Made by a program: the position numbers and the translations under genes | Shown: piece after piece, positions 1-64,000 of the stretch | How positions within the stretch are numbered: position 1 is the first letter of the stretch | Layout of the letters: each line of letters opens with the position of its first letter | Source of the DNA: Spartobacteria bacterium | Lineage (GTDB): Bacteria; Verrucomicrobiota; Verrucomicrobiia; Chthoniobacterales; UBA10450 | DNA: 64,000 bases | Assembly: GCA_003134785.1 (NCBI GenBank) | Contig: PLCN01000002.1 | Coordinates: 186,219 to 250,218 of the forward strand | Direction: 5' to 3' | The notes under the pieces: model-generated | The model's database searches: none | The model's input: the letters and a program-made list of their open reading frames with translations, nothing else | Told to the model about the DNA's origin: nothing

Positions 1-507
1 ACGGCCGCAGAGGCGAAGCTTGTTTTCTGGGTGGGCGGCGACGCCGCCGATGTGGAAGCGATTCGCCCGTTACTGTTGGACATGGGTAACAAAATTGTTC
101 ACGCGGGAGGAAACGGAATGGGGACCTCCATCAAAATGGTGATCAATCTCTTGTTAGGCACGGGCATGGCCGCGTTCGCCGAAGGAATGGCGTTGGGGGA
201 AGGGCTCGGACTCTCGCGTAAAACGTTGTTCGATTCATTGCTGGGGATGCCCGCAGTCCCGCCGTTTCTGACGGGAAAGCGGGACAAGATCGAGAAGGGA
301 GACTATGACGCGGAGTTCCCGCTGCGCTGGATGCAGAAGGATATGCATCTCGCTTCGGTGAGTGCGTACGAATCTGGTGTGGCCATGCCCTTAGCCAACG
401 CCGCGAAAGAGCTCTATCGCCTTGCCATGAGGGAAGGACATGCCGGCCAGGATTTCTCGGCCATCTACGACTACCTAACGAATACTTATGACTTAGGCGA
501 CGATTGA
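1..507 (+). CDS. 3-hydroxyisobutyrate dehydrogenase-like NAD(P)-dependent oxidoreductase, C-terminal part
   Basis: The reading frame is already open at base 1, so only the last 168 residues are visible and the Rossmann N-terminal domain lies outside the window. The visible part is the all-helical dimerisation/substrate domain of the beta-hydroxyacid dehydrogenase family. It starts with the typical VGGD turn, followed by the GxGxxxKMVINL stretch whose lysine is the family's catalytic base. The family oxidises 3-hydroxyisobutyrate, tartronate semialdehyde or similar beta-hydroxyacids, or reduces succinic semialdehyde/glyoxylate; the substrate cannot be read from this half. An internal GTG at 31 is not the start. 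Confidence 0.85.
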   Translation, partial: TAAEAKLVFWVGGDAADVEAIRPLLLDMGNKIVHAGGNGMGTSIKMVINLLLGTGMAAFAEGMALGEGLGLSRKTLFDSLLGMPAVPPFLTGKRDKIEKGDYDAEFPLRWMQKDMHLASVSAYESGVAMPLANAAKELYRLAMREGHAGQDFSAIYDYLTNTYDLGDD

Positions 508-765
508 CCAAAAGGCACCCGCTCCGCGCGATAAGACACCTGCGATTCAATCGCAAGGTCAGGTCCGATGAGAATAAGAGAGCAGGCGAGACCGGGGTTC
601 CAGGGTGGCGCCTGCTTTGATCGTTGTGGTGTGGGTCGCGGGATCATTACGCTGATCTTCGCTTCGGAGCCTTCGGCCAAGAAGACTGGATCGACGGTAA
701 CTCCAACTTCAGCGACTGATCCCTTTAGGTGCAGCCGAATTCACTTCAGCAAGTTGGCGCGCCGG

Positions 766-1064
766 TTGACGATCGCGCTGGTATCGAGTCAGACATGTCG
801 GCGCGCGGCCGCTTTCTCGTCACCAAGAAGGAGGCGAATATTGCCTTCTTCAAAAGACGCCGAACATCCGCAACGTGCTCGTAACTGGACCCTACTTTCA
901 CGATGGCTCGCAGGAGACGCTTTGGGATGTGATGGACCATTACAACAAAGGCGCCGGCTTGCAGAGTGTTATCTCGACGAAGACATCCAGCCGCTCGCGC
1001 TAGTGAGAATAATATCGACGATCTGGTAGCTTTCATGGCGTCGCTCACCAGTGCGAACTACTAG
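766..1064 (+). pseudogene. Decayed di-haem cytochrome c peroxidase / MauG-family gene, C-terminal remnant
   Basis: Pieces of one protein lie in successive frames: SARGRFLVTKKEANIAFF, then TPNIRNVLVTGPYFHDGSQE followed by TLWDVMDHYNKGAGLQ, then YLDEDIQPLAL, then SENNIDDLVAFMASLTSANY and a stop at 1062-1064. Read in order they reproduce the C-terminus of bacterial di-haem cytochrome c peroxidases (F-K-P-x-LRN-x-x-x-T-x-PY-x-HDGS, then LxxxExxDLxxFLxSLT). At least three frameshifts separate them, near 850, 968 and 998. The upstream part with the haem-binding CxxCH motifs is gone. This is clearly decayed and not an assembly slip, because several independent shifts are needed. Confidence 0.8.
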
Positions 1065-1185
1065 GAACAGGGAACAGCGGAATTGGCTCGCCAGCGCGCA
1101 CTCTCCCGGACGAATCGGCCCCAGCGCGACACATTTAGTTGGAAACCGCCGCGGCGAACTAACCCGGAGTAGGTCTCGGGAGGAC

Positions 1186-1221
1186 CTATCTCAAAAGAGA
1201 GAGCGGCTAGCAGGTCTTAAG
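1186..1221 (+). promoter_or_regulatory. Shared upstream motif, copy 1 (CTATCTC...CTTAAG)
   Basis: This is a 36-nt block beginning CTATCTCAAAAGAGAGAG and ending CTTAAG. It lies 64 nt upstream of the peptidoglycan-binding protein at 1286. The same block, in the same orientation relative to the gene, occurs upstream of the sigma factor (2424-2459) and of the minus-strand ORF starting at 11905 (11968-12001). The CTC-AAAA-GAG core could form a tiny hairpin. Promoter, operator or RNA element cannot be distinguished from sequence. Confidence 0.6.
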
Positions 1222-1285
1222 GAGCAGATCAAAACCCCGCCTTCGCGCGGTGGCTGGCCAAGTGGAGCAGGCGCACGGTTAGGCC

Positions 1286-1591
1286 ATGAAAAGAAACAGT
1301 ATTGTTAGTTTGTTAATGGCGATCGTGGCCTGCGCCATGCAACCGGCCAACGCAGGGAATGCGGATCGCGTGGAAAACCCGACAGAAGTCGGTTACAGCA
1401 GCCTGGATAACGATCCAGTGGTCCGTGAGGTTCAGATAGCCCTGGAAAAGAAGGGGTACAACGTTGGCAACACCGAAGGCAAGTTCAACGCGGACACCCG
1501 TGCCGCGGTGAACCGCTTCGAAAGGGACAGCGGATTGCCCGAAACCGGAAGCATCACGCCGGCCGTGCTCAAAGCCCTGGGGCTGAGCTAG
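1286..1591 (+). CDS. Small secreted peptidoglycan-binding domain protein
   Basis: The product has 101 residues. Residues 1-23 form a signal peptide (MKRNSIVSLL...ANA). The rest is a single PG_binding_1 domain of about 60 residues, with the diagnostic VREVQIALEKKGYNVG, GKFNADTRAAVNRFE and TGSITPAVLKALGL segments. Such domains bind the peptide or glycan part of peptidoglycan, so a periplasmic, wall-associated role is expected. No catalytic domain is attached. A conserved motif shared with the sigma-factor gene lies 64 nt upstream. No strong ribosome-binding site is visible before the ATG. Confidence 0.85.
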   Translation: MKRNSIVSLLMAIVACAMQPANAGNADRVENPTEVGYSSLDNDPVVREVQIALEKKGYNVGNTEGKFNADTRAAVNRFERDSGLPETGSITPAVLKALGLS

Positions 1592-1600
1592 GCACATCTG

Positions 1601-1655
1601 GAGGAGGCGGGGCAGCGCGTCAGAGCGCACGCCTCGGCGCCATGTCCGCCTCCTC
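1601..1655 (+). terminator. Perfect 10-bp inverted repeat after the peptidoglycan-binding gene
   Basis: GAGGAGGCGG at 1601-1610 is perfectly repeated in inverse orientation as CCGCCTCCTC at 1646-1655. It begins 9 nt after the stop codon of the preceding gene and ends 8 nt before the next ATG. The 35-nt loop and the absence of a T-run make this atypical for an intrinsic terminator; it may instead affect translation of the downstream ORF. Confidence 0.35.
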
Positions 1656-1663
1656 ATTGCTCG

Positions 1664-2005
1664 ATGAAAACAAATATTATGATCGCCTGCTTGGCCACTG
1701 GACTTCTGATGTTAGGTCAACCAGCGCTCGCTGCCGGTAATCACGCTATCGCTACCTCTCACGCCGCTTCTTTTGAGCACAGACTTCGTGCAGATAAAGC
1801 TCGACGGCTCGTGCCTCTCTTCGAGCGCGATATCTCTGGAGTGATCTCCCGCGCTATCCGCGGCGGTAATTGGGTGCAAATGGTGAACCCGCGCGCACCG
1901 ACGAAATACGGTACCTCAGAGGAAAGTGTTTCGCTGGATCCCGGGTTCCCGGCAAGGGGAACGGAATCAAGTTTGTCAGCATTTCTTTTTAGCAAGTGGC
2001 AATGA
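1664..2005 (+). CDS. Hypothetical small secreted protein
   Basis: The product has 113 residues with a good signal peptide (MKTNIMIACLATGLLMLGQPALAAG, residues 1-25). The mature part is Arg/Ser-rich and matches no family I recognise. It follows the peptidoglycan-binding protein by 72 nt across a 10-bp inverted repeat. Signal peptide and position support a real gene. The second half has low-complexity composition and could be a frameshifted tail. Confidence 0.5.
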   Translation: MKTNIMIACLATGLLMLGQPALAAGNHAIATSHAASFEHRLRADKARRLVPLFERDISGVISRAIRGGNWVQMVNPRAPTKYGTSEESVSLDPGFPARGTESSLSAFLFSKWQ

Positions 2006-2423
2006 ACGAACGACTCCGTGCATGAACAGGAGTGGCTCTCTCCGATCCTGGTAAATTGCGCTCACCCTGCATCACGCGATCTACTTCTTCGGAGGGACCA
2101 CTCATCAGTTTCTAAGTGACGAAACGGGGGTGGGGGCAAGCTGCGGCGCAGAACAAGTTGATTCCGTCGCTTTGTGCGGGGGCCCGGACTATGTATCAAT
2201 CCAGCGCGATTATTTCCGCGCGCCCGCTTGTGCAGTAAGGTCGCCTCCGACGAACTTGAGCTTGGGTTCGGTTATCGAGAAGGAGCTGGTGAAGGATTGG
2301 CATACGTGTTGGTGGGCACCGCTGTTTTCAGCGCGACATCAGATCAGAATCGCAATTCCTCCGGGCAATCGCAACGCCCACTGTTGGCGGTGGTGTGTGA
2401 GTCTTAGGGCGCCTCGGAAATCG
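2006..2423. other. Intergenic region without recognisable gene
   Basis: I see no signal peptide, family motif or convincing ribosome-binding site in the short open frames here (2130-2444 and 2174-2407, plus strand). The stretch is probably non-coding or strongly decayed. It ends in the shared motif upstream of the sigma factor. Confidence 0.5.
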
Positions 2424-2459
2424 CTATCTCAAAAGAGGGAGTAATAGGCCGTTCTTAAG
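2424..2459 (+). promoter_or_regulatory. Shared upstream motif, copy 2 (before the sigma factor)
   Basis: CTATCTCAAAAGAGGGAG is followed by 12 nt and then CTTAAG. Length (36 nt) and internal spacing are identical to copy 1, although the 12-nt spacer is largely different. It ends 78 nt before the sigma-factor ATG. A CTCGGA block sits a little upstream (2413-2418), and a similar CTCGGG precedes copy 1. Confidence 0.6.
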
Positions 2460-2537
2460 TAGCATGGCAAAATCCCACGATCGCTCAATGGCGCTAGCTC
2501 ATAGAGCACGGATAACTTTGAACGTTCAACAAACCAT

Positions 2538-3386
2538 ATGAATACCAATAATAACGATGCCTCAATTAAGGCCTACCTGCGTGAGATCGGGCGCATCCCA
2601 CTCTTGACGCCGCAGCAGGAGATCGAGCTCGCCGAGAAGGTTGCGAACGGCGACCGAGAGGCGCGCGCCCTCATGATCAGTTCGAACCTGCGTTTCGTGG
2701 TGACGATCGCGCAGGACTACGCGCATCTCGGCTTGCCGTTTCTGGACATCATCTCCGAAGGAAACATCGGATTGACGATAGCGGTCGATCGGTTTGACCC
2801 ATCAAAAGGCGCAAAGCTCAGCACCTATGCGGCGTGGTGGATCAAGCAATCCATCAAGCGCGCTCTCTCTAATCAAGGCAAGACAATCCGATTGCCTGTT
2901 CACCTCGGCGACAAGATCTTGAAGATCCGCCGCGTGGCACTGCAGATGAGCGAGGAGCTCGGCCGCGAGCCAACCGATGACGAGTTAGGCGAGGAGATCG
3001 GCATCGCCGTCGGAAAAGTTACGCAATTGAAAACGGCTTCGATTCGTCCTGCTTCGCTCGACGCGCCCATTGGTGACCAGGACTTGACGGAATTTGGCGA
3101 AAGTGTCGCGGACGAAGAGGCGCGAACGCCGTTTGAAGTATTGCGCGACAAGGACCTGCGCAACGAAGTCGACGGCTTGCTCGAAGAGCTTGACGACAGG
3201 GAGAAGAAAATCATTTCCGAGCGTTTTGGTTTCGACGGCGGCAAGCGGAAGACGCTTGAACAAATCGGCAACAAATTGGGGGTCTCGCGTGAGAGAATCC
3301 GGCAATTGGAGAATGTCGCGCTCGTGAAATTACGCCGCGCGCTCAGCCAAAAGGAGGCTCCCATCGGGCTTCCGGCCGCGGCTTAA
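2538..3386 (+). CDS. RNA polymerase sigma-70 family factor (alternative, group 2/3-like)
   Basis: The product has 282 residues. Residues 8-30 are region 1.2 (IKAYLREIGRIPLLTPQQEI), about 45-115 region 2 with the -10 recognition and melting helix (DRFDPSKGAKLSTYAAWWIK), about 120-195 region 3, and about 215-272 region 4 with the -35 helix-turn-helix (LEQIGNKLGVSRERIRQLE). It lacks the long region 1.1 and non-conserved region of housekeeping RpoD, so it is a shorter alternative sigma, similar in layout to RpoS/RpoH-type or SigB/C-type stress factors. The motif at 2424-2459 is shared with two other genes. This could mean autoregulation or a common regulator. Confidence 0.93.
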   Translation: MNTNNNDASIKAYLREIGRIPLLTPQQEIELAEKVANGDREARALMISSNLRFVVTIAQDYAHLGLPFLDIISEGNIGLTIAVDRFDPSKGAKLSTYAAWWIKQSIKRALSNQGKTIRLPVHLGDKILKIRRVALQMSEELGREPTDDELGEEIGIAVGKVTQLKTASIRPASLDAPIGDQDLTEFGESVADEEARTPFEVLRDKDLRNEVDGLLEELDDREKKIISERFGFDGGKRKTLEQIGNKLGVSRERIRQLENVALVKLRRALSQKEAPIGLPAAA

Positions 3387-3436
3387 GAAAGACACCATCA
3401 CTCGAACCTGATTTTAGCGAATAAGATTGGAACACT

Positions 3437-3873
3437 ATGAGCAGAGTCGTTGAGGCAGACTTTTTTCCCCACGCCTTTGAAGCAATTAAGAATAGGCCAT
3501 CGATCCTGATTATTGATAGCAACCACGACCTTACTCGCGCGGCCAAGCGGGCCCTGGAAAGACGGGCCGCTACTTCGTCTTTGAGGAGAATGACGCGACC
3601 AGGGCTCATCAAACGGCGCAGAATCTGAAGCCGGATCTTATCCTGCTGGATGTGGCGATGCCGGAAACGGACGGCGGGGAAGTCGCGGCGAGGATTCAAT
3701 CCGATCCGGCCTTGCACCGGACGCCAATTGTTTTCCTCACGGCTCTGGTGACGAAGGACGAAGCAAGACCGGGCTTGTCTATCCACGGACATCCATTTCT
3801 GGCGAAGCCAGTCAGTTTTGCGGACTTGATCGAAGGCATCGAAGAGAATCTGCCTCAACGCGCAGCGTCTTGA
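3437..3873 (+). pseudogene. Response-regulator receiver domain, single frameshift
   Basis: The frame from 3437 gives MSRVVEADFF...SILIIDSNHDLTRAAKRALER and then degrades. One base shift near 3560 restores GRYFVFEENDATRAHQTAQN, LKPDLILLDVAMPETDGGEV and continues to the stop at 3873. The joined product is a complete CheY-like receiver: phospho-acceptor Asp in LLDV, the conserved Thr in FLTALV and Lys in HPFLAKPV. There is no output domain. One missing A in GAAAGACGGG would explain everything, so this is either a very young pseudogene or a sequencing/assembly error. It lies 51 nt after the sigma factor. Confidence 0.8.
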
Positions 3874-3909
3874 ACGCGGAGGTCGAGCTGGTAGACCTTC
3901 GATAGCGAC

Positions 3910-6900
3910 TTAACCCGCGGAAGGCTGAGGCGCCTGCCAACCCGCTGTTGGCAGCGCTTGCGGACGGCGGCGAAGCTTCCGGCGTTGCCGCAATTGATCG
4001 AGAGCAAGGTAGATAACCGGCGTGGTGTAAAGCGTCAGCATTTGGGAGACGATCAAGCCGCCGACAATGGCAATGCCGAGCGGCTTTCGCAGTTCGCTGC
4101 CAACACCCATACCGATAGCGAGTGGCACGGCGCCGAAAAGCGCGGCGGTCGTCGTCATCATGATCGGGCGGAAGCGCACGAGGCAGGCCTGGTAAATAGA
4201 TTCTTCCGGCGTGAGACCCTGGTGGCGTTCGGCCTCGAGCGCGAAATCCACCATCATGATCGCATTCTTTTTCACGATGCCGATGAGCAGAATGATGCCG
4301 ATGGTCGAGACGATGGAAAGCTCGTCGCCGCTCACGAGCAGCGCGAGCAACGCCCCCAATCCCGCCGACGGCAGAGTGGAAAGAATCGTGAGCGGGTGGA
4401 TAAGACTTTCGTAAAGCATGCCGAGCACGATGTAGACGGCGATGAGCGCGGTGAGAATAAGAAGCGGTTGCGAGGACAGGGACGCTTGAAAGACCTGCGC
4501 CGTTCCGGCGAAACTTCCGCGAATGCCCGAAGGCATGCCCAACTCCTTCGCCGCGCGCTGAATGATCTGCGTCGCTTCGCCTAACGAGACGCCAGGCGCG
4601 GTGTTAAAGGAGACGGTCACGCACGGAAACTGGCCCTGATGATTGACGGAGAGCGGCGTATTCGCGGTCTCGAAATGCGCGATGGTGCTCAGCGGCACCT
4701 GCTTGCCGGAGTTAGACTTGACATAAATACTGTCGAGCGAGGTTGGGTCGAGCTGGAACCTGGGATCCACTTCGAGCACGACGTGATACTGGTTTTGCTC
4801 CGTATAAATGATCGAAACCTGCCGCTGGCCGAACGCGCTGTAGAGAGTGCTGTCCACGGCCTGCGGCTGGATGCCGAGACGCGCGGCGGCGTCGCGATCG
4901 ATCACAACGTTCTCTTGCAAGCCGCGAAATTGCTGATCGCTGGTCGCGTCTTTGATCTGGGGATACTCTTGCAACTTCGTGACGAGTTTCGGCGCCCACG
5001 AATTCAGCTCCTCGATGTTTTGATCGGTGAGAGCGTATTGATAGAGCGCCTTCGAAGAGCGGCCACCGACGCGAATATCCTGGCCGGGTTGAAGGAAAAG
5101 ATTCGCGCCGGTGATTTTCGAGAGCTTCTGCCGCAGCCGCGCGATGATCACCCCGACATCATCTTTGCGTTCGTTCTTGCCGCTGCCTTTCGGTTTCAAA
5201 CTGATGAACATCCGTCCGCTATTCAAGGCCGAGCCGCTGCCACCACCGAAAAACGAGCCGACCGCTTGCACGGCCGGATCCGCCATGACCGTTTTCACAA
5301 TCGCATCCTGTTTTTCCTGCATGGCTGCGAAGGAAATGTCCTGCGCGGCCTCCGTCGCGCCCATCATTTGCCCGGTGTCCTGTTGCGGGAAAAATCCTTT
5401 CGGCACAACGAAGTAAAGCCAGACGGTGGCGACGATGACCGCTCCGGTCACAACGAGCATGAGATATTCGTGGCGGAGCACCCATTTCAAGGTGTGCGTA
5501 TAGAAATCGTGCATCGCATCGAAGCCGCGTTCGCTTGCGCGATAAATCGGGCCGCGTTTTCTGCCGGAATCTTCCTGTTTCAAGAAGCGGCCGCAGAGCA
5601 TCGGAGTAAGCGTCAGCGAGACGACGCCGGAGACGAGAATTGCGGCACTGAGCGTGACGGCAAATTCGTGGAACAAGCGACCGATCAATCCGCTCATGAA
5701 AAGCAACGGAATAAAAACAGCGACCAGCGACAAGCTGATGGAAATCACCGTGAATCCGATCTGGCGCGCACCCTTCAACGCCGCGTTGAAAGGCGATTCG
5801 CCCTGCTCGAGGAAGCGAACGATATTTTCGATCACAACAATCGCATCGTCCACGACGAAGCCAGTCGAAACGGTGAGCGCCATGAGCGAAAGATTGTCCA
5901 GGCTATAACCGCAGAGCCACATCACGCCGAAGGTGCCGGCGATCGCGAGCGGCATCGTGATGCCGGCGATGAACGTCGGCCAAAAGCGGCGGAGAAAGAG
6001 AAACATCACCATCACGACCAGCGCCATTGTGATGAGAAGCGTGAGCTGCACGTCACGCACCGACGAGCGAATCGTGGTCGTGCGGTCGTTCATTACGTCA
6101 AGCCGGACGTTCGGCGGGAGCCACGTGCGCAATTGCGGAAGCATGGCGTTGACCAGGTCCGTGGTGCGGACCACGTTCGCGTCCGGCTGCTTGAAAATGA
6201 CGAGGAGGACGGCGCGTTTATTGTTAAAGAGGCCGGCCTGATCGCGGTTTTCCTGCGCATCGATGGCGGTGCCAATGTCGCGCAATGGCACGGCCGCGCC
6301 GTTATGTTGCGCGACGATGATGGGCTGATATTGCGACGCCTGTAAAAGCTGATCGTTGCTCGAAATGACAAAACGTTGCTCAGGACCATCGAGCGCTCCT
6401 TTCGGAGAGTTGACGTTCACCTGCGAAAGGGTCGTGCGAATGTCTTCGATGCTCAGGCCCATCGAAGCGAGCGCGACCGGATTGACCTGCACGCGCACGG
6501 CAGACTTCGCGCCGCCACCGATAACCACCTGACTGACGCCTTCCACCTGGCTGATGCGCTGGCCGATGATTTGATCGGCCAGATTGTAGACCTCCGAGAG
6601 CGGCTGCGTGTCCGAAGTCATGGCCAGGATCATGATAGGCGCGTCGGAAGGATTCACCTTTCGGTAGGACGGCGGATTCGGGAGCCCGCTCGGCAATTCC
6701 CCGGCCGCCGCATTGATCGCGCTCTGGACGTCGCGTGCGGCGCCGTTGATGTCGCGATTGAGATCGAATTGAATCGTGATGGACGATCCGCCTAACGAGC
6801 TCACAGAAGTGATTTCAGAAACGCCGGCGATTTGCGCGAAACGGCGTTCGAGCGGTGCGGCCAGGGACGATGCCGCGGTCCCCGGATCGACCCCAGGCTC

Positions 6901-7059
6901 CTGCGCGTTCACCGAGATCGTGGGGAAATCAACTTTCGGCAGCGGCGCCACCGGCAAAAAATGATAAGCGACCGCGCCAAAGAGCAAGATGCCCGCGGCG
7001 AGCAACGAGGTCCCAACCGGCCGGCGAACGAATGGCTCAGAAACGTTCATGTTCGCCAT
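3910..7059 (-). CDS. RND multidrug efflux inner-membrane transporter (MdtC-like)
   Basis: The product has 1049 residues, the usual length for HAE1 RND pumps. An N-terminal TM helix follows MNVSEPFVRRPVGTSLLAAG. The proton-relay Asp pair appears in STGFVVDDAIVVIEN and the relay Lys in LLIGIVKKNAIMMVD. Two large periplasmic loops give the porter and docking domains. It is the last gene of a three-gene minus-strand operon and overlaps the preceding RND gene by 23 nt. Two different RND subunits after one adaptor is the MdtABC arrangement, in which the pumps form a heterotrimer. No outer-membrane channel gene follows. Confidence 0.92.
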   Translation of the reverse strand: MANMNVSEPFVRRPVGTSLLAAGILLFGAVAYHFLPVAPLPKVDFPTISVNAQEPGVDPGTAASSLAAPLERRFAQIAGVSEITSVSSLGGSSITIQFDLNRDINGAARDVQSAINAAAGELPSGLPNPPSYRKVNPSDAPIMILAMTSDTQPLSEVYNLADQIIGQRISQVEGVSQVVIGGGAKSAVRVQVNPVALASMGLSIEDIRTTLSQVNVNSPKGALDGPEQRFVISSNDQLLQASQYQPIIVAQHNGAAVPLRDIGTAIDAQENRDQAGLFNNKRAVLLVIFKQPDANVVRTTDLVNAMLPQLRTWLPPNVRLDVMNDRTTTIRSSVRDVQLTLLITMALVVMVMFLFLRRFWPTFIAGITMPLAIAGTFGVMWLCGYSLDNLSLMALTVSTGFVVDDAIVVIENIVRFLEQGESPFNAALKGARQIGFTVISISLSLVAVFIPLLFMSGLIGRLFHEFAVTLSAAILVSGVVSLTLTPMLCGRFLKQEDSGRKRGPIYRASERGFDAMHDFYTHTLKWVLRHEYLMLVVTGAVIVATVWLYFVVPKGFFPQQDTGQMMGATEAAQDISFAAMQEKQDAIVKTVMADPAVQAVGSFFGGGSGSALNSGRMFISLKPKGSGKNERKDDVGVIIARLRQKLSKITGANLFLQPGQDIRVGGRSSKALYQYALTDQNIEELNSWAPKLVTKLQEYPQIKDATSDQQFRGLQENVVIDRDAAARLGIQPQAVDSTLYSAFGQRQVSIIYTEQNQYHVVLEVDPRFQLDPTSLDSIYVKSNSGKQVPLSTIAHFETANTPLSVNHQGQFPCVTVSFNTAPGVSLGEATQIIQRAAKELGMPSGIRGSFAGTAQVFQASLSSQPLLILTALIAVYIVLGMLYESLIHPLTILSTLPSAGLGALLALLVSGDELSIVSTIGIILLIGIVKKNAIMMVDFALEAERHQGLTPEESIYQACLVRFRPIMMTTTAALFGAVPLAIGMGVGSELRKPLGIAIVGGLIVSQMLTLYTTPVIYLALDQLRQRRKLRRRPQALPTAGWQAPQPSAG

Positions 7060-10000
7060 CGACTCCCGCTAACTCAGGCTCGTCATCGTGCTCGTAAACG
7101 TTCGCGGGCCCTGTCCGGAGCGGCAATTCCGCTTGCTCCAATCGCCCTCTGTTTCGGCGTTCCTCGATCCAGTGGCCTAGGCGATCGAGATAGAGATAAA
7201 TCACCGGAGTGGTGTAAAGCGTCAGGAATTGCGAGAGGAGCAAACCGCCCACGATGGAAATACCGAGCGGACGCCGGAGCTCACTCCCAGTGCCGGTTTC
7301 CAAGGCTAGCGGCAATGCGCCGAGGAGCGCCGCCGCCGTCGTCATCATGATGGGGCGAAAGCGCAGCAGGCACGCCTGATAAATTGACTCCTCGGGCGAC
7401 ATCCCTTCTTCGCGTTCCGCTTCGAGCGCGAAGTCGATCATCATGATCGCGTTCTTTTTCACGATGCCGATGAGCAGGATGATGCCGATGAGCGCCACGA
7501 GTGAAAAATCGATGTGGCAAACGAGCAGCGCGAGAAGCGCGCCCACGCCGGCGGAAGGGAGCGTCGAAAGGATCGTGATCGGATGAATGTAACTTTCGTA
7601 GAGAACGCCAAGCACGATGTAGATGACGACGATGGCAGCGAGAATGAGAAACGGCTCGCTTGTGAGCGAGGAACGAAATTCCGCGGCCGCGCCGGAAAAC
7701 GTCGCGGCGATCGTGTCTGGCAACCCTATTTCTTGCCCGGCCTTTTCGATCGCGGGAATCGCGTGACTGAGCGAGCTGCCCGGCTGCAGGTTGAATGAGA
7801 TGGTTGCGGCGGGGAATTGGCCTTGATGCAAAATCGCGAGTGGAGTGTTGCTCTCGCGCATGGTGGCAAACGCACTCAGCGGCACGGGCTGTCCGCTGCT
7901 CGACTTCACGTAAATCTTGTCGAGCACATCGGGCGATGTCCGGAAGTTCGGCTCGACCTCGAGGACGACGCGGAATTGATTGAGCTGCGTGAAGATGATC
8001 GAGACCTGCCGCTGGCCAAACGCATCGTAGAGCGTGTCGTCGATGGCCTGCGGCAGGACGTTGAGCCGCGATGCTTTCTCGCGATCGACATCGACGTTGA
8101 TCTGCAAGCCATTGACCTGCTGATCGCTCGCGACGTCGCTCAGTTGCGGCAACGTGCCGAGCTTTTGGACCAGCTTCGGCATCCACTCGGCGAGCTCGGC
8201 CGAATCCGCGTCCTGGAGCAAGTATTGGTATTGCGTGCGACTGACGCGCGCGTCGATTTGCAAATCCTGCGCCGCTTGCATGAAGAGCGAGACGCCTTCG
8301 ACATCGCGCGTCGCATCGCGCAAACGATTGATGATGTCGTCCGCGCCCGACTGCCGCTGATTGTGCGGTTTGAGCACGATGTAGAGCCGCGCCGTGTTCA
8401 CGGTGGCGTTCACGCTGCCCGCGCCGAGGGAAGCCGACACGCTCGTGACATCCGGATCGCGCCGGACGATGTCGGAAATCGCGTGGACGCGCTCGACCAT
8501 CGCCTTGAACGAAATGGTCTCCGCTGCATCAGTCACTCCCACAATCACGCCGGTGTCCTGCTGAGGCAGCAGGCCTTTCGGGATAACGATGTAGAGCAGG
8601 ATCGTCGCGACGAGCGTGATCAGCGCGACGATCAAGGTGAACCGCTGATGAGCGAGCACCCAGCGGAGGCCGTGCTCGTAGAGATTGCGGAAACCGGTGA
8701 AGAAATCTTCCGTCCAGCGATAGAAGCGGCCGCGGTGCGATTGCTCTTCTTCTTTTTCCGCGCGCAGCAGCTTGGCGCACATCATCGGCGTGAGAGTGAG
8801 GGAAACGAAAGCCGAGACGGCGACGGCCACGCTCATCGTGATCGCGAATTCGCGAAAGAGGCGGCCAACGATTCCGGTCATGAACAGAAGCGGTATGAAA
8901 ACGGCGATGAGCGAGACGCTCAACGACACCACCGTGAAACCAATCTGGCGCGCGCCTTTCAGCGCCGCTTCCAGCGGCGGATCGCCGGCTTCGATGTAGC
9001 GCACGATGTTCTCGATCATCACGATCGCGTCATCCACGACGAAGCCGGTCGAGATGGTCAGCGCCATCAACGAGAGGTTATCGAGACTGAACCCGGCGAG
9101 ATACATGACGCCGAATGTGCCGATGAGCGAGAGCGGCAGCGCCACACTCGTAATCACGGTCGCCCACAGTTTTCGCAGGAAAACGAACATCACCATCACC
9201 ACGAGCGCGATCGTCAGCAGCAGCGTGAGTTGCACGTCGGTCACGGATGCGCGGATCGTTTCCGTGCGGTCTGCCAGCACGGTCACTTTCACCGAAGGCG
9301 GCAGGGTCCCGGTCAATCGCGGAAGCAACTGCTTCACGGCATCGACGGTTTGAATAATATTCGCCCCCGGCTGGCGTTGAATGTCGAGCAGCACCGCCGG
9401 TTTTTCTCCGCTCTTCGTGCCCACCCAGGCCGCGAGCTGATCGTTCTCCACGCTGTCGATGATGTTTGCGATATCGCCCAGCCGAATTGGCGCGCCGTTT
9501 TTGTACGCCACCACGATCGGTTTGTAGGCGTCGGCGGAAAAAATCTGGTCGTTCGATCCGATCGTGTACGATTGCCGCGGCCCGTCGAAACTTCCTTTGG
9601 GCGCATTGACGTTCGCCTGCCCGAGGATTGTCCTCACATCCTCGAGGCTGAGACCGAGCGCGGAAATCGCAGCCGGGTTCACCTGCACCCGCACCGCCGG
9701 TTTTTGATTTCCCTGGATCGTGACCAGGCCGACGCCGGTGACTTCGCTCAGTTTCTGCGCCAGCAGCGTGTCGGCAAAATCGTTCACCCGATCCAGCGGC
9801 AAACTGTCGGAGGTGATGGAAAGCGTGAGGATCGGCGTGTCGGCCGGATTGACCTTGTTGTATTTGGGCGGATTCGGAAGGTCCTTGGGCAGAAATCCAC
9901 CGGCGACATTGATGGCGGCCTGCACATCCTGCGCGGCCACGTCGATCGGCCGGTCGAGCACGAACTGGAGTGTGATCGTCGAGGTTCCGAACGAACTGGT

Positions 10001-10246
10001 CGAATTCATCGAGGACAACCCGCTGATCTGGCCGAACTGCCGCTCGAGCGGGGTCGTGATCGACGAGACCATCACTTCCGCGCTCGCGCCTGGATATTGC
10101 GTGCTGACCTGGATCGTCGGGAAATCGACCGTCGGCAGAGCGGAGATCGGGAGCAGCTTGTAACCGAGCAGACCGAGCAAAATCACACCCGCCATGAGCA
10201 GCGAAGTCGCGACTGGTCGGCGAATGAACGGCTCGGAAATGTTCAC
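7037..10246 (-). CDS. RND multidrug efflux inner-membrane transporter (MdtB-like)
   Basis: The product has 1069 residues. It starts MNISEPFIRRPVATSLLMAG and shows the same catalytic features as its partner: the Asp-Asp pair in STGFVVDDAIVMIEN and the Lys pair in IGIVKKNAIMMID. It overlaps the adaptor gene upstream by 4 nt and the second RND gene downstream by 23 nt, so all three are translationally coupled. Resemblance to MdtB/MdtC suggests export of bile-salt-like, aminocoumarin or other amphiphilic compounds; substrates are not determined here. Confidence 0.92.
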   Translation of the reverse strand: MNISEPFIRRPVATSLLMAGVILLGLLGYKLLPISALPTVDFPTIQVSTQYPGASAEVMVSSITTPLERQFGQISGLSSMNSTSSFGTSTITLQFVLDRPIDVAAQDVQAAINVAGGFLPKDLPNPPKYNKVNPADTPILTLSITSDSLPLDRVNDFADTLLAQKLSEVTGVGLVTIQGNQKPAVRVQVNPAAISALGLSLEDVRTILGQANVNAPKGSFDGPRQSYTIGSNDQIFSADAYKPIVVAYKNGAPIRLGDIANIIDSVENDQLAAWVGTKSGEKPAVLLDIQRQPGANIIQTVDAVKQLLPRLTGTLPPSVKVTVLADRTETIRASVTDVQLTLLLTIALVVMVMFVFLRKLWATVITSVALPLSLIGTFGVMYLAGFSLDNLSLMALTISTGFVVDDAIVMIENIVRYIEAGDPPLEAALKGARQIGFTVVSLSVSLIAVFIPLLFMTGIVGRLFREFAITMSVAVAVSAFVSLTLTPMMCAKLLRAEKEEEQSHRGRFYRWTEDFFTGFRNLYEHGLRWVLAHQRFTLIVALITLVATILLYIVIPKGLLPQQDTGVIVGVTDAAETISFKAMVERVHAISDIVRRDPDVTSVSASLGAGSVNATVNTARLYIVLKPHNQRQSGADDIINRLRDATRDVEGVSLFMQAAQDLQIDARVSRTQYQYLLQDADSAELAEWMPKLVQKLGTLPQLSDVASDQQVNGLQINVDVDREKASRLNVLPQAIDDTLYDAFGQRQVSIIFTQLNQFRVVLEVEPNFRTSPDVLDKIYVKSSSGQPVPLSAFATMRESNTPLAILHQGQFPAATISFNLQPGSSLSHAIPAIEKAGQEIGLPDTIAATFSGAAAEFRSSLTSEPFLILAAIVVIYIVLGVLYESYIHPITILSTLPSAGVGALLALLVCHIDFSLVALIGIILLIGIVKKNAIMMIDFALEAEREEGMSPEESIYQACLLRFRPIMMTTAAALLGALPLALETGTGSELRRPLGISIVGGLLLSQFLTLYTTPVIYLYLDRLGHWIEERRNRGRLEQAELPLRTGPANVYEHDDEPELAGVDGEHERF

Positions 10247-11430
10247 GGCTTGGCGGGCTTGGTCGTGCGCTGCTTTGGCGAAGCGGTCGGCTGTTGTGGC
10301 TGCGGAGTTGTCAGCTCGACGTGCGCGCCCGGTTGAAGCTTGTACTGTCCATCCACGACCACCTGCTCGCCGGCTTTCAAGCCATCGTCGATCAGGGCGA
10401 CATTCGCCTGTGTCTGCGCGACTTTGACCGGCCGCATCTCGACCGTCTTGTCCGGCTTGATCACATACGCGTAGGTTCCTTGCGGGCCGCGCTGCACCAC
10501 GCTCGCCGGGACGACGATCGCATTTTTCTTCGTCGTCAAAACAAGCCGCGCGTTCACAAATTTACCCGGCCAAAGTTTCAGATCATCATTCGGGAACGTC
10601 GCCTTCAGCTTCACCGTGCCGGTCGTCTGATCGATTTCGTTGTCCACGACGGCAAGCGTGCCTTCACCGAGCGTTGTCGTGTTTCCGCGATCTAGGGCAG
10701 AGACGTGCAATCCGCCATTCGCGCCGCCTTCAGTCAAAATCGCAGACAAATTCTGTTCGGGCAGAGTGAACACGACCGAAATCGGATGGATCTGCGTGAT
10801 GACAACGATCCCGATTTGATCCGCGGCGTGGACGATGTTGCCCACATCGACAAGTCGCACGCCGGTCCGGCCATCGATGGGTGATTTGATCTGCGTGTAT
10901 TCGAGCTGCGTCCTGGCGTTCTCGATGGCAGCCTGGTCCGCTTGGACCGCGGCTTGGAATTGGTCGACCGAATATCTTGACGCGTCGAAATCCGCCGGGG
11001 CGATCACTTTTTTGCTCAGCAAATCCGTGTTGCGCGCGAACGTCACTTTCGCATTACCCAGTTGCGCTTCGTCCTGCGCTTTTTTGGCAATCGCCTGATC
11101 GAGCGCCGCCTGAAACGGGCGGGGATCGACCACTGCGAGCGGGCCGCCCTTTACGACATCCTGTCCCTCGGTGAAAAGCACCTGCTGCAACTCGCCATCT
11201 ACGCGGGTGTGAACGGTCACGGTGTTGAACGCCTGGACGGTTCCGAGGCCATCGAGGTAAATCGGCATGTCTTTCTCTTCGACTTTTCCGGCAACGACCG
11301 GCACCGGCGCGCCGCCGCCAGTATTGCGCCCGCTCGATTGTGCCTGATTGGCGGAGCCGTGATGACAGCTCCACCATCCAACGATAACGATGAGAGCGCC
11401 GGCAATTCCGAAAATAGTACGCTTGGACAT
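10243..11430 (-). CDS. RND efflux periplasmic adaptor (MdtA-like membrane fusion protein)
   Basis: The product has 395 residues from the ATG at 11430; the open frame runs back to 11580 but the extra residues carry no sensible signal. The N-terminus MSKRTIFGIAGALIVIVGWW is a membrane anchor. It is followed by a biotinyl-lipoyl-like segment (VHTRVDGELQQVLFTEGQDV), an alpha-hairpin (about 120-170), a beta-barrel (GTVKLKATFPNDDLKLWPGK) and the membrane-proximal domain, with a Pro/Lys-rich tail. It bridges the RND trimer to an outer-membrane channel. It is the first gene of the operon. No TolC-type gene is nearby, so a shared channel encoded elsewhere must be used. Confidence 0.9.
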   Translation of the reverse strand: MSKRTIFGIAGALIVIVGWWSCHHGSANQAQSSGRNTGGGAPVPVVAGKVEEKDMPIYLDGLGTVQAFNTVTVHTRVDGELQQVLFTEGQDVVKGGPLAVVDPRPFQAALDQAIAKKAQDEAQLGNAKVTFARNTDLLSKKVIAPADFDASRYSVDQFQAAVQADQAAIENARTQLEYTQIKSPIDGRTGVRLVDVGNIVHAADQIGIVVITQIHPISVVFTLPEQNLSAILTEGGANGGLHVSALDRGNTTTLGEGTLAVVDNEIDQTTGTVKLKATFPNDDLKLWPGKFVNARLVLTTKKNAIVVPASVVQRGPQGTYAYVIKPDKTVEMRPVKVAQTQANVALIDDGLKAGEQVVVDGQYKLQPGAHVELTTPQPQQPTASPKQRTTKPAKP

Positions 11431-11545
11431 TGAATTTAGGCGCCAGGTCCCTCGAGGCCCAGGTCGAAGGAGTTCGGCGTCTTGGCTTGTCAGGACTCTA
11501 CTTGGTTTGATTACGATTCGTGTCTGGTGCTCGCGGCGCGCTGTG

Positions 11546-11905
11546 TCAACAGACGTGGATGGCGATTTTTCGATAGGCATTCACGAGATTGAACACCGAT
11601 TTGGCAAAATCGGCCCTAGTCAGCTCGGTTCCTGGAGTTTGGAGAGTAGTCCTGCGGGTAAAAACCGGTTTCAAAAATGACCCTTCTGCCGTCCGCGAAA
11701 CGGCACAAATGCCCGCGCCATAAGTAGTCGTAATTCCCGTCCCAGGCACGACGCCATTCAGCGCGTCTCCGCTCGAACACATGCTCTCCACGGCGACGGT
11801 CGATGCTTCGTTGCTTTGGTTCACGCGCCGAGTCGCCTCACGCATGGAAAGAACGAGAATGATCGCTGAAACAACAAACAGGTTGGCCAGGGCGATTTGT
11901 TTCAT
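11546..11905 (-). CDS. Hypothetical small membrane-anchored protein
   Basis: The product has 119 residues. Residues 3-22 (QIALANLFVVSAIILVLSMR) form a hydrophobic anchor or uncleaved signal; the rest is polar and unassigned. It lies upstream of the efflux operon on the same strand, 115 nt before the adaptor's ATG. The main argument for a real gene, beyond the hydrophobic N-terminus, is the shared CTATCTC...CTTAAG motif 62 nt upstream of its ATG, at a distance similar to that seen before the sigma factor and the peptidoglycan-binding protein. Confidence 0.5.
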   Translation of the reverse strand: MKQIALANLFVVSAIILVLSMREATRRVNQSNEASTVAVESMCSSGDALNGVVPGTGITTTYGAGICAVSRTAEGSFLKPVFTRRTTLQTPGTELTRADFAKSVFNLVNAYRKIAIHVC

Positions 11906-11967
11906 CCACGAAGCTCGTGCCGCCGGGCCTTCGAGCTATTGCGCGGTGGTAGGATTCTCCTCTCCCC

Positions 11968-12001
11968 CTTAAGAGGATGGACGATCCCTCTTTCGAGATA
12001 G
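11968..12001 (-). promoter_or_regulatory. Shared upstream motif, copy 3
   Basis: On the minus strand this reads CTATCTCGAAAGAGGGAT, 10 nt, CTTAAG: 34 nt in total, two shorter than copies 1 and 2 in the spacer. It lies 62 nt upstream of the ATG at 11905. Conservation of both ends while the middle differs argues for a functional site and not a recent duplication. Confidence 0.55.
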
Positions 12002-12089
12002 AACGGCTCGACCGATTCCGAACAGGACGCTGGGATTGGTTATCCCGGGCGTCGTTTCCGGACTAGCGTCCCAACTATCGCCGATAGCT

Positions 12090-13004
12090 CTAGTTAATCC
12101 CTAGACTAGCTAGGGCAGACTGCAAACCCGCTTCTTGGGGATGACCACAAAACGCGACCTTCCCGTCCGGTGTCACCAGCACCGCGCGCGGGATGGAATC
12201 AATCTTCAGCGGCCTCGAGAGCGGCTCGTCCTTCGGCTCGACCAGCCAGGCCATGCTCATCTTTCTATCTTTCCGAACCTTCTCCGCTTTGTTTCGGTCC
12301 GACTCCGTATTCATTCCGACAACACGGATGCCTTTCGGCGCCAGGTCGTCCGAGCGCTTCCGCAGGTCGTCCATTAACGCCATGCAAGGCGAACACCAGG
12401 ACGCCCAAAAATCTAGCAGCAACGCCTTCTGCCCTTTGACTAGTTCGCCGAGCGTGGTCTTCTCACCATTCGACGTTTCGAAGGTAAGACTCATCGGGAG
12501 CACCACTTTTCCCATGTCCTGCTTCGAACGGAAGGCCAGGATTCGCTCGGACACGACGGGGGATAGCTGTGGGTCGATCCAGAAAGCATTCTTCATTTCG
12601 CGCTCAAAGGTCTGATCGTCGTGGGTGCTTGCCGCCAACACACCTTGAGCCAGGTGGAGAGCTCCCTCGAGCTGGTAGCGCTCCTTAAAGAAGAGCGATT
12701 CCGCCTCTTTCCATTCAGGCAGAATCTGTTCAATCCTGGGCAGTAATTCTGGCAGCGGCGCGACCGTGTCTGTTTTGATGCAGAAGACCAGCTTTGCTTC
12801 CAGGATCACCTGATTGGACAGACCCGCGGCCTTGGCCTCGGTCGCGATCTTCTCAAATTGTTCGAGGTTTTCGATGTTACCGATGAGTCTCTTGGCGGAT
12901 TCGGCTTTACTTGCCGGCGTGGCCGATTCGGCCTTCGCCGATTGGACCGCCATCAGGATCAAACCGCTCAGTATCGCTAACGACAGGGAGAATAACGGTT
13001 TCAT
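12090..13004 (-). CDS. Secreted TlpA/thioredoxin-like disulfide oxidoreductase
   Basis: The product has 304 residues. Residues 1-25 are a signal peptide ending in AKA. Residues 30-165 are a helical domain of unknown function. Residues 170-304 are a TlpA/AhpC-type thioredoxin fold with the redox motif WCSPC (C204, C207) and the cis-Pro in DSIPRAVLV. This is the layout of periplasmic thiol reductases and cytochrome-maturation helpers; the partner protein is unknown. An additional Cys (C75) lies in the helical domain. The gene is divergent from the MFS exporter, with a palindrome between them. Confidence 0.85.
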   Translation of the reverse strand: MKPLFSLSLAILSGLILMAVQSAKAESATPASKAESAKRLIGNIENLEQFEKIATEAKAAGLSNQVILEAKLVFCIKTDTVAPLPELLPRIEQILPEWKEAESLFFKERYQLEGALHLAQGVLAASTHDDQTFEREMKNAFWIDPQLSPVVSERILAFRSKQDMGKVVLPMSLTFETSNGEKTTLGELVKGQKALLLDFWASWCSPCMALMDDLRKRSDDLAPKGIRVVGMNTESDRNKAEKVRKDRKMSMAWLVEPKDEPLSRPLKIDSIPRAVLVTPDGKVAFCGHPQEAGLQSALASLGIN

Positions 13005-13154
13005 CTGTGTTTCGTCACTCCCAGCAATTCTTTCGATTCTTGCATTGCTTTAGCTTAGCGTGATTTAACTTTAATGGGAAACGGCATCGTAGTCGCTCCT
13101 GATCGGAGCGGCCGCCTTTTCTTTGATTACCAAATAGTCTCCATCCACGACCAT

Positions 13155-13174
13155 GATCTTCTCACGAGAAGATC
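13155..13174. promoter_or_regulatory. 20-bp palindrome in a divergent intergenic region, putative operator
   Basis: Arms GATCTTCTC and GAGAAGATC are perfect 9-bp inverted repeats separated by only two bases. The site is 41 nt upstream of the MFS exporter ATG and about 150 nt upstream of the oppositely oriented thioredoxin gene. Size and position resemble TetR- or MarR-type operators that often control DHA2 exporters. No regulator gene is adjacent. Confidence 0.5.
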
Positions 13175-13214
13175 GATAGCTCCATTGTATCCTGAGTTGA
13201 ATGCCTAAGCCGCG

Positions 13215-14813
13215 ATGACAGCGTTGATTCGCGAACCATGTGATGTCGGCGTGATCCGATCGGCCCGTTCCACAAGTCCCGGTCCGAAATCGTTGGGGAG
13301 GTGGATTCTCGCGGCGACGATCCTGGGTTCGAGCATGGCTTTTATCGACGGCACGGTCGTGAACGTCGCTCTGCCCGCGCTCCAAAGCGATTTGAACGCC
13401 AGCGTCCGCGGCGTGCAGTGGGTCATCGAAGCCTATTCGCTCCTGCTCGCCGCGTTGCTGCTGGTCGGTGGCGCGATGGGAGATCGTTACGGGAGACGGA
13501 AAATTTTCGTTTTCGGCGTGGCGATTTTTGCGGTTGCTTCAGCTTGGTGCGGATTTGCTTCCGGCATCGGACAATTGATCGCGGCTCGCGCGGCCCAGGG
13601 GATTGGCGCGGCCTTGCTGGTGCCCGGCAGCCTCGCGCTCATCAGCAATTCATTTTCCGAAGGAGAACGCGGACGGGCCATCGGCACGTGGTCTGGCTTC
13701 AGCGCCATCACCGCGGCGATCGGGCCGGTGCTCGGAGGATGGTTAGTCGAAACGGTTTCCTGGCGAGCCGTGTTTTTCATCAACATCCCGCTGGCTATTC
13801 TGGTTATTGTTATTTCGCTTCGTCACGTCCCGGAGAGTTCGAACGAGACTAAAGGACGCCTGGACTCGTTAGGTGCGATCCTGACCACGCTCGGTTTGGG
13901 CGCGCTCGTGTATGGATTGATCGAATCTTCTGCGCTCGGTTTCGCGCATCCGGCCGTGCTTTCATCGCTCGTCATCGCGGTGGTCTTCCTGGCGGCCTTT
14001 GTCATCGTCGAAGCGCGAATCCCAAATCCCATGCTGCCGCTCTCGCTCTTTAGGTCGCGCATATTCACGGGCGCGAACCTGCTCACCTTTCTTCTTTACG
14101 GCGCCCTCGGCGGAACGCTGTTCTTCTTGCCTTTGAATTTGATTCAGGTGCAACGTTACAGTCCTACCGCGGCCGGAGGGGCTTTGCTGCCGTTGATCCT
14201 GATTATCTTCCTGCTTTCGCGATGGTCGGGTGGTCTGGTGCAACGTTATGGCGCCAGGATTCCCCTTGTTATCGGACCGCTCATAGCTGCCTCCGGCTTT
14301 GCCCTTTTCGTCCTGCCTGGAGTGGGCGGCTCTTACTGGAAAACATTTTTTCCTGCTATCGTTGTACTGGGAGTTGGAATGGCAGTGAGCGTCGCCCCTC
14401 TGACGACAACAGTCATGAGTTCAGTTGCGCGCGACTGGGCCGGAGTAGCATCCGGGATCAATAACGCCGTCTCCCGAGCCGCCGGTCTGCTGGCGATTGC
14501 GGTTCTCGGGATCGTCATGTTGCACATCTTTGATCGATCCCTCGATCGTCGGTTAGCGAAGCTCGACGGCTCTCCTTCTCTCCAGCAATCTCTCAATGCT
14601 CAACGCGGCAGGCTGGCCGGAGCCGTCATCCCGGAATCGATCCCACCGCGCGCGCGAGCGCTTTTGACAGACGCAATCAATAGCTCCTTCATAGACGGGT
14701 TTCGTTGGGTTATGCTAACAGGCGCTGCCCTTGCCGTGGGTAGTGCCATTAGCGCCTTGCTTCTGATCCGCGGGAAACCTGAAACTGCGATAGGCACAGG
14801 CACAGACCCCTAG
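13215..14813 (+). CDS. DHA2-family MFS drug exporter (EmrB/QacA type)
   Basis: The product has 532 residues and about 14 predicted TM helices, the size of the DHA2 (14-TM) H+ antiporters. The first helix contains the family signature MAFIDGTVVNVALPALQ, followed by motif A between TM2 and TM3 (GAMGDRYGRRKIFVFG) and antiporter motif C around GFSAITAAIGPVLGGWL. Residues 1-28 form a cytoplasmic N-tail. It probably exports hydrophobic or cationic toxicants; the substrate is unknown. A 20-bp palindrome lies just upstream. The gene ends 29 nt from a convergent gene. Confidence 0.9.
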   Translation: MTALIREPCDVGVIRSARSTSPGPKSLGRWILAATILGSSMAFIDGTVVNVALPALQSDLNASVRGVQWVIEAYSLLLAALLLVGGAMGDRYGRRKIFVFGVAIFAVASAWCGFASGIGQLIAARAAQGIGAALLVPGSLALISNSFSEGERGRAIGTWSGFSAITAAIGPVLGGWLVETVSWRAVFFINIPLAILVIVISLRHVPESSNETKGRLDSLGAILTTLGLGALVYGLIESSALGFAHPAVLSSLVIAVVFLAAFVIVEARIPNPMLPLSLFRSRIFTGANLLTFLLYGALGGTLFFLPLNLIQVQRYSPTAAGGALLPLILIIFLLSRWSGGLVQRYGARIPLVIGPLIAASGFALFVLPGVGGSYWKTFFPAIVVLGVGMAVSVAPLTTTVMSSVARDWAGVASGINNAVSRAAGLLAIAVLGIVMLHIFDRSLDRRLAKLDGSPSLQQSLNAQRGRLAGAVIPESIPPRARALLTDAINSSFIDGFRWVMLTGAALAVGSAISALLLIRGKPETAIGTGTDP

Positions 14814-14842
14814 CTCAATCCGGTCTGGGCTGAGGATGTTCC

Positions 14843-15817
14843 TCACTGTTCCTTCTCAGCCAGGCGCCGGATGTGATTCATGACGCGCAGATGCACGGCG
14901 CGGGTCATGTCGCGGGTCCAGAGATCGAAATACCAGAGTGGATGTACGTGCAGGGTATACCAACTGGAACCGATCAACATGGTTGTTCCATTTCTGTTAT
15001 CCCGCAAGACAAACTGGCCGCGATGCAACGTGATATGTCCGTAGGCTTCGGGATGGGTCGGCTGTTCCACGATGTCGAAGGTAAGTTTCTCGCGCGGGAC
15101 AAACTCGGCCACCCGCTCCTTGATCACAATCCCATCGCTGAACGTGCATTGCCGATCCGCCCCAACGAAGCTACCGCCATTGGTCGTTTGAGTGGGATAA
15201 GGAAGACCCAGTCGAAAGATCCAATAGTTGGGTTGATCGGGAATTTCAGAAAACGCCAGGACATGCGGCCAAACTTTATCGGGCGTCGCCTGAATAAGGA
15301 TCTCGTCCGCCGCTTCTGCTCGCTGGTCTGCGCTGTAGAAGGCGTCGGTCACAGTTAGCAGGACCAGGAGTGGAACGATGGTTAGTTGCAGTTTGGTATA
15401 ATTCGCTTTGAAACACAGCCGGCCGATGATTACTCCCGTTAGGACCAGGGCGTAGAGCATCGGGAAAACAATAACCAGGCAAACGACGCCTTCGCGAAGG
15501 AAGATCCAAGCGGCGGCCAGTGCCATTAGCGAGGTCCAAAGCGCGTCGAGGGTATTGAGAGCAAGGCTGCGGTTGAGTCGTCGCCAGAACCATGCTGCAA
15601 CAACTCCAACTATTAGCGGCAGGAGGATAAAACTGGGATAGATCAACACTGCTCCGGCTTGGTCCTTGTAATGCGAAACGAGCGTTGTAACCCCGAAAAG
15701 CAGGGCGGCACCCACTAGGTTCGCCACTGCCATGCCAATGAGCAGCGTCGCCAGCCGATTCTGAGTAGGAAGAGGTGGAACCTGAGACTCAGGAGGGAGA
15801 GGTAAAGAACCGTTCAT
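14843..15817 (-). CDS. Membrane protein with C-terminal SRPBCC (polyketide-cyclase-like) domain
   Basis: The product has 324 residues from the ATG at 15817; an upstream GTG at 15910 is possible, but the extra 31 residues look non-coding. Four to five TM helices occupy residues 20-165. They are followed by a START/SRPBCC-like ligand-binding domain beginning ADEILIQATPDKVWPHVLAF and containing GGSFVGADRQCTFSDG. Such proteins are common in Acidobacteria and Verrucomicrobia; the bound ligand and role are unknown. It is convergent with the MFS gene. Confidence 0.7.
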   Translation of the reverse strand: MNGSLPLPPESQVPPLPTQNRLATLLIGMAVANLVGAALLFGVTTLVSHYKDQAGAVLIYPSFILLPLIVGVVAAWFWRRLNRSLALNTLDALWTSLMALAAAWIFLREGVVCLVIVFPMLYALVLTGVIIGRLCFKANYTKLQLTIVPLLVLLTVTDAFYSADQRAEAADEILIQATPDKVWPHVLAFSEIPDQPNYWIFRLGLPYPTQTTNGGSFVGADRQCTFSDGIVIKERVAEFVPREKLTFDIVEQPTHPEAYGHITLHRGQFVLRDNRNGTTMLIGSSWYTLHVHPLWYFDLWTRDMTRAVHLRVMNHIRRLAEKEQ

Positions 15818-16146
15818 GACCACAGGCGACTGCACCGCCGTCTTTGCGTCAACTCCAGAATAGACATAAGACTCGCGAGAAAGAAGGCAAGGCTCAACGA
15901 ACTCACGCACTGACGCAGGTAAGCGTTATCGACGTGTAGATCTGGGGAGCGCAGATTGGGCTTCACGACAGGATAAGGGGTGAACATCCTATATTTCGCA
16001 AAGAAGGGCGATATGATCACGATGTCCTAACCGGCCGGACTGCCCCTCGGGTCGCCAATCGATGATCCGCTAAGAAAATGAATTTAGTGCTTGCGGCCTG
16101 AGCGGCAAATAGGCCAACTCGTGCCTTCAACGATTGAGGAGCATAT
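15818..16146. other. Intergenic region without recognisable gene
   Basis: The stretch separates the divergent SRPBCC-protein gene and the porin remnant. No open frame with family resemblance, no terminator-like hairpin and no clear promoter box was recognised. Confidence 0.4.
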
Positions 16147-16476
16147 GTGAGTCACGCGTTCGCCTACTCTAATCTCGTGCGTCGCGTTTTCTTGCTCTGC
16201 TTATGCGCGGCGTTCGGATCCCCTTCACGTGCCGAAGAAGATTCAACTGATCCTGAAGTGGAAGAGCTTCGATCCGGGCCAGGTCGGCCACGATAATTTT
16301 CATTCCATTACCGGCGGCATGAATTATTACATCCACGGCGACGACCTGAAATTGATGGCTGACTATGTGCACACACCTGGTCAGACTTCCGCAATAGCTA
16401 TCCGTTGTTCGGCCCTGATGAATTCGACGACTTTTTTTCGTGTGCAAGCCCGCCCCAAGCGATTTTTGAGCGATAA
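16147..16476 (+). pseudogene. Porin remnant A: signal peptide joined to OprO/P-type porin C-terminus
   Basis: From the GTG at 16147 the frame encodes a signal-peptide-like start (SHAFAYSNLVRRVFLLCLCA). From 16229, in another frame, comes VPKKIQLILKWKSFDPGQVG followed by SITGGMNYYIHGDDLKLMAD. After one more shift comes HTWSDFRNSYPLFGPDEFDD, and the stop is at 16474-16476. These last pieces match the C-terminus of the intact porin at 27027-28484 (VKWEELSPDQ, AGLNYYIHADNVKVMADYVH, GDDQFDE). The central barrel is missing. It lies directly before the hemerythrin gene. Confidence 0.75.
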
Positions 16477-16500
16477 TAGGAGTTGAGGGTTCGAACCCAT

Positions 16501-17208
16501 ATGAAATCACCCGAGCGATCCGGCCGCCGAAAATTCATTAAAGCCGGTGGTATCGTCATTGTCTCTTCCGTGCTGGCGACCACACGAAGTATGATGGGAA
16601 AAGAAGAAGAAAAGAAAAAAGAGAACGAAGTCGCACCACCCGAGGACCTGATGCGCGAGCATGGAGTGCTCAAGCGAATCCTGCTCGTTTACGGCGAAGC
16701 GCTCCGCCGGATGGATGCAAAAGAAGATTTGCCGCCGGAGCCGATCCAGGAATCGGCGAAAATCATCCGCAGTTTTATCGAGGATTACCACGAGAAACTG
16801 GAAGAGGATTTTCTTTTTCCGCGCTTCAAGAAGGCGAACAAGCTGGCCGATCTGGTCGACGTGCTTGTGCAGCAACATCAGGGCGGACGGCGCGTGACCG
16901 ATATCACGCTGCAATTCGCGACCAATCAGGCGCTGAAAAATGCCGACGATCGCCGTAAGCTGGCCGAGTCGATGCGCCAGTTCATCCGTATGTATAATCC
17001 GCATGAAGCACGCGAAGACACGGTCCTCTTTCCGGCCTTTCGCGGCATTGTCAGCGCGCACGAGTTCGATTCGCTCGGCGAAGACTTTGAGAAGAAAGAA
17101 GACGAACTCTTCGGGGACGATGGTTTCGAGAAAATGGTCGACAAAGTCGCCCAGATCGAAAAGAAACTCGGCATCTACGAGCTGGCCCAGTTCACCCCGA
17201 AAATCTGA
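16501..17208 (+). CDS. Tat-exported hemerythrin-domain protein
   Basis: The product has 235 residues from the ATG at 16501. The N-terminus SGRRKFIKAGGIVIVSSVLA is a twin-arginine signal, so the folded metalloprotein would be exported. Residues 50-190 are an HHE four-helix bundle: the His/Glu ligand pattern appears in REHGVLKR, EDYHEKLEEDFLFP, QQHQGG and NPHEAREDTVLFP. Such bundles bind a di-iron (O2, NO or oxidant sensing/scavenging) centre. It ends with a Lys/Glu-rich helix. It is 3 nt from a DoxX gene and downstream of a porin remnant. Confidence 0.85.
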   Translation: MKSPERSGRRKFIKAGGIVIVSSVLATTRSMMGKEEEKKKENEVAPPEDLMREHGVLKRILLVYGEALRRMDAKEDLPPEPIQESAKIIRSFIEDYHEKLEEDFLFPRFKKANKLADLVDVLVQQHQGGRRVTDITLQFATNQALKNADDRRKLAESMRQFIRMYNPHEAREDTVLFPAFRGIVSAHEFDSLGEDFEKKEDELFGDDGFEKMVDKVAQIEKKLGIYELAQFTPKI

Positions 17209-17211
17209 CCG

Positions 17212-17697
17212 ATGCGACGATTTTTCGAGACTCGAGCGCCCGCTGCGACGGCCCTAATCCGGATTGTCATCGGCGCCGTATTTCTCACCGAAGGAATCCA
17301 GAAATTCCTTTATCCGGCTGATCTCGGCGCGGGCCGCTTCGCGAAGATTGGAATTCCTTCGCCCGATGTCATGGGCCCATTCGTAGGAGGAATGGAAATT
17401 GTCTGCGGCGCACTGATTATCATCGGTCTGCTCACCCGCTTCGCCGCGATTGCGCTGTTGGGTGATATGACCGTCGCCTTTGTCTCGACCAAGATTCCCA
17501 TTCTGCTCGGCGCGGGGTTCTGGGGCTTTTCGCTCACGAAATTGCCGCGCTATGGATTCCTGAGCATGATGCACGAGGCGCGGACCGATTTGGCGATGTG
17601 GTTCGGTTTGCTGTTTCTAATCATTGTGGGTGCCGGGAAAAGGTCGGTGGATTCGAAGCTCGCTTCTTCGGACGCAGCTCCAGCTCCGAGACGATAA
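17212..17697 (+). CDS. DoxX family membrane protein
   Basis: The product has 161 residues with four TM helices. The first carries the DoxX signature ALIRIVIGAVFLTEGIQKFL, followed by GPFVGGMEIVCGALIIIGLL. DoxX-type proteins are small inner-membrane proteins linked to thiosulfate:quinone oxidation and, in other bacteria, to oxidative-stress membrane complexes; no specific reaction can be assigned. The gene starts 3 nt after the hemerythrin stop, so the two are co-translated. A decayed copy of the same pair lies at about 20224-20390. Confidence 0.85.
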   Translation: MRRFFETRAPAATALIRIVIGAVFLTEGIQKFLYPADLGAGRFAKIGIPSPDVMGPFVGGMEIVCGALIIIGLLTRFAAIALLGDMTVAFVSTKIPILLGAGFWGFSLTKLPRYGFLSMMHEARTDLAMWFGLLFLIIVGAGKRSVDSKLASSDAAPAPRR

Positions 17698-17817
17698 GAC
17701 TTGTCGCGCCCGTGGCGCTCTTCCAGACCACCTGTTTTTTTGCTTGCCTCGCGGGGTGTAACTGAAAACACTCACGGTGCCGATGCTTCAATTTGGATTT
17801 TTGACGGAGGACCCGAG

Positions 17818-18327
17818 ATGAAATTGACAATGGAGGGATGGTGGACGGTGCTGCACGGATTTGTGCTGGGACTGGTGTTCCTGCTGGCGTTTGCCGGCGC
17901 CCTGATGAACTTGGGTACGCTGCGCCACGAGTGGACGCCGCCAGAATTCGCCCGGGTGTTGCGGCGCTTGAAGATCCGCGTGTGGGCCATGGCCGTATCG
18001 GCGTGGCTAATGGTGATTACCGGCACCTACGTCAGTTACCCGTGGTATCGGGCGTCGTCGCCGGCTAGTCCGAAATCAAAGTTGCTCGCCGTCCACGATC
18101 TTGCCGCGTTGCACACGTTCGCAATGGAGTGGAAGGAACACGTTGCGTGGGCGGCCCCGATTCTAGCGACCGCCCTAGGTTTCATCGTGACCTACTACAG
18201 CGCCGAATTGGCCGCGCGTAACGAACTGCGTCGAGCGGCGATGGTGCTCTTAGTCCTGTCGTTTGTGGCGTCGGTGATCGGTGGCGTGCTCGGCTTCCTC
18301 ATCTACAAGGCCGTGCCGATCTTATAG
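17818..18327 (+). CDS. Four-TM membrane protein of unknown function
   Basis: The product has 169 residues from the ATG at 17818, preceded by a good GGAGG 8 nt upstream; the open frame before it is not credible. It has about four TM helices, with conserved-looking polar residues at helix ends (LMNLGTLRHEWTPPEFARVL; VHDLAALHTFAMEWKEHVAW). The His residues in the latter loop could bind haem, but no known cytochrome b signature was found. It starts 120 nt after DoxX and forms a pair with the next gene, 8 nt downstream. Confidence 0.7.
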   Translation: MKLTMEGWWTVLHGFVLGLVFLLAFAGALMNLGTLRHEWTPPEFARVLRRLKIRVWAMAVSAWLMVITGTYVSYPWYRASSPASPKSKLLAVHDLAALHTFAMEWKEHVAWAAPILATALGFIVTYYSAELAARNELRRAAMVLLVLSFVASVIGGVLGFLIYKAVPIL

Positions 18328-18335
18328 GAAATATC

Positions 18336-18674
18336 ATGACAACAGTTCCAATTGAAAAAACCAATGGCCCGGCCCTGGCGGCGATTGTCGCAGCTAGCTT
18401 CGGGGTATTCGTGTTAGGCCTGTGCACGTTCTTGGCCGAGCTGAGCGCCGGGATTCAAAACGCGTTGAACTGGTGGCCGCCCGCCGGGCCGCTTGTCGGC
18501 AAGACCGGCATCGCCGTCATCGCGTGGCTCGTGGCGTGGGCCGCGCTCCATCCGGCATGGGGGCGGCGGGAACTTTCCTTCCGCGTGTGGTGGCGCGTCG
18601 CGTTAGCGCTGATTGTGATTGGCTTCTTGCTGACGTTCCCTCCCATTTTTCAGCTTCCTCGGCCAGGGGGATGA
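18336..18674 (+). CDS. Three-TM membrane protein of unknown function
   Basis: The product has 112 residues with three hydrophobic helices (about 13-35, 50-72 and 84-104). It starts 8 nt after the previous membrane gene, so the two are probably subunits of one complex. The Trp-rich motif NALNWWPPAGPLVGKTG sits between helices 1 and 2. I do not recognise a family. The neighbouring hemerythrin, DoxX and ferric-reductase-like genes suggest a redox membrane complex; this is inference. Confidence 0.65.
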   Translation: MTTVPIEKTNGPALAAIVAASFGVFVLGLCTFLAELSAGIQNALNWWPPAGPLVGKTGIAVIAWLVAWAALHPAWGRRELSFRVWWRVALALIVIGFLLTFPPIFQLPRPGG

Positions 18675-18853
18675 GAGCGCTAAACTGACGAGCGGAAAAT
18701 GGGAAGCGGCTTCTCGTAGCCCGTTTCCGCTTTGGTCCCCAATCTCAGCGCTGCCGATGGCTCTGGCCTTGAAGAACACATTCGTGTCGATCCGACCGAC
18801 CCGAGCTTTGTCTACAAAGACGGGTACGGCTGCCAGCCGATAGACCTCCAGAA

Positions 18854-19738
18854 CTAGCGTATGCTGAAGTAGTACATGCAGCGGCCGAATACGAAGACAT
18901 TGCACGCGATCAGCACCCCGAAGGAATAGATGAAAAACCGGCGTCCGCGAAGACGCAGGTTCGCGTTGGGTGTGATCTCCTTAGGCTTCAACCCCAAATC
19001 CCTGTAGAGGAAAACCGTTTCATAAAGGCGGACGCTGACGACCCAGACGACGAACAAGCCCGCAAAGATTGTGGGTTCGGGAATCCAAGGGTACAGCAGT
19101 TCGGCGGACGGCTTGCCGGCACTTTGCGTCAGCCACTGCACCCAGGTGTTCCATTCTATGCAGAAGAAGTGGATCACCGCGAAGAGGATGACCAGCCGCA
19201 GCCCAAAGCGGTGGAGAAACCACCATCGGTTCGCCCCGAGGAGAATGACTGCATTCTGAAACGAGATGAAGATGAGAAAAATGACAACCAGGGACCCGGC
19301 CAGTCCCGCGCCGTACGTGACTGAAGTGAGAGGAATGTCGGATGGGGGAAATGTCAACGGAAGACAGAAATATGCGACGAGCGGATGAAAGAGTGTGAAA
19401 AATCCACCGACAATGCCGATCTCCTTCCGATACCGGATCACATAATCGAAGGCATTGAAGTAGCGATAGATTGGACCGATGAGAAAGGTGAAGGCAAGAA
19501 GTACCATGCCGACCACGGCGATCACTTTATCAGGGACATAGAATGCGTCGATGCTCGGCGAAGCGTTGAAGAAATAAGCGCGCTGGACCCAGTAATACCC
19601 CCCGTAGAAAACCGTGAGCCCTAAAGCGACCAGGATCGACACCACATAGTCGTGAAAGCTGAACGGTTGGGCGCGACCGCGTTTCGCCCCGGCGCCAGCG
19701 GGACCGACCGCCTGCTGTGTAACATCATGAACTGCCAT
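18854..19738 (-). CDS. Ferric-reductase-like transmembrane protein
   Basis: The product has 294 residues with about seven TM helices. The middle shows the pattern of the ferric reductase/YedZ (MsrQ) transmembrane domain: VIRYRKEIGIVGGFFTLFHP, then FLHRFGLRLVILFAVIHFF, which supply His residues able to ligate haem b. No flavin or NAD domain follows, so it would pass electrons to or from another protein. A strong ribosome-binding site (AGGAGG) lies 6 nt before the ATG. A TTGACA box is at 19804-19809 on the minus strand with a weak -10. It is convergent with the small membrane genes. Confidence 0.7.
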   Translation of the reverse strand: MAVHDVTQQAVGPAGAGAKRGRAQPFSFHDYVVSILVALGLTVFYGGYYWVQRAYFFNASPSIDAFYVPDKVIAVVGMVLLAFTFLIGPIYRYFNAFDYVIRYRKEIGIVGGFFTLFHPLVAYFCLPLTFPPSDIPLTSVTYGAGLAGSLVVIFLIFISFQNAVILLGANRWWFLHRFGLRLVILFAVIHFFCIEWNTWVQWLTQSAGKPSAELLYPWIPEPTIFAGLFVVWVVSVRLYETVFLYRDLGLKPKEITPNANLRLRGRRFFIYSFGVLIACNVFVFGRCMYYFSIR

Positions 19739-19890
19739 GGTGTTTCCTCCTATTGTGGATGGTTGCCGAAAACAGTTCGGATGGAATACGGGTTACGAAT
19801 TAATGTCAAGCCTGCGTGATTAGATAAATTTATGCTTGTCGGGCGGGCCGCCGATATGGCGAATCGCCTCGTAAATAGAGGACAACACCT

Positions 19891-20123
19891 ATGAAGCTCG
19901 CGTTTACCTGGTCGAATCTCACCCGCAGCGGGCTCCTGCTGAGCTTGTGCGCCGCAGTCAGCATCCCTTTGACGACCGCGGCCGGATGCGCCGGGCGCGC
20001 ATCACCGTGACCGGAGATTTTGCGGAGCAGTTCGATTTCAAACTGGAAGGAGAATTCAACCAGGCCGACGGCATCAATTCCCCCCGCACGGCGTTTTCGA
20101 CGACCGATGCCATCGCGAATTGA
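19891..20123 (+). pseudogene. Porin remnant B: signal peptide joined to an internal porin strand
   Basis: From the ATG at 19891 the sequence encodes MKLAFTWSNLTRSGLLLSLC plus AAVSIPLTTAA, a signal peptide homologous to that of remnant A. Then, shifted in frame, come MRRARITVTGDFAEQFDFKL and EGEFNQADG, matching the first barrel strands of the intact porin (RLRRARISLMGDFAEQFDFK). A stop follows at 20121-20123. The region between signal and first strand, and the whole remaining barrel, are deleted. Confidence 0.75.
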
Positions 20124-20223
20124 ACTCCCATGAATGTTTCTGCGCGTTCGCTGGAAAATCCGTAATCATGGCTGAGCAAAGAGATCAACTCGACGCCGGC
20201 CATTCCTGAGAGGGAAATTCAAG

Positions 20224-20390
20224 GCATGGGTCGACAAGGTCGCAGGGCATCGAGAGAAAACTCGGGATGTATGCGGAATATTTCTTACGGAAGGCATCCA
20301 GAAATTCCTTTATCCCGCCGGCCTCGGACAACGCAATTCTCAAGAAGTTCCCTTCTACTTCTGGTCCGCTAAAGGAAACGGTGAGGCTCT
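20224..20390 (+). pseudogene. Decayed hemerythrin C-terminus fused to DoxX N-terminus
   Basis: Bases 20226-20270 resemble the end of the hemerythrin gene (compare 17145-17178: MVDKVAQIEKKLGIY). They run directly into a piece resembling DoxX (compare 17278-17345: FLTEGIQKFLYPA...), with the start of doxX deleted; ATCCAGAAATTCCTTTATCC is identical in both. Together with the porin remnant at 19891 this is a second copy of the porin-hemerythrin-DoxX cassette, reduced by internal deletions. Confidence 0.7.
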
Positions 20391-20700
20391 ATTCTAATTT
20401 TTGCCGTTCGGATTTCGTGGCGAAAGCGAGGGCCGCAACATACGCGCGGAAGAGCCTTCGCTCGCTCGCTTTACTTTGTGCCTCGCGGTTTACAATTTTC
20501 CTTTGCAGATCGTGTGCGGCGTTGCGCTCCAGTTGCAGCGATCGCAAGAACAGAATGATCATGCTGAAAGCGGCGACCAGAAGCACGCCGACCGCCAGTC
20601 GCCAAGTGTGGTCGAAAACGTAAGCAAAATCGGAGACTACCAGCACGATTGCGGTCACGATGAAACCACACAGGCGTCTTTGAGTGCCTCGATTCGCCAT
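20389..20700 (-). CDS. Small two-TM protein downstream of the Nramp transporter
   Basis: The product has 103 residues: two hydrophobic helices (about 10-28 and 34-52), then a charged amphipathic tail (LRSLQLERNAAHDLQRKIVN). It starts 15 nt after the Nramp stop codon on the same strand, so it is almost certainly co-transcribed. No known family was recognised. A transporter accessory or assembly role is only a guess from the context. Confidence 0.6.
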   Translation of the reverse strand: MANRGTQRRLCGFIVTAIVLVVSDFAYVFDHTWRLAVGVLLVAAFSMIILFLRSLQLERNAAHDLQRKIVNREAQSKASERRLFRAYVAALAFATKSERQKLE

Positions 20701-20715
20701 GTCAGTTCAGTCTTT

Positions 20716-22011
20716 CTATAATACGAACATTCCAAAAGCCGCGCCGAACATGATCAGCGCTGTCGCTCCAACCAACACTCGGCTCAGCATTGAACTGGGT
20801 TGGCCATGCATGATCGTCCTGTTGGAAGCAACGATAACGAGACCCACGAGGAGAAACGGCGCAAGTAGTCCATTGATAACGGCCGTCCAGAATAGCGCGC
20901 GCACAGGATTGATGTTCGCGAAATCGAGCGCCACGCCGGCGGTAGTGGAGGCGATGATCACCCCGTAAAATGCTCGAGCTGATCGCAGCTTTTCGTCGAG
21001 CCCTTCCTTCCAGCTTAGCGTCTCTGCCAGCGCATACGCCGCCGACCCGGTGAGAGTGGGAATCGCCAGGAATCCCACTCCGAGGATTCCCACCGTATAG
21101 AGCAGTGCCGCAAACCTGCCGGCTAACGGCCCCAGGACTTCCGCTGCCTGCCGCGAAGTTTCGATGTTCGTAATGCCGTGCCGGTGCAGGGTCGATGCCG
21201 TTGTCAGCATGATGAAATACATGATGAACACGGCAAAGAACGCACCTACTCCGACATCCATCTTCCGGCTTAGGATTTCGCCCTTAGTAGCGTTCTGACG
21301 CTGTCGCACCATTCGACGGCCCTTCGCCTTTTCTTCTTCGATCTCCTGGGAAGCCTGCCAGAAAAACAAATAAGGGCTGATCGTCGTGCCAAGGATCGCA
21401 ACCAGAGTCTGCCATGCCAGATGTCCTTTGGGCCATGAAGGAGCAAACGTGTCGTGAATCGCCGCCGACCAATCCGGGTGGGCGACGAACGCGGTGATCA
21501 CGTACGCGAACAACACGAGACAGAGCCACTTTAGAGAGTTGGCGATTTGGTGATATCGAAGCCAAATCGTTGCACACGAGATCGCAATTCCGAATGCGAG
21601 GACGAAGAGATGCGAATTGAACCCGGTCAGCATCGCCGCGGCGTCGGCCATCCCCGACAGGTCTGCGCCAATGTTAATCGTGTTGGCGCCGAGCAGAAAG
21701 AGAGAAGCGACGAGCACGACCCGCCGGCCGAACTTCTGCCGCAGGGCGCCAGCCAAACCACGCCCTGTCACCATTCCGACGCGGGCACACATCATCTGCA
21801 CCATGCCCATGAGAGGCCAGGTCAATAAGCTCGTCCAAAGGAGGGAGGTCCCGAGCTGAGCTCCGGCGATGGAATACGTCGCGATTCCAGAAGGATCGTC
21901 GTCGGCCGCGCCCGTGATGACCCCCGGGCCAAGCGTCCGAAAAAACCGCCGCAGCAGACTAGGACGCTTTTCCTCCGCGACTTTCCCTGGGAGTTTGTTC
22001 CTCGTGCTCAT
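20716..22011 (-). CDS. Nramp-family (SLC11-like) divalent metal transporter
   Basis: The product has 431 residues with about 11 TM helices. TM1 carries GAADDDPSGIATYSIAGAQL in place of the DPGN metal-site motif of canonical Mn/Fe Nramps. TM6 has TTISPYLFFWQASQEIEEE where canonical proteins have the metal-coordinating Met (MPH). The missing Met places it in the Nramp-related clade suspected of handling harder ions (Mg2+, Al3+) or other substrates. A charged loop rich in Glu/Lys/Arg follows TM6. The start is the ATG at 22011. Its neighbours include an Mg2+ P-type ATPase. Confidence 0.88.
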   Translation of the reverse strand: MSTRNKLPGKVAEEKRPSLLRRFFRTLGPGVITGAADDDPSGIATYSIAGAQLGTSLLWTSLLTWPLMGMVQMMCARVGMVTGRGLAGALRQKFGRRVVLVASLFLLGANTINIGADLSGMADAAAMLTGFNSHLFVLAFGIAISCATIWLRYHQIANSLKWLCLVLFAYVITAFVAHPDWSAAIHDTFAPSWPKGHLAWQTLVAILGTTISPYLFFWQASQEIEEEKAKGRRMVRQRQNATKGEILSRKMDVGVGAFFAVFIMYFIMLTTASTLHRHGITNIETSRQAAEVLGPLAGRFAALLYTVGILGVGFLAIPTLTGSAAYALAETLSWKEGLDEKLRSARAFYGVIIASTTAGVALDFANINPVRALFWTAVINGLLAPFLLVGLVIVASNRTIMHGQPSSMLSRVLVGATALIMFGAAFGMFVL

Positions 22012-22384
22012 TTCGCCGATTCTCTATCGTGAGCGGCGCCGGAGCGCAATACTTTCACGCTAATTGAAAAATTCGTTCGAGAATTATCCCCATGTAAGTG
22101 ATCGCTCTGCCAAACCATTGCCCTTGGCGAGGAGCCGCGATCAGAGTCGCGGTCCTCGTCGATCATCGTTCGGCGGCGTTGAGCTGGCCGACGATGTTGC
22201 GCACCGGGATGACTGAGGCGCGGCGTCCGCTCTCGGGATGCCGATGGCTGCGTTTCCTTGCCACTCGGCGAGGCCTCGTGCGATCCCGAGATTCGCACAA
22301 AACGGAGTGGACATATGGTGGCGCATGGGGCTATGCACTTATTGAATGATCCCGGCTATTTTAGCCACCACGGCCGCCAGATCA
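22012..22384. other. Divergent intergenic region, no clear gene
   Basis: The stretch lies between the minus-strand Nramp gene and the plus-strand ORF at 22385. It contains a short inverted repeat around 22134-22151 (CCGCGA/TCGCGG). I recognised no gene and no clear metal riboswitch, although the region is where an Mg2+ or Mn2+ responsive leader would be expected. Confidence 0.35.
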
Positions 22385-22870
22385 ATGAGGGCGACTGAGC
22401 AATCTGCCGCCTCGCCGCGCGGCCCTACAATCCGCCAGCTTCGGCGAAAGCTGCGACACGTTCGGCTCAAAATCATGCGGCGCTACCACGCGCTCCACGA
22501 ATACGCTCGGATCTATCACGCTCTCGCAGCCGGCGAGGCCAAAGGATCGGAACGAGAATTGATTTTGCAGTGTCTGGCGGAAGAAGCGGACAAGCGTCTC
22601 AAACGCGTGGAGATGTCAGTACGAAAGTTTCGGATTGCACACAGTCTCCCGACGGAAAGGTGGTTCCACCGCCTGATGCGCTGGTTTGTTCTGCGTTGGC
22701 GGATTAGCTGGACTCTTGCATTGCTCGAACGGCTGGAATCGCGCCGTTCGCGGGCGATGCTCGAAGCTTTGACGCAACTCGGCCGGCTCTGCCACGTAAT
22801 CGTTGCCGCCAGAGCGCGGTCCACTCAATTCTCCACTCGACTTTCATCCCGACACCGGGATGATCCGTAA
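22385..22870 (+). CDS. Hypothetical helical protein upstream of the Mg2+ ATPase
   Basis: The product has about 161 residues from the ATG at 22385; the frame is open from 22346. It is strongly basic and helical. The stretch YARIYHALAAGEAKGSEREL, then LQCLAEEADKRLKRVE and RWFHRLMRWFVLRWRISWTL, is reminiscent of the ferritin-like N-terminal domain preceding VIT/CCC1-type transporters, but the His ligand expected in the E-x-x-H motif is replaced. That resemblance is weak. It ends 51 nt before mgtA. Confidence 0.45.
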   Translation: MRATEQSAASPRGPTIRQLRRKLRHVRLKIMRRYHALHEYARIYHALAAGEAKGSERELILQCLAEEADKRLKRVEMSVRKFRIAHSLPTERWFHRLMRWFVLRWRISWTLALLERLESRRSRAMLEALTQLGRLCHVIVAARARSTQFSTRLSSRHRDDP

Positions 22871-22921
22871 AGTCGAGCGCGTGTAGCCAGAGCGAGCGAC
22901 CTAAGGGGAACTTTATCTTTC

Positions 22922-25588
22922 ATGTTCCGATTCATTTTCTCGGGCAAACTCCATCCCGCCATCGTCCATAAGGCGGTCAAAGCGGCTGCGGCTGCTATTT
23001 CAGAGCATGAGCAGAAGCTCATGGAGTTATGCACGCTGCCGGCCGAGGAAGCGTTGCAGCGTCTTGGCGTGACAGAGAATGGCCTTTCCGACGAGCAAGT
23101 TGAAACTGCTCGGGAAGAATACGGCAGCAATATTCTTAGTCACAGAAAAGAGGCCGGCATCGTGAGGGAGCTCTTGCAACGATGTCGCAATCCTCTGGTG
23201 ATCCAACTGCTCGTGATCTGTGTCGTCTCTCTGTTAATGGGAGATGTCCGTGCCGCGACGGTGGTCGGAGCAATGGTCTTGCTCAGTGTTGTCCTGGCAT
23301 ATGTGCAAGAGCACCGCTCCAGCAAGGCCGTAGAAAAACTCAACGCCATGGTGCAAACCAACTCTTTGGTGACGCGCGGCGGAAAGGAATATGACATCCC
23401 CATAGCCGAAATTGTCCCGGGAGAGATCGTCATCCTGCAAGCTGGCGCACTTATCCCGGCGGATCTTCGCTTAATCAGTGCCAAGGACTTTTTCGTAAGC
23501 CAGTCCTCCCTAACCGGCGAATCCATGCCGGTGGAGAAACATGCTGAGCCAGAGAATGTAACCGGCCGGGGCGTTATCGAGTTGCAAAACGCATGTTTCC
23601 AAGGGAGCAATGTTGTGAGTGGCACCGCTCGCGGGTTGGTCGTTAACACTGGGAGCAAGACTCACTTCGGGTCGATAGCCGAAAAGCTTTCGGGACAGCG
23701 GGCGCAGACGAGTTTTGACAAAGGCATCGCCGGTTTCACATGGCTGATGATCCGCTTCATGGTGGTCATGGTAGCGATCGTCTTTTTGATTGTCGGCGTG
23801 ACCAAGCACGACTGGGCGGAGGCTCTCCTTTTCTCCCTCTCGGTGGCTGTGGGACTGACGCCGGAAATGCTGCCGATGATTGTCACGGTGAACCTTTCCA
23901 AAGGCGCGATGGCCATGTCTAGGAAGAAGGTCATCGTGAAGCGGCTGAACTCGATTCAAAACTTCGGCGCCATCGATATTCTCTGCACGGACAAGACGGG
24001 CACGCTGACGCAAGATCGCGTGATTCTCGAAAAGGCGGTTGATGTCACTAACCGTGATAGCGACGACGTCCTGCGTTACGCCTACATGAACAGTTACTAT
24101 CAGACCGGGTTGCGCAACCTACTGGATCGTTCGGTTCTTTCGCATAGCGATCTGGACGTGGAACGCGGTTGCAAGAAAGTGGATGAAATTCCTTTCGATT
24201 TTCAACGCAAACGCATGTCCGTCGCCGTGGATTACCAGGGCGACCACGTGCTGATCTGCAAGGGTGCGGTGGAAGACATTTACAAGGCCTGCACGCATTA
24301 CCAGATCGATGAGGAAATCCATCTAATGATTGACCTCATCAAAGATGATCTCCTGGAAGAGTATGAAGAATTGAGTCGGGACGGTTACCGCGTGCTCGGA
24401 ATCGCCTACCGCGAATTTCCGCAAAGCAAGCAGGTATTTTCAGTTGCCGACGAAAGCGATTTGATCTTGCTTGGCTACATAGCTTTTCTTGACCCGCCCA
24501 AGGGCTCCGCCGCAAAGGCTCTCGCCTCGCTCAAGCAGTATGGCGTCGTCACGAAGATTCTAACCGGTGATAACGCCCTGGTCACCCGGAAGATTTGCAA
24601 GGATGTCGGCTTGGATGAACAAGAGGTCATCACCGGCGACAAGCTTCTCGGCCTGGATGAAACGCAACTGGGCGAGTTGGCGGAAAAGAACAATGTGTTT
24701 GCTCGTCTGTCTCCGTCCCAGAAGGAGAACATCATTACCGCCCTGCAAAAACGCGGGCATGTAGTTGGCTACATGGGCGACGGCATCAATGACGCTCTTT
24801 CGATGCGCGCGGCAGACGTGGGCATTTCTGTCGATACGGCGGTCGACGTCGCGAAGGAATCGGCCGACATCATTCTTCTCGAAAAGAGTCTCCTCGTACT
24901 CGAGGACGGCATCATCGAGGGAAGAAAAGTATTCAGCAATATCCTCAAGTACATCCGCATGGGCGCCAGTTCGAACTTTGGAAACATGTTCAGCGTGGTC
25001 GGCGGAAGTTATTTTTTACCCTTCCTGCCGATGGCACCGATTCAGATTTTGCTCAACAACTTGCTTTACGATGCATCCCAAGTCGGCATTCCTGCGGATT
25101 ATGTCGATGAAGAATATCTCAGGACTCCTCGCAAGTGGAACATCGAGAACATACGTCGCTTTATGATCTTCATCGGGCCGATGAGTTCCATTTTCGATTA
25201 CGCGACTTTTTTTCTCATGCTCTACTTCTTTCACTGCAAACTCTACTCCCATTCTGCGACCACTCCGGAAATGAAAACATATTATGAAAGTCTGTTTCAC
25301 ACTGGTTGGTTTGTAGAGTCGATTTTAACTCAAACGCTTATCGTTCACATTATCAGAACCAACCGGATTCCTTTTCTTCAAAGCATCGCCAGCCCGCTCC
25401 TGCTCCTGACAACAATCATTGTTATGATCGCGGGCGCCGTTCTTCCGTATCTACCGATCGGGAGTTATTTCGGCTTTGTCCCGCTGCCGGCCAGCTTCTG
25501 GATATGGATCGTTGGGTTCCTTCTTTGCTATTCGATGCTGACCCATTCGGTTAAAGTCTGGTTCCACCGAAAATACGGGATGGACTAA
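22922..25588 (+). CDS. mgtA: Magnesium-translocating P-type ATPase
   Basis: The product has 888 residues, the length of MgtA/MgtB (P3B ATPases), which import Mg2+ with ATP hydrolysis. Visible motifs are the actuator TGES loop (QSSLTGESMPVE, about 198), TM4 VGLTPEMLPMIVTVNLSKGA, the phosphorylation site CTDKTGTLTQD (about 357), the nucleotide-domain TGD (TKILTGDN) and the hinge GYMGDGINDALS. The C-terminus has six TM segments. The start is the ATG at 22922 with GGGGAA upstream. The stop is separated by one base from the ATG of an EIIA-like gene. Confidence 0.93.
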   Translation: MFRFIFSGKLHPAIVHKAVKAAAAAISEHEQKLMELCTLPAEEALQRLGVTENGLSDEQVETAREEYGSNILSHRKEAGIVRELLQRCRNPLVIQLLVICVVSLLMGDVRAATVVGAMVLLSVVLAYVQEHRSSKAVEKLNAMVQTNSLVTRGGKEYDIPIAEIVPGEIVILQAGALIPADLRLISAKDFFVSQSSLTGESMPVEKHAEPENVTGRGVIELQNACFQGSNVVSGTARGLVVNTGSKTHFGSIAEKLSGQRAQTSFDKGIAGFTWLMIRFMVVMVAIVFLIVGVTKHDWAEALLFSLSVAVGLTPEMLPMIVTVNLSKGAMAMSRKKVIVKRLNSIQNFGAIDILCTDKTGTLTQDRVILEKAVDVTNRDSDDVLRYAYMNSYYQTGLRNLLDRSVLSHSDLDVERGCKKVDEIPFDFQRKRMSVAVDYQGDHVLICKGAVEDIYKACTHYQIDEEIHLMIDLIKDDLLEEYEELSRDGYRVLGIAYREFPQSKQVFSVADESDLILLGYIAFLDPPKGSAAKALASLKQYGVVTKILTGDNALVTRKICKDVGLDEQEVITGDKLLGLDETQLGELAEKNNVFARLSPSQKENIITALQKRGHVVGYMGDGINDALSMRAADVGISVDTAVDVAKESADIILLEKSLLVLEDGIIEGRKVFSNILKYIRMGASSNFGNMFSVVGGSYFLPFLPMAPIQILLNNLLYDASQVGIPADYVDEEYLRTPRKWNIENIRRFMIFIGPMSSIFDYATFFLMLYFFHCKLYSHSATTPEMKTYYESLFHTGWFVESILTQTLIVHIIRTNRIPFLQSIASPLLLLTTIIVMIAGAVLPYLPIGSYFGFVPLPASFWIWIVGFLLCYSMLTHSVKVWFHRKYGMD

Positions 25589-25589
25589 C

Positions 25590-26384
25590 ATGAGAAGCCT
25601 TCTCGATGCACTACAGGCTGGTCGTTTGATTGAATTGACGGACAGTCACAAGACCAAGGCGCTGGAATATCTAGCTGCCCTAATTGAGGCTATCCCAGAT
25701 ATTGGAGTCGAAGGCGGTATCACGGAAAGCGTGCTGGCGCGGGAGCACGTGCACAACACAGGCATAGGGAAAGGTTGGGCTTGTCCGCACGCACGTGCGC
25801 CGCACGATGGCGAACTGGTTTGCGCGGTGGGCTGGAGTCCTGCGGGCGTCGACTACGGTGCGCCTGACAGCGAGCCGGTGCATCTCCTGGTCATGTATTT
25901 TGTGCCGGAAGGGCAGAAACATGCCTATCTCAAAGAGATTTCCTCTCTCGCCAAAGCAATCAAAACGCAGGTCGCGCTACAGGACCTCAAATCATTGACA
26001 GATCTTGGAGAAGTCCGCGACCGGCTGCTCGACGCGATCCATGTAGCCTTGGAATCGACAACGCCCGACGCAAGAGCGAGGATGATCCAGCTTGAAGTTA
26101 GGCATGCAGCCGCTCATGAGCTTGGCTTGCCTCTTGAACTCGCTCGCTTCATTATTCCCCTCTCTATTTTGGCAATTCCCGGCTCCAAGCCAGTTATCCT
26201 GTGTCAGGACCGTGAAATGGTGCATGCACTGGAGTCACAGGATGATCTAGCTTCCCACCTTGTTCAAAATGGTCGCACTGAGCACCAGGGAATCCAGGTT
26301 TTGCTTCGATCTTCATCCAATTTTCAGCCAGACCGCGTACTCTACGATTGCTTGGCTTTCAGACCAACTAAGAATACTTCGTAG
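25590..26384 (+). CDS. PTS EIIA(Fru/Ntr)-like domain protein coupled to mgtA
   Basis: The product has 264 residues. Residues 1-155 form a PTS_EIIA type-2 domain with the phospho-acceptor His in GIGKGWACPHARAP (H67). Residues 160-264 are an additional domain I cannot assign, with IPLSILAIPGSKPVILCQDR in its core. Stand-alone EIIA(Ntr)-type proteins act as regulators and bind K+ transporters or kinases. Here the gene begins one base after the stop of mgtA, so it may control Mg2+ uptake. No EIIB/EIIC sugar permease is present. Confidence 0.8.
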   Translation: MRSLLDALQAGRLIELTDSHKTKALEYLAALIEAIPDIGVEGGITESVLAREHVHNTGIGKGWACPHARAPHDGELVCAVGWSPAGVDYGAPDSEPVHLLVMYFVPEGQKHAYLKEISSLAKAIKTQVALQDLKSLTDLGEVRDRLLDAIHVALESTTPDARARMIQLEVRHAAAHELGLPLELARFIIPLSILAIPGSKPVILCQDREMVHALESQDDLASHLVQNGRTEHQGIQVLLRSSSNFQPDRVLYDCLAFRPTKNTS

Positions 26385-27026
26385 GGCCGGGCGCTCAATC
26401 ATCATTTCGCATCTGTCCGTTCCACCCGATCGCCACCAAGGATGGAAGGGCAGCAAAAGCTTAGTTATGAAATAACTTCTCGCCGGGCGAGTCGCGACCT
26501 ATCATTCCTGACGTTAGCTTCGAGCGCTTATCATGGAAGAGACAGGGGCAAAATTGACGGGTGGTGAACCTCTCAGTATCGGCACTCACTGTAATCGTGG
26601 ATTCCCCCCAAGTGGGGATTTATGTCAAGTAGAAATTCTCGGCCGATGACGAGGCGTGATCATTCTTGAACGGGAGCTTCGCGACGCAAATTGATTCCAA
26701 GTCCCACCGCCACCAACGTGCTCGAGCAATTCGCGACTGGCGCAGATTCAGTGATGTCGATGACTTCGGTGAGCGGGAGTTTGAAAACGCTGAACGCGTA
26801 GGCCTGACCGATGGAAAGATTGGAGCAAGAGAAAGAATTATCTTTCCGTCGCGTTCGAAACGGATTGATTCGCTTTTTCGCATCGGATCCTTTGATCGAG
26901 ATCAGACAATTGCCGATCCTGGTTATAGTCGCTTGCTTGTTCCTCCGGCCGCACTCGCTGTCCTTCTTTTTTTCTTTACTCTGCGAGCCAGCTCGCTCTA
27001 GATCGGGGAAGCTACCGTTCCGCAAA
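26385..27026. other. Intergenic region upstream of the porin
   Basis: This is about 640 nt without a supported gene. A weak TCCCC...GGGGA hairpin lies near 26605-26619. The plus-strand frame from 26811 runs into the porin but has no signal-peptide logic before 27027. A minus-strand frame (26660-27025) ends in a segment vaguely like a PEP-CTERM sorting tail, not strong enough to call. Confidence 0.4.
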
Positions 27027-28484
27027 ATGCTAAATATGAAAATTCGGATCGTTTTTCCGTTCGCGGCTTTCTTTTCGTTCCTGTTTTGTTCGCTCCTGCG
27101 CGCTCAGGATGCGGCCAGCCAATCGGCGGACGCGCGCTTGCTAAGTCTGGAGAAAGCCGTTCGCCAACTACAGCAACGGAACGCCGAGCTAGAAAGCGAA
27201 GTGCACCAACTAAAGTCGAAGAGCGGCCCGACGGCGCCAATGTCTACTTCGCCCGATGCCAGGTTCACCACCACAACCGACAGTAAAGCGGTCTCCGCTC
27301 CAACTCCGCCGCCGGTGGACGTGCATCCCGGCGGCTCGGAATTCAAGCTGACGCTCGGCGGTTATATCCAGGTGAATTTCGAGGGCGGCGATGTTTCCGC
27401 TTTCGAGGGCCGTTTCGGTTCCACTGCGCTGAAAGACCGCTTCCGGCTCCGCCGTGCCCGCATTTCGCTGATGGGCGATTTCGCGGAGCAATTCGATTTC
27501 AAGATCGAAGGCGATTTCGAGCAAAGCGACTCAGCCATCACCGCACTGAAGACGGTCAACGTCGCCACCGGCGCCACCACGACCGTTAATACTGCAAATC
27601 GGACCGAATTTTCCGGCACCGACATTTTTATTAACTGGCATGGCATTCCCGAAGCCAACTTCAAAGTCGGCCAATTTAAAGCGCCTTTCGGGCTGGAGAA
27701 CCTCACTCCGGACACACTGATTTATACAATCGAGCGCAGCCTCGCCACCGGTGCACTCACGCCCGAACGGCAAATCGGCGCGATGCTTTGGGGCAAGCCG
27801 CTGGCCACCGCCGTGCCGGATGAGAAAGATTTCGTGACTTACTATGCCGGCATCTTCAACGGCAACGGGCGCAATTTTAACAACAACGATAATAACAACT
27901 TCATGGGCGTCGGCCGGCTCGAGCTCCTGCCCTTCAAAGGAAAAATCATGGGACAGGACGCGAGCTTGAAGCTCGGGGGCGATTATCTGTTCAGCAGCGA
28001 CGATGCCGGCACCAATATATCGCCTACCCTGAATTTGAAGGTGAATCCCGATGGTTCGTTGACTTCCTACACGTTGCCGGGCGCGGACAAGCGGCACGCG
28101 TGGAGCATCGACGCCTGGCTTAACGTCGGGCCGTTTGATTTGATCGGCGAATATCTTGACGAGAGCGTGGATGGAAGGACGGTCAACGGAGTCGCGCCCG
28201 GATTCCGGGACTTCGAAGCCCACGGCTGGTACGTGCAGGGCAGCTATTTTATCATCCCGAAAAAACTGCAGGCGGTCGTGAAATGGGAAGAGCTTTCGCC
28301 GGATCAACTGCCGAACGACGGCATACATTCCGTCACCGCCGGCCTGAACTACTATATCCACGCCGATAATGTAAAAGTTATGGCCGATTACGTGCATACC
28401 TGGTCGGATTTCCGCGAGGCTAATCCGCGGTTCGGCGACGACCAGTTCGACGAAATCGTGCTGCGGATGCAGGTGATTTTCTAA
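27027..28484 (+). CDS. OprO/OprP-type outer-membrane porin
   Basis: The product has 485 residues from the ATG at 27027 (a second ATG at 27036 is equally possible). A signal peptide ends at SLLRA. It is followed by a coiled coil of about 30 residues (LLSLEKAVRQLQQRNAELES) that would form the trimeric periplasmic stalk, a Thr/Pro linker, and a 16-strand-type barrel beginning KLTLGGYIQVNFEGGD. The C-terminal residue is Phe, as expected for outer-membrane insertion. It probably transports anions such as phosphate or pyrophosphate. It is the only intact relative of porin remnants A and B. Confidence 0.88.
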   Translation: MLNMKIRIVFPFAAFFSFLFCSLLRAQDAASQSADARLLSLEKAVRQLQQRNAELESEVHQLKSKSGPTAPMSTSPDARFTTTTDSKAVSAPTPPPVDVHPGGSEFKLTLGGYIQVNFEGGDVSAFEGRFGSTALKDRFRLRRARISLMGDFAEQFDFKIEGDFEQSDSAITALKTVNVATGATTTVNTANRTEFSGTDIFINWHGIPEANFKVGQFKAPFGLENLTPDTLIYTIERSLATGALTPERQIGAMLWGKPLATAVPDEKDFVTYYAGIFNGNGRNFNNNDNNNFMGVGRLELLPFKGKIMGQDASLKLGGDYLFSSDDAGTNISPTLNLKVNPDGSLTSYTLPGADKRHAWSIDAWLNVGPFDLIGEYLDESVDGRTVNGVAPGFRDFEAHGWYVQGSYFIIPKKLQAVVKWEELSPDQLPNDGIHSVTAGLNYYIHADNVKVMADYVHTWSDFREANPRFGDDQFDEIVLRMQVIF

Positions 28485-28676
28485 AGTCGATCGCGCTTAC
28501 CGGCCGTGGAACGCCGGATGGCTTCCCTTCACCGCCACGAAAGTCCCGCGCGACAGGTCGCGCAAATTTTTCCATCGCCGGTCAGGGTTCCTTCCCGGCG
28601 CCGACGCCAGCGCTCAAGCTACTTGATTGACGAACGGATCGCTTCAAACCGGCTTACGCCATGGCGGTGGAACAGG

Positions 28677-28752
28677 TTGACTTATAACTGGACTTACACT
28701 GGACTAGTCAGACGATCGGGCTTGACTTATAACTTGACTAACGCTTGACTAA
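28677..28752 (+). repeat. Cluster of TTGACT direct repeats in front of the Fic gene
   Basis: TTGACTTATAACT occurs exactly twice (28677 and 28722, 45 nt apart). TTGACTAA then follows twice (28734 and 28745). The last three TTGACT units are spaced 12 and 11 nt apart, roughly one helical turn, and end 6 nt before the GTG start at 28759. The arrangement looks like an operator array or overlapping promoter boxes for autoregulation. Confidence 0.55.
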
Positions 28753-28758
28753 TAAACC

Positions 28759-29760
28759 GTGAGTTACGAGCCCATTTTTACCATTACGCCGAAGTTGCTC
28801 TCGCAAGTGGAGCAGGTCGCGGCCTTGCGCGAGCGTATTTTGGCGGCGTCGGTGCAGGTGCCCTGGATTCCGGCGCTGCAAAAAGATACGCGCATTCGCA
28901 ACGCGCATTCTTCGACCGCGATCGAGGGCAATCCGCTCACCTTGGAACAGGTGCGCGCGATCGAAGAGGGGCGGGAGATTCCGGCGACTGCACAACGGTC
29001 CCGGCGGGAAGTGGCAAATTATTTCGCCGGTTTGCGCTTCGTGGAGAAAAACGCGCAGCTCAGCGCGATCACTCATACCAGGGTGTTGAAGTTGCACCGC
29101 ATCATGGCGGGCGAGGTGATGGACCAGGGGACGGCCGGCCAGTATCGAACGATTCGCGTGCGGGTGGGGAGTTATGTGGCGCCGGCGCCGGATCGAGTGC
29201 GGCCGATGATGTCGGAATTGCTGGAGTGGTGGAACAAGCACGAAGAGATCTCTCCGATCCTGAGCTCGGCCATCGTGCATCATCAGTTTGAAACAATTCA
29301 CCCGTTTGCCGACGGCAACGGACGCACGGGCCGAATGCTTAGCTTGTGGGAGCTGTATCGGCGCGGCTTCGACAATCATCACATTTTTTCGATCGATGAA
29401 TTTTATTGGGAGGATCGCCCGCGTTATTACGCTGCGCTCGAGAAGGTGCTGGAGGATGACGGCGCCTTGACGAGTTGGCTCGAGTACAGCGCGGATGGAT
29501 TGCGCGTGACGTTGGAGCGAGTTTGGAGCCGGATTCAAAAGCTGACGGCGCGTGCCGGAAAAGCGAAGCTGGTGCTTCGGCCGAAACAGGAGCAATTACT
29601 CCATCTGCTGCGCGAGCACAGGGCGCTGAGGCCACGCGAAATCTGGGATGCAATCGGCGTATCGAAACAAGGCGCGCTGGACTTGCTAAACCCGCTAATC
29701 AAAGCCGGGCTCGTCCGGCGGATCGGAACAAAGAAGCTCGGGCGGTATGTTTTAACCTGA
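28759..29760 (+). CDS. Fic-domain AMP transferase with C-terminal winged helix
   Basis: The product has 333 residues with a GTG start. An N-terminal helix carries the auto-inhibitory motif SSTAIEGN (S52 to G57, the S/T-x-x-x-E-G/N rule of class II Fic proteins). The Fic core has the complete active site HPFADGNGRTGR (181-192). Residues 265-330 form a winged helix-turn-helix (LRPREIWDAIGVSKQGALDL). Fic enzymes transfer AMP or related groups to target hydroxyls. The HTH suggests the protein also binds DNA, possibly the TTGACT repeats just upstream. No antitoxin-sized partner gene is present. Confidence 0.9.
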   Translation: MSYEPIFTITPKLLSQVEQVAALRERILAASVQVPWIPALQKDTRIRNAHSSTAIEGNPLTLEQVRAIEEGREIPATAQRSRREVANYFAGLRFVEKNAQLSAITHTRVLKLHRIMAGEVMDQGTAGQYRTIRVRVGSYVAPAPDRVRPMMSELLEWWNKHEEISPILSSAIVHHQFETIHPFADGNGRTGRMLSLWELYRRGFDNHHIFSIDEFYWEDRPRYYAALEKVLEDDGALTSWLEYSADGLRVTLERVWSRIQKLTARAGKAKLVLRPKQEQLLHLLREHRALRPREIWDAIGVSKQGALDLLNPLIKAGLVRRIGTKKLGRYVLT

Positions 29761-29864
29761 GCGCGCGAAATGATCTTGATCCTTTCGGCGCCAGGCCTCA
29801 AGCGCTACATGTTTACGCCGGGACGCGCGTGTGCGAAAAAACGCTCCCGCCCCAAATTTATTTC

Positions 29865-32834
29865 ATGAAGCTCAAGCTCCCAACCCTGGTCCTCCTTGTC
29901 CTTGGCGTCGGCTTCGTCTTCGTCTGCCTGAAGGCGGAGGCCGAAGAGAATAAGGAAGAGGCGCGATTTCTCTCCAACGTCCGGCAGCTTATCTTCGAGG
30001 GGCGGCGGAGCGGGGAAGGTTATTTCTCGCCCGATGGCAAGTCGCTCATCTTTCAAAGCGAGCGCGAAGCCGATAACCCATTCTATCAGATCTACACACT
30101 CGATCTCACTTCGGGAGACATCCACCGCGTCTCGCCTGGAATCGGAAAGACGACCTGCGGGTTCTTTCGGCCTGGAAAGGACGACGTGCTGTTCGCTTCC
30201 ACGCATCTGGATCCGAAAGCGCGAGAGAAACAAAAAGCGGAACTGGATTTTCGCGCTTCGGGAAAAGAGCGCCGCTATTCGTGGGATTACGACGAGACGA
30301 TGGATATTTTCGCGGCCATGCGCGATGGCTCGAATCTGCGGCAGCTGACCAAGGCGAACGGGTACGACGCGGAAGCGAGTTATTCACCGGACGGGAGCAA
30401 GATTGTGTTCTGCTCTCTCCGCGCGGCTTATCCGCTCGAGAAACTTTCCGCCGAAGATCGCAAGCGTTACGAAACTGATCCGGCGTACTTCGGCGACATC
30501 TACATCATGGACGCTGATGGTTCAAATCAGCGCCGGCTTACTTCCACGCCGGGCTATGACGGCGGGCCATTCTTCTCGCCGGATGGCCAACGCATTATCT
30601 GGCGGCGGTTCGATAAGAGCGGTGCGATCGCGGATGTCTATACCATGAAGTTGGATGGCTCGGATGAACGCCGGCTCACCGATTTCAAGGCGATGTCGTG
30701 GGCGCCGTACTTCCATCCGTCGGGCCAGTACGTGATCTTCACTTCGAACAAGCTCGGCTTTTCAAATTTCGAGCTCTACCTCGTCGATGCCGCCGGTGAG
30801 CACGAACCGGTGCGGGTAACATTCACTGACGGGTTCGACGGTCTGGCGGTGTTCTCACCCGATGGCAAACAACTTTGCTGGACGACCGGCCGCACCGCCG
30901 ATGGAAAGTCGCAGCTTTTCCTGGCGAATTGGAATCACGAAGCGGCGCTGAAGGCCATTTCGCAATCACCGCGCGCCGGTCAAAATCCCGCTCCGTCCGC
31001 TTCGGCCGCGGTCAAGCCAACGGAGGCGCCGCTGGGTCCTCGATCCGGAAACGCCGGTTCATCGGAGATCACCGCGGCAGATCTGCGGGAGGAAGTTCGC
31101 TATCTTGCTTCCGAGGAACTCGAGGGTCGGATGACGGGAAGCGCGGGGGCCAAGAAGGCGGCGGATTATCTCGCGGACCGTTTGCAGAATTCCAAACTGA
31201 AACCGGCGGGAGACAACGGCACGTTCTTCCAAAAGTTTGAGTTCAACGCGGGTGTAAAAATACTGACGAATCAGAACGAACTGCTCCTGCGCGGAGACGC
31301 CAAGAGCGAACCGGTCCGGTTCCAGGTCGAGAAGGATTTCGCGCCGCTTTCGTTCACGGAGAACCAGACGGTGGACGGCGAAGTCGTGTTCGCGGGCTAC
31401 GGCTTGTCCGTGCCGGGGAAAGGACCCGACGGCTATGACTCGTATGCCGGCGTGGATGTGAAGGACAAGATCGCACTCGTCATGCGTTACGTGCCGGAGG
31501 GGGTCGATCCAAAACGGCGACAGGAGTTGAACCGATACGCCGGACTTCGCTACAAGGCGATGCTGGCGCGCGAGCACGGTGCGAAAGCGGTGTTGTTCGT
31601 CTCGGGACCAAATTCCCCGAGTCGAGGCGAACTCATCGCCGCATCTTTCGATGCCAACATGGCGAATTCGGGCATCGTGGCCGCGAGCATCTCCAGCAGC
31701 GTGGTGGACGCGCTCTTCCAACGCACTGGCAAAGATTTGAAATCCCTCCAGTCAGCGCTCGACAAGGAAGATCCCCATGCGGAAAAGGGCTTCACGCTTC
31801 CGAAGTTGACGGCGCACATCACGGCCGCGGTGGAGCGGCTCAAGAAGGAGGACCGCAACGTCCTCGCGTTGCTTCCGCCATCCGGTCCGCCGGAGCGAGC
31901 CGAGTACGTCGTCATCGGCGCGCATTACGATCATCTTGGCTTCGGCGAGACCGGCGCGATGAAACGGCAAGGCGAGGAAGGGAAAATTCATCCGGGCGCC
32001 GACGACAATGCGTCCGGTTCGGCCGCGGTCCTGGAATTGGCAGCCTCCTTTGCGGAAGAACGAAAAGCGAAACCGCAGGAGTTTCGCCGCGGAATCATTT
32101 TCGCGCTTTGGTCGGGAGAGGAAATCGGTTTGATCGGCTCGTCCTACTTCGTCGAACATCCGCCGGTCGCGCTGTCGAATGTCGCCGCCTACGTGAACTT
32201 CGACATGGCGGGGCGGCTGCGAGAAAACAAACTTAGTTTGCAAGGTGTCGGATCATCGAACGCGTGGCGTCGCCTGATCGAGAAGCGCAACGTCGCGGCC
32301 GGTTTCAATCTCGCGCTGCAGGAAGATCCTTATCTGCCCACGGATGTGACCGCGTTCTATCCCAAGGGCGTGCCGGTGCTGAATTTTTTCACGGGCGGCC
32401 ACGATGATTATCACCGGCCCACGGACACCGCCGACAAACTCGATTACGACGGCTTGGAGCGGATCACGAAGCTCGCGCGCGGGTTAGTGGTGGATCTCGT
32501 GAAAGGCGAAGAGCGGCCCGATTACGTGAAGGTGCAAGAAAGGGAAAAGACCGCGAGCCGGGAAACCTTGCGCGTTTTTCTGGGCACGATCCCCGACTAC
32601 ACGACCGAAGTCGTAGGCGTAAAACTCGCGGGGATACGCGGCGGCAGTCCGGCGGAAAAAGCGGGATTGAAGGCCGGCGACGTCATTGTCGAGTTCGGCG
32701 GCCAGAAAGTCTCGAACATCTACGACTACACTTATGCGCTCGACGCGGCCAAGATCGGCGAGCCCGTGGACATCATCGTGATGCGCGACGGCCAGCGGGT
32801 GAAAATCACGGTCACGCCGGAGGCCAGGAAGTAG
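29865..32834 (+). CDS. Secreted TolB-propeller / M28 aminopeptidase / PDZ fusion protein
   Basis: The product has 989 residues from the ATG at 29865; the frame is open further upstream inside the Fic gene, but the signal peptide (MKLKLPTLVLLVLGVGFVFV) fixes the start. Residues 35-365 are TolB-like PD40 propeller blades (GYFSPDGKSLIF, ASYSPDGSKIVF, PFFSPDGQRIIW). Residues 400-900 are an M28 Zn-aminopeptidase with a PA insert; metal ligands appear in VIGAHYDHLG, HPGADDNASGSAAVLELA, SGEEIGLIGS and HRPTDTADK. Residues 905-985 are a PDZ domain (GGSPAEKAGLKAGDVIVEFG). Function: extracytoplasmic peptide degradation. Confidence 0.9.
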   Translation: MKLKLPTLVLLVLGVGFVFVCLKAEAEENKEEARFLSNVRQLIFEGRRSGEGYFSPDGKSLIFQSEREADNPFYQIYTLDLTSGDIHRVSPGIGKTTCGFFRPGKDDVLFASTHLDPKAREKQKAELDFRASGKERRYSWDYDETMDIFAAMRDGSNLRQLTKANGYDAEASYSPDGSKIVFCSLRAAYPLEKLSAEDRKRYETDPAYFGDIYIMDADGSNQRRLTSTPGYDGGPFFSPDGQRIIWRRFDKSGAIADVYTMKLDGSDERRLTDFKAMSWAPYFHPSGQYVIFTSNKLGFSNFELYLVDAAGEHEPVRVTFTDGFDGLAVFSPDGKQLCWTTGRTADGKSQLFLANWNHEAALKAISQSPRAGQNPAPSASAAVKPTEAPLGPRSGNAGSSEITAADLREEVRYLASEELEGRMTGSAGAKKAADYLADRLQNSKLKPAGDNGTFFQKFEFNAGVKILTNQNELLLRGDAKSEPVRFQVEKDFAPLSFTENQTVDGEVVFAGYGLSVPGKGPDGYDSYAGVDVKDKIALVMRYVPEGVDPKRRQELNRYAGLRYKAMLAREHGAKAVLFVSGPNSPSRGELIAASFDANMANSGIVAASISSSVVDALFQRTGKDLKSLQSALDKEDPHAEKGFTLPKLTAHITAAVERLKKEDRNVLALLPPSGPPERAEYVVIGAHYDHLGFGETGAMKRQGEEGKIHPGADDNASGSAAVLELAASFAEERKAKPQEFRRGIIFALWSGEEIGLIGSSYFVEHPPVALSNVAAYVNFDMAGRLRENKLSLQGVGSSNAWRRLIEKRNVAAGFNLALQEDPYLPTDVTAFYPKGVPVLNFFTGGHDDYHRPTDTADKLDYDGLERITKLARGLVVDLVKGEERPDYVKVQEREKTASRETLRVFLGTIPDYTTEVVGVKLAGIRGGSPAEKAGLKAGDVIVEFGGQKVSNIYDYTYALDAAKIGEPVDIIVMRDGQRVKITVTPEARK

Positions 32835-32906
32835 CGATTAGTCATGCACCCATCGCGTTGGAAACTTAAAGTCGAACGCGGATGAGGGTGGCTGCTATAT
32901 TGCGGG

Positions 32907-34154
32907 ATGAATGCTGCGGAACCGCGCCCGAGCCCCGTCGATTGGAACGCTCTCCGCGCTGACTTCCCGATCCTTCGGCAGGAAGTGCGCGGTCGGCCAC
33001 TGATCTATTTCGACAATGCCGCCAGCACTCAAAAACCGCGCGCCGTCCTCGATGCTTTGCGGCGTTTCGATGAGTGCGATCACGCCAATGTGCATCGTGG
33101 TTTACATGAGCTGAGCTCGCGAGCCACCGCCGCGTTCGAAAGGACGCGCCAACGCGTAGCGGATTTCCTCGGCGCCGCCAGCGCGGACGAGATCGTCTTT
33201 ACGCGCGGCACGACGGAAGCGATCAACCTGGTGGCGAATGCGTGGGGCGGAAAGTTTCTGCGAGCCGGCGATGTGATCCTGCTGACCGAGATGGAGCATC
33301 ACAGCAATCTCGTCCCGTGGCAGCTCTTGGCCGAACGGTCCGGCGCGCGGCTGCGATTTGTGCCCGTGCGCGAGGATGACGGCACGCTCGCGCTCGACCA
33401 GCTCCACGCGCTGCTCACGCCGGAAGTGAAGCTCTTCGCGTTTACGCACATCTCGAATTCTCTCGGCACCATCAATCCCGTTGCCGAGCTCTGCGCCGCG
33501 GCGCGCGAGATCGGTGCGGTGACATTAGTGGACGCGGCGCAGAGCGCGGGGCATCTGCCGATCGACGTGCGCGAACTCGGCTGCGATTTCCTCGCGTTTT
33601 CTGGCCACAAGATGTGCGGCCCGACCGGCATTGGTGTGCTTTATGGTCGCGCCGAAATTTTGGATGCGATGCCGCCATGGCACGGCGGGGGAGAAATGAT
33701 CGTCAGCGTCACCTTGGAAAAGAGCACCTTCAAAAATGCTCCGCACAAATTCGAAGCCGGAACACCGAATATTTCCGGCGTGATCGGCCTCGGGGCGGCC
33801 ATTGATTATCTGGAGGAGGTCGGCCGGGATCGCATTTTCGAGCACGATCAAGGGCTCGCGCTTTACGCAATGGACCGGCTTGCTGAACTTCCTGGGGTGC
33901 GGACGCTCGGGCCGCGCGACCGGCGCGGCGGTCTCGTCAGCTTTGTGGTGCACGCGGCGCATCCGCATGATGTCACCACCTTCGCGGATCAATACGGCTT
34001 GGCGCTCCGCGGCGGCCATCATTGCAACCAGCCACTCATGCGCAAATTAGGATTGCCCGGGACGGCGCGCGCGAGCTTCTACTTTTATAACACACGCGAG
34101 GAGGTGGATGGAATGATCGCCATCCTGGCGGCGGCCGAACGTTTTTTCGCGTGA
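32907..34154 (+). CDS. sufS: SufS-type cysteine desulfurase
   Basis: The product has 415 residues. It is a PLP-dependent class V aminotransferase fold that takes sulfur from cysteine for Fe-S assembly. Visible features are the PLP-contact EMEHHSNLVPWQ, the Schiff-base Lys in FSGHKMCGPTGIGVLYG, and the persulfide Cys in LRGGHHCNQPLMRKLG near the C-terminus. It overlaps the SufU scaffold gene by 4 nt (GTGA). No SufBCD genes lie next to it, so those would be elsewhere. It starts 72 nt after the peptidase gene. Confidence 0.93.
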   Translation: MNAAEPRPSPVDWNALRADFPILRQEVRGRPLIYFDNAASTQKPRAVLDALRRFDECDHANVHRGLHELSSRATAAFERTRQRVADFLGAASADEIVFTRGTTEAINLVANAWGGKFLRAGDVILLTEMEHHSNLVPWQLLAERSGARLRFVPVREDDGTLALDQLHALLTPEVKLFAFTHISNSLGTINPVAELCAAAREIGAVTLVDAAQSAGHLPIDVRELGCDFLAFSGHKMCGPTGIGVLYGRAEILDAMPPWHGGGEMIVSVTLEKSTFKNAPHKFEAGTPNISGVIGLGAAIDYLEEVGRDRIFEHDQGLALYAMDRLAELPGVRTLGPRDRRGGLVSFVVHAAHPHDVTTFADQYGLALRGGHHCNQPLMRKLGLPGTARASFYFYNTREEVDGMIAILAAAERFFA

Positions 34155-34627
34155 ACTCCGAACTCGAAGATCTTTACCAGGAGGTGCTCCTGGATCACGC
34201 GAAACACCCGCGGAATTTTGGCGAGATCAACGAGGGCGGGGTGCATGTGCATGGCGATAATCCCTCCTGCGGAGATGAGATTCATCTTCATGTCCGGTTC
34301 GGGAAAGAGGGGCGGGTCGATGAGTTAAAATTCACCGGCCAGGGATGCGCGATCAGCCTCGCCTCGGCTTCGTTGATGACGGTCAAACTGAAAGGCAAGA
34401 CCGCTGCGGAAGCCGCTGAGTTCTCCCGCGCTTTTCGTGAGATCGTCACGACCGAAGTTCCCGACGCGGCTCCCGCCCTGGGCGATTTGCGGGTGTTCAG
34501 CGGCGTGCGGAGATTTCCGCAGCGAGTGAAATGCGCGGTGCTTCCCTGGGCGGCGATGGAGCAGGCGTTGCGGCAGACCAACGGCGAAGCAACGGTCTCG
34601 ACGGAGACGGACTCTGGCGGTTCCTGA
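34151..34627 (+). CDS. sufU: SufU/NifU-like Fe-S assembly protein
   Basis: The product has 158 residues with a GTG start overlapping the sufS stop by 4 nt. The three conserved Cys ligands are present: C40 in DNPSCGDEIH, C66 in GQGCAISLASASLM and C128 in RVKCAVLPW. The Asp next to C40 (in SCGDE) is the fourth Zn ligand in SufU proteins. SufU works mainly as a Zn-dependent sulfurtransferase accepting persulfide from SufS. The short extension after VKCAVLPW is normal. Confidence 0.92.
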   Translation: MNSELEDLYQEVLLDHAKHPRNFGEINEGGVHVHGDNPSCGDEIHLHVRFGKEGRVDELKFTGQGCAISLASASLMTVKLKGKTAAEAAEFSRAFREIVTTEVPDAAPALGDLRVFSGVRRFPQRVKCAVLPWAAMEQALRQTNGEATVSTETDSGGS

Positions 34628-34647
34628 TCTCGGGAGGGAGCCCGATT

Positions 34648-34661
34648 CCGGACGGGTCCGG
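34648..34661. terminator. Small hairpin between convergent sufU and the ferritin-like gene
   Basis: CCGGAC and GTCCGG are separated by two bases, in the 49-nt gap between two convergent stop codons. The stem is short and no T-run follows, so a bidirectional terminator role is tentative. Confidence 0.3.
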
Positions 34662-34676
34662 TCCTCCGGAATTCCC

Positions 34677-35132
34677 TTAGCTTTCGATCGCGGGATTGTC
34701 GATCCCGAGCGCGCCGGCCAAGTCTGTAAAGTGCTCCTGCTCCTGCGCGATAATCTTCCGCAGCACTTCACTGATCCCGAATTCGCCCATCGCTTCGGCC
34801 TGACGAATCCGCTCCCGATAGTTGATGATGGTCTGCTTCTCGTTCTCGAGATCGAACCGAAGCATGTCTTCCGCTTTGTCCGAGGTCTTGACCGGCTTGG
34901 GAGTGGTCACGGGAGTGCCGTTCAGGTAATCGATTTGCTTCGCAATCAAAATGGCGTGGCTCAATTCCTCTCCGGCGTGGACCTGCAACTCGCGGGCGAT
35001 GTCCGTGAACTGCGCGCCCTTGATCGTCTGGCTGTAAATCACGTAAGCGATGATGGCTTGGTATTCGCGGGCCAGGTCTTCGTTTAGTAGTTCTATGAAG
35101 CCTTTGCGGGTTAGTGGTGCGTCTTTGCTCAT
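34677..35132 (-). CDS. Ferritin-like diiron protein
   Basis: The product has 151 residues from the ATG at 35132 (the frame is open to 35189). The four-helix bundle has the Glu/His ligand pattern of the ferritin-like superfamily: LNEDLAREYQAIIAY, HAGEELSHA (ExxH), FDLENEKQTIINY and AQEQEHF (ExxH). It resembles bacterioferritin/DPS-like 'ferritin-like domain' proteins that store or detoxify iron; no haem-binding Met of bacterioferritin is obvious. It is the last gene of the long minus-strand run (43.6 to 34.7 kb), 29 nt after the Tgt fusion gene, and convergent with sufSU. Confidence 0.8.
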   Translation of the reverse strand: MSKDAPLTRKGFIELLNEDLAREYQAIIAYVIYSQTIKGAQFTDIARELQVHAGEELSHAILIAKQIDYLNGTPVTTPKPVKTSDKAEDMLRFDLENEKQTIINYRERIRQAEAMGEFGISEVLRKIIAQEQEHFTDLAGALGIDNPAIES

Positions 35133-35161
35133 GCCCAATGATCGCCCGCTCTGATCAAGTT

Positions 35162-37222
35162 TCAAAGACGGCCGGTCACACTGCCACAATGGAATTGCTC
35201 GTGCGCTCGGATCGTCTGCTCGAATGAGGTCCGTTGATCGGCCTCGATTTCCCCGGGGAACTTCGCGCCGGACCTATTCCACTTTTCCAGCCAATCGGGC
35301 GTGAGCAGCTCATGTCGGGACGCGGAAGATGTGCTACACGCGGCGGGTGTGAGCGCGATGGTGGTTTCCAATTTCTCTCCAGCGTTTCGGCCTCTGGCAA
35401 CGTAGAATCCGGCGGCGAGGAGAGCGGCGCGGTTCGCGGTTGAGCAGGTGTAGGTGAAGAGTTCGGCGGCACGTCCCGCGCAGGCGTCGAACAATTTGCG
35501 AAAGGCCTCGAGCGTCCATTGATCGCCCGAAGTCTTGGTCGAAAACATATCGTAAAAAATGAGGTCGGGTGGATCGGGAGCGGCGGCCATGGTTTCGAGA
35601 AAATCGCCGAGCAAAAGCGACCAGCTCAAGCGCGGATGCCGTCGCGATTGCCAGCAGCCGTCCTTAAGAATTCCGGCGGGGCCGCTGTGACGCAAGTAAG
35701 GAAAATCGCGGCTGTGCCGGAACGCGAGCCGGAGTGAATCAAGATCGTTTTCGAAGCTGACGATCTTGAGCGGACGCACGGGAGCCTTTGCGGCCTGCTC
35801 TTCGTAGCAGACAATCGCCGCCATCGCGTTCGCCGCGGCGCCGAGTCCGACATCCCAAATGACCAGGGGCGCGGCGCTGTCCGGATTCTCGTTCGCAGAA
35901 AGCTGCACGCGCTCGGCCAGGTTTGATTGCTCGATATAGAGTCTTCTCGCTTCTTCCATCGGCGGAGTTCGCGAGTGCATGATCTCGCCCGACGAAATCT
36001 GCCGGATGCTGGCGAAGCCTTCCCACGCCAGGTGCACTTCGTAATTTCCTAGCATGCGGACCTTCGTCCGCTTCGGCTTCTGCGCGCGGATCGGATTGTC
36101 GAGATCGGATTCGTGCAGAAAAGCGCGCTTCTCGCGATAGAGATCGAGGAAGCTGTCGGCCAGAATGCTTTCGCGAATTTCGCGCATGAGCTGGTGATAG
36201 AAATGGATGTTGTGTTTGCCGAGCAACTGCCAGCCCAGCGTCTCGCTCGTCTTGGTCAGGTGATGGAGATAAGCGCGGGAGTAGCGCGCGCACGTCGGAC
36301 ACGCGCAGGTCGGATCGAGTTTCTCCTCGGAGAATTTGTAGACTCCGCGGCGCATCTGCAAAAATCCACGCGAAGTGAAGACGGCGCCGCGCTGGGCGAG
36401 CTGCGTCGGCATGATGCAATCGAACATGTCCACACCGCGATGGACGCCTTCGAGAATATCGAGCGGCGTGCCGACACCCATGAGGTAACGCGGCTTGTCG
36501 CGCGGCAAGAGTTGAGCGGTGAATTCGCACACGTCCTCGCGCTCGCTTTTTCCCTCGCCGACCGCGAGCCCGCCGATGGCGAATCCGTCGAATGGCATTT
36601 CGCCCAGGATCGCCGCGCTTTCCCGCCGCAATTCCTGGAAGAGAGCGCCCTGGATAATCCCAAACATCGATTGCGGCGAATCTCCGCGCGCCGCGAGACT
36701 CCGCGCCGCCCAGCGATGCGTGACATCGAGTGCGGCCCGCGCTACTGCTTCATCCGCAGTCGAGGCGATGCAATGATCGAGCGCCATCATGATGTCGCCG
36801 CCGATCGCCTTCTGCGTCTCGATGCTGACTTCCGGGCTGAGCAGGATCGTCTTCCCATCGAGATAACTCTGAAAGACCGCGCCCTCTTCGCTCATCGCGC
36901 GCGAATGCGGCAGCGAGAAAATTTGAAATCCACCGGAGTCCGTCAGCACCGAGCGTTTCCAACTCATGAAGCCATGAATGCCACCCGTGCGGCGGAAGAC
37001 TTCCGGACCGGGACGGAGCAACAAATGATAAGTATTCGCGAGAAGAATTTGCGTGCCCGCATCCTCGAGCGTTTGCGGGAGCTGCGCCTTGACCGTGGCC
37101 TGCGTCCCCACCGGCATGAAGAGCGGCGTCTGCACTTCGTTGTGCAAGGTATGAAACGTCGCGGCCCGCGCGCGGGAGCCCGTCGCCTCCGCATCCAGGT
37201 GGAAGTTCAAACGCGATGCCAT
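35162..37222 (-). CDS. tgt: tRNA-guanine transglycosylase fused to an MnmC-like methyltransferase domain
   Basis: The product has 686 residues, against about 375 for ordinary Tgt. Residues 1-365 are a complete bacterial Tgt that swaps G34 for preQ1: substrate-binding Asp in TDSGGFQ (D95), nucleophile in GVDMFDCIMPT (D268), and Zn ligands C306, C308, C311 and H337. Residues 375-686 resemble the SAM-dependent methyltransferase part of MnmC (MTase_30), with motif I IWDVGLGAAANAMAA and FYDMFSTKTSGDQWTLEAF. MnmC methylates nm5(s2)U34, so both halves act on the wobble position. The start ATG overlaps the bshA stop by one base (TAATG). Confidence 0.88.
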   Translation of the reverse strand: MASRLNFHLDAEATGSRARAATFHTLHNEVQTPLFMPVGTQATVKAQLPQTLEDAGTQILLANTYHLLLRPGPEVFRRTGGIHGFMSWKRSVLTDSGGFQIFSLPHSRAMSEEGAVFQSYLDGKTILLSPEVSIETQKAIGGDIMMALDHCIASTADEAVARAALDVTHRWAARSLAARGDSPQSMFGIIQGALFQELRRESAAILGEMPFDGFAIGGLAVGEGKSEREDVCEFTAQLLPRDKPRYLMGVGTPLDILEGVHRGVDMFDCIMPTQLAQRGAVFTSRGFLQMRRGVYKFSEEKLDPTCACPTCARYSRAYLHHLTKTSETLGWQLLGKHNIHFYHQLMREIRESILADSFLDLYREKRAFLHESDLDNPIRAQKPKRTKVRMLGNYEVHLAWEGFASIRQISSGEIMHSRTPPMEEARRLYIEQSNLAERVQLSANENPDSAAPLVIWDVGLGAAANAMAAIVCYEEQAAKAPVRPLKIVSFENDLDSLRLAFRHSRDFPYLRHSGPAGILKDGCWQSRRHPRLSWSLLLGDFLETMAAAPDPPDLIFYDMFSTKTSGDQWTLEAFRKLFDACAGRAAELFTYTCSTANRAALLAAGFYVARGRNAGEKLETTIALTPAACSTSSASRHELLTPDWLEKWNRSGAKFPGEIEADQRTSFEQTIRAHEQFHCGSVTGRL

Positions 37223-38343
37223 TACGCGATGACCTGCCGATACAATGCTTCGTAGCAGGGCACGATTTTCGCAGCCGTGAAATATTTCTCGGCTCGCGCG
37301 CGAGCTCGTTCCCCAAGTTCCCGCGCGACGTTCGGTGAGTCGACCAGCGCGTCGAGCGAGGACGCCATCGCCGCGATGTCGCCGAACTCATGCAGGTAAG
37401 CGGCGTCGCCCACCACTTCGGGAATTCCGCCGATCCGAAAGGCAACGACCGGCTTTCCGAAAAACAAAGTTTCGAGAATGCTCAAGCCGAAGCTCTCGTT
37501 CTCCGAGGTGTAAAGGCCGGCGTCGGCAGCGGGCAGATAATTCTCCACCGCTGCGGCATCTTCTCGGACGATGACGTGACCGCGCAATCCAAGTTCGTCC
37601 ACAAGCGGTTCGTACGGAGCGAACGGACCGCCGGCGAGAATCAACAATCGGATTCGATCCCGGTTCGATGTTTTCGCAATCACTTGCAACAGGAGATCGA
37701 TGCGCTTAACCGGCCGGAGATTGGACATGTGTACGACGAGGAACTCGTCCGAGATTCCAAGCTTGCGCCGCATTTCATCGCGGCTCTTCGTTGGCGTCGC
37801 CGGCGTGAAGAAATTTGGAATGACGTGGATCCGTTCACGGAGTTTAAAGGTCTTCTCGGTTTGGTCCCGCAGACTTTCGGAAACCGTCGTGACCGCATCG
37901 GAATGGAGCAGCGCGTGTTCGATCGCCGCGCGGTACTGCGGGTTTGGGCCGAGAAGAGTCGTGTCGGTCCCGTGCAAGGTCGCCACGATCTTCGGTGCGG
38001 AATTTTCTATCATTTCAGAGGCCAGGAAAGCCGCGGTCGCGTGCGGAACAGCGTAGTGCACGTGGAAAACATCAAGCTCCTCTTGTTGGCCGACCTCGGC
38101 CATTTTAACAGCGAGCGGCAAAGTGTAATCGGGACAAGGGAACAAACTGCTTTGACCGACTGCGACTTGGTGGAAATGAATTCGCGGCGCAGAAAGATCG
38201 AGCCGCACCGGTTTGGCGTAGCTGAAGAAATGAACGGCGTGGCCGCGGTCGGCGAGTTCGGTTCCGAGCGCGGTCGCGAGAATTCCGCTGCCGCCGATCA
38301 ACGGAAAACAGGTGATCCCGATCTTGAGCGGACGCGATTCCAT
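37222..38343 (-). CDS. bshA: BshA-type glycosyltransferase (N-acetyl-alpha-glucosaminyl L-malate synthase)
   Basis: The product has 373 residues from the ATG at 38343; a TTG one codon earlier is possible. It is a GT4-family GT-B enzyme: N-terminal LKIGITCFPLIGGSGILATA, acceptor-domain VHYAVPHATAAFLASEM, and the C-terminal donor-site E-x7-E motif in YTSENESFGLSILETLFFGK. BshA joins UDP-GlcNAc and L-malate in the first step of bacillithiol synthesis. The Gly-Gly-Ser-Gly loop and total length fit BshA. It overlaps the stop of the BshC-like gene (TGATG) and the start of tgt (TAATG), so the three are coupled. Confidence 0.85.
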   Translation of the reverse strand: MESRPLKIGITCFPLIGGSGILATALGTELADRGHAVHFFSYAKPVRLDLSAPRIHFHQVAVGQSSLFPCPDYTLPLAVKMAEVGQQEELDVFHVHYAVPHATAAFLASEMIENSAPKIVATLHGTDTTLLGPNPQYRAAIEHALLHSDAVTTVSESLRDQTEKTFKLRERIHVIPNFFTPATPTKSRDEMRRKLGISDEFLVVHMSNLRPVKRIDLLLQVIAKTSNRDRIRLLILAGGPFAPYEPLVDELGLRGHVIVREDAAAVENYLPAADAGLYTSENESFGLSILETLFFGKPVVAFRIGGIPEVVGDAAYLHEFGDIAAMASSLDALVDSPNVARELGERARARAEKYFTAAKIVPCYEALYRQVIA

Positions 38344-39110
38344 CAAGACCCAATATACGCGTGGTTCGAATCAGCGATGTCTTCGCGCTGCACGAAAGTC
38401 ACGCCAGGCGCGTCCGTTTCGTTGAGATATTGGCGCTCACCCGCTCCCGCGACGTAATGCGTGCAGCCGATGACCGATTGCATCCAGCGCAGGCGCGTAT
38501 TGCGCGTCGGGCTGATTTGCGTCGCATCGAATTCCTGCGCCGGAACCTCGATGTAGCGATCCGCGCCTTTGTGAAGCAAGAGCTTTCCGTCTCGGTATCG
38601 CGCGCGAACAATTTCACCTTCCCAGGGAACATCGACGAAGTAATCGTCGACCGGGATCGCCCGCTTCCGGAACTCGGGATCACTTGAGCGCTCCACTCGA
38701 ATTCCATCCAGCAATCCCATCCGCGCATAGAGGTCGCGGCAGAATTCGGCGACGGTTGAAGCCTCGACCGCTTTGAAGTGCTCGACGAGTTCGGGCGCGA
38801 CGTAGTTCGGGAGCTGCCGCGCGAGTTTCATCTGCCATTCCGGCAGGACGCGTTTCGCGTAGAGCGGCGAAAATTGTTTCTGGATCTTGTTCGCAAACTG
38901 GAAATTCAAGGCATTGTCCTGGCCGGTGTGCCGTTCGCGTAAGAGCGTGATCGTTTCACGGCAATCGTGATCGCTGTCGTGAAAGAAAAACACGATCGCG
39001 CCGCCGATCTCTTTTTGCAGCCGGCGCGCCGTCGCGATTTTGGCGTAGAGAAATCGCTTGGGAAAGAAGCCGCACGGTTGTTGACCGAAGCAGATGATCG
39101 GCTCAGCCAT
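38343..39110 (-). CDS. Compact BshC-like protein (putative cysteine-adding step of a bacillithiol-type pathway)
   Basis: The product has 255 residues from the ATG at 39110, two bases after the symporter stop. Although about half the length of BshC (about 540), it keeps both landmark regions of that family. Near the N-terminus is GQQPCGFFPKRFLYAKIAT followed by FFFHDSDHD, matching BshC GQQxGL...LYTIxKxI and the xxxEDHD loop. Near the C-terminus is IGCTHYVAGAGERQYLNE, matching the BshC AFIAGPGEINYW motif. The central insert and the C-terminal coiled coil are absent. It is directly coupled to bshA. Enzymatic activity is inferred, not shown. Confidence 0.65.
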   Translation of the reverse strand: MAEPIICFGQQPCGFFPKRFLYAKIATARRLQKEIGGAIVFFFHDSDHDCRETITLLRERHTGQDNALNFQFANKIQKQFSPLYAKRVLPEWQMKLARQLPNYVAPELVEHFKAVEASTVAEFCRDLYARMGLLDGIRVERSSDPEFRKRAIPVDDYFVDVPWEGEIVRARYRDGKLLLHKGADRYIEVPAQEFDATQISPTRNTRLRWMQSVIGCTHYVAGAGERQYLNETDAPGVTFVQREDIADSNHAYIGS

Positions 39111-39112
39111 GA

Positions 39113-40804
39113 TCAAGGCGCGTGCGGTCGCTCGTTCCGAAACAGCGTTTGTTGCAGGATCCAGGCAAACAAGAGAACAGCGCCGCAGCCGATAACGTTG
39201 TACCAAAGATAACCAATGCTCGAAGTGAAGAAGAGGACGAGGACGAGCGCCTGCGCGATCACCCCGGCGAAAAAAACCGCCGAGCCACGAACACCGCGCA
39301 TGAAAAAAGCGACCAGGAAAAGTCCAAGAATGCTCCCGTAGAAAACGGATCCTAAAATGTTGCCGGCCTCCACCAGGTTCTCGACCAGACTGGCAAACGA
39401 CGCGATCGCGATCGCGACCAGACCCCACGCAGCGGTGAACACTTTAGTCGCGACAACATAATGATGATCGCTCGCCTTCGGGCGGATGAGCGGCCGATAC
39501 AGATCGACCGCTGTCGTTGAACCAAGCGCGTTCAGCACTGCCGAGGTCGCGGACATCGTCGCGCAAAAAATCACCGCCACGAGCAGACCCACGACTCCGT
39601 GCGGCAGATGATGGAGGACGAAGGTGATGAAAACATAATCGGAGTCCTTGCTCTTCGGACTCGCGCCGGCTCGCTCGAGAATTTTCCTGGTGTTATCACG
39701 GATGCCGCGCGCTTGCGCATCGAGTTCCCGCACTTGTGTCGTCAGTGCCGCTGAAGTTTCCGTGGAAGCGTTGGACATCGCTTGAATGGTTTCGCGCTTA
39801 CGCGTGAAGACATCGTCGAACTGGGTCTGCAAGGCCGTGAGCTGTGGGCCATACCCGCGCTCAATCGCGCGTTGATACGTCGGCTGATTGAAAAACATCG
39901 GCGGCTTTTCGAATTGGTAGAAGAGAAAGACCATTGCGCCGAGCAACAGGATGAGAAACTGCATCGGCACTTTCACGATCGCGTTGAAAAGGAGGCCGAT
40001 CCGGCTCGCGCGCAGCGAACCGCCGGCGAGATAACGCTGCACCTGCGATTGATCGGCGCCGAAGTACGATAGCGAAAGAAAGAAACCGCCGAGAATGCCG
40101 GACCAGATGGTGTAGCGCCTGGATGGATCGATTGAGAAATCCACGGCCTGGAGTTTTCCCATCTTGCCCGCGATTGAAAGCGCGCCGCTGAATGACAAGT
40201 CGTCCGGCAATCGATGGACCGCGATGCCAAACGCCAGGGCCATCCCGACGAGGATGACCAGGATCTGATAGCGTTGCGTGAGGCTGACTATCTTCGTGCC
40301 GCCGATCACCGTGTAGGCGATGACGAATCCGCCCGCGAGCCAGATCGTCAGATTTAGATCCCAGCCGAGCAAGGCGGAGAGAATGATGGCGGGCGCGTAA
40401 ATCGTGATTCCGGCGGCGATGCCGCGCTGCACCAGGAACAAGAACGCGCCGAGCAGCCGTGTTTTCTGATCGAAACGCTGGCCAAGATATTCGTAGGCGG
40501 TGTAAACTTTCAACCGCTGATAGATCGGAACAAAAATCGCGCAGACGACGATGAGCGCGAACGGCTGGCCGAAATAATTTTGGATGAATCCGATTCCGCT
40601 TTCGTAGGCCTGACCCGGCATCGAGAGGAACGTGATCGGGCCGGCTTGGGTGGCCAGGACGGAAAGGCCGATCGTACCCCATCGAATGCTGGCATCGCCC
40701 TTGAGATATTCTCGGAGGTTCGGGTGATTGTAGGTGCGCCACAATCCGTAAAGCGGGATCGCGAGGATCGTCGCGATCAGGACAAGGTAATCGATCCGGT
40801 TCAC
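39113..40804 (-). CDS. Sodium:solute symporter (SSS family)
   Basis: The product has 563 residues with about 13 TM helices and a GTG start overlapping the stop of a 39-residue gene. SSS features are an N-terminal unwound TM1 (GLSVLATQAGPITFLSMPGQ) and the sodium-site segment FCATMSATSAVLNALGSTTA in TM8. A 75-residue hydrophilic loop (about 305-385) with coiled-coil character is inserted between TM helices; this is longer than in typical members. The substrate is unknown. In related genomes such symporters accompany sugar or sialic-acid catabolism genes; here the neighbours are bsh-type and PIG-L genes. Confidence 0.85.
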   Translation of the reverse strand: MNRIDYLVLIATILAIPLYGLWRTYNHPNLREYLKGDASIRWGTIGLSVLATQAGPITFLSMPGQAYESGIGFIQNYFGQPFALIVVCAIFVPIYQRLKVYTAYEYLGQRFDQKTRLLGAFLFLVQRGIAAGITIYAPAIILSALLGWDLNLTIWLAGGFVIAYTVIGGTKIVSLTQRYQILVILVGMALAFGIAVHRLPDDLSFSGALSIAGKMGKLQAVDFSIDPSRRYTIWSGILGGFFLSLSYFGADQSQVQRYLAGGSLRASRIGLLFNAIVKVPMQFLILLLGAMVFLFYQFEKPPMFFNQPTYQRAIERGYGPQLTALQTQFDDVFTRKRETIQAMSNASTETSAALTTQVRELDAQARGIRDNTRKILERAGASPKSKDSDYVFITFVLHHLPHGVVGLLVAVIFCATMSATSAVLNALGSTTAVDLYRPLIRPKASDHHYVVATKVFTAAWGLVAIAIASFASLVENLVEAGNILGSVFYGSILGLFLVAFFMRGVRGSAVFFAGVIAQALVLVLFFTSSIGYLWYNVIGCGAVLLFAWILQQTLFRNERPHAP

Positions 40805-40920
40805 GAAAACCGGAGAGTGAACGCGTAGAGCAAAGCGACCTCAATCGCGAACAGCGCGATCGCAAACGTGTAGGCTTTGCGCCAGGTGGCGAAAAGTGGC
40901 GGTCGATCCTGCGCGCTCAT
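40801..40920 (-). CDS. 39-residue single-TM protein coupled to the symporter
   Basis: An ATG at 40920 opens a 39-codon frame: MSAQDRPPLFATWRKAYTFA, then a hydrophobic helix (IALFAIEVALLYAFTLRF) and a stop at 40801-40803. The stop overlaps the GTG start of the sodium:solute symporter by four bases (GTGA), the classic signature of translational coupling. Small one- or two-TM partner subunits are known for some SSS symporters (for example DUF997/YhdT next to PanF). Too short for routine gene calling. Confidence 0.7.
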   Translation of the reverse strand: MSAQDRPPLFATWRKAYTFAIALFAIEVALLYAFTLRFS

Positions 40921-41083
40921 TCTTCTGTAGCCGCCGCCCTGCTTGCCACGCCGAAGCAAAGCGAAGGAGGGTGGGCGGCGCGATGATTGGCGGGAATGCT
41001 AACGGTCGTTGTGTCCATCAGCGGCGACGCGTCTCTCGCGCTTCGCATCGCGAAGCGGCTACAGAGGGAGGAGAGGTCCGCGC

Positions 41084-43591
41084 TCATTTCGCTCCGCGCA
41101 GCGAAACCATGTTCGCGAAGAGGCGATACGCTCCGGGAACTCCCGCCGGCAATTGGCGGAACCACGAATAGCCAGTGTAGACAAAATAGCCGTTGCCGGA
41201 TTTGGCCACGAGCAATCCGCCATCGAGCGGTTTTTCTCCCGGATCGTTGCAGGACAGAATCGGCGTCCACGCCGGATCCCATTTGTTCGGAAAATAAAGG
41301 CCGCGTTCCTGGACCCACCCTTTGAAATCTTCGGCGGTGATTTTGTTCGGCGTGTTCATCAACGGATGATCCGGCGCGAGCATCCGCACCTCGGCGTTCT
41401 CGTCGGTCACGCGGTCGCGAGAAATCTCCAGCGAGAACGGGCCGATCTCTTTCGTCTTGAGATCGGCTGTCGTGTTGTATTGCGCCACGACCACACCGCC
41501 AGCCTTCACGTAAGCGAGCAACTGTGGCTGCCAGTTCGCGATTCGATCTTGCGTGTTATAGGCGCGAATGCCGAGGACGACAGCGTCGAAGCGTTTCAGA
41601 TTTTCCGAAGTGATATCGCCGGCATTCAGGATCTTCACGTTGTAACCGATCTGCTGAAGGCTCTGCGGAATTTCGTCGCCCGCTCCGGGAATGAATCCGA
41701 TGAGTTCGCCTTTCTTCCGGATATCAGCGCGCACGATCTTCGCTTCCGCGGGAGGCATCAAGACGTGCAGACCGATGTGCGGATACGAAATGCGTTCGCG
41801 TGTGAAGGAGTAGTCGCGCCCTTCGACAGACACCACGGCGCGCAGCGTTCCTTCATTTGCGTTTGGTGGTGGCTTGATCGTAAACGCGGCGAAGATTTCG
41901 GAGTCGGCTGCTTTCAAATCGACGGGAACGGATGCCGGTTCGATCTGCCATCCTTTCGGCGCTTCGAGCCGGAGTTGACCGCGGACGGCGGCAGTCGAAG
42001 CGACGACGCGCACTTGAACCGACTTCGGTTTGTCATCACCGAAAACAAAAACCCGATCGGACAAATTCGCGAAAACCGGCGGAGCGATGACGAGATCCTG
42101 CCTCACTTCGCCGATGATCGGATCGACCGTGCGGTATTTCGTGTCGACGCTGTAACGAAGATCCTGATCGGCGACGCGCAACGCGATCTCCACCGGGAAA
42201 GGTGGCGGATTCTCCGCGAGACCGATCAACGTTTGATCGTCGACCGTGAATGTGCCGAGTGTCGCCGGCTTCCGTAGCCAATAAGGTTGCGACCACGCAA
42301 CATCTTTCGGAAGAGTCGGCGCGAGATCTTTCGCGACGAATTGATCGGTCGCAAGCGGCAAGTCCAGTCGAAGTGTTTCTCCCGTGACAGGTGTTCGCAC
42401 CTCGACCAATTGCACCGGAACCTTCGAGCGATTGATCGCCTCGAATTTTATCGGCAACGGTTGAGATGCCGAAACTGTCCCGATGGTACTCGAGCTTTCG
42501 ATGTTGAGTCCAAGGCATGCCGCGATAATCGAATCTGCTTCCGCCCGTTTCTCCGCGCCCCAATCCTTGTCACTGAATTGCGTGAGTGCTTTGCGGAGAT
42601 CCAAGAGCTTCGGGACAGATGCCGCGGGATCTGTCGGGACGAACATTGAAATCACCTGCTTCACCTTGTCGGCGATCGCTTCCGACTTCGGCACGCGCGA
42701 CCAAGCGGTGTCCACGCCATCAAACAGACCGTTCGTGATCGGCGCGCCCTCCAGCACCTTGAAATATTCTTTGCGCGCGCCGCGCCTTGGCGGACTGCCG
42801 ACACCCTGGCTCTTGTGCATGCTCAAACTTGCTGCCGCGATTTCGGTAAAGGCTTTGCCGAGGAGCGGATTGAAACCGCCCGCTTCCATCGTGGCGAGGC
42901 CGGTGGGATCGAACGGTAGATTTCGATTCGAGAAAAAGAACGGCGAAGTATTCCAAACAAGCCGCGTCGGCTTCCAGACTTCAACGAAAGCCAATTGTTC
43001 CGGAAAGCGTTTCGGATCGCCGGCTGCCGCAAAAGCCTCGCGCGCGAGAATCGCCGAAGCGGTGTGATGTCCATGGGTCTTGTCGTCGTCCGGACTGAAA
43101 CGCGTGACGACCACGTCCGGGCGAAATCGACGAATAACCCACACGATATCGGAGAGGATCTTGTCGCGATCCCAAATCCGCAGCGTTTCCTGCGACGTTT
43201 TCGAGAATCCGAAGTCGACCGCGCGGGTAAAGAATTGCCGGCCGTGATCGAGCCGACGCGCTGCGAGAAGCTCCTGCGTGCGGATGACGCCAAGTTTTTC
43301 GCGCAGTTCCGGTCCGATCAGATTCTGCCCACCATCTCCGCGCGTGACCGAGAGATATCCCGCGTCGTAGAGCGAGCCATTCGCCCACAACGCCATTAGA
43401 TTCGTGTTCTCATCGTCCGGATGGGCCGCGACGTAGAGCACGCGCCCGAGCACATTCAGCTTTTGGAGCGCGAGCTGGATCTCAGCGGCGTTCATGGGCG
43501 GTGGAAACGCCGGCGCCGGCGAATCGGCCGCGCGGCCCGAACGCAAAACGGCGCCAGTCACGAGAAACATCAAAACCGCTTTCCAAAACAT
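41084..43591 (-). CDS. Large secreted PIG-L (LmbE-like) deacetylase
   Basis: The product has 835 residues from the ATG at 43591 (a GTG four codons earlier is possible). It has a signal peptide (LMFLVTGAVLRSGRAADS). Residues 40-290 form an LmbE-type Zn-dependent N-acetylglucosaminyl deacetylase domain with AHPDDENTNLM and the second metal motif DKTHGHHTASA. The remaining about 540 residues are an extracytoplasmic region with beta-sandwich-like NEW/CARDB-type segments and a C-terminal glutamine-amidotransferase-like part. Cytosolic BshB enzymes are only about 220-240 residues, so this is more likely a glycan-processing enzyme than BshB itself. Confidence 0.8.
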   Translation of the reverse strand: MFWKAVLMFLVTGAVLRSGRAADSPAPAFPPPMNAAEIQLALQKLNVLGRVLYVAAHPDDENTNLMALWANGSLYDAGYLSVTRGDGGQNLIGPELREKLGVIRTQELLAARRLDHGRQFFTRAVDFGFSKTSQETLRIWDRDKILSDIVWVIRRFRPDVVVTRFSPDDDKTHGHHTASAILAREAFAAAGDPKRFPEQLAFVEVWKPTRLVWNTSPFFFSNRNLPFDPTGLATMEAGGFNPLLGKAFTEIAAASLSMHKSQGVGSPPRRGARKEYFKVLEGAPITNGLFDGVDTAWSRVPKSEAIADKVKQVISMFVPTDPAASVPKLLDLRKALTQFSDKDWGAEKRAEADSIIAACLGLNIESSSTIGTVSASQPLPIKFEAINRSKVPVQLVEVRTPVTGETLRLDLPLATDQFVAKDLAPTLPKDVAWSQPYWLRKPATLGTFTVDDQTLIGLAENPPPFPVEIALRVADQDLRYSVDTKYRTVDPIIGEVRQDLVIAPPVFANLSDRVFVFGDDKPKSVQVRVVASTAAVRGQLRLEAPKGWQIEPASVPVDLKAADSEIFAAFTIKPPPNANEGTLRAVVSVEGRDYSFTRERISYPHIGLHVLMPPAEAKIVRADIRKKGELIGFIPGAGDEIPQSLQQIGYNVKILNAGDITSENLKRFDAVVLGIRAYNTQDRIANWQPQLLAYVKAGGVVVAQYNTTADLKTKEIGPFSLEISRDRVTDENAEVRMLAPDHPLMNTPNKITAEDFKGWVQERGLYFPNKWDPAWTPILSCNDPGEKPLDGGLLVAKSGNGYFVYTGYSWFRQLPAGVPGAYRLFANMVSLRGAK

Positions 43592-43636
43592 CAACCGGTT
43601 CACAAAAAAGACATCAAGAGGTTAACCGCGAGCACA

Positions 43637-43656
43637 GCCCCGAACCCTCTCGGGGC
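43637..43656 (-). terminator. Terminator-like hairpin after the DUF2911 gene
   Basis: GCCCCGA and TCGGGGC (7-bp perfect stem, 6-nt loop) begin 26 nt downstream of the DUF2911 stop on the minus strand and precede the PIG-L gene. No immediate T-run follows; a TCTTTTTTG stretch occurs about 25 nt later. Confidence 0.45.
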
Positions 43657-43681
43657 CACCCACGCCAGAGCGATTCGCGGA

Positions 43682-44737
43682 TTATTTGTTGATGTCTTGT
43701 TTCGCCTGAAGCCGATCGATCAGCGTTTTAATACTGCTCTTTTGCTGATCGGAGGCTGCGGCTGCCTGCGCTTTCTTTGCGTCCTCGGCCGCGCCGGCAA
43801 AATCGCCCGCCGCGGATTTGATCCGGACGTTCGACAGATGCCCGTACACACTTGTGGGATAGCGTTTCGCCACTTCCTTCAAGATCTCCATGGCTTCGGC
43901 GTCTTTCTTCTCCGTTTGCAACCGGCGCCCGTAAGAATAGAGCTGCACCGGTGTTGTCTTCGCGAGCGCCTGGTCCCAGACCTTCTTGGCCTCATCAGGG
44001 TTATTCGTCGCCTTGAGCAGATCGGCTTTGGTAGTCAGGTTCTCGAAACGTTCCTCGTTCTGGATCGAGAGGTCTGCCCACTTCAGCGCTTCGTCCAAAT
44101 TGATCTTCTTCGTCAGACAGAATTGCGCGGCTTGATTGGGCGCTTGCCACTCGTACTGAGCGCGTCCGCGCATTTGCTTACGGATGTCGCCCAGGGTTGC
44201 ATCCGCGTCGTTGATCGCGACCTTGAAAGGCACGGCGAGTTTCTCCCACTTCAGCGTCACCGTGGCGGAGTCTGACTTTGGATCCTCGAACTCGTACTCG
44301 AGCGCTTCCTCCATTTCGTTCGGGCGGGGCTTCACATTTACGCGAAGCGCATCTTCCGCCTGCTTGTAGGTGTAGCTGCCCCACGCGCTCGACATATTCG
44401 AGAAAATCACCGTCCAAGAATCCGCGGTTGGGATCATGTGCAGTCCGTAAATCCCTTTCGCGAGCGGCTGTCCTTCCACGGAAACCGAATTGCTGAATTC
44501 AATCGTGGTGTTTTCATTCGCGCCCGCGCGCCAAACTTCTCCGAGCGGAACAAGGCCGCCCCAAATTTTTCGGCCGTTAACCAAAGGCCGATGATAAGTG
44601 ATGGTGATGTCGGTCAAACCGACGCGCTGTTTATTGACCGCAAGTTGACTGACGTCGGGTAATGAAAGATCGGCCTGCGACGTTGCTATTGTTGCGAATC
44701 CAATGAGAGCCACGCTGAGTGTGATGATGCGTTTCAT
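43682..44737 (-). CDS. Secreted DUF2911 protein with C-terminal TPR-like region
   Basis: The product has 351 residues. The signal peptide ends near ATSQA. Residues 25-180 form a DUF2911 domain with its hallmarks ITITYHRPLVNGRKIWGGLV, PLGEVWRAGANENTTIEF and GIYGLHMIPT. Residues 205-345 are helical repeats (DEALKWADLSIQNEERFENL, DEAKKVWDQAL) of TPR character. The biochemical role of DUF2911 is unknown; it is frequent in Bacteroidetes, Acidobacteria and Verrucomicrobia secretomes. The gene is transcribed alone, followed by a hairpin. Confidence 0.85.
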   Translation of the reverse strand: MKRIITLSVALIGFATIATSQADLSLPDVSQLAVNKQRVGLTDITITYHRPLVNGRKIWGGLVPLGEVWRAGANENTTIEFSNSVSVEGQPLAKGIYGLHMIPTADSWTVIFSNMSSAWGSYTYKQAEDALRVNVKPRPNEMEEALEYEFEDPKSDSATVTLKWEKLAVPFKVAINDADATLGDIRKQMRGRAQYEWQAPNQAAQFCLTKKINLDEALKWADLSIQNEERFENLTTKADLLKATNNPDEAKKVWDQALAKTTPVQLYSYGRRLQTEKKDAEAMEILKEVAKRYPTSVYGHLSNVRIKSAAGDFAGAAEDAKKAQAAAASDQQKSSIKTLIDRLQAKQDINK

Positions 44738-44843
44738 AGAATGAATGTGGACAGTTGGGTTACACAGATCATCCGCAACAGAAGCTCAGACAAGAACAGA
44801 TTAAATATTTGTTGGAGGGGCGCCCCGCGCTGCAAGAATACCC

Positions 44844-45731
44844 TCAGATTGAGAGGGCTCGATAGTTACTTGGCGATTGGCCAACGATTGCCCTGAAAAC
44901 GCGATTAAAATGAGTGAGAGATTGAAACCCTGCTTCGTACGCGATTTCGCTCACGCGGCGATTGGGGTCGAGCAGCAACGTTTTCGCTTTTTCGATCCGG
45001 ACTCGCGCGACGTACGCGGTAAACGTGAGCCCTGTGGCGCGTTTGAACAGTTTGCAAAAGTAAAACGTGCTGGTGTTAACCGCCTTCGCGACTGTGGCCA
45101 AACAGAGGGTGCCATCCTGATTTTGCGAAATAAATTGTTTTGCCCGGGTGACCGCCGCAGGCTCAGCCGCCAGATTCTCGACAGCAATTTGATTGCTCAG
45201 AATCGATAAGTGTCGTCCGAAGATCTCAAGCAGCCGCAAGGTTGCGGCGTATTGCTTCTTCGTCAGCACCTTGGTGTGGAAATAAGCTTCGCGCGCTTTC
45301 CTCAGATCGACCTGCACGCCCCAGTTCACTAATTGTTTGGCCGCGCGGTCGAAGCTGAATTTGGTGGGCTGCTTGAGAAGGATCTGTCCGGTCTGCAGGA
45401 AACCGATGAGTTGATCGCCTACGTGAATGGGAACAGCGCTATCAGACAATCCGGCAAAACAGGTAACCGTGCGGGAGCGTTCACCGACTTTTTCGGTGAG
45501 TTTTCGCTGGACTTCCAAGCAAGCGGCGCAGACGCGATTCGAACGCGCCATTAATTCGCAAAACGGATTCTCGTTCGGAGCGCCACGAAGAGCAGGTTGC
45601 CAGTGCTCGACTGGTCGCATGGCCAACGCCATCCCGGTTGTCGCGGAAAACGCGCGAGCATAATCGCGAAAGATCGCGGACCGGGTGAGTTTTTCGACGA
45701 GTTGCTTGTTGCCAAGCTTCACCAGTCGCAA
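44844..45731 (-). CDS. AraC-family regulator with N-terminal PocR sensor domain
   Basis: The product has 295 residues. Residues 15-165 resemble a PocR domain, a Cys-containing ligand sensor (RVCAACLEVQRKL; CFAGLSDSAVPIHVGDQLIG). Residues 190-293 are a double helix-turn-helix AraC domain (LATVAKAVNTSTFYFCKLFK; VSEIAYEAGFQSLTHFNRVF). PocR-type regulators sense small organic molecules such as propanediol. A tiny hydrophobic ORF precedes it on the same strand. The likely targets are neighbouring genes; not proven. Confidence 0.88.
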   Translation of the reverse strand: MRLVKLGNKQLVEKLTRSAIFRDYARAFSATTGMALAMRPVEHWQPALRGAPNENPFCELMARSNRVCAACLEVQRKLTEKVGERSRTVTCFAGLSDSAVPIHVGDQLIGFLQTGQILLKQPTKFSFDRAAKQLVNWGVQVDLRKAREAYFHTKVLTKKQYAATLRLLEIFGRHLSILSNQIAVENLAAEPAAVTRAKQFISQNQDGTLCLATVAKAVNTSTFYFCKLFKRATGLTFTAYVARVRIEKAKTLLLDPNRRVSEIAYEAGFQSLTHFNRVFRAIVGQSPSNYRALSI

Positions 45732-45768
45732 TTTACCCAGCCGCGACTGGATGTCGAAACCTTCTCGC

Positions 45769-45852
45769 TTAAGCCTCTCGGAGGCATCGCCGAATGATCA
45801 AGGTGTAGAGCCCGATCATTGCTGCGACACCCAACACAACTACATATTCCAT
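45769..45852 (-). CDS. 27-residue hydrophobic peptide upstream of the PocR/AraC regulator
   Basis: An ATG at 45852, preceded by AGAGGTAA 6-13 nt upstream, opens MEYVVVLGVAAMIGLYTLII followed by RRCLREA and a TAA stop. The product is one TM helix with a basic C-terminal end, as in regulatory membrane micropeptides such as KdpF-like proteins. It ends 37 nt before the regulator gene start. Coding potential rests on the Shine-Dalgarno sequence and the coherent TM topology only. Confidence 0.45.
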   Translation of the reverse strand: MEYVVVLGVAAMIGLYTLIIRRCLREA

Positions 45853-46323
45853 TTTTGTTTACCTCTTTGTTTGTTCTGCCAAAACCGTGAGCTCCTGTTC
45901 GCTCCCATCTTGTGACTTAACGCAATCCCAGCATGGATGGCCCCATCGATCGCATCGACAACCGTAACTGGGTGCGTTTGGAACCAAACTCCTGGTCGGT
46001 GTGGTCCAACCGGGATAAGCAGCTTGACTTGAAACAGAAGCCGAATGGTCGATGCCCCTTTGTGTCTGTAGAATGAGATTCGTTTTCATAACTGTTCTTT
46101 TCGAGTCTCAGATTAAAGACGTCAGTCGCGCTGCGCTCCACGCGCCTTGGCTTTTTGTTTGCAAAAATTGTCGCGCAGCGCGCGGCGAAATTCTGATCAA
46201 TCGGCATTGATTAGGCATCGGTGCGGATTTTTTTGGCGGTGACTGTTTTCGGTCGAGCAAAATAAGAGGAGCAATTGCCACGGGGCGGAGAGCATCAACG
46301 GCTCAGTGGCGGTATGGTGTGGC
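45853..46323. other. Divergent regulatory region between two AraC-type genes
   Basis: About 470 nt separate the minus-strand micropeptide/PocR regulator and the plus-strand AraC gene. A minus-strand frame of 76 codons (45859-46089) begins MKTNLILQTQRGIDHSA but has no recognisable domain and only a weak ribosome-binding site; I do not call it. No clear operator was identified. Confidence 0.35.
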
Positions 46324-46725
46324 ATGAAGATAGTGCCGCCGCCTGCAAAGCAGATAACGCAACCGAGTTTCCTAAACGGAGAGCGCGCTGAGCCGGTGGA
46401 AATCTGGAAGGCGCGGAAGTTCATCCACGAGCATTCGGACGAAGAACTTTCCCTGACGAAAGTTTCGAAGCTCGTCAACGCTAGTGCCAATCACTTCAGC
46501 GAAAAATTCAAAGAGGTGACAGGCGTGAATTTTGTCGATTACATTGCCAGCATACGCATAGAGAAAGCGCGCGATCTCCTGCAAGATCGACATCTTCGGA
46601 TCAGTGAAATCGCGTTCGCCGTCGGCTTTCAATCGTTGTCGCAGTTCAACCGCGTCTTCAAAAAGTTGTCGGACAAATCACCAACACAATATCGCGCGAC
46701 ACATGCGAAGCATCCTCGCCAGTAA
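46324..46725 (+). CDS. Short AraC-type DNA-binding protein (HTH domain only)
   Basis: The product has 133 residues from the ATG at 46324 (a GTG at 46306 is possible). Residues 25-130 are an AraC HTH pair: LTKVSKLVNASANHFSEKFK and ISEIAFAVGFQSLSQFNRVF. The sensor domain found in full-length relatives such as the PocR-AraC protein at 44844 is absent, so it is either a truncated derivative or a constitutive SoxS/MarA-like regulator. It lies 104 nt upstream of a DoxX gene. Confidence 0.8.
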   Translation: MKIVPPPAKQITQPSFLNGERAEPVEIWKARKFIHEHSDEELSLTKVSKLVNASANHFSEKFKEVTGVNFVDYIASIRIEKARDLLQDRHLRISEIAFAVGFQSLSQFNRVFKKLSDKSPTQYRATHAKHPRQ

Positions 46726-46829
46726 ATTGGTCGGAGCGCGGAGAATTTTGGTCGGAATATTTTCCGTAAAAACGCGTAGTCGATGGATTGAGATTTGGGC
46801 CACACTCCAGCGATCTCGAACCTTGCTGC

Positions 46830-47249
46830 ATGAACTCTCTGAATCGATTTACGGACCCAGTTTACTGCATCGTGCGACTGATTGTCGGTTTAGTTTACGC
46901 GTGTCACGGCGGCCAAAAACTTCTCGGCTTCCCGGGCGGCGGTCACGGGGTGGACGGGATCGCATTTGTCGCGGGGATCATCGAATTCGTCGGCGGATTT
47001 CTGATTGCATTTGGATTGTTCACGCGCATCGCCGCGTTTTTGACGAGCGGCGAGATGGCGGTGGCCTATTTCATGTTTTACGCGGGAGTTGTGCCTACAC
47101 TGGAGGCGAAGTTTTTCCCAATCATGAATGGAGGCGAACTCGCCCTGGTGTATTGCTGGGTTTTCTTTTTCATTATCTTTTACGGTCCGGGACGTTGGAG
47201 CATCGATGCGCTTTGGTGCAAAGACAGAGGCAGCGCGCCGTCCACCTGA
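46830..47249 (+). CDS. DoxX family membrane protein (second)
   Basis: The product has 139 residues from the ATG at 46830; the open frame starts earlier at 46788. Four TM helices with DoxX features: VYCIVRLIVGLVYACHGGQK, then GIIEFVGGFLIAFGLFTRIA and EMAVAYFMFYAG. It is only distantly similar to the DoxX at 17212, so it is not a recent duplicate. It follows the short AraC gene and precedes the cytochrome operon. The role is probably in membrane redox or stress response, not specified. Confidence 0.82.
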   Translation: MNSLNRFTDPVYCIVRLIVGLVYACHGGQKLLGFPGGGHGVDGIAFVAGIIEFVGGFLIAFGLFTRIAAFLTSGEMAVAYFMFYAGVVPTLEAKFFPIMNGGELALVYCWVFFFIIFYGPGRWSIDALWCKDRGSAPST

Positions 47250-47368
47250 CCCAAACTTGAGATACTTCTTGTTAAGCCAATGGCGCGGGCAAACAGGAGC
47301 GACGATTACAAAAGCGCAGGAAATCCGCAGCCGAATAGATTTTCAGTAGCTCAAAGTTCGAAAAATTT

Positions 47369-47779
47369 ATGAAATCACGATATTCCGCTGCCAGTTGGTC
47401 GAGAGCGCTGATCTTACTGGCCGCGTTCTCGATGAGCAGAACGCTGCTGGCGCAAGATTGGAAAGCTCCGCCCTCCGTCGTCAACCGGCCCAATCCGGTA
47501 CCTGCAAACGCAAACACAATTGCGCTCGGTCAAAAACTTTACGTCGGAAATTGCATGATGTGTCACGGCCAGGCCGGCAAAGGCGATGGGCCAGGTGCGG
47601 CCGCCTTGGAGAAAAGGCCAGCGGATTTGACTGCGCGCATCCGATCAGGAGAAACCGATGGCGAGCTGTTCTGGAAAATCTCGGAAGGTCGGTCGCCAAT
47701 GATTTCGTGGAAGGGAACTTTGTCGGAGACACAACGCTGGGAGCTCGTTAATTACATCAAAACTCTGGCCGGTAAGTAA
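47369..47779 (+). CDS. Secreted monohaem cytochrome c
   Basis: The product has 136 residues. The signal peptide ends at LLAQD. A class I cytochrome c domain carries the haem site NCMMCHGQAGKGDGP (C62, C65, H66), with a probable Met axial ligand in GRSPMISWKG and the C-terminal helix RWELVNYIKTLAGK. It is first in a three-gene run; its TAA stop is immediately followed by the ATG of the barrel protein (TAAATG). An electron-carrier role in the periplasm is expected. Confidence 0.88.
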   Translation: MKSRYSAASWSRALILLAAFSMSRTLLAQDWKAPPSVVNRPNPVPANANTIALGQKLYVGNCMMCHGQAGKGDGPGAAALEKRPADLTARIRSGETDGELFWKISEGRSPMISWKGTLSETQRWELVNYIKTLAGK

Positions 47780-49156
47780 ATGCGACGTCCAGACCATCCT
47801 ATCGTGAATAGAACCATCACGTGGGGCTTCGTCGGGCTAAGTCTGTTGGCAACTTCGTTTGCCTCCTTTGGGCAGGAGCCAGCCTCTGCTTCCGATTACG
47901 TGTCCCGCGCCGAGTACGACAAACTCAAGGCGGAACACGAAGCGCTGAAGCAAGAAATGGATGAGCTAAAGACGGCGGTGCGGCAGATGGCGAACGGCAC
48001 AGTGCCTGCCATCCCCGCCGAAGGGCCTTCCACCGCAAAGGCGACATCGCCTGAAGGAAAACAACTTGTCACGACTACAACAGCGCCAGCCGCAAGCGAT
48101 GCCGTACCCATCGAAACCTCCGGCCCGCTGGCGACCCACAGCTTCAGCATTGTCGGAGACGCTGAATTTCAGTTCGGCAAAATTTCCCATCAACACGGCG
48201 CATTCATGTTTGCCGATTTTGCGCCGATCTTCCTGTTTCGGGGCGGCGATAGAATTCTCTTTGAAGCTGGTTTTGATTTCACCATTCAGAACAATGCGCC
48301 CGGCAGCTCCGGCTACGCCACCACCTTAAATCTAAGCTTCGCGACAATCGATTACATAATAAACGACTACGTTACCTTCACGGGTGGCAACATGCTGCTG
48401 CCGCTGGGAACTTATAGTGAGCGTAGCGCGGGCTGGTTGAACAAATTTCCCGACGCCCCTTTGCCGCGATCGGTTCTTCCCGGTAACGGCATCGGCGTGC
48501 AATTGCGCGGCGGCATCCCGCTCGGAGAGAAAGGCGCGAGCCTGACCTATTCCGGTTTTGTGATAAACGGCCCCGGCTCGATGGACGGCAGCGGCGACGC
48601 TGGTCAACTCGACCTTGGTGGCAATGTGGGCCTCACCAGTGATGGCAAGCTTACCAACAACCTGCACGGGGGCGCAGGGGAAGGCGGACGCGTCGCCATT
48701 TTTTGGCCGTGGAAGCCGCAATACGATCTGGAAGTCGGCGTCTCGGGAATGTCGAGCCGGTATGATAACGCTGGCAGGCAACAGTACAACGCCGGGGTCG
48801 TGGATGCGTCATTACATCTCGGCCCTTCGGTCGAAGTCAAAGGCGAATACATGAATACTTGGGTCGGAACGGACAACGCGGGTACCATCAGGCCCCGTGG
48901 TTGGTGGGTGCAGGGAGGATACAAATTGGCGGGTCTCAAGCTAGGCCTGCCGTATCTTGACAAGCTGGAGTTAGTAGGTCGCTACGATACGGTAAACGAC
49001 GCCTTGGGTACTTGGACAAAGCGCGGGACGGTTGGTGCAGTTTACTACGTCACCAACACCCTCTGGCTTGAGGGCGACTATGAATTTACGAGCAATCGCG
49101 GCCCCAATCCCGCGCCGGACGATTCACTGCTCTTTCAAATCTCGTACGGATTCTAG
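47780..49156 (+). CDS. Outer-membrane beta-barrel protein between two cytochrome genes
   Basis: The product has 458 residues. A signal peptide is followed by a short coiled coil (SRAEYDKLKAEHEALKQEMD, residues 41-70), a Pro/Thr linker and then a barrel of alternating amphipathic strands with a C-terminal Phe (FQISYGF), typical of outer-membrane proteins. It is related in style to, but not an obvious homologue of, the OprO/P porin at 27 kb. Its position directly between two c-type cytochromes in one operon suggests a link between outer-membrane transport and electron transfer. Confidence 0.82.
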   Translation: MRRPDHPIVNRTITWGFVGLSLLATSFASFGQEPASASDYVSRAEYDKLKAEHEALKQEMDELKTAVRQMANGTVPAIPAEGPSTAKATSPEGKQLVTTTTAPAASDAVPIETSGPLATHSFSIVGDAEFQFGKISHQHGAFMFADFAPIFLFRGGDRILFEAGFDFTIQNNAPGSSGYATTLNLSFATIDYIINDYVTFTGGNMLLPLGTYSERSAGWLNKFPDAPLPRSVLPGNGIGVQLRGGIPLGEKGASLTYSGFVINGPGSMDGSGDAGQLDLGGNVGLTSDGKLTNNLHGGAGEGGRVAIFWPWKPQYDLEVGVSGMSSRYDNAGRQQYNAGVVDASLHLGPSVEVKGEYMNTWVGTDNAGTIRPRGWWVQGGYKLAGLKLGLPYLDKLELVGRYDTVNDALGTWTKRGTVGAVYYVTNTLWLEGDYEFTSNRGPNPAPDDSLLFQISYGF

Positions 49157-49162
49157 ACGATT

Positions 49163-49483
49163 ATGACTACTCCTCACTTCTTTGCCGTCGCGACCATCGG
49201 CGCGGCAGTCGCCACCATCGCCTCCCCTGCGACCGCGCAAACCACCGCCCCGGCTTCGAAAACCAAAGTGGAAACAACGGCAGCAACCCAGGAAAAAATA
49301 GAGCTATCGGGAGCCGAGCTGTGGACGCTTAATTGCAACCGCTGCCATATGATTCGCAGCCCGGGTGAGTTCACCGCCGCCCAATGGGAGGCGATCATGA
49401 TGCACATGCGAGTCCGGGCCAACATTCCCGCCGCTCAAGCTCGGGAAATCCTAAAATTCCTCCAAGCAGGTGCCGGCAAATAA
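49163..49483 (+). CDS. Small secreted cytochrome-c-like protein
   Basis: The product has 106 residues. The signal peptide ends ATAQ, followed by an Ala/Thr-rich linker and then one haem motif WTLNCNRCHMIRSPGEF (C58, C61, H62). A Met-rich helix IMMHMRVRANIP could supply the sixth ligand. The sequence CNRCHxxRxPxEFTxxQW is typical of small cytochromes partnered with photosynthetic or di-haem redox proteins. It starts 6 nt after the barrel gene. Confidence 0.82.
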   Translation: MTTPHFFAVATIGAAVATIASPATAQTTAPASKTKVETTAATQEKIELSGAELWTLNCNRCHMIRSPGEFTAAQWEAIMMHMRVRANIPAAQAREILKFLQAGAGK

Positions 49484-49799
49484 AAGTGCGAGCGCCACCG
49501 CTTTCCTCGCCGAATGACCAACCTTCGACCAAGCCTATGAGAAGCGGCGCGGAACTCTAGGTGGAAATCTGCGTTCGGTGGTGGCAGCCAAAAGATCCGG
49601 CAAAGACGGCTATTAATTGCCCAATGTAAGACCAGTTCAGTTGCAGTTGCATGGCGATACCGCCGACAATTCTGCTGGTCCCGCGCCCCGAGCCTACACC
49701 ATTTTCCCGCGACGATAGTGATTAGCGTCCAAGAGTCCTGCCAGAACGACTCGTGCAACGCTCGTGGTGTAATTCCGACTGTTCCTTGCTCTCGGTGAA
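49484..49799. other. Intergenic region without recognisable gene
   Basis: There are 316 nt between the cytochrome operon and the YbdK-type gene. No coding frame with family resemblance was found and no strong terminator; several TTGCAGTTGCA-like short repeats near 49638-49650 have no assigned role. Confidence 0.4.
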
Positions 49800-50933
49800 A
49801 TGAAAAACGTTTTCACTCTCGGAATCGAGGAGGAATTTCAGATCATCGATCCGGAAACGCGTGAGCTGCGCTCGCACATCCAGGAGATTTTGGCAGACGG
49901 CAAAATACTTTTGAAGGAACGCGTCAAGTCCGAGATGCACCAATCGGTAGTTGAACTGGCCACCGAAGTCTGTAGTGACGCAGCTTGCGTGCGACAGCAG
50001 GTCGTTCAGCTTCGCAGCGATTTGGCGACGATTGCCGCGCGCGACGGACTGAAGATCGCGTCGGCGGGCACGCATCCATTCTCGCATTGGATGGACCAGT
50101 TGATCACGGTGGACGAGCGTTATGCCACCATCGTCAAAGACATGCAACAAATCGCGCGCGCGAACCTTATTTTCGGGTTGCATGTTCACGTCGGAATTCC
50201 GGATCGCGAAGTGGCGATTGCGGTCATGAATCAGGCGCGTTATTTCCTTCCGCATCTTTACGCGCTGTCGGTCAACTCGCCCTTCTGGCTGGGACAAAAC
50301 ACCGGCCTAAAAGCGTATCGGCAGATGATCTTCGAGCGTTTCCCGCGAACGGGCATTCCCGATGCGTTTGAAAGCCTGTCCGAGTACGAAGATTACCTGA
50401 AGCTACTCGTCGCCACCGGTTGCATCGACAACGCCAAGAAAATTTGGTGGGACATCCGACTGCATCCGTTCTTCGATACGCTCGAATTCCGCATCTGTGA
50501 CGCGCAATCGCGGGTCGATGATACCATCGCGCTCGCCGCGTTGATGCAGGCGATCGTGGTCAAACTGCATAAACTGCTGCGGCAAAACGTCAGCTTTCGG
50601 ATGTATCCGCGGCGCTTGATCGATGAGAACCGCTGGCGCGCGTCGCGCTACGGTATCGACGGAAAACTGATCGATTTCGGCCGTAGATGCGAGGTGGACG
50701 AGCGCGAATTACTTCACGAAATGCTCGAGTTCATCGCGACGGAAGTAGACGAGCTGGGCAACCATGAACAGATTGCGCACATCGAAAAAATTATGCGCGA
50801 GGGAACCGGCGCGGATCGGCAATTAGCCGTGTGGGAATGCACGCGGGATATGAAAGCGGTGGTTGATCACATTGTTCGGGAGACGTACGAAGGACTCAGT
50901 GTTTCGGCGCGCTCAGCATTGACGCACGTCTGA
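49800..50933 (+). CDS. YbdK-type carboxylate-amine ligase (GCS2 family)
   Basis: The product has 377 residues. Glutamate-cysteine-ligase-2 family: LGIEEEFQIIDPETREL at the N-terminus, GLHVHVGIPDREVAIAVMN, WWDIRLHPFFDTLEFRICDA and the C-terminal helices. YbdK has weak glutamate-cysteine ligase activity; the physiological product in most bacteria is unknown. Since the window also carries bacillithiol-type genes, a role in thiol or peptide-amide formation is possible but not evident. It is transcribed alone. Confidence 0.9.
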   Translation: MKNVFTLGIEEEFQIIDPETRELRSHIQEILADGKILLKERVKSEMHQSVVELATEVCSDAACVRQQVVQLRSDLATIAARDGLKIASAGTHPFSHWMDQLITVDERYATIVKDMQQIARANLIFGLHVHVGIPDREVAIAVMNQARYFLPHLYALSVNSPFWLGQNTGLKAYRQMIFERFPRTGIPDAFESLSEYEDYLKLLVATGCIDNAKKIWWDIRLHPFFDTLEFRICDAQSRVDDTIALAALMQAIVVKLHKLLRQNVSFRMYPRRLIDENRWRASRYGIDGKLIDFGRRCEVDERELLHEMLEFIATEVDELGNHEQIAHIEKIMREGTGADRQLAVWECTRDMKAVVDHIVRETYEGLSVSARSALTHV

Positions 50934-51129
50934 ACTTCCGGCGATGCTCGGATGAGCGCTGACGATTTATCCAGACCGTCTTTCGATTCCGTGCGACGTT
51001 ACGGTACGCGCCATTCGAACTACGCGACATAGTCCGCGATGCCTCGGTGACGAATGCCATGTCTTCAGTGGTGCGCGGACATGGAACATGGAAGTGCGGC
51101 GAACTAGAAAATCAACGTCTTTAAAAATT

Positions 51130-51537
51130 ATGAAACCGCACTGCTTTTTCGCTCACGTCGCCTTTGCGATCGACGCTCGCGCGCACGCTACCCCGCAAGC
51201 GACCGCAAATCTCCTAATTGAAATCAACGATAGAGCGTTAGCATCAGGCGGCAGGCAAAAACACCTCAAGGTTTCCGCGCTGAGGGAGTCTCAAAAGGTG
51301 AAGTTGGCTGGTAAAATTGCCAAGACCGCTGCCCGTGACTACCTGAAATTACAACGGGAGTTCCGCAAATTTCCGGTGCAACGATTCGTAGACTTCAATC
51401 TTACCGGAACCCCGACCTATATTTCGATTCGTCCTGCTCCGGCCAAAATTTTGCCGAATGATTCCAAAGTATGGCGGCTCGCAGAATGTGAGTCAGATCA
51501 ACTGAGGAGCCAGCCATTGTCTAATCCCTCCCGATAA
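51130..51537 (+). CDS. Hypothetical protein
   Basis: The product has 135 residues from the ATG at 51130 (the frame is open from 51088). It is Lys/Arg/Ala-rich in the middle (SQKVKLAGKIAKTAARDYLK), with no TM segments or recognisable domain. It lies isolated between the YbdK gene and the stress module. No ribosome-binding site is evident, so coding status is uncertain. Confidence 0.35.
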   Translation: MKPHCFFAHVAFAIDARAHATPQATANLLIEINDRALASGGRQKHLKVSALRESQKVKLAGKIAKTAARDYLKLQREFRKFPVQRFVDFNLTGTPTYISIRPAPAKILPNDSKVWRLAECESDQLRSQPLSNPSR

Positions 51538-51732
51538 TAAAGACTGCAGGGCGGAGCCGGGATCGTTCGGTTAGGCACTTCTGCCAACGCAAAGCCCGCT
51601 ACGTGAAAGAATTGCTTCGGGCCACGCTTCAGCCGCACTAACGTGAAGCGGATGGGAACTCGGATGCAACGGAGGGTAAACGTTAGCCAAGAAATGGAGA
51701 GCGGATTTAGATCGTCAACCTACGCTTAAAAC

Positions 51733-52755
51733 ATGGAACGGAAGGCCAATCCCAAACAACGCAGCGTTCGGTCGCCCACTCAACCTCGAGGCGATCGCGC
51801 CAAGCGCGACTCATTAAAGATCGCTAACATCCTTGTGCCTCTCGATTTTTCGCGGCCATCGCTGAAGGCGTTGGAATATGCTCTGCCGCTAGCGAAACGC
51901 TTCGGCGCGAAGCTGCATCTCGTCCACGCCTTCGATTGCGATTATCCGACGTCGACGTTTTCAGCAATGCCACTCCCGATTCCGGAGGCAGAGATCGCTA
52001 GTCGCGCCAAGCGGCGTCTCCAGGATGTAGCTAAGAAATACGCGATTGCATTGACACCGGAAAATTGTCACGTCGTGAAAGGACGCGCGTATCATGTGAT
52101 CTGTCAGTTGGCGCGGAAGCTGGAAACGGATCTCATCGTAACGACGACGCGCGGTTACACCGGACTCAGGCACGTCCTTCTAGGAAGCACGGCGGAAAGA
52201 ATCGTGCAGCACGCACCCTGTGGCGTCCTCGTGGTGCGGGAACACGAACGGGAATTTGTGCGCGCAACTGACGGCGCCGCAAAGTCAAAGAGCGCGATCC
52301 GAGTAGAAAAAATTCTTGTGCCGCTGGATTTCTCCGGCTGTTCAGTGGTGGGGCTGGAATCTGCCGTGCGCTTCGCGCAAGTCTGGGGCGCAAAGCTCGT
52401 GACGTTCAATTGCGTGCCACTGCAGACCTTCGCAATGTACGGCGAATACGGCGGGCGTGATTCAACCGCCCTGACTAATTACGCGCAGAAAGCGGCCAGG
52501 GAACAAATGAACGAAGTCGCAACGAACTTAAACTCACAGGACATTGTCATCGAAGGCGTGATCGAACTTGGAGCGCCCGCGCAGGCCATCTGCGATTACG
52601 CGCGTGATAACGAGGTGGATTTCATCGTCACTGCGACACATGGAAGCACGGGGCTGACACATGTCCTCGTCGGGAGCACGGCAGAACATATCGTCCGATA
52701 TGCTCATTGTCCCGTGCTCGTCATGCCAAGCTACGCGCGAGAAGGGAAAAGCTAA
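51733..52755 (+). CDS. Tandem-domain universal stress protein
   Basis: The product has 340 residues: a basic N-tail (1-28) followed by two UspA folds (about 30-180 and 195-338). Each ends with the ATP-binding loop G-x2-G-x9-G-S/T: TTRGYTGLRHVLLGSTAERI in the first, TATHGSTGLTHVLVGSTAEH in the second. Such proteins accumulate in stress or energy limitation and may bind ATP. Its stop overlaps the ATG of the next gene by one base (TAATG), beginning a coupled five-gene module. Confidence 0.92.
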   Translation: MERKANPKQRSVRSPTQPRGDRAKRDSLKIANILVPLDFSRPSLKALEYALPLAKRFGAKLHLVHAFDCDYPTSTFSAMPLPIPEAEIASRAKRRLQDVAKKYAIALTPENCHVVKGRAYHVICQLARKLETDLIVTTTRGYTGLRHVLLGSTAERIVQHAPCGVLVVREHEREFVRATDGAAKSKSAIRVEKILVPLDFSGCSVVGLESAVRFAQVWGAKLVTFNCVPLQTFAMYGEYGGRDSTALTNYAQKAAREQMNEVATNLNSQDIVIEGVIELGAPAQAICDYARDNEVDFIVTATHGSTGLTHVLVGSTAEHIVRYAHCPVLVMPSYAREGKS

Positions 52756-53252
52756 TGATTGAAGACGAGATGCATCTGGTTGGAGCGGACCGCTCGGAGC
52801 TGGAAGGAGCAGTCGCGGCGCATCCCTTTCTCATTGGGATCAGCGCACATCACGTTCGATTGCTCGCGGACTGCGCGATGCGGTCAGAGTTTACCGCCGG
52901 GCAAGTTATCTTTCAAAAAGGTGAAACCGCGAACCGCTTTTATCTGATCGAGCGCGGAAGGGTAGCGCTTGAATCCTCCACCGGCGGTGAGGCGGTCAGG
53001 ATCGACGAGGTCGGCGCTGGCGATTTGCTGGGCTGGTCATGGATCTTTCCGCCTTACGTGTGGCATTTCGATGCGCGCGCAATCGAACCGACCGCTGCAA
53101 TTTTTTTGTATGGGACAATGCTCCGCGAGTATTGCGAGAACGATCCCGCCTTGGGCTATGAGCTGTTTAAGCGGATGAGCGAGGTGATGATGTGTCGTCT
53201 CCAAGCGGCGCGGGTAAAATTGAGTGAAGCGATGAAGAACCCATCAAGGTAA
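52755..53252 (+). CDS. Stand-alone cyclic-nucleotide-binding domain protein 1
   Basis: The product has 165 residues. It is a Crp/FNR-type cNMP beta-roll (residues 20-140: HPFLIGISAHHVRLLADCAM; FQKGETANRFYLIERGRVAL; GAGDLLGWSWIFPPY) followed by a dimerisation-like helix (LFKRMSEVMMCRLQAARVKL). The DNA-binding winged helix of Crp is missing. The phosphate-cassette Arg-Ala pair is not clearly present; the loop reads GWSWIFPP, as in a subfamily of orphan sensors. The start overlaps the Usp stop. The next gene, 2 nt downstream, is a paralogue. Confidence 0.85.
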   Translation: MIEDEMHLVGADRSELEGAVAAHPFLIGISAHHVRLLADCAMRSEFTAGQVIFQKGETANRFYLIERGRVALESSTGGEAVRIDEVGAGDLLGWSWIFPPYVWHFDARAIEPTAAIFLYGTMLREYCENDPALGYELFKRMSEVMMCRLQAARVKLSEAMKNPSR

Positions 53253-53254
53253 GA

Positions 53255-53755
53255 ATGAAACCGTCTACAAGATTGAACCAGCCCGACCCAGAGATTGAAC
53301 GGCGATTGGCGGCTCATCCCTTCCTCAAGGGAATGAGTCCACATCACCTTGAGCTTTTGGCTCTTTCCGCGATGCCAACGGAGTTCGATGCGGGCCAGAC
53401 CATCTTCCGCGCAGGTGATCCAGCAAACGGGTTTTATCTGATTGAGACTGGAACTGTTGTACTCGAGGGAGTGAGCGATCGGGGACCGGTCGTTATCGAT
53501 ACTGTCTCGGCTGGGGAACCACTGGGGTGGTCCTGGCTTTTCTCGCCCTACCTCTGGCAATTCGATGCGCGGGCCACTGAGTCCTGCACCGCCATTTGTC
53601 TTTCTGGCATAATGCTTCGGCAACATCGCGACGAAGACCTTACCCTTAGCCACGAACTGTTTAAACGCATGAGCGAAGTGATGGTGCGGCGTCTTCAGGC
53701 CGCGCGAAGCAAACTGATCTCCGGGAACAGATCAGGCGATCGCGCAATTCAGTGA
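53255..53755 (+). CDS. Stand-alone cyclic-nucleotide-binding domain protein 2
   Basis: The product has 166 residues, paralogous to the preceding gene over the whole length (HPFLKGMSPHHLELLALSAM; FRAGDPANGFYLIETGTVVL; LGWSWLFSPYLWQFDARA; LFKRMSEVMVRRLQAARSKL). It also lacks any effector domain. The shared LGWSW(I/L)F-PY-W-FDARA stretch is the most conserved part and probably the ligand pocket. The two proteins may form a heterodimer. The stop overlaps the next gene's ATG by one base. Confidence 0.85.
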   Translation: MKPSTRLNQPDPEIERRLAAHPFLKGMSPHHLELLALSAMPTEFDAGQTIFRAGDPANGFYLIETGTVVLEGVSDRGPVVIDTVSAGEPLGWSWLFSPYLWQFDARATESCTAICLSGIMLRQHRDEDLTLSHELFKRMSEVMVRRLQAARSKLISGNRSGDRAIQ

Positions 53756-54321
53756 TGGTTCAGGATCAAACAATTCGAATTTGTAACGCAATGCAGATCT
53801 ACGTTTCTAAGAGCGGCCAGCGTTATGGACCCTATTCGGTCGAAGAATTAAAGCAGCAGCTCGACTCGAATGTTTTCACACCCGAAGACTTTGCCTCGTG
53901 CGATGACAGTCGAAGCTGGATTCGAATCAGCGCTGTGCCGGGAATTGGCCCGGGGTGTTTTACAGTCGAAACCGACCAAGCGAAAAATTTACTTGTGATC
54001 CGTTACCGTGGGTGCGTTGGCTCGCCGGACGTGAAGCGATGCGCCGAAGAAATCCGGGAGGCGCTTCCGAAAATGCAATCTGGTTTTCAACTCCTGGCCG
54101 ATTTCACAGAGCTGGAATCGATGGACGTAACTTGCGTGCCTCATATCGGAAACATTATGAATCTTTGTGATGAGAACGGCGTGAGCGCGGTAGTGCGGAT
54201 TATTCCCGATCCCAAGCGCGATATCGGGCTGCAGATCATGTCTTATTTCCACTACGGCGGAGGCGTTAACATCGTCACTTGTGAGAATTTGGGGGACGCC
54301 ACGAAAATTCTCTCCCAATGA
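53755..54321 (+). CDS. GYF-domain protein with STAS-like C-terminal region
   Basis: The product has 188 residues. Residues 14-60 are a GYF_2 domain (GQRYGPYSVEELKQQLDSNV, then SWIRISAVPGI), a proline-peptide or protein-binding module. Residues 70-188 look like a STAS/SpoIIAA-type fold (LVIRYRGCVGSPDVKRCAEE; LLADFTELESMDVTCVPHIG), usually found in stress-regulatory partner switches. It overlaps the cNMP gene upstream by one base and the dehydrogenase downstream by four (ATGA), so it sits inside one translational unit. Confidence 0.75.
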   Translation: MVQDQTIRICNAMQIYVSKSGQRYGPYSVEELKQQLDSNVFTPEDFASCDDSRSWIRISAVPGIGPGCFTVETDQAKNLLVIRYRGCVGSPDVKRCAEEIREALPKMQSGFQLLADFTELESMDVTCVPHIGNIMNLCDENGVSAVVRIIPDPKRDIGLQIMSYFHYGGGVNIVTCENLGDATKILSQ

Positions 54322-55373
54322 GAGCAACGGTTTTTCACGGAGCCGGAGATATCCGAGTCGAAGAAGTGCCGCGCCCTCATGCCGGAGTCGGCGAGGCCGT
54401 TATTCGAGTCACGTTGACGACAATTTGCGGTACGGATCTCCATATTGTGCGCGGCGAATATGCGGTGCGCCCCGGTTTGGTCATCGGACACGAGCCGGTT
54501 GGAGTAATCGAAGAACTCGGTGACGGCGTTACCGGTTATGAAATCGGCGACAGAGTCCTGGTCGGCGCGATTACACCTTGTGGGCAATGCCGCGCTTGCT
54601 TGTCCGGCCAGCTCGCTCAATGCGGACATGGGCACGGTTTCGAAGCGGTCGGCGGCTGGCGTTTTGGCAACACGATCAACGGGGCACAAGCCGAATATCT
54701 GCTCGTGCCGTCCGCGCAGGCGAATCTGGCGAAGATTCCGAACGAATTGACGGATGAGCAAGTGGTCCTCCTCGCCGACATCGCTTCGACTGGGTTTAGC
54801 GGCGCGGAATCAGGCGATGTGCGACTAGGCGATTCGGTAGTCGTTTTCGCGCAAGGACCAATTGGCCTCTGCGCCACAGCAGGCGCGAAATTGATGGGAG
54901 CATCGCTGATTATTGCGGTCGAGAGCGATCCGACACGAGCGGCGATGGCGCGCAAAATGGGCGCCGATGTGGTTCTCAATCAAAAAGAAGTTGACGTGAT
55001 TTCGGAGGTAAGACGTTTGACCGATGGCGGAGCAGATGTCGCGATCGAAGCACTCGGGCTTCAAGAGACATTCGAGAATGCTCTTCGCTGTTTGCGCCCC
55101 GGCGGCACGCTCAGCAGTCTCGGCGTTTATTCAGGGAAACTGCAGGTGCCGTACGATGCATTCGCTGCCGGTCTTGGCGATTACAAGATTGTGACCACCT
55201 TATGTCCCGGAGGCAAAGAGCGCATGCGCCGGCTGATGAATCTCGTGCAATCTGGACGCTTTGATCCAACGCCTTTGCTCACCCATAGATTCTCGCTCGA
55301 TCAAATCGTCGAAGCCTACGATCTGTTTGGCGAACGCCGCGACGGAGTCCTCAAAGTAGCTATTAAACCGTAA
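54318..55373 (+). CDS. Zn-dependent medium-chain alcohol dehydrogenase
   Basis: The product has 351 residues. The catalytic Zn site is C (TICGTDLHIVRG) and H-E (GHEPVGVIEELG); the structural Zn site is CGQCRACLSGQLAQCGHG; the Rossmann motif is FAQGPIGLCATAGAKLMGA. It resembles bacterial isopropanol/alcohol dehydrogenases of the threonine-dehydrogenase type that interconvert small alcohols and aldehydes or ketones. It is the last of the coupled stress module. Coupling to sensors suggests a fermentative role during oxygen or energy limitation (inference). Confidence 0.92.
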   Translation: MRATVFHGAGDIRVEEVPRPHAGVGEAVIRVTLTTICGTDLHIVRGEYAVRPGLVIGHEPVGVIEELGDGVTGYEIGDRVLVGAITPCGQCRACLSGQLAQCGHGHGFEAVGGWRFGNTINGAQAEYLLVPSAQANLAKIPNELTDEQVVLLADIASTGFSGAESGDVRLGDSVVVFAQGPIGLCATAGAKLMGASLIIAVESDPTRAAMARKMGADVVLNQKEVDVISEVRRLTDGGADVAIEALGLQETFENALRCLRPGGTLSSLGVYSGKLQVPYDAFAAGLGDYKIVTTLCPGGKERMRRLMNLVQSGRFDPTPLLTHRFSLDQIVEAYDLFGERRDGVLKVAIKP

Positions 55374-55442
55374 CGCTGTCACGCGGAGGCGGGTTCACCG
55401 AGACGGCGCCGAGTTTAGCGTCACAACAATAACTCACAGTTC

Positions 55443-56177
55443 ATGCTCCCGGTTCTGTTTTTTCTAATCGCGTTCGTATCCGAAGTGGTGGGCACAGTCG
55501 CAGGTTTCGGTTCGTCGGTATTTTTTGTTCCGCTGGCGGGAATGCTCTTCGGTTTTCACGAGGTCCTGGCTTTGACCAGTATTCTGCATGTTTTTAGCAA
55601 CGCGGCGAAACTGATTTTCTTTCGCCGACACGTGCAGTGGCGATTGCTCCTGCTGCTCGGAATACCCAGCATCTGTTTGGTAATCCTCGGTGCGTATTTA
55701 AGTACGAGACTCGAATTCAAATTCACCGAGCTCATTCTCGGCGTCTTCTTGATTGCCTTTGGTCTTTTCTTTTTCTTCAAGCCGGCCGTGAGGCTGTCGC
55801 CAAACGCATTCACCGCTATCGCCGGTGGTGGAATCGCAGGTTTGCTGGCCGGACTCATCGGCACCGGTGGAGCGATCCGTGGGTTGGTGCTAGCTGCCTT
55901 CGATTTGGAAAAGGGCGTTTTCGTCGCGACGTCTGCCGCGATCGACTCCGGCGTCGATTTCAGCCGGATGATAATCTATCTGCGTAGTAACTATCTCACG
56001 CCTGGCTCTTATTGGTACGTTCCAGGACTATTGGCCGTTGCCTTCACTGGTTCGTTCGTCGGAAAGGTCGCGTTGGACAAAATCAAACAGAGGAGTTTTC
56101 GCAAAATCGTCTTAGCGCTGATTTTTCTAATCGGCCTTACGACGCTCGGCAGATTCGTTCAGCAGACCATGCAATAG
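55443..56177 (+). CDS. TSUP/TauE-SafE family membrane transporter
   Basis: The product has 244 residues with about seven TM helices. The TSUP repeat motif occurs twice: GTVAGFGSSVFFVPLAGMLF in the first half and GLLAGLIGTGGAIRGLVLAA in the second. Members export sulfite, sulfoacetate or similar anions, or take up sulfonates. It starts 69 nt after the alcohol dehydrogenase, so it may be in the same transcript but is not translationally coupled. Confidence 0.85.
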   Translation: MLPVLFFLIAFVSEVVGTVAGFGSSVFFVPLAGMLFGFHEVLALTSILHVFSNAAKLIFFRRHVQWRLLLLLGIPSICLVILGAYLSTRLEFKFTELILGVFLIAFGLFFFFKPAVRLSPNAFTAIAGGGIAGLLAGLIGTGGAIRGLVLAAFDLEKGVFVATSAAIDSGVDFSRMIIYLRSNYLTPGSYWYVPGLLAVAFTGSFVGKVALDKIKQRSFRKIVLALIFLIGLTTLGRFVQQTMQ

Positions 56178-56381
56178 GATGCGAGTGATCGCGGAGTCTT
56201 GCCCATGTGCGTGAAGCGTGTCGCTCGTTGCGCCCATCTCGGCCGCCTTCAGGTGCTCGCTAATTTGTCCCAAATTCGGAACAGAAAATTCCCGAGCGCG
56301 AAACAAAAGCGAAGGCGTCGTTGTGGAATGAAAATTCTGAAGCCGTTGTCGGCTAACGACTTAAAACTCATTCCGCGCTCG

Positions 56382-56397
56382 TGGCACGGGCTTTGCA
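56382..56397 (+). promoter_or_regulatory. Sigma-54 (RpoN) -24/-12 promoter
   Basis: TGGCACGGGCTTTGCA matches the -24/-12 consensus TGGCACG-N4-TTGCA exactly, including the invariant GG and GC spaced as required. The transcription start would fall near 56408, about 20 nt before the ATG of the small membrane protein at 56428. An enhancer-binding activator would be required; no such gene is in the window. Confidence 0.75.
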
Positions 56398-56427
56398 TAA
56401 GGGATCGTCGACAACCCAATTAATTAT

Positions 56428-56658
56428 ATGAAACAGAATACTCTCTCCGCCGAAGGCTTCGAATCGACCTACGCGTTGCTCGTTAGGTCTGAAGAGAAAG
56501 AGCGCAGCATGTTTGAAGGCGCTGCTTATCTCGTCTTCATCTTGAGCGCCGTCTTTTCGATCTGGCACGTAGCGCAACAGCCGGTCGCGTTGCCCAAAGG
56601 CGATGTGATCCACACTACGTCGATCGCGCAATCCACGGACACGCACCAGAGAGCCTAG
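56428..56658 (+). CDS. Small single-TM protein under a sigma-54 promoter
   Basis: The product has 76 residues: a charged N-terminus (about 1-29), one TM helix (GAAYLVFILSAVFSIWHVA, about 31-49) and a polar tail. No family was recognised. Its start codon lies about 20 nt downstream of the predicted start of a perfect sigma-54 promoter, which supports it being a real, conditionally expressed gene, for example under nitrogen or envelope stress control. Confidence 0.6.
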   Translation: MKQNTLSAEGFESTYALLVRSEEKERSMFEGAAYLVFILSAVFSIWHVAQQPVALPKGDVIHTTSIAQSTDTHQRA

Positions 56659-56685
56659 TCGACAACGCGGTTCAGGAGAACTCCG

Positions 56686-57352
56686 TTGCAATTACTCGCC
56701 GCCATCCTTTTTGCTTCCGCCACGCTTGGCCACGCGGCGGAGAGCGCAGCTGGCCGATCGGAAGGCGCGGTGCAGATTCCGGGAGAAGAGCTGAGGCTCG
56801 TTCTCGATCTGTCTGAGGAAAACGGCAAAGGCTGGATCGGGTCGATTGTCGTTCCCGGCTTCGGAGTGAAGGGCGCCCCGTTGGTAGATCTCCAGGTGAG
56901 AAGTTCCGACCTGGCTTTCGCCATCAAAGGCGCCCTTGGAAACGAACGCGTCGGCAAAGCCGAACTGAGAGCACATCTCACGGGCGATGGCCATCTCGCC
57001 GGAGATTTCACGCAAGGTGGAAACACCGCGCCTTTCGTTTTGGCAAAAACCGGGCCGCCGCAGGTGGAACTCCCGCCACGCAACACGGCAGTGAGCAAGG
57101 AACTCGAAGGGGAATGGAAAGGTGAGTACGAATTGACCGGATACGTGCGTCACGTCACGATGAAGTTTTCGAATCGCGTCGCGGCGACCGGAAATTCAAC
57201 GAATCACTGCTCTTTCACTCGAGCTGGCGGGAAGCGCCGGTCGTCGCAACCGAACGCGAATTCAATATCGGCGCAATCTTTTCGTCACCCCTGGTCGTGA
57301 ACGGCGTCGTCTACTTCGGAAGCACCGATGGAAATCTGTATGCCATCGATTA
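56686..57352 (+). pseudogene. Chimeric secreted-protein gene: N-terminal domain joined out of frame to a PQQ-propeller tail
   Basis: A TTG start at 56686 with AGGAG 8-12 nt upstream gives a signal peptide (LQLLAAILFASATLGHAAES) and a 140-residue beta-rich domain (GEELRLVLDLSEENGKGWIG; EGEWKGEYELTGYVRHVTMK). After about 57190 this frame becomes meaningless and stops at 57300. Another frame there encodes EREFNIGAIFSSPLVVNGVV followed by YFGSTDGNLYAID and a stop at 57352: the last blade of a PQQ/BamB-type propeller. The gene is therefore a fusion of two unrelated remnants by deletion, with a frameshift at the joint. The N-terminal part may still be expressed. Confidence 0.65.
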
Positions 57353-57464
57353 ATCCCCACCGCTACCTAGGCAAAAAGTCCGCGCGGCGGCGTTTGCTTA
57401 ACGTGAGCCACTGGTTCGCGCGCAGCGTTTCGCCTTTCTTGAATCCATTTCAGCCCCATCCCGC

Positions 57465-57518
57465 ATCTCATCTTCGAAGCGCCCTTCATCGTCTCCAACT
57501 CCAACCTAACTCCTCGTT
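57465..57518 (+). repeat. 54-nt leader of permease gene 1 (duplicate A)
   Basis: The 54 nt directly upstream of the ATG at 57519 recur upstream of the ATG at 60112 with a single difference (T at 57506 versus C). The permease coding sequences following them have diverged much more. The leader may carry a translational or transcriptional signal; it is C- and T-rich and contains no obvious Shine-Dalgarno sequence. Confidence 0.7.
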
Positions 57519-60023
57519 ATGATCCTAGATGCCTTTCGCCAGGATATGCGCGTCGGTCTACGCATCCTCCTCAAGGAAAAATCGTTTTGTCTTCTCGCCG
57601 TGCTCGTCCTCGCTCTTGGCATTGGCGGCGCGATGACTCAGTTCGCGGTGGTCAACGCGATCGTCCTGCGCGGGTTTTCATTTCCGCACCCCGAGCAACT
57701 CGTCAGCGTCGGGCTCATTGATCCAAAAGCGAGCGATCAGAACAACAACTTCGGCAATGGCAACATTCCCGCCACGCAGGATTACGAGGACATCAAAGCG
57801 GCGCAGAAATCGTTCGCGATGATGGCCGGCTACCTGAACGGCTCGACCATCAACGTCACCTACCACAATAACCCGCAGCGTTATACCGGCGCCTACATCA
57901 CAGACGACCTGTTCAAGATCATCGGCGTCTCGCCCGTGCTCGGCCGCGATTTCAACGCCGACGACAACAAGGCTGGCGCACCGAAGACCGCAATCCTCGG
58001 CGACAAAATCTGGCGCCGCGATTTCAACGCCGATCCGAACATCGTCGGACAGAGCGTCACGATTAACGGCAAAGCGGCGACCATCATCGGCGTCATGCCG
58101 CCGGGCTTTGAGTTCCCGATCTCGGAGGAACTTTGGACGCCTCTATACAATGAGTGGCCGCCCACGCCGCGCGGCGAACTTTTCCTCGGCGCGAACGTTC
58201 GTGCACCCGCGGTGATGGGCCGCCTCAAGCCAGGCGTCACCCTCGATCAGGTCAACGCGGAGATGATCGCGATCGCGCGCAACATCGCGGCCGACAATCC
58301 GAAAACGAACCAGAATTTCACCTCCGCGAGTGTGCTGCCGCTAATCAAAGCCTTCACCCCCGTGCAGCTGCGGCAGACGGTTTGGGCGGCGCTCGGTGCG
58401 GTCATTGTCGTCCTCCTCATCGCATGCGTGAACGTGATGAACATGCAATTCGGCCGCGCCGCGCTGCGCGCGAAAGAGCTGGCCATTCGCGGTGCGCTCG
58501 GCGCCACCCGCTGGCGACTCGTTAGGCAAATGCTCACCGAGAGCCTGGTCGTAGCAATCTTCGGTGCAATCGCCGGCACGCTGCTCGCGTTTTGGGGCAC
58601 GGACATGTTCGACAAAATCGTCAAGGCCGCGCCCTTCCCGCCGCCCTACTGGTGGCACTTCACGATCGACGGCCGCGTGCTGACATTCACTCTCGCGATC
58701 ACGCTCGTCGCGACGATCGTCTCCGGTTTGCTCCCGGCCTTCCTCAGCTCGCGCGGCAACCCAGCCGAAGTGATGAAAGAAGGCGGCCGGGGCAACAGCA
58801 GCCGTCTGGTCAACGTCATAACGCGTGTGCTCGTCGTCGGACAAATCGCGCTGACGGCGGCGCTGCTCATTGCCGCGATGTTGCAGATCAAATCGATCCG
58901 CAACCAAACGAAGCTCGAGTACGGCTACGACGAGAATGGCGTCTACGCCGCGCGCCTGGCCTTGATGGAAGCGCCGTATCCGACTGAGGATTCGCGCCGC
59001 GATTTCTTCACTCGCGCGGTCCGTGCGCTGCGCAACAATCCGCAATTCGAAGCCGCGGCCATGACCGATCGCTTCCGCATGACCTTCGCGGCCGGCGGCC
59101 AGTACGAGGTCGACGGCCAAAGTTATCTGGCCGATCGCGATCGTCTGCGCTGCAATTTCGAATCGGTCTCCGACGGCTACTTCACCACGCTCGGTCTCAA
59201 GCTTCGCGAAGGCCGCGATTTCACCATTGAGGACAGCGACGCGAAGCAACCCGTCGCGATTGTGAACGCGAGCTTCGCGCGGAAACATTGGGGCAACCAG
59301 AGCGCGCTCGGACATCAGGTGCGCATCTTCAATCCCGGCAAAGAACAGCCGTGGCGCACCATCGTCGGCGTCGTGCCCGACACGTTGATGCAAGGCCCAT
59401 TCGATCAGCAGACCGAGGCGGGCGGCTTTTACATGCCGCTCCTTGGCGCCTCGCCTGCCACGCAGTTCGCGACAGTACTCGTTAGGCCACGCGCCGGTCA
59501 ACGCGCCGACACCCTCGGCCCCGTCCTGAGCAAAGCCGTCGCCGAGCTCGACTCAAACCTGCCGACGTACTTCCCCGGCACACCCGCGCAATTCCACAAC
59601 GACATCCTCTCCGGCAGCCGCGTCATCGCCATGCTCTTCAGCATCTTCGGCGTCGTCGCCTTCATCCTCGCGGGCGTCGGCCTCTACGGCGTAATGAGCT
59701 TTTCCGTGAATCAACGGACGCAAGAATTCGGCATTCGCATGGCGCTCGGCGCCGATGCGCTGCGCATCTTGCGCATGGTCATGAGCCAGGGCGCGTGGCA
59801 ACTCGCGATAGGTCTCGTGCTTGGTGCGGGCGGCATCGCGCTGCTCCTCGGCGTCGTCGCCGCCGCGGCGCTCAAGAATATCTTGTTCAACGTCAATCCG
59901 CTCGATCCTACGATTTACCTCGTTGTCTCGGGTCTGCTCACTTTGGTTGCCGCCGCGTCGTGTTTCGTTCCAGCTCGCCGCGCCACGCGGGTGAACCCAA
60001 TGGTAGCGCTGCGCACCGAGTAA
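57519..60023 (+). CDS. MacB/FtsX-type orphan ABC permease 1 (ADOP family)
   Basis: The product has 834 residues. The architecture matches 'acidobacterial duplicated orphan permeases': a short cytoplasmic start (MILDAFRQDMRVGLRILLKE), TM1 (FCLLAVLVLALGIGGAMTQF), MacB-like periplasmic domain 1 (FKIIGVSPVLGRDFNADDNK), an FtsX block with the conserved ALRAKELAIRGALGATRWRL loop, a second TM, periplasmic domain 2 (GLKLREGRDFTIEDSDAKQP), and the C-terminal FtsX block (RTQEFGIRMALGADALRILR). No ATP-binding subunit is adjacent. It probably exports or transmits signals across the envelope with a distant ATPase. Confidence 0.9.
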   Translation: MILDAFRQDMRVGLRILLKEKSFCLLAVLVLALGIGGAMTQFAVVNAIVLRGFSFPHPEQLVSVGLIDPKASDQNNNFGNGNIPATQDYEDIKAAQKSFAMMAGYLNGSTINVTYHNNPQRYTGAYITDDLFKIIGVSPVLGRDFNADDNKAGAPKTAILGDKIWRRDFNADPNIVGQSVTINGKAATIIGVMPPGFEFPISEELWTPLYNEWPPTPRGELFLGANVRAPAVMGRLKPGVTLDQVNAEMIAIARNIAADNPKTNQNFTSASVLPLIKAFTPVQLRQTVWAALGAVIVVLLIACVNVMNMQFGRAALRAKELAIRGALGATRWRLVRQMLTESLVVAIFGAIAGTLLAFWGTDMFDKIVKAAPFPPPYWWHFTIDGRVLTFTLAITLVATIVSGLLPAFLSSRGNPAEVMKEGGRGNSSRLVNVITRVLVVGQIALTAALLIAAMLQIKSIRNQTKLEYGYDENGVYAARLALMEAPYPTEDSRRDFFTRAVRALRNNPQFEAAAMTDRFRMTFAAGGQYEVDGQSYLADRDRLRCNFESVSDGYFTTLGLKLREGRDFTIEDSDAKQPVAIVNASFARKHWGNQSALGHQVRIFNPGKEQPWRTIVGVVPDTLMQGPFDQQTEAGGFYMPLLGASPATQFATVLVRPRAGQRADTLGPVLSKAVAELDSNLPTYFPGTPAQFHNDILSGSRVIAMLFSIFGVVAFILAGVGLYGVMSFSVNQRTQEFGIRMALGADALRILRMVMSQGAWQLAIGLVLGAGGIALLLGVVAAAALKNILFNVNPLDPTIYLVVSGLLTLVAAASCFVPARRATRVNPMVALRTE

Positions 60024-60057
60024 AAAATATTGTTAATCCATCTTCGGCTCGGACCGG

Positions 60058-60111
60058 ATCTCATCTTCGAAGCGCCCTTCATCGTCTCCAACTCCAACCC
60101 AACTCCTCGTT
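60058..60111 (+). repeat. 54-nt leader of permease gene 2 (duplicate B)
   Basis: This is the second copy of the leader described at 57465-57518, identical except for one base, and again ending exactly at the ATG. It starts 34 nt after the stop codon of permease 1. Confidence 0.7.
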
Positions 60112-62604
60112 ATGATCCTCGATTCTTTCCGCCAAGATGTTCGTGTCGGTCTTCGTGTCCTGTTCAAGGAGAAAACGTTCTGCGTCCTCGCCGTGATTGT
60201 GCTTGCGCTGGGTATTGGCGGGGTGACGACGCAATTCACCGTCGTGAATGCCTTTGTGCTTCGTGGGTTTTCTTTTCCACATCCCGAGCAGCTCATGACT
60301 GTCGGGCTGGTCGACCCGCTGGCCAACGCCAACCAGAACAACAACGGCGCCGGCTTCATCCCTTCGTCGCAAGATTACGAAGATTTGCGGGCGGCCCAGC
60401 AATCGTTCGCGCTTATGTCCGGCTACCTTAGTGGCTCGACGATCAACGTTACCTACAAGAACAACCCGCAACGCTGCACCGGCGGTTATGTCACGGACGA
60501 ATTCTTCAAGATCCTCGGGGTCTCGCCAATCATGGGCCGCGATTTCACGGCTGATGATAATAAACCGGGCGCGGAGAAGACGACGATTCTCGGCTACGAA
60601 ATCTGGCAGCGCGATTTTGGCGGCGATCCCAACATCGTCGGGCAAAATGTGCGCATCAACGGACGCGCCGCGACCATTATCGGTGTGATGCCGCAGGGAT
60701 TTAAGTTCCCCATCTCCGAACAGCTCTGGGTGCCGCTTTACAACGAATTTCCAGTTAAGCCGCGCGAAGATCCTACCGGACTCGGCCCACAAGTCATCGG
60801 CCGGCTCAAACCGGGTGTGAGCATCGATCAGGTGAACGCTGAATTTGTCGGCTACGCCAAGCGCCTGGCAAAGGATTTTCCAAAGTCGAACGGCCAGTTG
60901 ATTTCCGCTAGTGTGCAACCGATGATCAACGGCTTCGTCGGTCCGCAATTGCGCCAGACCGTTTACGCGATGCTGGGCGCGACCGTAATGGTGTTGCTGA
61001 TCGCCTGCGTGAATGTGATGAACATGCAGTTCGGTCGCGCAGCTTTGCGCGCCAAGGAACTGGCCATCCGCGGCGCGCTCGGGGCCACGCGCTGGCGGAT
61101 CATGCGGCAAATGCTGACGGAAAGTCTACTCGTCGCCATGTTAGGCGGGATCTTTGGCGTGCTTCTCGCCTGGTACGCCGTCGGTCTCCTGGTAAGCGCA
61201 ATCGGAAGTCTGCCATTCCCATTGCCTTATTGGGTAAGCTTCGACATCGACGGCACTGTGCTCGCCGCGACGCTTGCGGTAACTTTGTTGGCCACGATTT
61301 TTTCCGGTCTTATTCCCGCGTGGTTGAGCGCGCGCGCTAATCCGGCCGAGGTAATGAAGGAAGGCGGACGCGGAAATAGTAGCCGCCTCGTTAACGTGAT
61401 CACGCGCGTTCTTGTCGTCGGTCAGATTGCTTTCACCGCCGCGTTGCTCATCGGGGCCTCGCTCCAGGTCAAATCGATCCGCAATCAGACGACGCTCGAT
61501 TACGGCTACGACGAAAACGGAGTTTACAGCGCGCGCATGGGTCTGTTCGAGGGTGACTACCCAACCACGGAAGCGCGGCAGCAATTTTTCGCGCGGGCCG
61601 TCCGCGCGCTTCGCACTAATCCCGCTTTCGAAGCCGCTGCGATGAGCGACCGCTTTCGCATGACCTTCTCGAACTTCGGCCAATTCGAAGTCGACGGCCA
61701 GACCTACGTGACCGATCGGGATCGGCCGCGCGGCAATTCCGAGTCGGTCTCCGACGGGTACTTTTCCACGATGGGACTAAAAATCCTGGAAGGCCGCGAC
61801 TTCACCCTCGATGACAACGACGCGAAGCAGCCGGTCGCAATCGTCAACGCGAGTTTTGCGAAGAGATGGTTCGGCAAGGAGAGCCCGCTCGGCCGCCGCG
61901 TTCGCGCTTTCAATCCGGCCCAGCCGCAACCGTGGCGCACCATCATTGGCGTCGTGCCCGATACGCTCATGCAGGGACCGTTCAATCAGCAGACGGATAG
62001 CGCCGGTTTTTATACTCCGCTGCTTGGTGTCCCGCCCGCGCCGCAGTTTGTCACGATCGTTGTCCGCCCACACCAGGGGCAGCGCGCGGACACCCTGGCG
62101 CCCGCGCTCGGCGCGGCGGTCAGTCAGCTCGATTCCAATCTGCCGACCTATTTCGGGGGCACGCCGGCTCGGTTGCACGATGAAATTCTCGGCGTCAATC
62201 GCATCACCGCGGCGCTATTCACCATTTTCGGGCTGGTGGCGGTGGTGCTTTCATCCGTCGGGCTGTACGGCGTCATGAGTTTTGCGGTGAGTCAGCGCAC
62301 GCAGGAATTCGGCATCCGCATGGCGCTGGGCGCAAACGCGGCGCGCATTCTTCGCATGGTCATGACTCAGGGCGCATGGCAACTCGCCATCGGTCTTGTC
62401 CTTGGCGCCGGATCCGTTGCGCTCCTGCTTAGAGCCATCGGCGGCGCGGCGCTGCAGAACTTCCTCTTCCAAGTGAACGCGCTCGACCCATTCATTTACA
62501 CTGCCGTAGCCGCGCTGTTGGCGACCGTTGCCGCAGCCTCGTGTTTCGTTCCGGCGCTCCGCGCTACGCGCGTCAATCCAATGGAAGCGTTGCGAACTGA
62601 ATGA
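60112..62604 (+). CDS. MacB/FtsX-type orphan ABC permease 2 (ADOP family)
   Basis: The product has 830 residues, a tandem paralogue of permease 1 with the same domain order. Shared blocks include FFKILGVSPIMGRDFTADDN, ALRAKELAIRGALGATRWRI, GYDENGVYSARMG and RTQEFGIRMALGANAARILR. Differences are concentrated in the periplasmic domains, so the two may recognise different partners or substrates. It follows permease 1 with an 88-nt gap. Duplicate pairs of this type are typical of Acidobacteria and some Verrucomicrobia. Confidence 0.9.
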   Translation: MILDSFRQDVRVGLRVLFKEKTFCVLAVIVLALGIGGVTTQFTVVNAFVLRGFSFPHPEQLMTVGLVDPLANANQNNNGAGFIPSSQDYEDLRAAQQSFALMSGYLSGSTINVTYKNNPQRCTGGYVTDEFFKILGVSPIMGRDFTADDNKPGAEKTTILGYEIWQRDFGGDPNIVGQNVRINGRAATIIGVMPQGFKFPISEQLWVPLYNEFPVKPREDPTGLGPQVIGRLKPGVSIDQVNAEFVGYAKRLAKDFPKSNGQLISASVQPMINGFVGPQLRQTVYAMLGATVMVLLIACVNVMNMQFGRAALRAKELAIRGALGATRWRIMRQMLTESLLVAMLGGIFGVLLAWYAVGLLVSAIGSLPFPLPYWVSFDIDGTVLAATLAVTLLATIFSGLIPAWLSARANPAEVMKEGGRGNSSRLVNVITRVLVVGQIAFTAALLIGASLQVKSIRNQTTLDYGYDENGVYSARMGLFEGDYPTTEARQQFFARAVRALRTNPAFEAAAMSDRFRMTFSNFGQFEVDGQTYVTDRDRPRGNSESVSDGYFSTMGLKILEGRDFTLDDNDAKQPVAIVNASFAKRWFGKESPLGRRVRAFNPAQPQPWRTIIGVVPDTLMQGPFNQQTDSAGFYTPLLGVPPAPQFVTIVVRPHQGQRADTLAPALGAAVSQLDSNLPTYFGGTPARLHDEILGVNRITAALFTIFGLVAVVLSSVGLYGVMSFAVSQRTQEFGIRMALGANAARILRMVMTQGAWQLAIGLVLGAGSVALLLRAIGGAALQNFLFQVNALDPFIYTAVAALLATVAAASCFVPALRATRVNPMEALRTE

Positions 62605-62643
62605 TTAGGCGGCGGTCCTGTCGCTAACTTTGACTGTTTGCGA

Positions 62644-63189
62644 CTACCACCAAGCGAACATAACCCACACCAGGATGGTAGCGACTCCTCCGATCATCGC
62701 GCCGAGAGCGGTGGAGGAGACGAGGGCGCGGCTCCAAGGTCCTTCGGCCGCCTGGAGCGGGCGAAAGAATGCCCAGCAGAGAGCCAGCGGGTAACAGACG
62801 ATGCCTAAGACAAGTGTCGCCTCGAGCCACGACAGGATCATCGCCACCACCCAATAAATGAAGCGCAATAAATCGTCGTACCGGGTTCCGGTTTTGGGCA
62901 GACCAGACTCGTGCTCGGGACAGAAGGGCAGCGTGGTTGCGCTGCGATGGCCCGGGTTGCCACCCACGTATTTGGGCTGAGTGTCCGCTCGCCGGCAAAA
63001 GGGCGCCGCACAAAGTTCGGCTTTAGGCGGGAAGGCGTGCGTGAACATCCAGGCCGCCCGGGTCCATACGTCCAGGGACTGCCTTCCCGTTTGACGGAAG
63101 GGATACAGGATCGCGCAGAGCAGTACCAGGCCGATGACGCCGACGACCACGCAACCAACAACAGAAGATAGCTTTCCGCCGGACGTCAC
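62644..63189 (-). CDS. Hypothetical membrane protein with Cys-rich loop
   Basis: The product has 181 residues if the GTG at 63189 is used; the frame is open to 63285 with a TTG start, so the start is unresolved. It has TM helices near the N-terminus (GCVVVGVIGLVLLCAILY) and three more in the C-terminal half (FIYWVVAMILSWLEATLVLG; LVSSTALGAMIGG). Between them lies CAAPFCRRAD...FCPEHE, a Cys/His cluster that could bind zinc. No known family was recognised. It is convergent with permease 2. Confidence 0.55.
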   Translation of the reverse strand: MTSGGKLSSVVGCVVVGVIGLVLLCAILYPFRQTGRQSLDVWTRAAWMFTHAFPPKAELCAAPFCRRADTQPKYVGGNPGHRSATTLPFCPEHESGLPKTGTRYDDLLRFIYWVVAMILSWLEATLVLGIVCYPLALCWAFFRPLQAAEGPWSRALVSSTALGAMIGGVATILVWVMFAWW

Positions 63190-63300
63190 CTGGCATTGTG
63201 CGCCTGCCGTCCTCGCCGTCCAGCGCTGTTTCGCATTACAATCTACTGCAAAGCTCTTACAGCGACTGGCGGCTGGTCGAGACAAAGGTAACGTTCGAGT

Positions 63301-63729
63301 ATGAATGCCACGGATGTAATCGTACGCGGGGACGCCTCGGGGTTCGCTCAGGAAATCAATGTTGGTTCACATCGGTTGACCGCGGACGAACCGGTCGAGC
63401 TCGGTGGGAAAGACACCGGCCCTTCGCCTTACGATCTGCTGCTCGCCGCGCTCGGTTCCTGCACGTCGATGACTATTTCTCTCTACGCGAGAACAAAGAA
63501 GTGGCCGCTCGAAAGTGTGACGGTGAATCTTCGTCATTCGAAGATCCACGCGGTGGATTGCCGGGATTGCGAAACCAAGGAAGGCAGGATCGATCGGATC
63601 GAGCGCGAGATTCATTTGGTGGGAAAGCTCGACGCGGAACAGCAGAAAAAGCTGCTCGAGATTGCGGACAAATGCCCCGTCCACCGCACGCTCAAATCTG
63701 AGATCGATATTCAGACGAAGGCGATCTGA
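63301..63729 (+). CDS. OsmC-family peroxidase-like protein
   Basis: The product has 142 residues. OsmC/Ohr fold: [20 protein letters not shown] contains the peroxidatic Cys (C54) and [14 protein letters not shown] the second Cys (C125), with hydroxyperoxide reduction via a Cys pair. It is the YhfA/OsmC-like subgroup (CPVHRTL), not Ohr. Two further Cys residues (DCRDC, 87 and 90) lie between. It is probably a thiol-dependent peroxidase of the cytosol; a bacillithiol-type cofactor would be a natural partner, but there is no direct evidence. Confidence 0.9.
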
Positions 63730-63860
63730 CCGGTGCGTTCCGACACATCAATGCGCGAATTGGAGCCGGCGCGCCCTCGCGCCGGGATTGGAGCGTCACG
63801 GTCCGCTCGAACGGCCTGAGGGCAGGCCGTCTCCACCAAAGGTGCTAGATTGTCGACCGG

Positions 63861-64000
63861 ATGTTTGAGATCAAGGCGAAGGACAAGATGGTGGAGCGTG
63901 CGCTTCTGGTTGGAGCGTATCTCGGCGCGGACAAAAAAGCTGAGGCGCAAAGTTTGCTGGAGGAGTTGGAGGAGCTCGTCGACACGCTCGGGATTCCGGT
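63861..64000 (+). CDS. hflX: GTPase HflX, N-terminal fragment
   Basis: The ATG at 63861 opens MFEIKAKDKMVERALLVGAY followed by LGADKKAEAQSLLEELEELV, and the frame runs off the window. The phrase ERALLVG..........SLLEELEELVDTLG is typical of the N-terminal domain of HflX, a ribosome-splitting GTPase that rescues stalled ribosomes. The GTPase domain lies outside, so this is a family-level identification from about 46 residues. Confidence 0.7.
   Translation, partial: MFEIKAKDKMVERALLVGAYLGADKKAEAQSLLEELEELVDTLGIP

Follow-up and report, generated by a model that had tools for sequence, protein, structure and literature searches.

A conserved gene pairing of an OprO/OprP-like barrel with single-haem cytochromes as a putative outer-membrane redox module

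Introduction

In the 64,000-nucleotide stretch of Spartobacteria DNA analyzed here (the window; genome G000, 4.39 Mb in 25 contigs), a gene for an outer-membrane barrel lies between two genes for small c-type cytochromes. This arrangement raises the question whether the three genes form a functional unit and, if so, what a porin could do with cytochromes that carry one haem each. A sequence-only reading had proposed either a small electron conduit or a porin that brings a redox substrate to periplasmic cytochromes. Here, we combine structure modelling with surveys of gene neighborhoods in related genomes, and conclude that a conduit or redox-porin function is plausible.

Results

The three-gene unit in the window

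The unit consists of cytA, the barrel gene and cytB (Table 1). The cytA stop codon directly abuts the barrel ATG (0 nt gap) and 6 nt separate the barrel stop codon from the cytB ATG, so that the reading frames and junctions are exactly those described by the sequence-only reading. Its statement that both cytochromes are monohaem was also correct, as cytA and cytB contain one CXXCH site each (CMMCH and CNRCH, respectively) and the barrel protein contains none. Based on Pfam matches, the unit is bordered by genes for an AraC-type regulator and DoxX on its 5' side and by genes for a GCS2 glutamate-cysteine ligase and a universal stress protein on its 3' side. No quinone-linked complex was found beside the module in the window by Pfam and the neighbor survey, and no multihaem gene was found within six genes of the barrel gene. 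Elsewhere in the window, positions 3913–11580 of the minus strand harbor RND efflux genes, with an AcrB-type gene at one end and an HlyD/CusB-type membrane fusion gene at the other.

Table 1 Features of the cytA-barrel-cytB unit, in window positions
Feature	Positions	Strand	Basis
cytA, exported class I mono-haem cytochrome c (CMMCHG...GDG)	47369-47779	+	136 aa ORF, Pfam, alignment
Barrel: signal peptide, coiled-coil helix, linker, 16-strand OprO/OprP-like porin	47780-49156	+	458 aa ORF, AlphaFold2 model, fold match
Barrel loop at the L3 position, joining strands 5 and 6 (residues 207-235)	48398-48484	+	conservation per element, alignment
cytB, minimal mono-haem cytochrome (CNRCH...HMR), one half of a DHC-type domain	49163-49483	+	106 aa ORF, Pfam
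Left mosaic part, similar to L078: cytA with the barrel-gene leader and coiled coil	47303-48027	+	DNA and residue identity
Right mosaic part: barrel domain and cytB, like L040	48112-49482	+	DNA identity, barrel tree

Structure and conservation of the barrel

The AlphaFold2 model, computed from 55 sequences, contains a helix at residues 43–71 and 16 strands across residues 122–457, with pLDDT values mostly above 90 over the barrel part. The closest fold in the PDB was that of OprO (Z 26.9, rmsd 3.2, 299 residues), and OprP was tied with it. Because of this model and fold match we regard the gene product as a barrel, in agreement with the sequence-only reading. No porin family matched the window protein at E ≤ 0.1 in Pfam, where the cut-off of Porin_O_P (PF07396) was not reached; a PDB sequence search returned coiled-coil matches only, and an NCBIfam scan of the 55 barrels yielded isolated spurious matches only. 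A profile match of the barrel to Porin P was weak (E = 0.025), and 20 of the 55 relatives matched Porin_O_P at E ≤ 0.01.

The loop between strands 5 and 6 showed 2.83 bits per column, compared to 0.5–1.8 bits for the other extracellular loops, and was the sole loop conserved as much as the strands. We place it at the L3 position of general porins, which we take to form the constriction of the pore. A conserved loop motif, W[IVL]NK[LF]P[DT]xPL, distinguishes the barrel from OprO and OprP.

The two cytochromes

In cytA, the CMMCH site is located at residue 62 and residue 111 is the candidate Met ligand; C62, C65, H66 and M111 were invariant in an alignment of 11 rows. The protein was assigned to Cytochrome_CBB3 by Pfam (44.9 bits; cut-off 27). 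The smaller cytB has its CNRCH site at residue 58 and a haem domain of ~57 aa. It matched the DHC family (PF09626) with 23.5 bits at a cut-off of 22.2, and this match covers just profile positions 2–55 of 116. Among 49 rows, C58, C61, H62, W75 and M82 of cytB were invariant and H81 and R83 were near-invariant. The cytB profile aligned with cytA at an hhalign probability of 94.9%, and a fold search with the cytB model gave one plausible match, the DHC structure 3u99 (E 0.4, probability 0.97). By eye, the signal peptide of the window cytB is a plain one without a lipobox; a loose pattern recognized a lipobox in 31 of 75 parsed relatives, a few of them doubtful.

Conservation of the barrel-cytB pairing

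A contig search with an alignment query confirmed 138 barrel relatives, the best 80 of which were analyzed together with the window (81 loci in total). The contig scan selected on two motifs common to 13 seed barrels, 12 of which had a cytochrome neighbor, and some of the counts below are limited by contig ends. The 80 relatives span Verrucomicrobiota, Planctomycetota, Omnitrophota, Pseudomonadota and other groups. In a profile search, all 81 loci (best 80 of 138 plus the window) had cytB on the strand of the barrel gene and at most 1.5 kb away from it, upstream in 34 loci and downstream in 47. Ten of the 80 loci sit in genomes that gave rows to the cytB profile; when these ten and the window were left out, cytB still lay beside the barrel in 70 of 70 loci from the best 80 of 138.

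The association was also seen from the side of cytB. Among 58 relative genomes, matches above 100 bits occurred in 11, each time next to a barrel gene or what remains of one; all other matches stayed below 51 bits, the best of them at 50.6 bits. These 11 were the ten genomes with a barrel at E ≤ 1e-20 and G024, where cytA and cytB flank ~660 nt with leader and coil fragments and the barrel domain is absent (L034, 2162–3562), representing either a remnant or an assembly fault. A barrel match at E ≤ 0.001 was obtained in 12 of the 58 genomes; the match in G004 (E 1.3e-8) corresponds to a distant porin that lacks both cytA and cytB. A full-length barrel paralogue with no cytochrome gene nearby was found once (L035; G035:C146, 2186–3451), in a genome harboring a complete module as well, and four weaker barrel matches (L013, L016, L122, L123) had neither cytA nor cytB in the flanks examined.

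The identity of the second cytochrome was more variable, and cytA is not universal in the module loci. Of the 47 loci in which cytB lies downstream, 39 contain cytA as judged by profile (best 80 of 138 plus the window). A different mono-haem cytochrome, cytX, lies 3' of the barrel gene in 16 loci of the same set, and a dihaem ORF follows the barrel gene in most other loci with cytB upstream (best 80 of 138). Thus, of the triad whose conservation the sequence-only reading had suggested examining, the cytB-barrel pair was retained in 81/81 loci and cytA was not. The pattern that this reading had named as speaking against it, a barrel gene occurring mostly without cytochromes in relatives, was not what we found, with cytB kept in every analyzed locus and one lone paralogue elsewhere. 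Because the cytB pairing is kept in other genomes, adjacency of the three genes by chance is excluded, and the unit is a conserved module that spans several phyla. The module is patchy, as a barrel at E ≤ 1e-10 was present in only 5 of 387 genomes of a phylum-wide sample.

As a control, neither of the two clear Porin_O_P genes in the genome of the window organism adjoins a c-type cytochrome gene (0/2; 1.5 kb flanks examined). An ordinary Porin_O_P porin at window positions 26811–28484 (92.6 bits), not far behind a P-type cation ATPase gene, has no cytochrome neighbor and is a usable control. A short Porin_O_P fragment with an internal TGA at ~19983–20123 of the window is probably a broken porin gene.

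Gene fusions and neighboring genes in relatives

In-frame fusions of cytA, coiled coil and barrel were found in 3 of the 80 loci (best 80 of 138), namely L085 (608 aa), L116 (583 aa) and L119 (573 aa). Each fusion comprises, in this order, a signal peptide, cytA, a linker, the coiled coil and the barrel, and is followed by a separate cytB. These fusions are the strongest hint that cytA and the barrel may share one complex.

Genes for quinone-linked proteins were found within 9 kb of the module in part of the 81 loci (best 80 of 138 plus the window): a cytochrome b relative in at least 10, an NrfD relative in at least 4 and a FAD/Fe-S subunit in at least 8, these counts being lower bounds because contigs end. 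One clade (L042, L053–L055, L069, L072, L105) shows the order cytB, barrel, cytX, FAD/Fe-S protein, Rieske protein, cytochrome b and hexahaem cytochrome, with the Rieske or cytochrome b gene being missed by the simple gene caller in some of these loci. A Rieske and a cytochrome b gene also follow cytX in L067 (Omnitrophota), and L074, L101, L102 and L118 have a co-directional NrfD gene upstream, accompanied by a 4Fe-4S protein gene in three of the four. An operon for a FAD/4Fe-4S protein, a Rieske protein, cytochrome b and a hexahaem cytochrome was noted directly after the porin-cytochrome genes in L025, L038, L039, L042, L053–L055, L072 and L105.

Other neighborhoods differed. In L030–L032 the triad lies amid parts of a set consisting of a two-component system, a cupredoxin/FG-GAP protein and a ferritin-like protein. 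Two proteobacterial loci are near copper-related genes: the L086 module, from a Methyloversatilis MAG, is near CopB and DUF305 genes, and the L100 module is near DUF411 and YHS genes. In the genome of the window organism, no match to Cytochrome_B was obtained and three NrfD matches were found, one of them in a gene order resembling what we take to be alternative complex III. Formate dehydrogenase-like Fe-S and NrfD-type subunit genes are located 4 to 18 kb before the window (L160; G000:C25:168000-182000), followed by selenocysteine-insertion-like genes; NrfD alone was recognized by search, and the other genes of this region were assigned by eye.

Mosaic origin of the window copy

The left part of the unit (47303–48027) shares 74% DNA identity over 730 columns with the syntenic locus L078 of the same genus, within a region (46384–48027) that matches L078 piecewise at 74–86%. 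To the right, positions 48112–49085 and 49315–49482 share 69% and 74% DNA identity, respectively, with L040, and positions 49814–50902 again match L078. Consistent with a change inside the barrel gene, barrel residues 31–60 are identical to L078 at 22 of 30 positions and to L040 at 7 of 30, and comparisons in protein windows place the switch from L078 to L040 near residues 63–120. In the barrel tree the window copy groups with L040 (99/97), in another barrel clade, whereas in the cytA tree it groups with L075–L080 (90/97, not starred). The cytB of the window most resembles the L040 protein (41 of 57 residues identical, versus 30–33 for the L074–L080 group).

Judged by these comparisons, the window copy is a natural mosaic, with a domain swap inside one gene. 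From the DNA matches, the trees and the cytB identity it follows that the barrel domain and cytB were exchanged together, while the leader, the coiled coil and cytA were kept. The donor order was not simply that of L040, because the L040 cytA sits between barrel and cytB. Joint exchange alone is no proof of an interaction between the barrel and cytB, because both are neighbors.

Discussion

Proposed function and alternative explanations

With middling confidence, we propose that the unit encodes a split porin-cytochrome module at the outer membrane, which uses single-haem cytochromes to exchange electrons between a solute in the pore and the respiratory chain. The OprO/OprP-like barrel would admit a small redox-active solute as far as the conserved constriction loop. 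As a single haem cannot bridge the membrane, the solute would have to enter the pore. On the periplasmic side, cytB, similar in size to the Cyc2 haem domain, would sit at the barrel mouth or inside it and exchange electrons with the solute. Held to the complex by a coiled-coil stalk or by fusion, cytA would act as the electron relay that connects cytB with inner-membrane complexes linked to quinones. In this mechanism, we infer that cytB contacts the barrel and occupies the plug position, that the stalk forms an oligomer and that electrons are transferred at all, as well as the direction and the substrate of the transfer; for the last of these, Fe(II), copper or another one-electron carrier in solution would be our guess. 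The gene fusions, the exclusive co-occurrence and the quinone-linked neighbors of some relatives favor an electron-transfer module, of which the trans-membrane step is putative.

The main rival of a split Cyc2-like module is use as a substrate porin, which we consider rather unlikely but not negligible. Here, the barrel would import a small redox compound and the cytochromes would be free periplasmic partners, none of them bound to the barrel, which oxidize or reduce this compound or serve a dehydrogenase encoded elsewhere. Such a role would agree with the fold, which is that of the substrate-selective porins OprO and OprP, with the Porin_O_P matches of 20/55 relatives (E ≤ 0.01) and with the plain signal peptide of the window cytB. 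It also has a parallel in ExtI, a porin-like protein in a Geobacter cytochrome cluster, which PMC5877670 ties to selenite and tellurite reduction. However, the cytA-barrel fusion in three loci argues for a physical or obligate partnership, and strong cytB matches were absent from every barrel- or remnant-free genome in the 58-genome set.

That the genes merely answer to one common signal, such as low oxygen or metal stress, without forming a machine is improbable. Regulators do occur near many loci, with AraC/PocR-type regulators in the window and relatives and two-component systems elsewhere, and the copper-related neighbors CopB and DUF305 (L086) and DUF411 and YHS (L100) would fit such a response. 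Against this stand the gene fusion and a pairing that outlasts changes of gene order and flanks across several phyla. We regard it as still less probable that the unit belongs to a conventional porin-multihaem conduit, whose multihaem member is encoded elsewhere or next door. The hexahaem cytochrome in the same operon of L042, L053–L055, L069, L072 and L105, all from the other barrel clade, could be read this way, but it lies beyond the Rieske and cytochrome b genes, as would a subunit of their complex. Moreover, with 16 strands the barrel falls short of the 26 strands of the MtrB type (PMC8406198), the six genes on either side of the window barrel include no multihaem gene, and MtrB_PioB was not found in the genome of the window organism by a search whose control matched in only 1 of 14 genomes.

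Returning to the split single-haem module, we tentatively suggest that it represents a multi-phylum class of redox modules built from separate single-haem parts, namely a porin, an obligate docked mini-cytochrome and an exchangeable adapter cytochrome. If this holds, the exchange seen in the window would mark the barrel domain and cytB as the working core, and the module would rank with the simplest known arrangements by which redox exchange takes place at the outer membrane. It would then bear on whether Verrucomicrobiota and Planctomycetota of soils and fresh waters take part in the redox cycling of iron, copper or humic matter. Single-haem modules would escape any survey in which a multihaem gene, or a haem motif within the porin itself, is a condition for detection: porin-cytochrome surveys sought multihaem partners (PMC5566968, PMC4245776), and the FeGenie search for Cyc2 drops proteins without a haem motif (PMC8406198).

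Comparison with known systems

No description of this module, including as a 'split Cyc2', was found in the open-access literature. Porin-cytochrome conduits (MtrAB/PioAB/MtoAB, Pcc) resemble it in that a porin gene adjoins c-type cytochrome genes, in the co-conservation of these genes (here 81/81 loci, best 80 of 138 plus the window) and in their quinone links. They differ in having eight or more haems, compared to one per cytochrome here, and 26 strands in Mtr, as described for the MtrB-type barrel in PMC8406198, compared to 16. Identity with a multihaem conduit was therefore rejected on haem and strand numbers. The porin-multihaem clusters of Verrucomicrobia differ from the module for the same kind of reason, as PMC5615132 describes partners with 8 haems and porins predicted to have at least 20 strands. 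A conduit-like cluster of Methylobacter combines a porin with two mono-haem cytochromes, but this porin belongs to the MtrB/PioB family and has a decahaem MtrA-type partner (PMC13322032).

OprO and OprP share the fold of the barrel (Z 26.9) and differ from it by the cytochrome neighbors present in nearly all loci here. DHC (PF09626; PDB 3u99) corresponds to cytB in that the cytB sequence matches one half of it and the fold is weakly alike, but cytB has one haem site instead of two, in a haem domain of ~57 aa.

A close parallel is Cyc2, an iron oxidase in which a mono-haem cytochrome is fused to a 16-strand OprO/OprP-like porin and the small haem domain is thought to plug the periplasmic opening (PMC8406198). 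The remark of the sequence-only reading that known conduits use multihaem cytochromes was incomplete in this respect, since Cyc2 (PMC8406198) manages with one haem and a 16-strand porin. Cyc2 and the module have in common one haem per cytochrome, a small cytochrome domain and the 16-strand OprO/OprP-like porin, and in the fusions L085, L116 and L119 the cytochrome is likewise N-terminal to the barrel. In contrast to Cyc2, the window has three separate genes, the fusions of relatives (3/80, best 80 of 138) use a different cytochrome, a coiled coil lies between cytochrome and barrel, and there are two cytochromes rather than one. The Cyc2 motif AXPXFAR[Q/K][T/Y], searched as P.FAR[QK][TY] within 20 residues before CXXCH, was found at none of the 250 CXXCH sites within 3 kb of the 81 barrels (best 80 of 138 plus the window). 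Likewise, comparison of the 55 barrels with three Cyc2-like proteins of the same phylum gave an hhalign probability of 0.4% over 18 columns, and BLASTP of the barrel against these three rows gave E 2.5. The module was thus rejected as Cyc2 by the motif, fusion and sequence tests. Cyc2-like fused cytochrome-porins with the exact motif pattern occur in 3 of the 387 sampled genomes of the phylum (L149–L151). The module, being split, with another haem motif and no detectable sequence similarity in the barrel, is not Cyc2 but is Cyc2-like in its anatomy.

Follow-up and report, generated by a model that had tools for sequence, protein, structure and literature searches.

An ECF-type promoter-like unit and a native leader before two tandem, diverged ADOP permease genes

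Introduction

Soil Verrucomicrobia and Acidobacteria carry many ADOP permeases, and to our knowledge little is known about the control of these proteins. A 64,000-nt stretch of contig PLCN01000002.1 from a Spartobacteria bacterium (the window) carries two such genes in tandem, A and B, each preceded by almost the same 54 nt. Why do two permease genes that have clearly diverged keep a nearly identical leader? A sequence-only reading of the window had offered a translational enhancer, a regulator site, an RNA element, or gene conversion limited to this part. Taken as a whole, the explanation that we favor, and hold to be very probable, is that the leader is a native part of an ECF promoter unit behind which the permeases were swapped.

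Results

The two leaders and their genes

The features concerned are the following:

57465..57518, + strand: leader copy 1, the end of the −10-like element described below plus the predicted 5′ UTR of gene A; 53/54 positions as in copy 2
57519..60023, + strand: ADOP permease A, 834 aa; TIGR03434 766 bits (cut-off 622); MacB_PCD and FtsX
60058..60111, + strand: leader copy 2; 53/54 positions as in copy 1
60112..62604, + strand: ADOP permease B, 830 aa; TIGR03434 780 bits (cut-off 622)

Permeases A and B each contain two stretches of MacB_PCD and two of FtsX, and both belong to the ADOP family. Gene B starts 88 bp past gene A, and no ATPase gene was found between them or directly beside either. 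The near-identity of the 54-nt leaders was confirmed: 53 of 54 positions agree, T57507 versus C60100 being the sole mismatch. Identity extends 8 nt into both genes, through ATGATCCT, which gives a 62-nt common block with one mismatch. Allowing up to 3 mismatches, a 31-nt core of the leader occurred in the window only at the two leaders (expected by chance, 0.00), and a 36-nt core occurred only at these same two places in the 4.39-Mb genome. The leader therefore does not recur before the other ADOP genes of the genome, where the sequence-only reading had proposed to look for it. A search for a plasmid copy of the locus gave no match.

The reported lower similarity of the proteins and of the DNA further upstream also held. 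The two proteins are 70–71% identical, and the adjoining coding DNA shows 77% identity in the first 60 nt and 67–71% thereafter. Upstream of the leaders, identity is 57% at −84 to −55 and 47% at −150 to −85; random 54-nt pairs have a median of 45% and a 95th percentile of 53%. These upstream values are thus random or nearly so. A simple recent duplication of leader plus gene was rejected, since it would have left the coding regions equally identical over hundreds of bases and they are 67–77% identical.

In related genomes (loci L371 and L375), a gene for a ~200-aa protein and an intact gene for a 435-aa PQQ/BamB-like beta-propeller lie upstream of the leader. In the window (56686–57352), both genes look fused and truncated by deletion; of the propeller, the C-terminal end alone is left (closing with YFGSTDGNLYAID and a stop), out of frame.

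The leader begins within a two-part motif

Upstream regions from the same genus, where the leader was found directly before ADOP genes, and from more distant genomes were aligned. This yielded two ungapped motifs of fixed spacing, M1 and M2, which are placed in the window as follows:

57370..57394, + strand: M1, or P(ECF#2), distal promoter-like element of gene A, GGCAAAAA-N8-GGCGGCGTT; one mismatch
57440..57470, + strand: M2, or P(ECF#1), putative proximal promoter of gene A, TGAATCCA-N15-GCATCTCA; exact match
57477..57477, + strand: predicted transcription start of A, +6 after GCATCTCA, from the conserved A at +5/+6
60033..60063, + strand: decayed M2 before gene B, TTAATCCA-N15-GGATCTCA; two mismatches (G000:C25:246251-246281, G000 being the source genome)

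The leader is no isolated 54-nt unit. It starts partway through M2, with ATCTCA as the last bases of the −10-like second half; the other half lies at 57440–57447. M2 was found exactly at 7 sites in the source genome and at none in backwards controls. Across 197 genomes, exact matches were present in 73 of 83 members of the same family and in none of the 114 others of the order, the controls being zero throughout. When spacers of 10–20 nt were permitted, only 14 or 15 nt occurred, so the spacing is nearly constant. We read 112 M2 sites, nearly all of them close upstream of a start codon. The genes behind them encode 52 ADOPs, 21 DUF6249-type proteins, 12 DUF2807 lipoproteins, 11 small MKPT-type proteins and 3 HlyD-type adaptors, together with single genes of other kinds; secreted proteins are also among the targets.

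The most conserved position downstream of M2 at the 112 sites is an A at +5/+6, independent of the distance to the ATG. It carries 1.1–1.3 bits when the sites are anchored on M2, versus at most 0.6 bits for any position anchored on the ATG. Some M2 genes are of the leaderless type, with the ATG beginning at +6, 6 nt after the motif. At locus L245, M2 starts inside the T-tract of a tRNA-Gly terminator, and no sigma-70-like site was found there. With no room for another promoter, this locus argues that M2 is, or contains, a promoter. Sigma-70 promoters were not found near the window leader either. Two observations count against a promoter. The Shine–Dalgarno-like sequence AAAGGA begins at about +4 in many M2 genes, so that the predicted start would fall inside it. 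In addition, a canonical sigma-54-like site lies 27–43 nt upstream of M2 at 11 sites, nearly all of them before one small-protein family, and at one ADOP, and M2 could there be transcribed and act otherwise. On balance, the evidence supports M2 as a putative ECF sigma promoter, with the leader carrying its −10-like half and the predicted 5′ UTR; the regulator site of the sequence-only reading is supported in this specific form.

The sigma-54-like sites of the MKPT-type genes, which encode ~100-aa proteins with no Pfam match, have the canonical form TGGCAC-N5-TTGC and lie 27–30 nt upstream of M2 (L124, L161, L173, L217, L230, L264, L266, L275, L284). This arrangement suggests dual sigma-54 and ECF control. 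The sequence GATGC was present in 12 of 112 M2 spacers versus 1.3 expected (L151, L160, L161, L173, L211, L217, L229, L230, L233, L264, L266, L293). In most of these it is part of an inverted repeat, GATGC-N5-GCATC, that extends over the −10-like half and is possibly an overlapping operator.

ECF#1 as the likely reader of M2

An rpoE-like gene, ECF#1 (G000:C12:30511-31047), encodes a 180-aa protein that scores above cut-off for PF04542, PF08281 and the superfamily model TIGR02937. It has sigma regions 2 and 4_2 only and is nearest to RpoE/SigW/SigM-type factors. Of the ECF-type sigma genes of the genome, this one sits in an M2-headed operon, which runs M2, DUF6249 protein, ECF#1, and a small DUF5056-like membrane protein (112 aa with a membrane-type stretch, 40–86% conserved, its DUF5056 match being weak and below cut-off). 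M2 occurs exactly before the DUF6249–ECF#1 operon in at least 20 genomes and, at the corresponding position, with 0–3 mismatches in each of another 18 genomes; it was upstream of the operon at all loci read, as predicted for an autoregulated sigma factor. ECF#1 has orthologues (79–100% identity) in 77 of the 83 genomes of the family and in 0 of 114 others, a distribution that matches that of M2. About 55% of ECFs are autoregulated, and their promoters are commonly inferred on that ground (PMC8103513). The M2-headed operon, the matching distribution and this habit of ECFs together point strongly to ECF#1 as the most likely reader of M2. Against the pairing stands the number of proteins above the sigma-r4_2 cut-off in the genome (~28), and a DNA-binding activator that shares the distribution of ECF#1 may read the motif instead.

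The ECF#1 operon adjoined a tRNA-Gly(GCC) gene in 10 of 10 loci scanned, at no more than 9 distinct genomic places and in either orientation (L329 3705-3779, L242, L245, L235, L250, L279, L291, L149, L222).

A second element before gene A, and the M2 copy of gene B

The consensus of M1 is GACAAAAA-N8-GGCGGCGTY. At up to one mismatch, M1 occurs in the genome, besides gene A, only directly upstream of a second sigma gene, ECF#2 (G000:C7:4886-5377), behind which lie an anti-sigma-like gene and one for a PDZ protein. It precedes ECF#2 in all 20 orthologues of the family for which upstream DNA could be compared, which suggests that M1 is a conserved autopromoter-like element of ECF#2. At 3 mismatches, its genome-wide occurrence is not above background. 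M1 lies within 130 nt upstream of M2 at 12 of 112 sites, all before ADOPs (mean for shuffled sequences, 0.15), and the distance between the motifs is either 8–10 or 31–47 nt. M1 and M2 thus appear to serve gene A as tandem ECF promoters. Before four other ADOP genes (L165, L167, L283, L289), M1 ends just 8 nt before M2. At this distance the −35-like half of the proximal element takes in the predicted distal start, and the two promoters may interfere.

The M2 copy before gene B is decayed, as is its counterpart in the related genome G004, and no terminator was seen between A and B. This makes read-through a likely route, and B is probably expressed mainly by read-through from A. There are ~30 ADOP genes in the genome, only about 4 of them with an exact M2. 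Roughly twelve ADOP genes form an array (G000:C4:187330-220416) with zero exact M2 sites, which suggests that most ADOPs of the genome are under other control.

These observations can be combined into a model. Polymerase carrying ECF#1 would bind TGAATCCA-N15-GCATCTCA at 57440–57470 and begin transcription near A57477, leaving a 5′ UTR of ~42 nt before permease A. ECF#2 would use M1 at 57370–57394 as a second promoter of gene A, and gene B, with its degraded promoter copy, would be made mainly through read-through. The leader pair would stem from duplication, or from homogenization by conversion, and at this locus the native promoter-leader would persist while coding regions swap. The unit would have a role in envelope stress.

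Origin of the leader pair

The same promoter-leader lies upstream of a single permease in three related genomes (G002, G006, G007). In G005 the native permease is followed by an A-type gene without a leader, G004 has the arrangement of the window, and in G001 and G003 the promoter motifs also precede a native-type permease. The window leaders are 84–93% identical to those of G002, G006 and G007 and 80–84% identical to those of G004; compared with the DNA upstream of the closest A and B relatives elsewhere, identity is 51–57%, near random. The coding region of A is ~93% identical between G000 and G004, versus 75–84% for the leader and flanks, with edges at the start and stop codons. Over its first 60 nt, A resembles the native permeases more closely than it does A-type genes from outside the genus; for the remainder this is reversed. 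The breakpoint thus lies at the start of A, pointing to a crossover early in the gene. In a tree in which some nearby forks are weakly supported, B falls outside the native permeases of the genus, apart from the permeases that stand behind the same leader in related species. By these comparisons, we read the promoter-leader as native to the locus and the coding regions as exchanged behind it.

The two leaders of the window (98% identical) are closer to each other than either is to any leader of a related species (80–93%). A value above every between-species comparison points to duplication or conversion within this lineage. The gene conversion suggested by the sequence-only reading is compatible with this, and so is a local duplication; the near-identity would reflect a recent event of either kind, with different permeases installed behind the leaders. 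A wider version, in which a ‘socket’ with two different ECF promoters in tandem stayed put as permease coding regions with separate origins were swapped and grew in number behind it, we put forward tentatively, as somewhat short of an even bet.

Alternative explanations

M2 could instead be an operator bound by an activating or repressing transcription factor, with the leader being what follows it. The GATGC-N5-GCATC repeat, which takes in the second half of the motif at some sites and whose half-site exceeds expectation as counted above (12/112 versus 1.3), would suit an operator, as would the M2 sites downstream of sigma-54-like sites. However, the repeat is mostly confined to one gene family, and the two halves of M2 are neither an inverted nor a direct repeat of one another. 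The spacer of 14–15 nt, the motif-anchored A and the ATGs 6 nt downstream fit a promoter, L245 offers no place for a different one, and M2 heads the ECF operon in every genome checked. We regard an operator as improbable. Even less likely, and very improbable, is a cis-acting RNA or translational element under selection. Related permeases do stand behind both leaders, and the UTR is unusual, being pyrimidine-rich without an obvious Shine–Dalgarno sequence. Yet the leaders fold no better than shuffled sequences (z of +1.2 and +1.3), and Rfam gave no match at threshold, its best matches being far below the gathering score and outside the leader, which leaves the proposed RNA element unsupported. 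Moreover, the leader is 83% identical between G006 and G007, where the native coding region is 85–88% identical; it diverges as fast as the coding region and so shows no excess conservation. The leader is also absent from the closest A and B relatives elsewhere. An RNA element made by M2 itself was considered separately, in view of the Shine–Dalgarno-like purines after the motif and the GATGC-N5-GCATC hairpins. Three points led us to discard it: pairing is impossible in most spacers, the conserved A tracks the motif and not the ATG, and the motif heads the ECF operon wherever checked.

The leader pair might also be a pure relic of recombination, recently duplicated or converted and with no bearing on expression. 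This is rather unlikely as the full account, and it is largely complementary to the ECF promoter unit. The higher identity of the leaders within the genome (98%) than between species (80–93%), the decayed promoter of copy 2 and the recent exchange of the A coding region all suit it, and copy 2, taken alone, may need no other explanation. What it leaves unexplained is the intact promoter core of copy 1, which is common to unrelated genes in 73 genomes.

Discussion

For a family of soil bacteria represented here almost entirely by metagenome-assembled genomes, the ECF promoter unit supplies an explicit, testable candidate sequence for a promoter, together with the name of a sigma factor and a list of putative targets: ADOPs, DUF2807 lipoproteins, HlyD-type adaptors and secreted proteins. 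The locus further illustrates that a leader common to diverged neighbors can mean ‘same promoter, swapped genes’. If the socket arrangement is true, the lineage changes its exporters and yet keeps one stress input.

Like the ADOP permeases that define TIGR03434, A and B both exceed the curated cut-off and have no adjoining ATPase gene. The open-access papers that we searched contained nothing relevant on the M2 motif, on ADOP regulation or on the ECF factors of this group; the regulation that we propose for A and B was not found there. Tandem promoters that bring stress sigma inputs together on one gene, such as those of Escherichia coli rpoE, share with the arrangement proposed for gene A the placing of several sigma-specific promoters before one gene. 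Here, in contrast, the elements are two different ECF-type ones, which in some ADOPs are 8 nt apart.

The closest parallels to ECF#1 are the RpoE/AlgU/SigW-type factors. In common with these, ECF#1 is a two-domain sigma factor of regions 2 and 4_2 with an apparently autoregulated operon, in which the small membrane-type neighbor may be an anti-sigma partner; its putative promoter is in two parts with fixed spacing, and the targets include envelope and export functions. Unlike in these systems, the consensus is TGAATCC / GCATCTCA and not GGAACTT / TCTRA-type or AAC / CGT, the operon opens with a DUF6249 protein, and, among the genomes searched, the system is limited to one family of Chthoniobacterales. 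The regulon and its promoter would be new, within a kind of ECF sigma factor that is already known.
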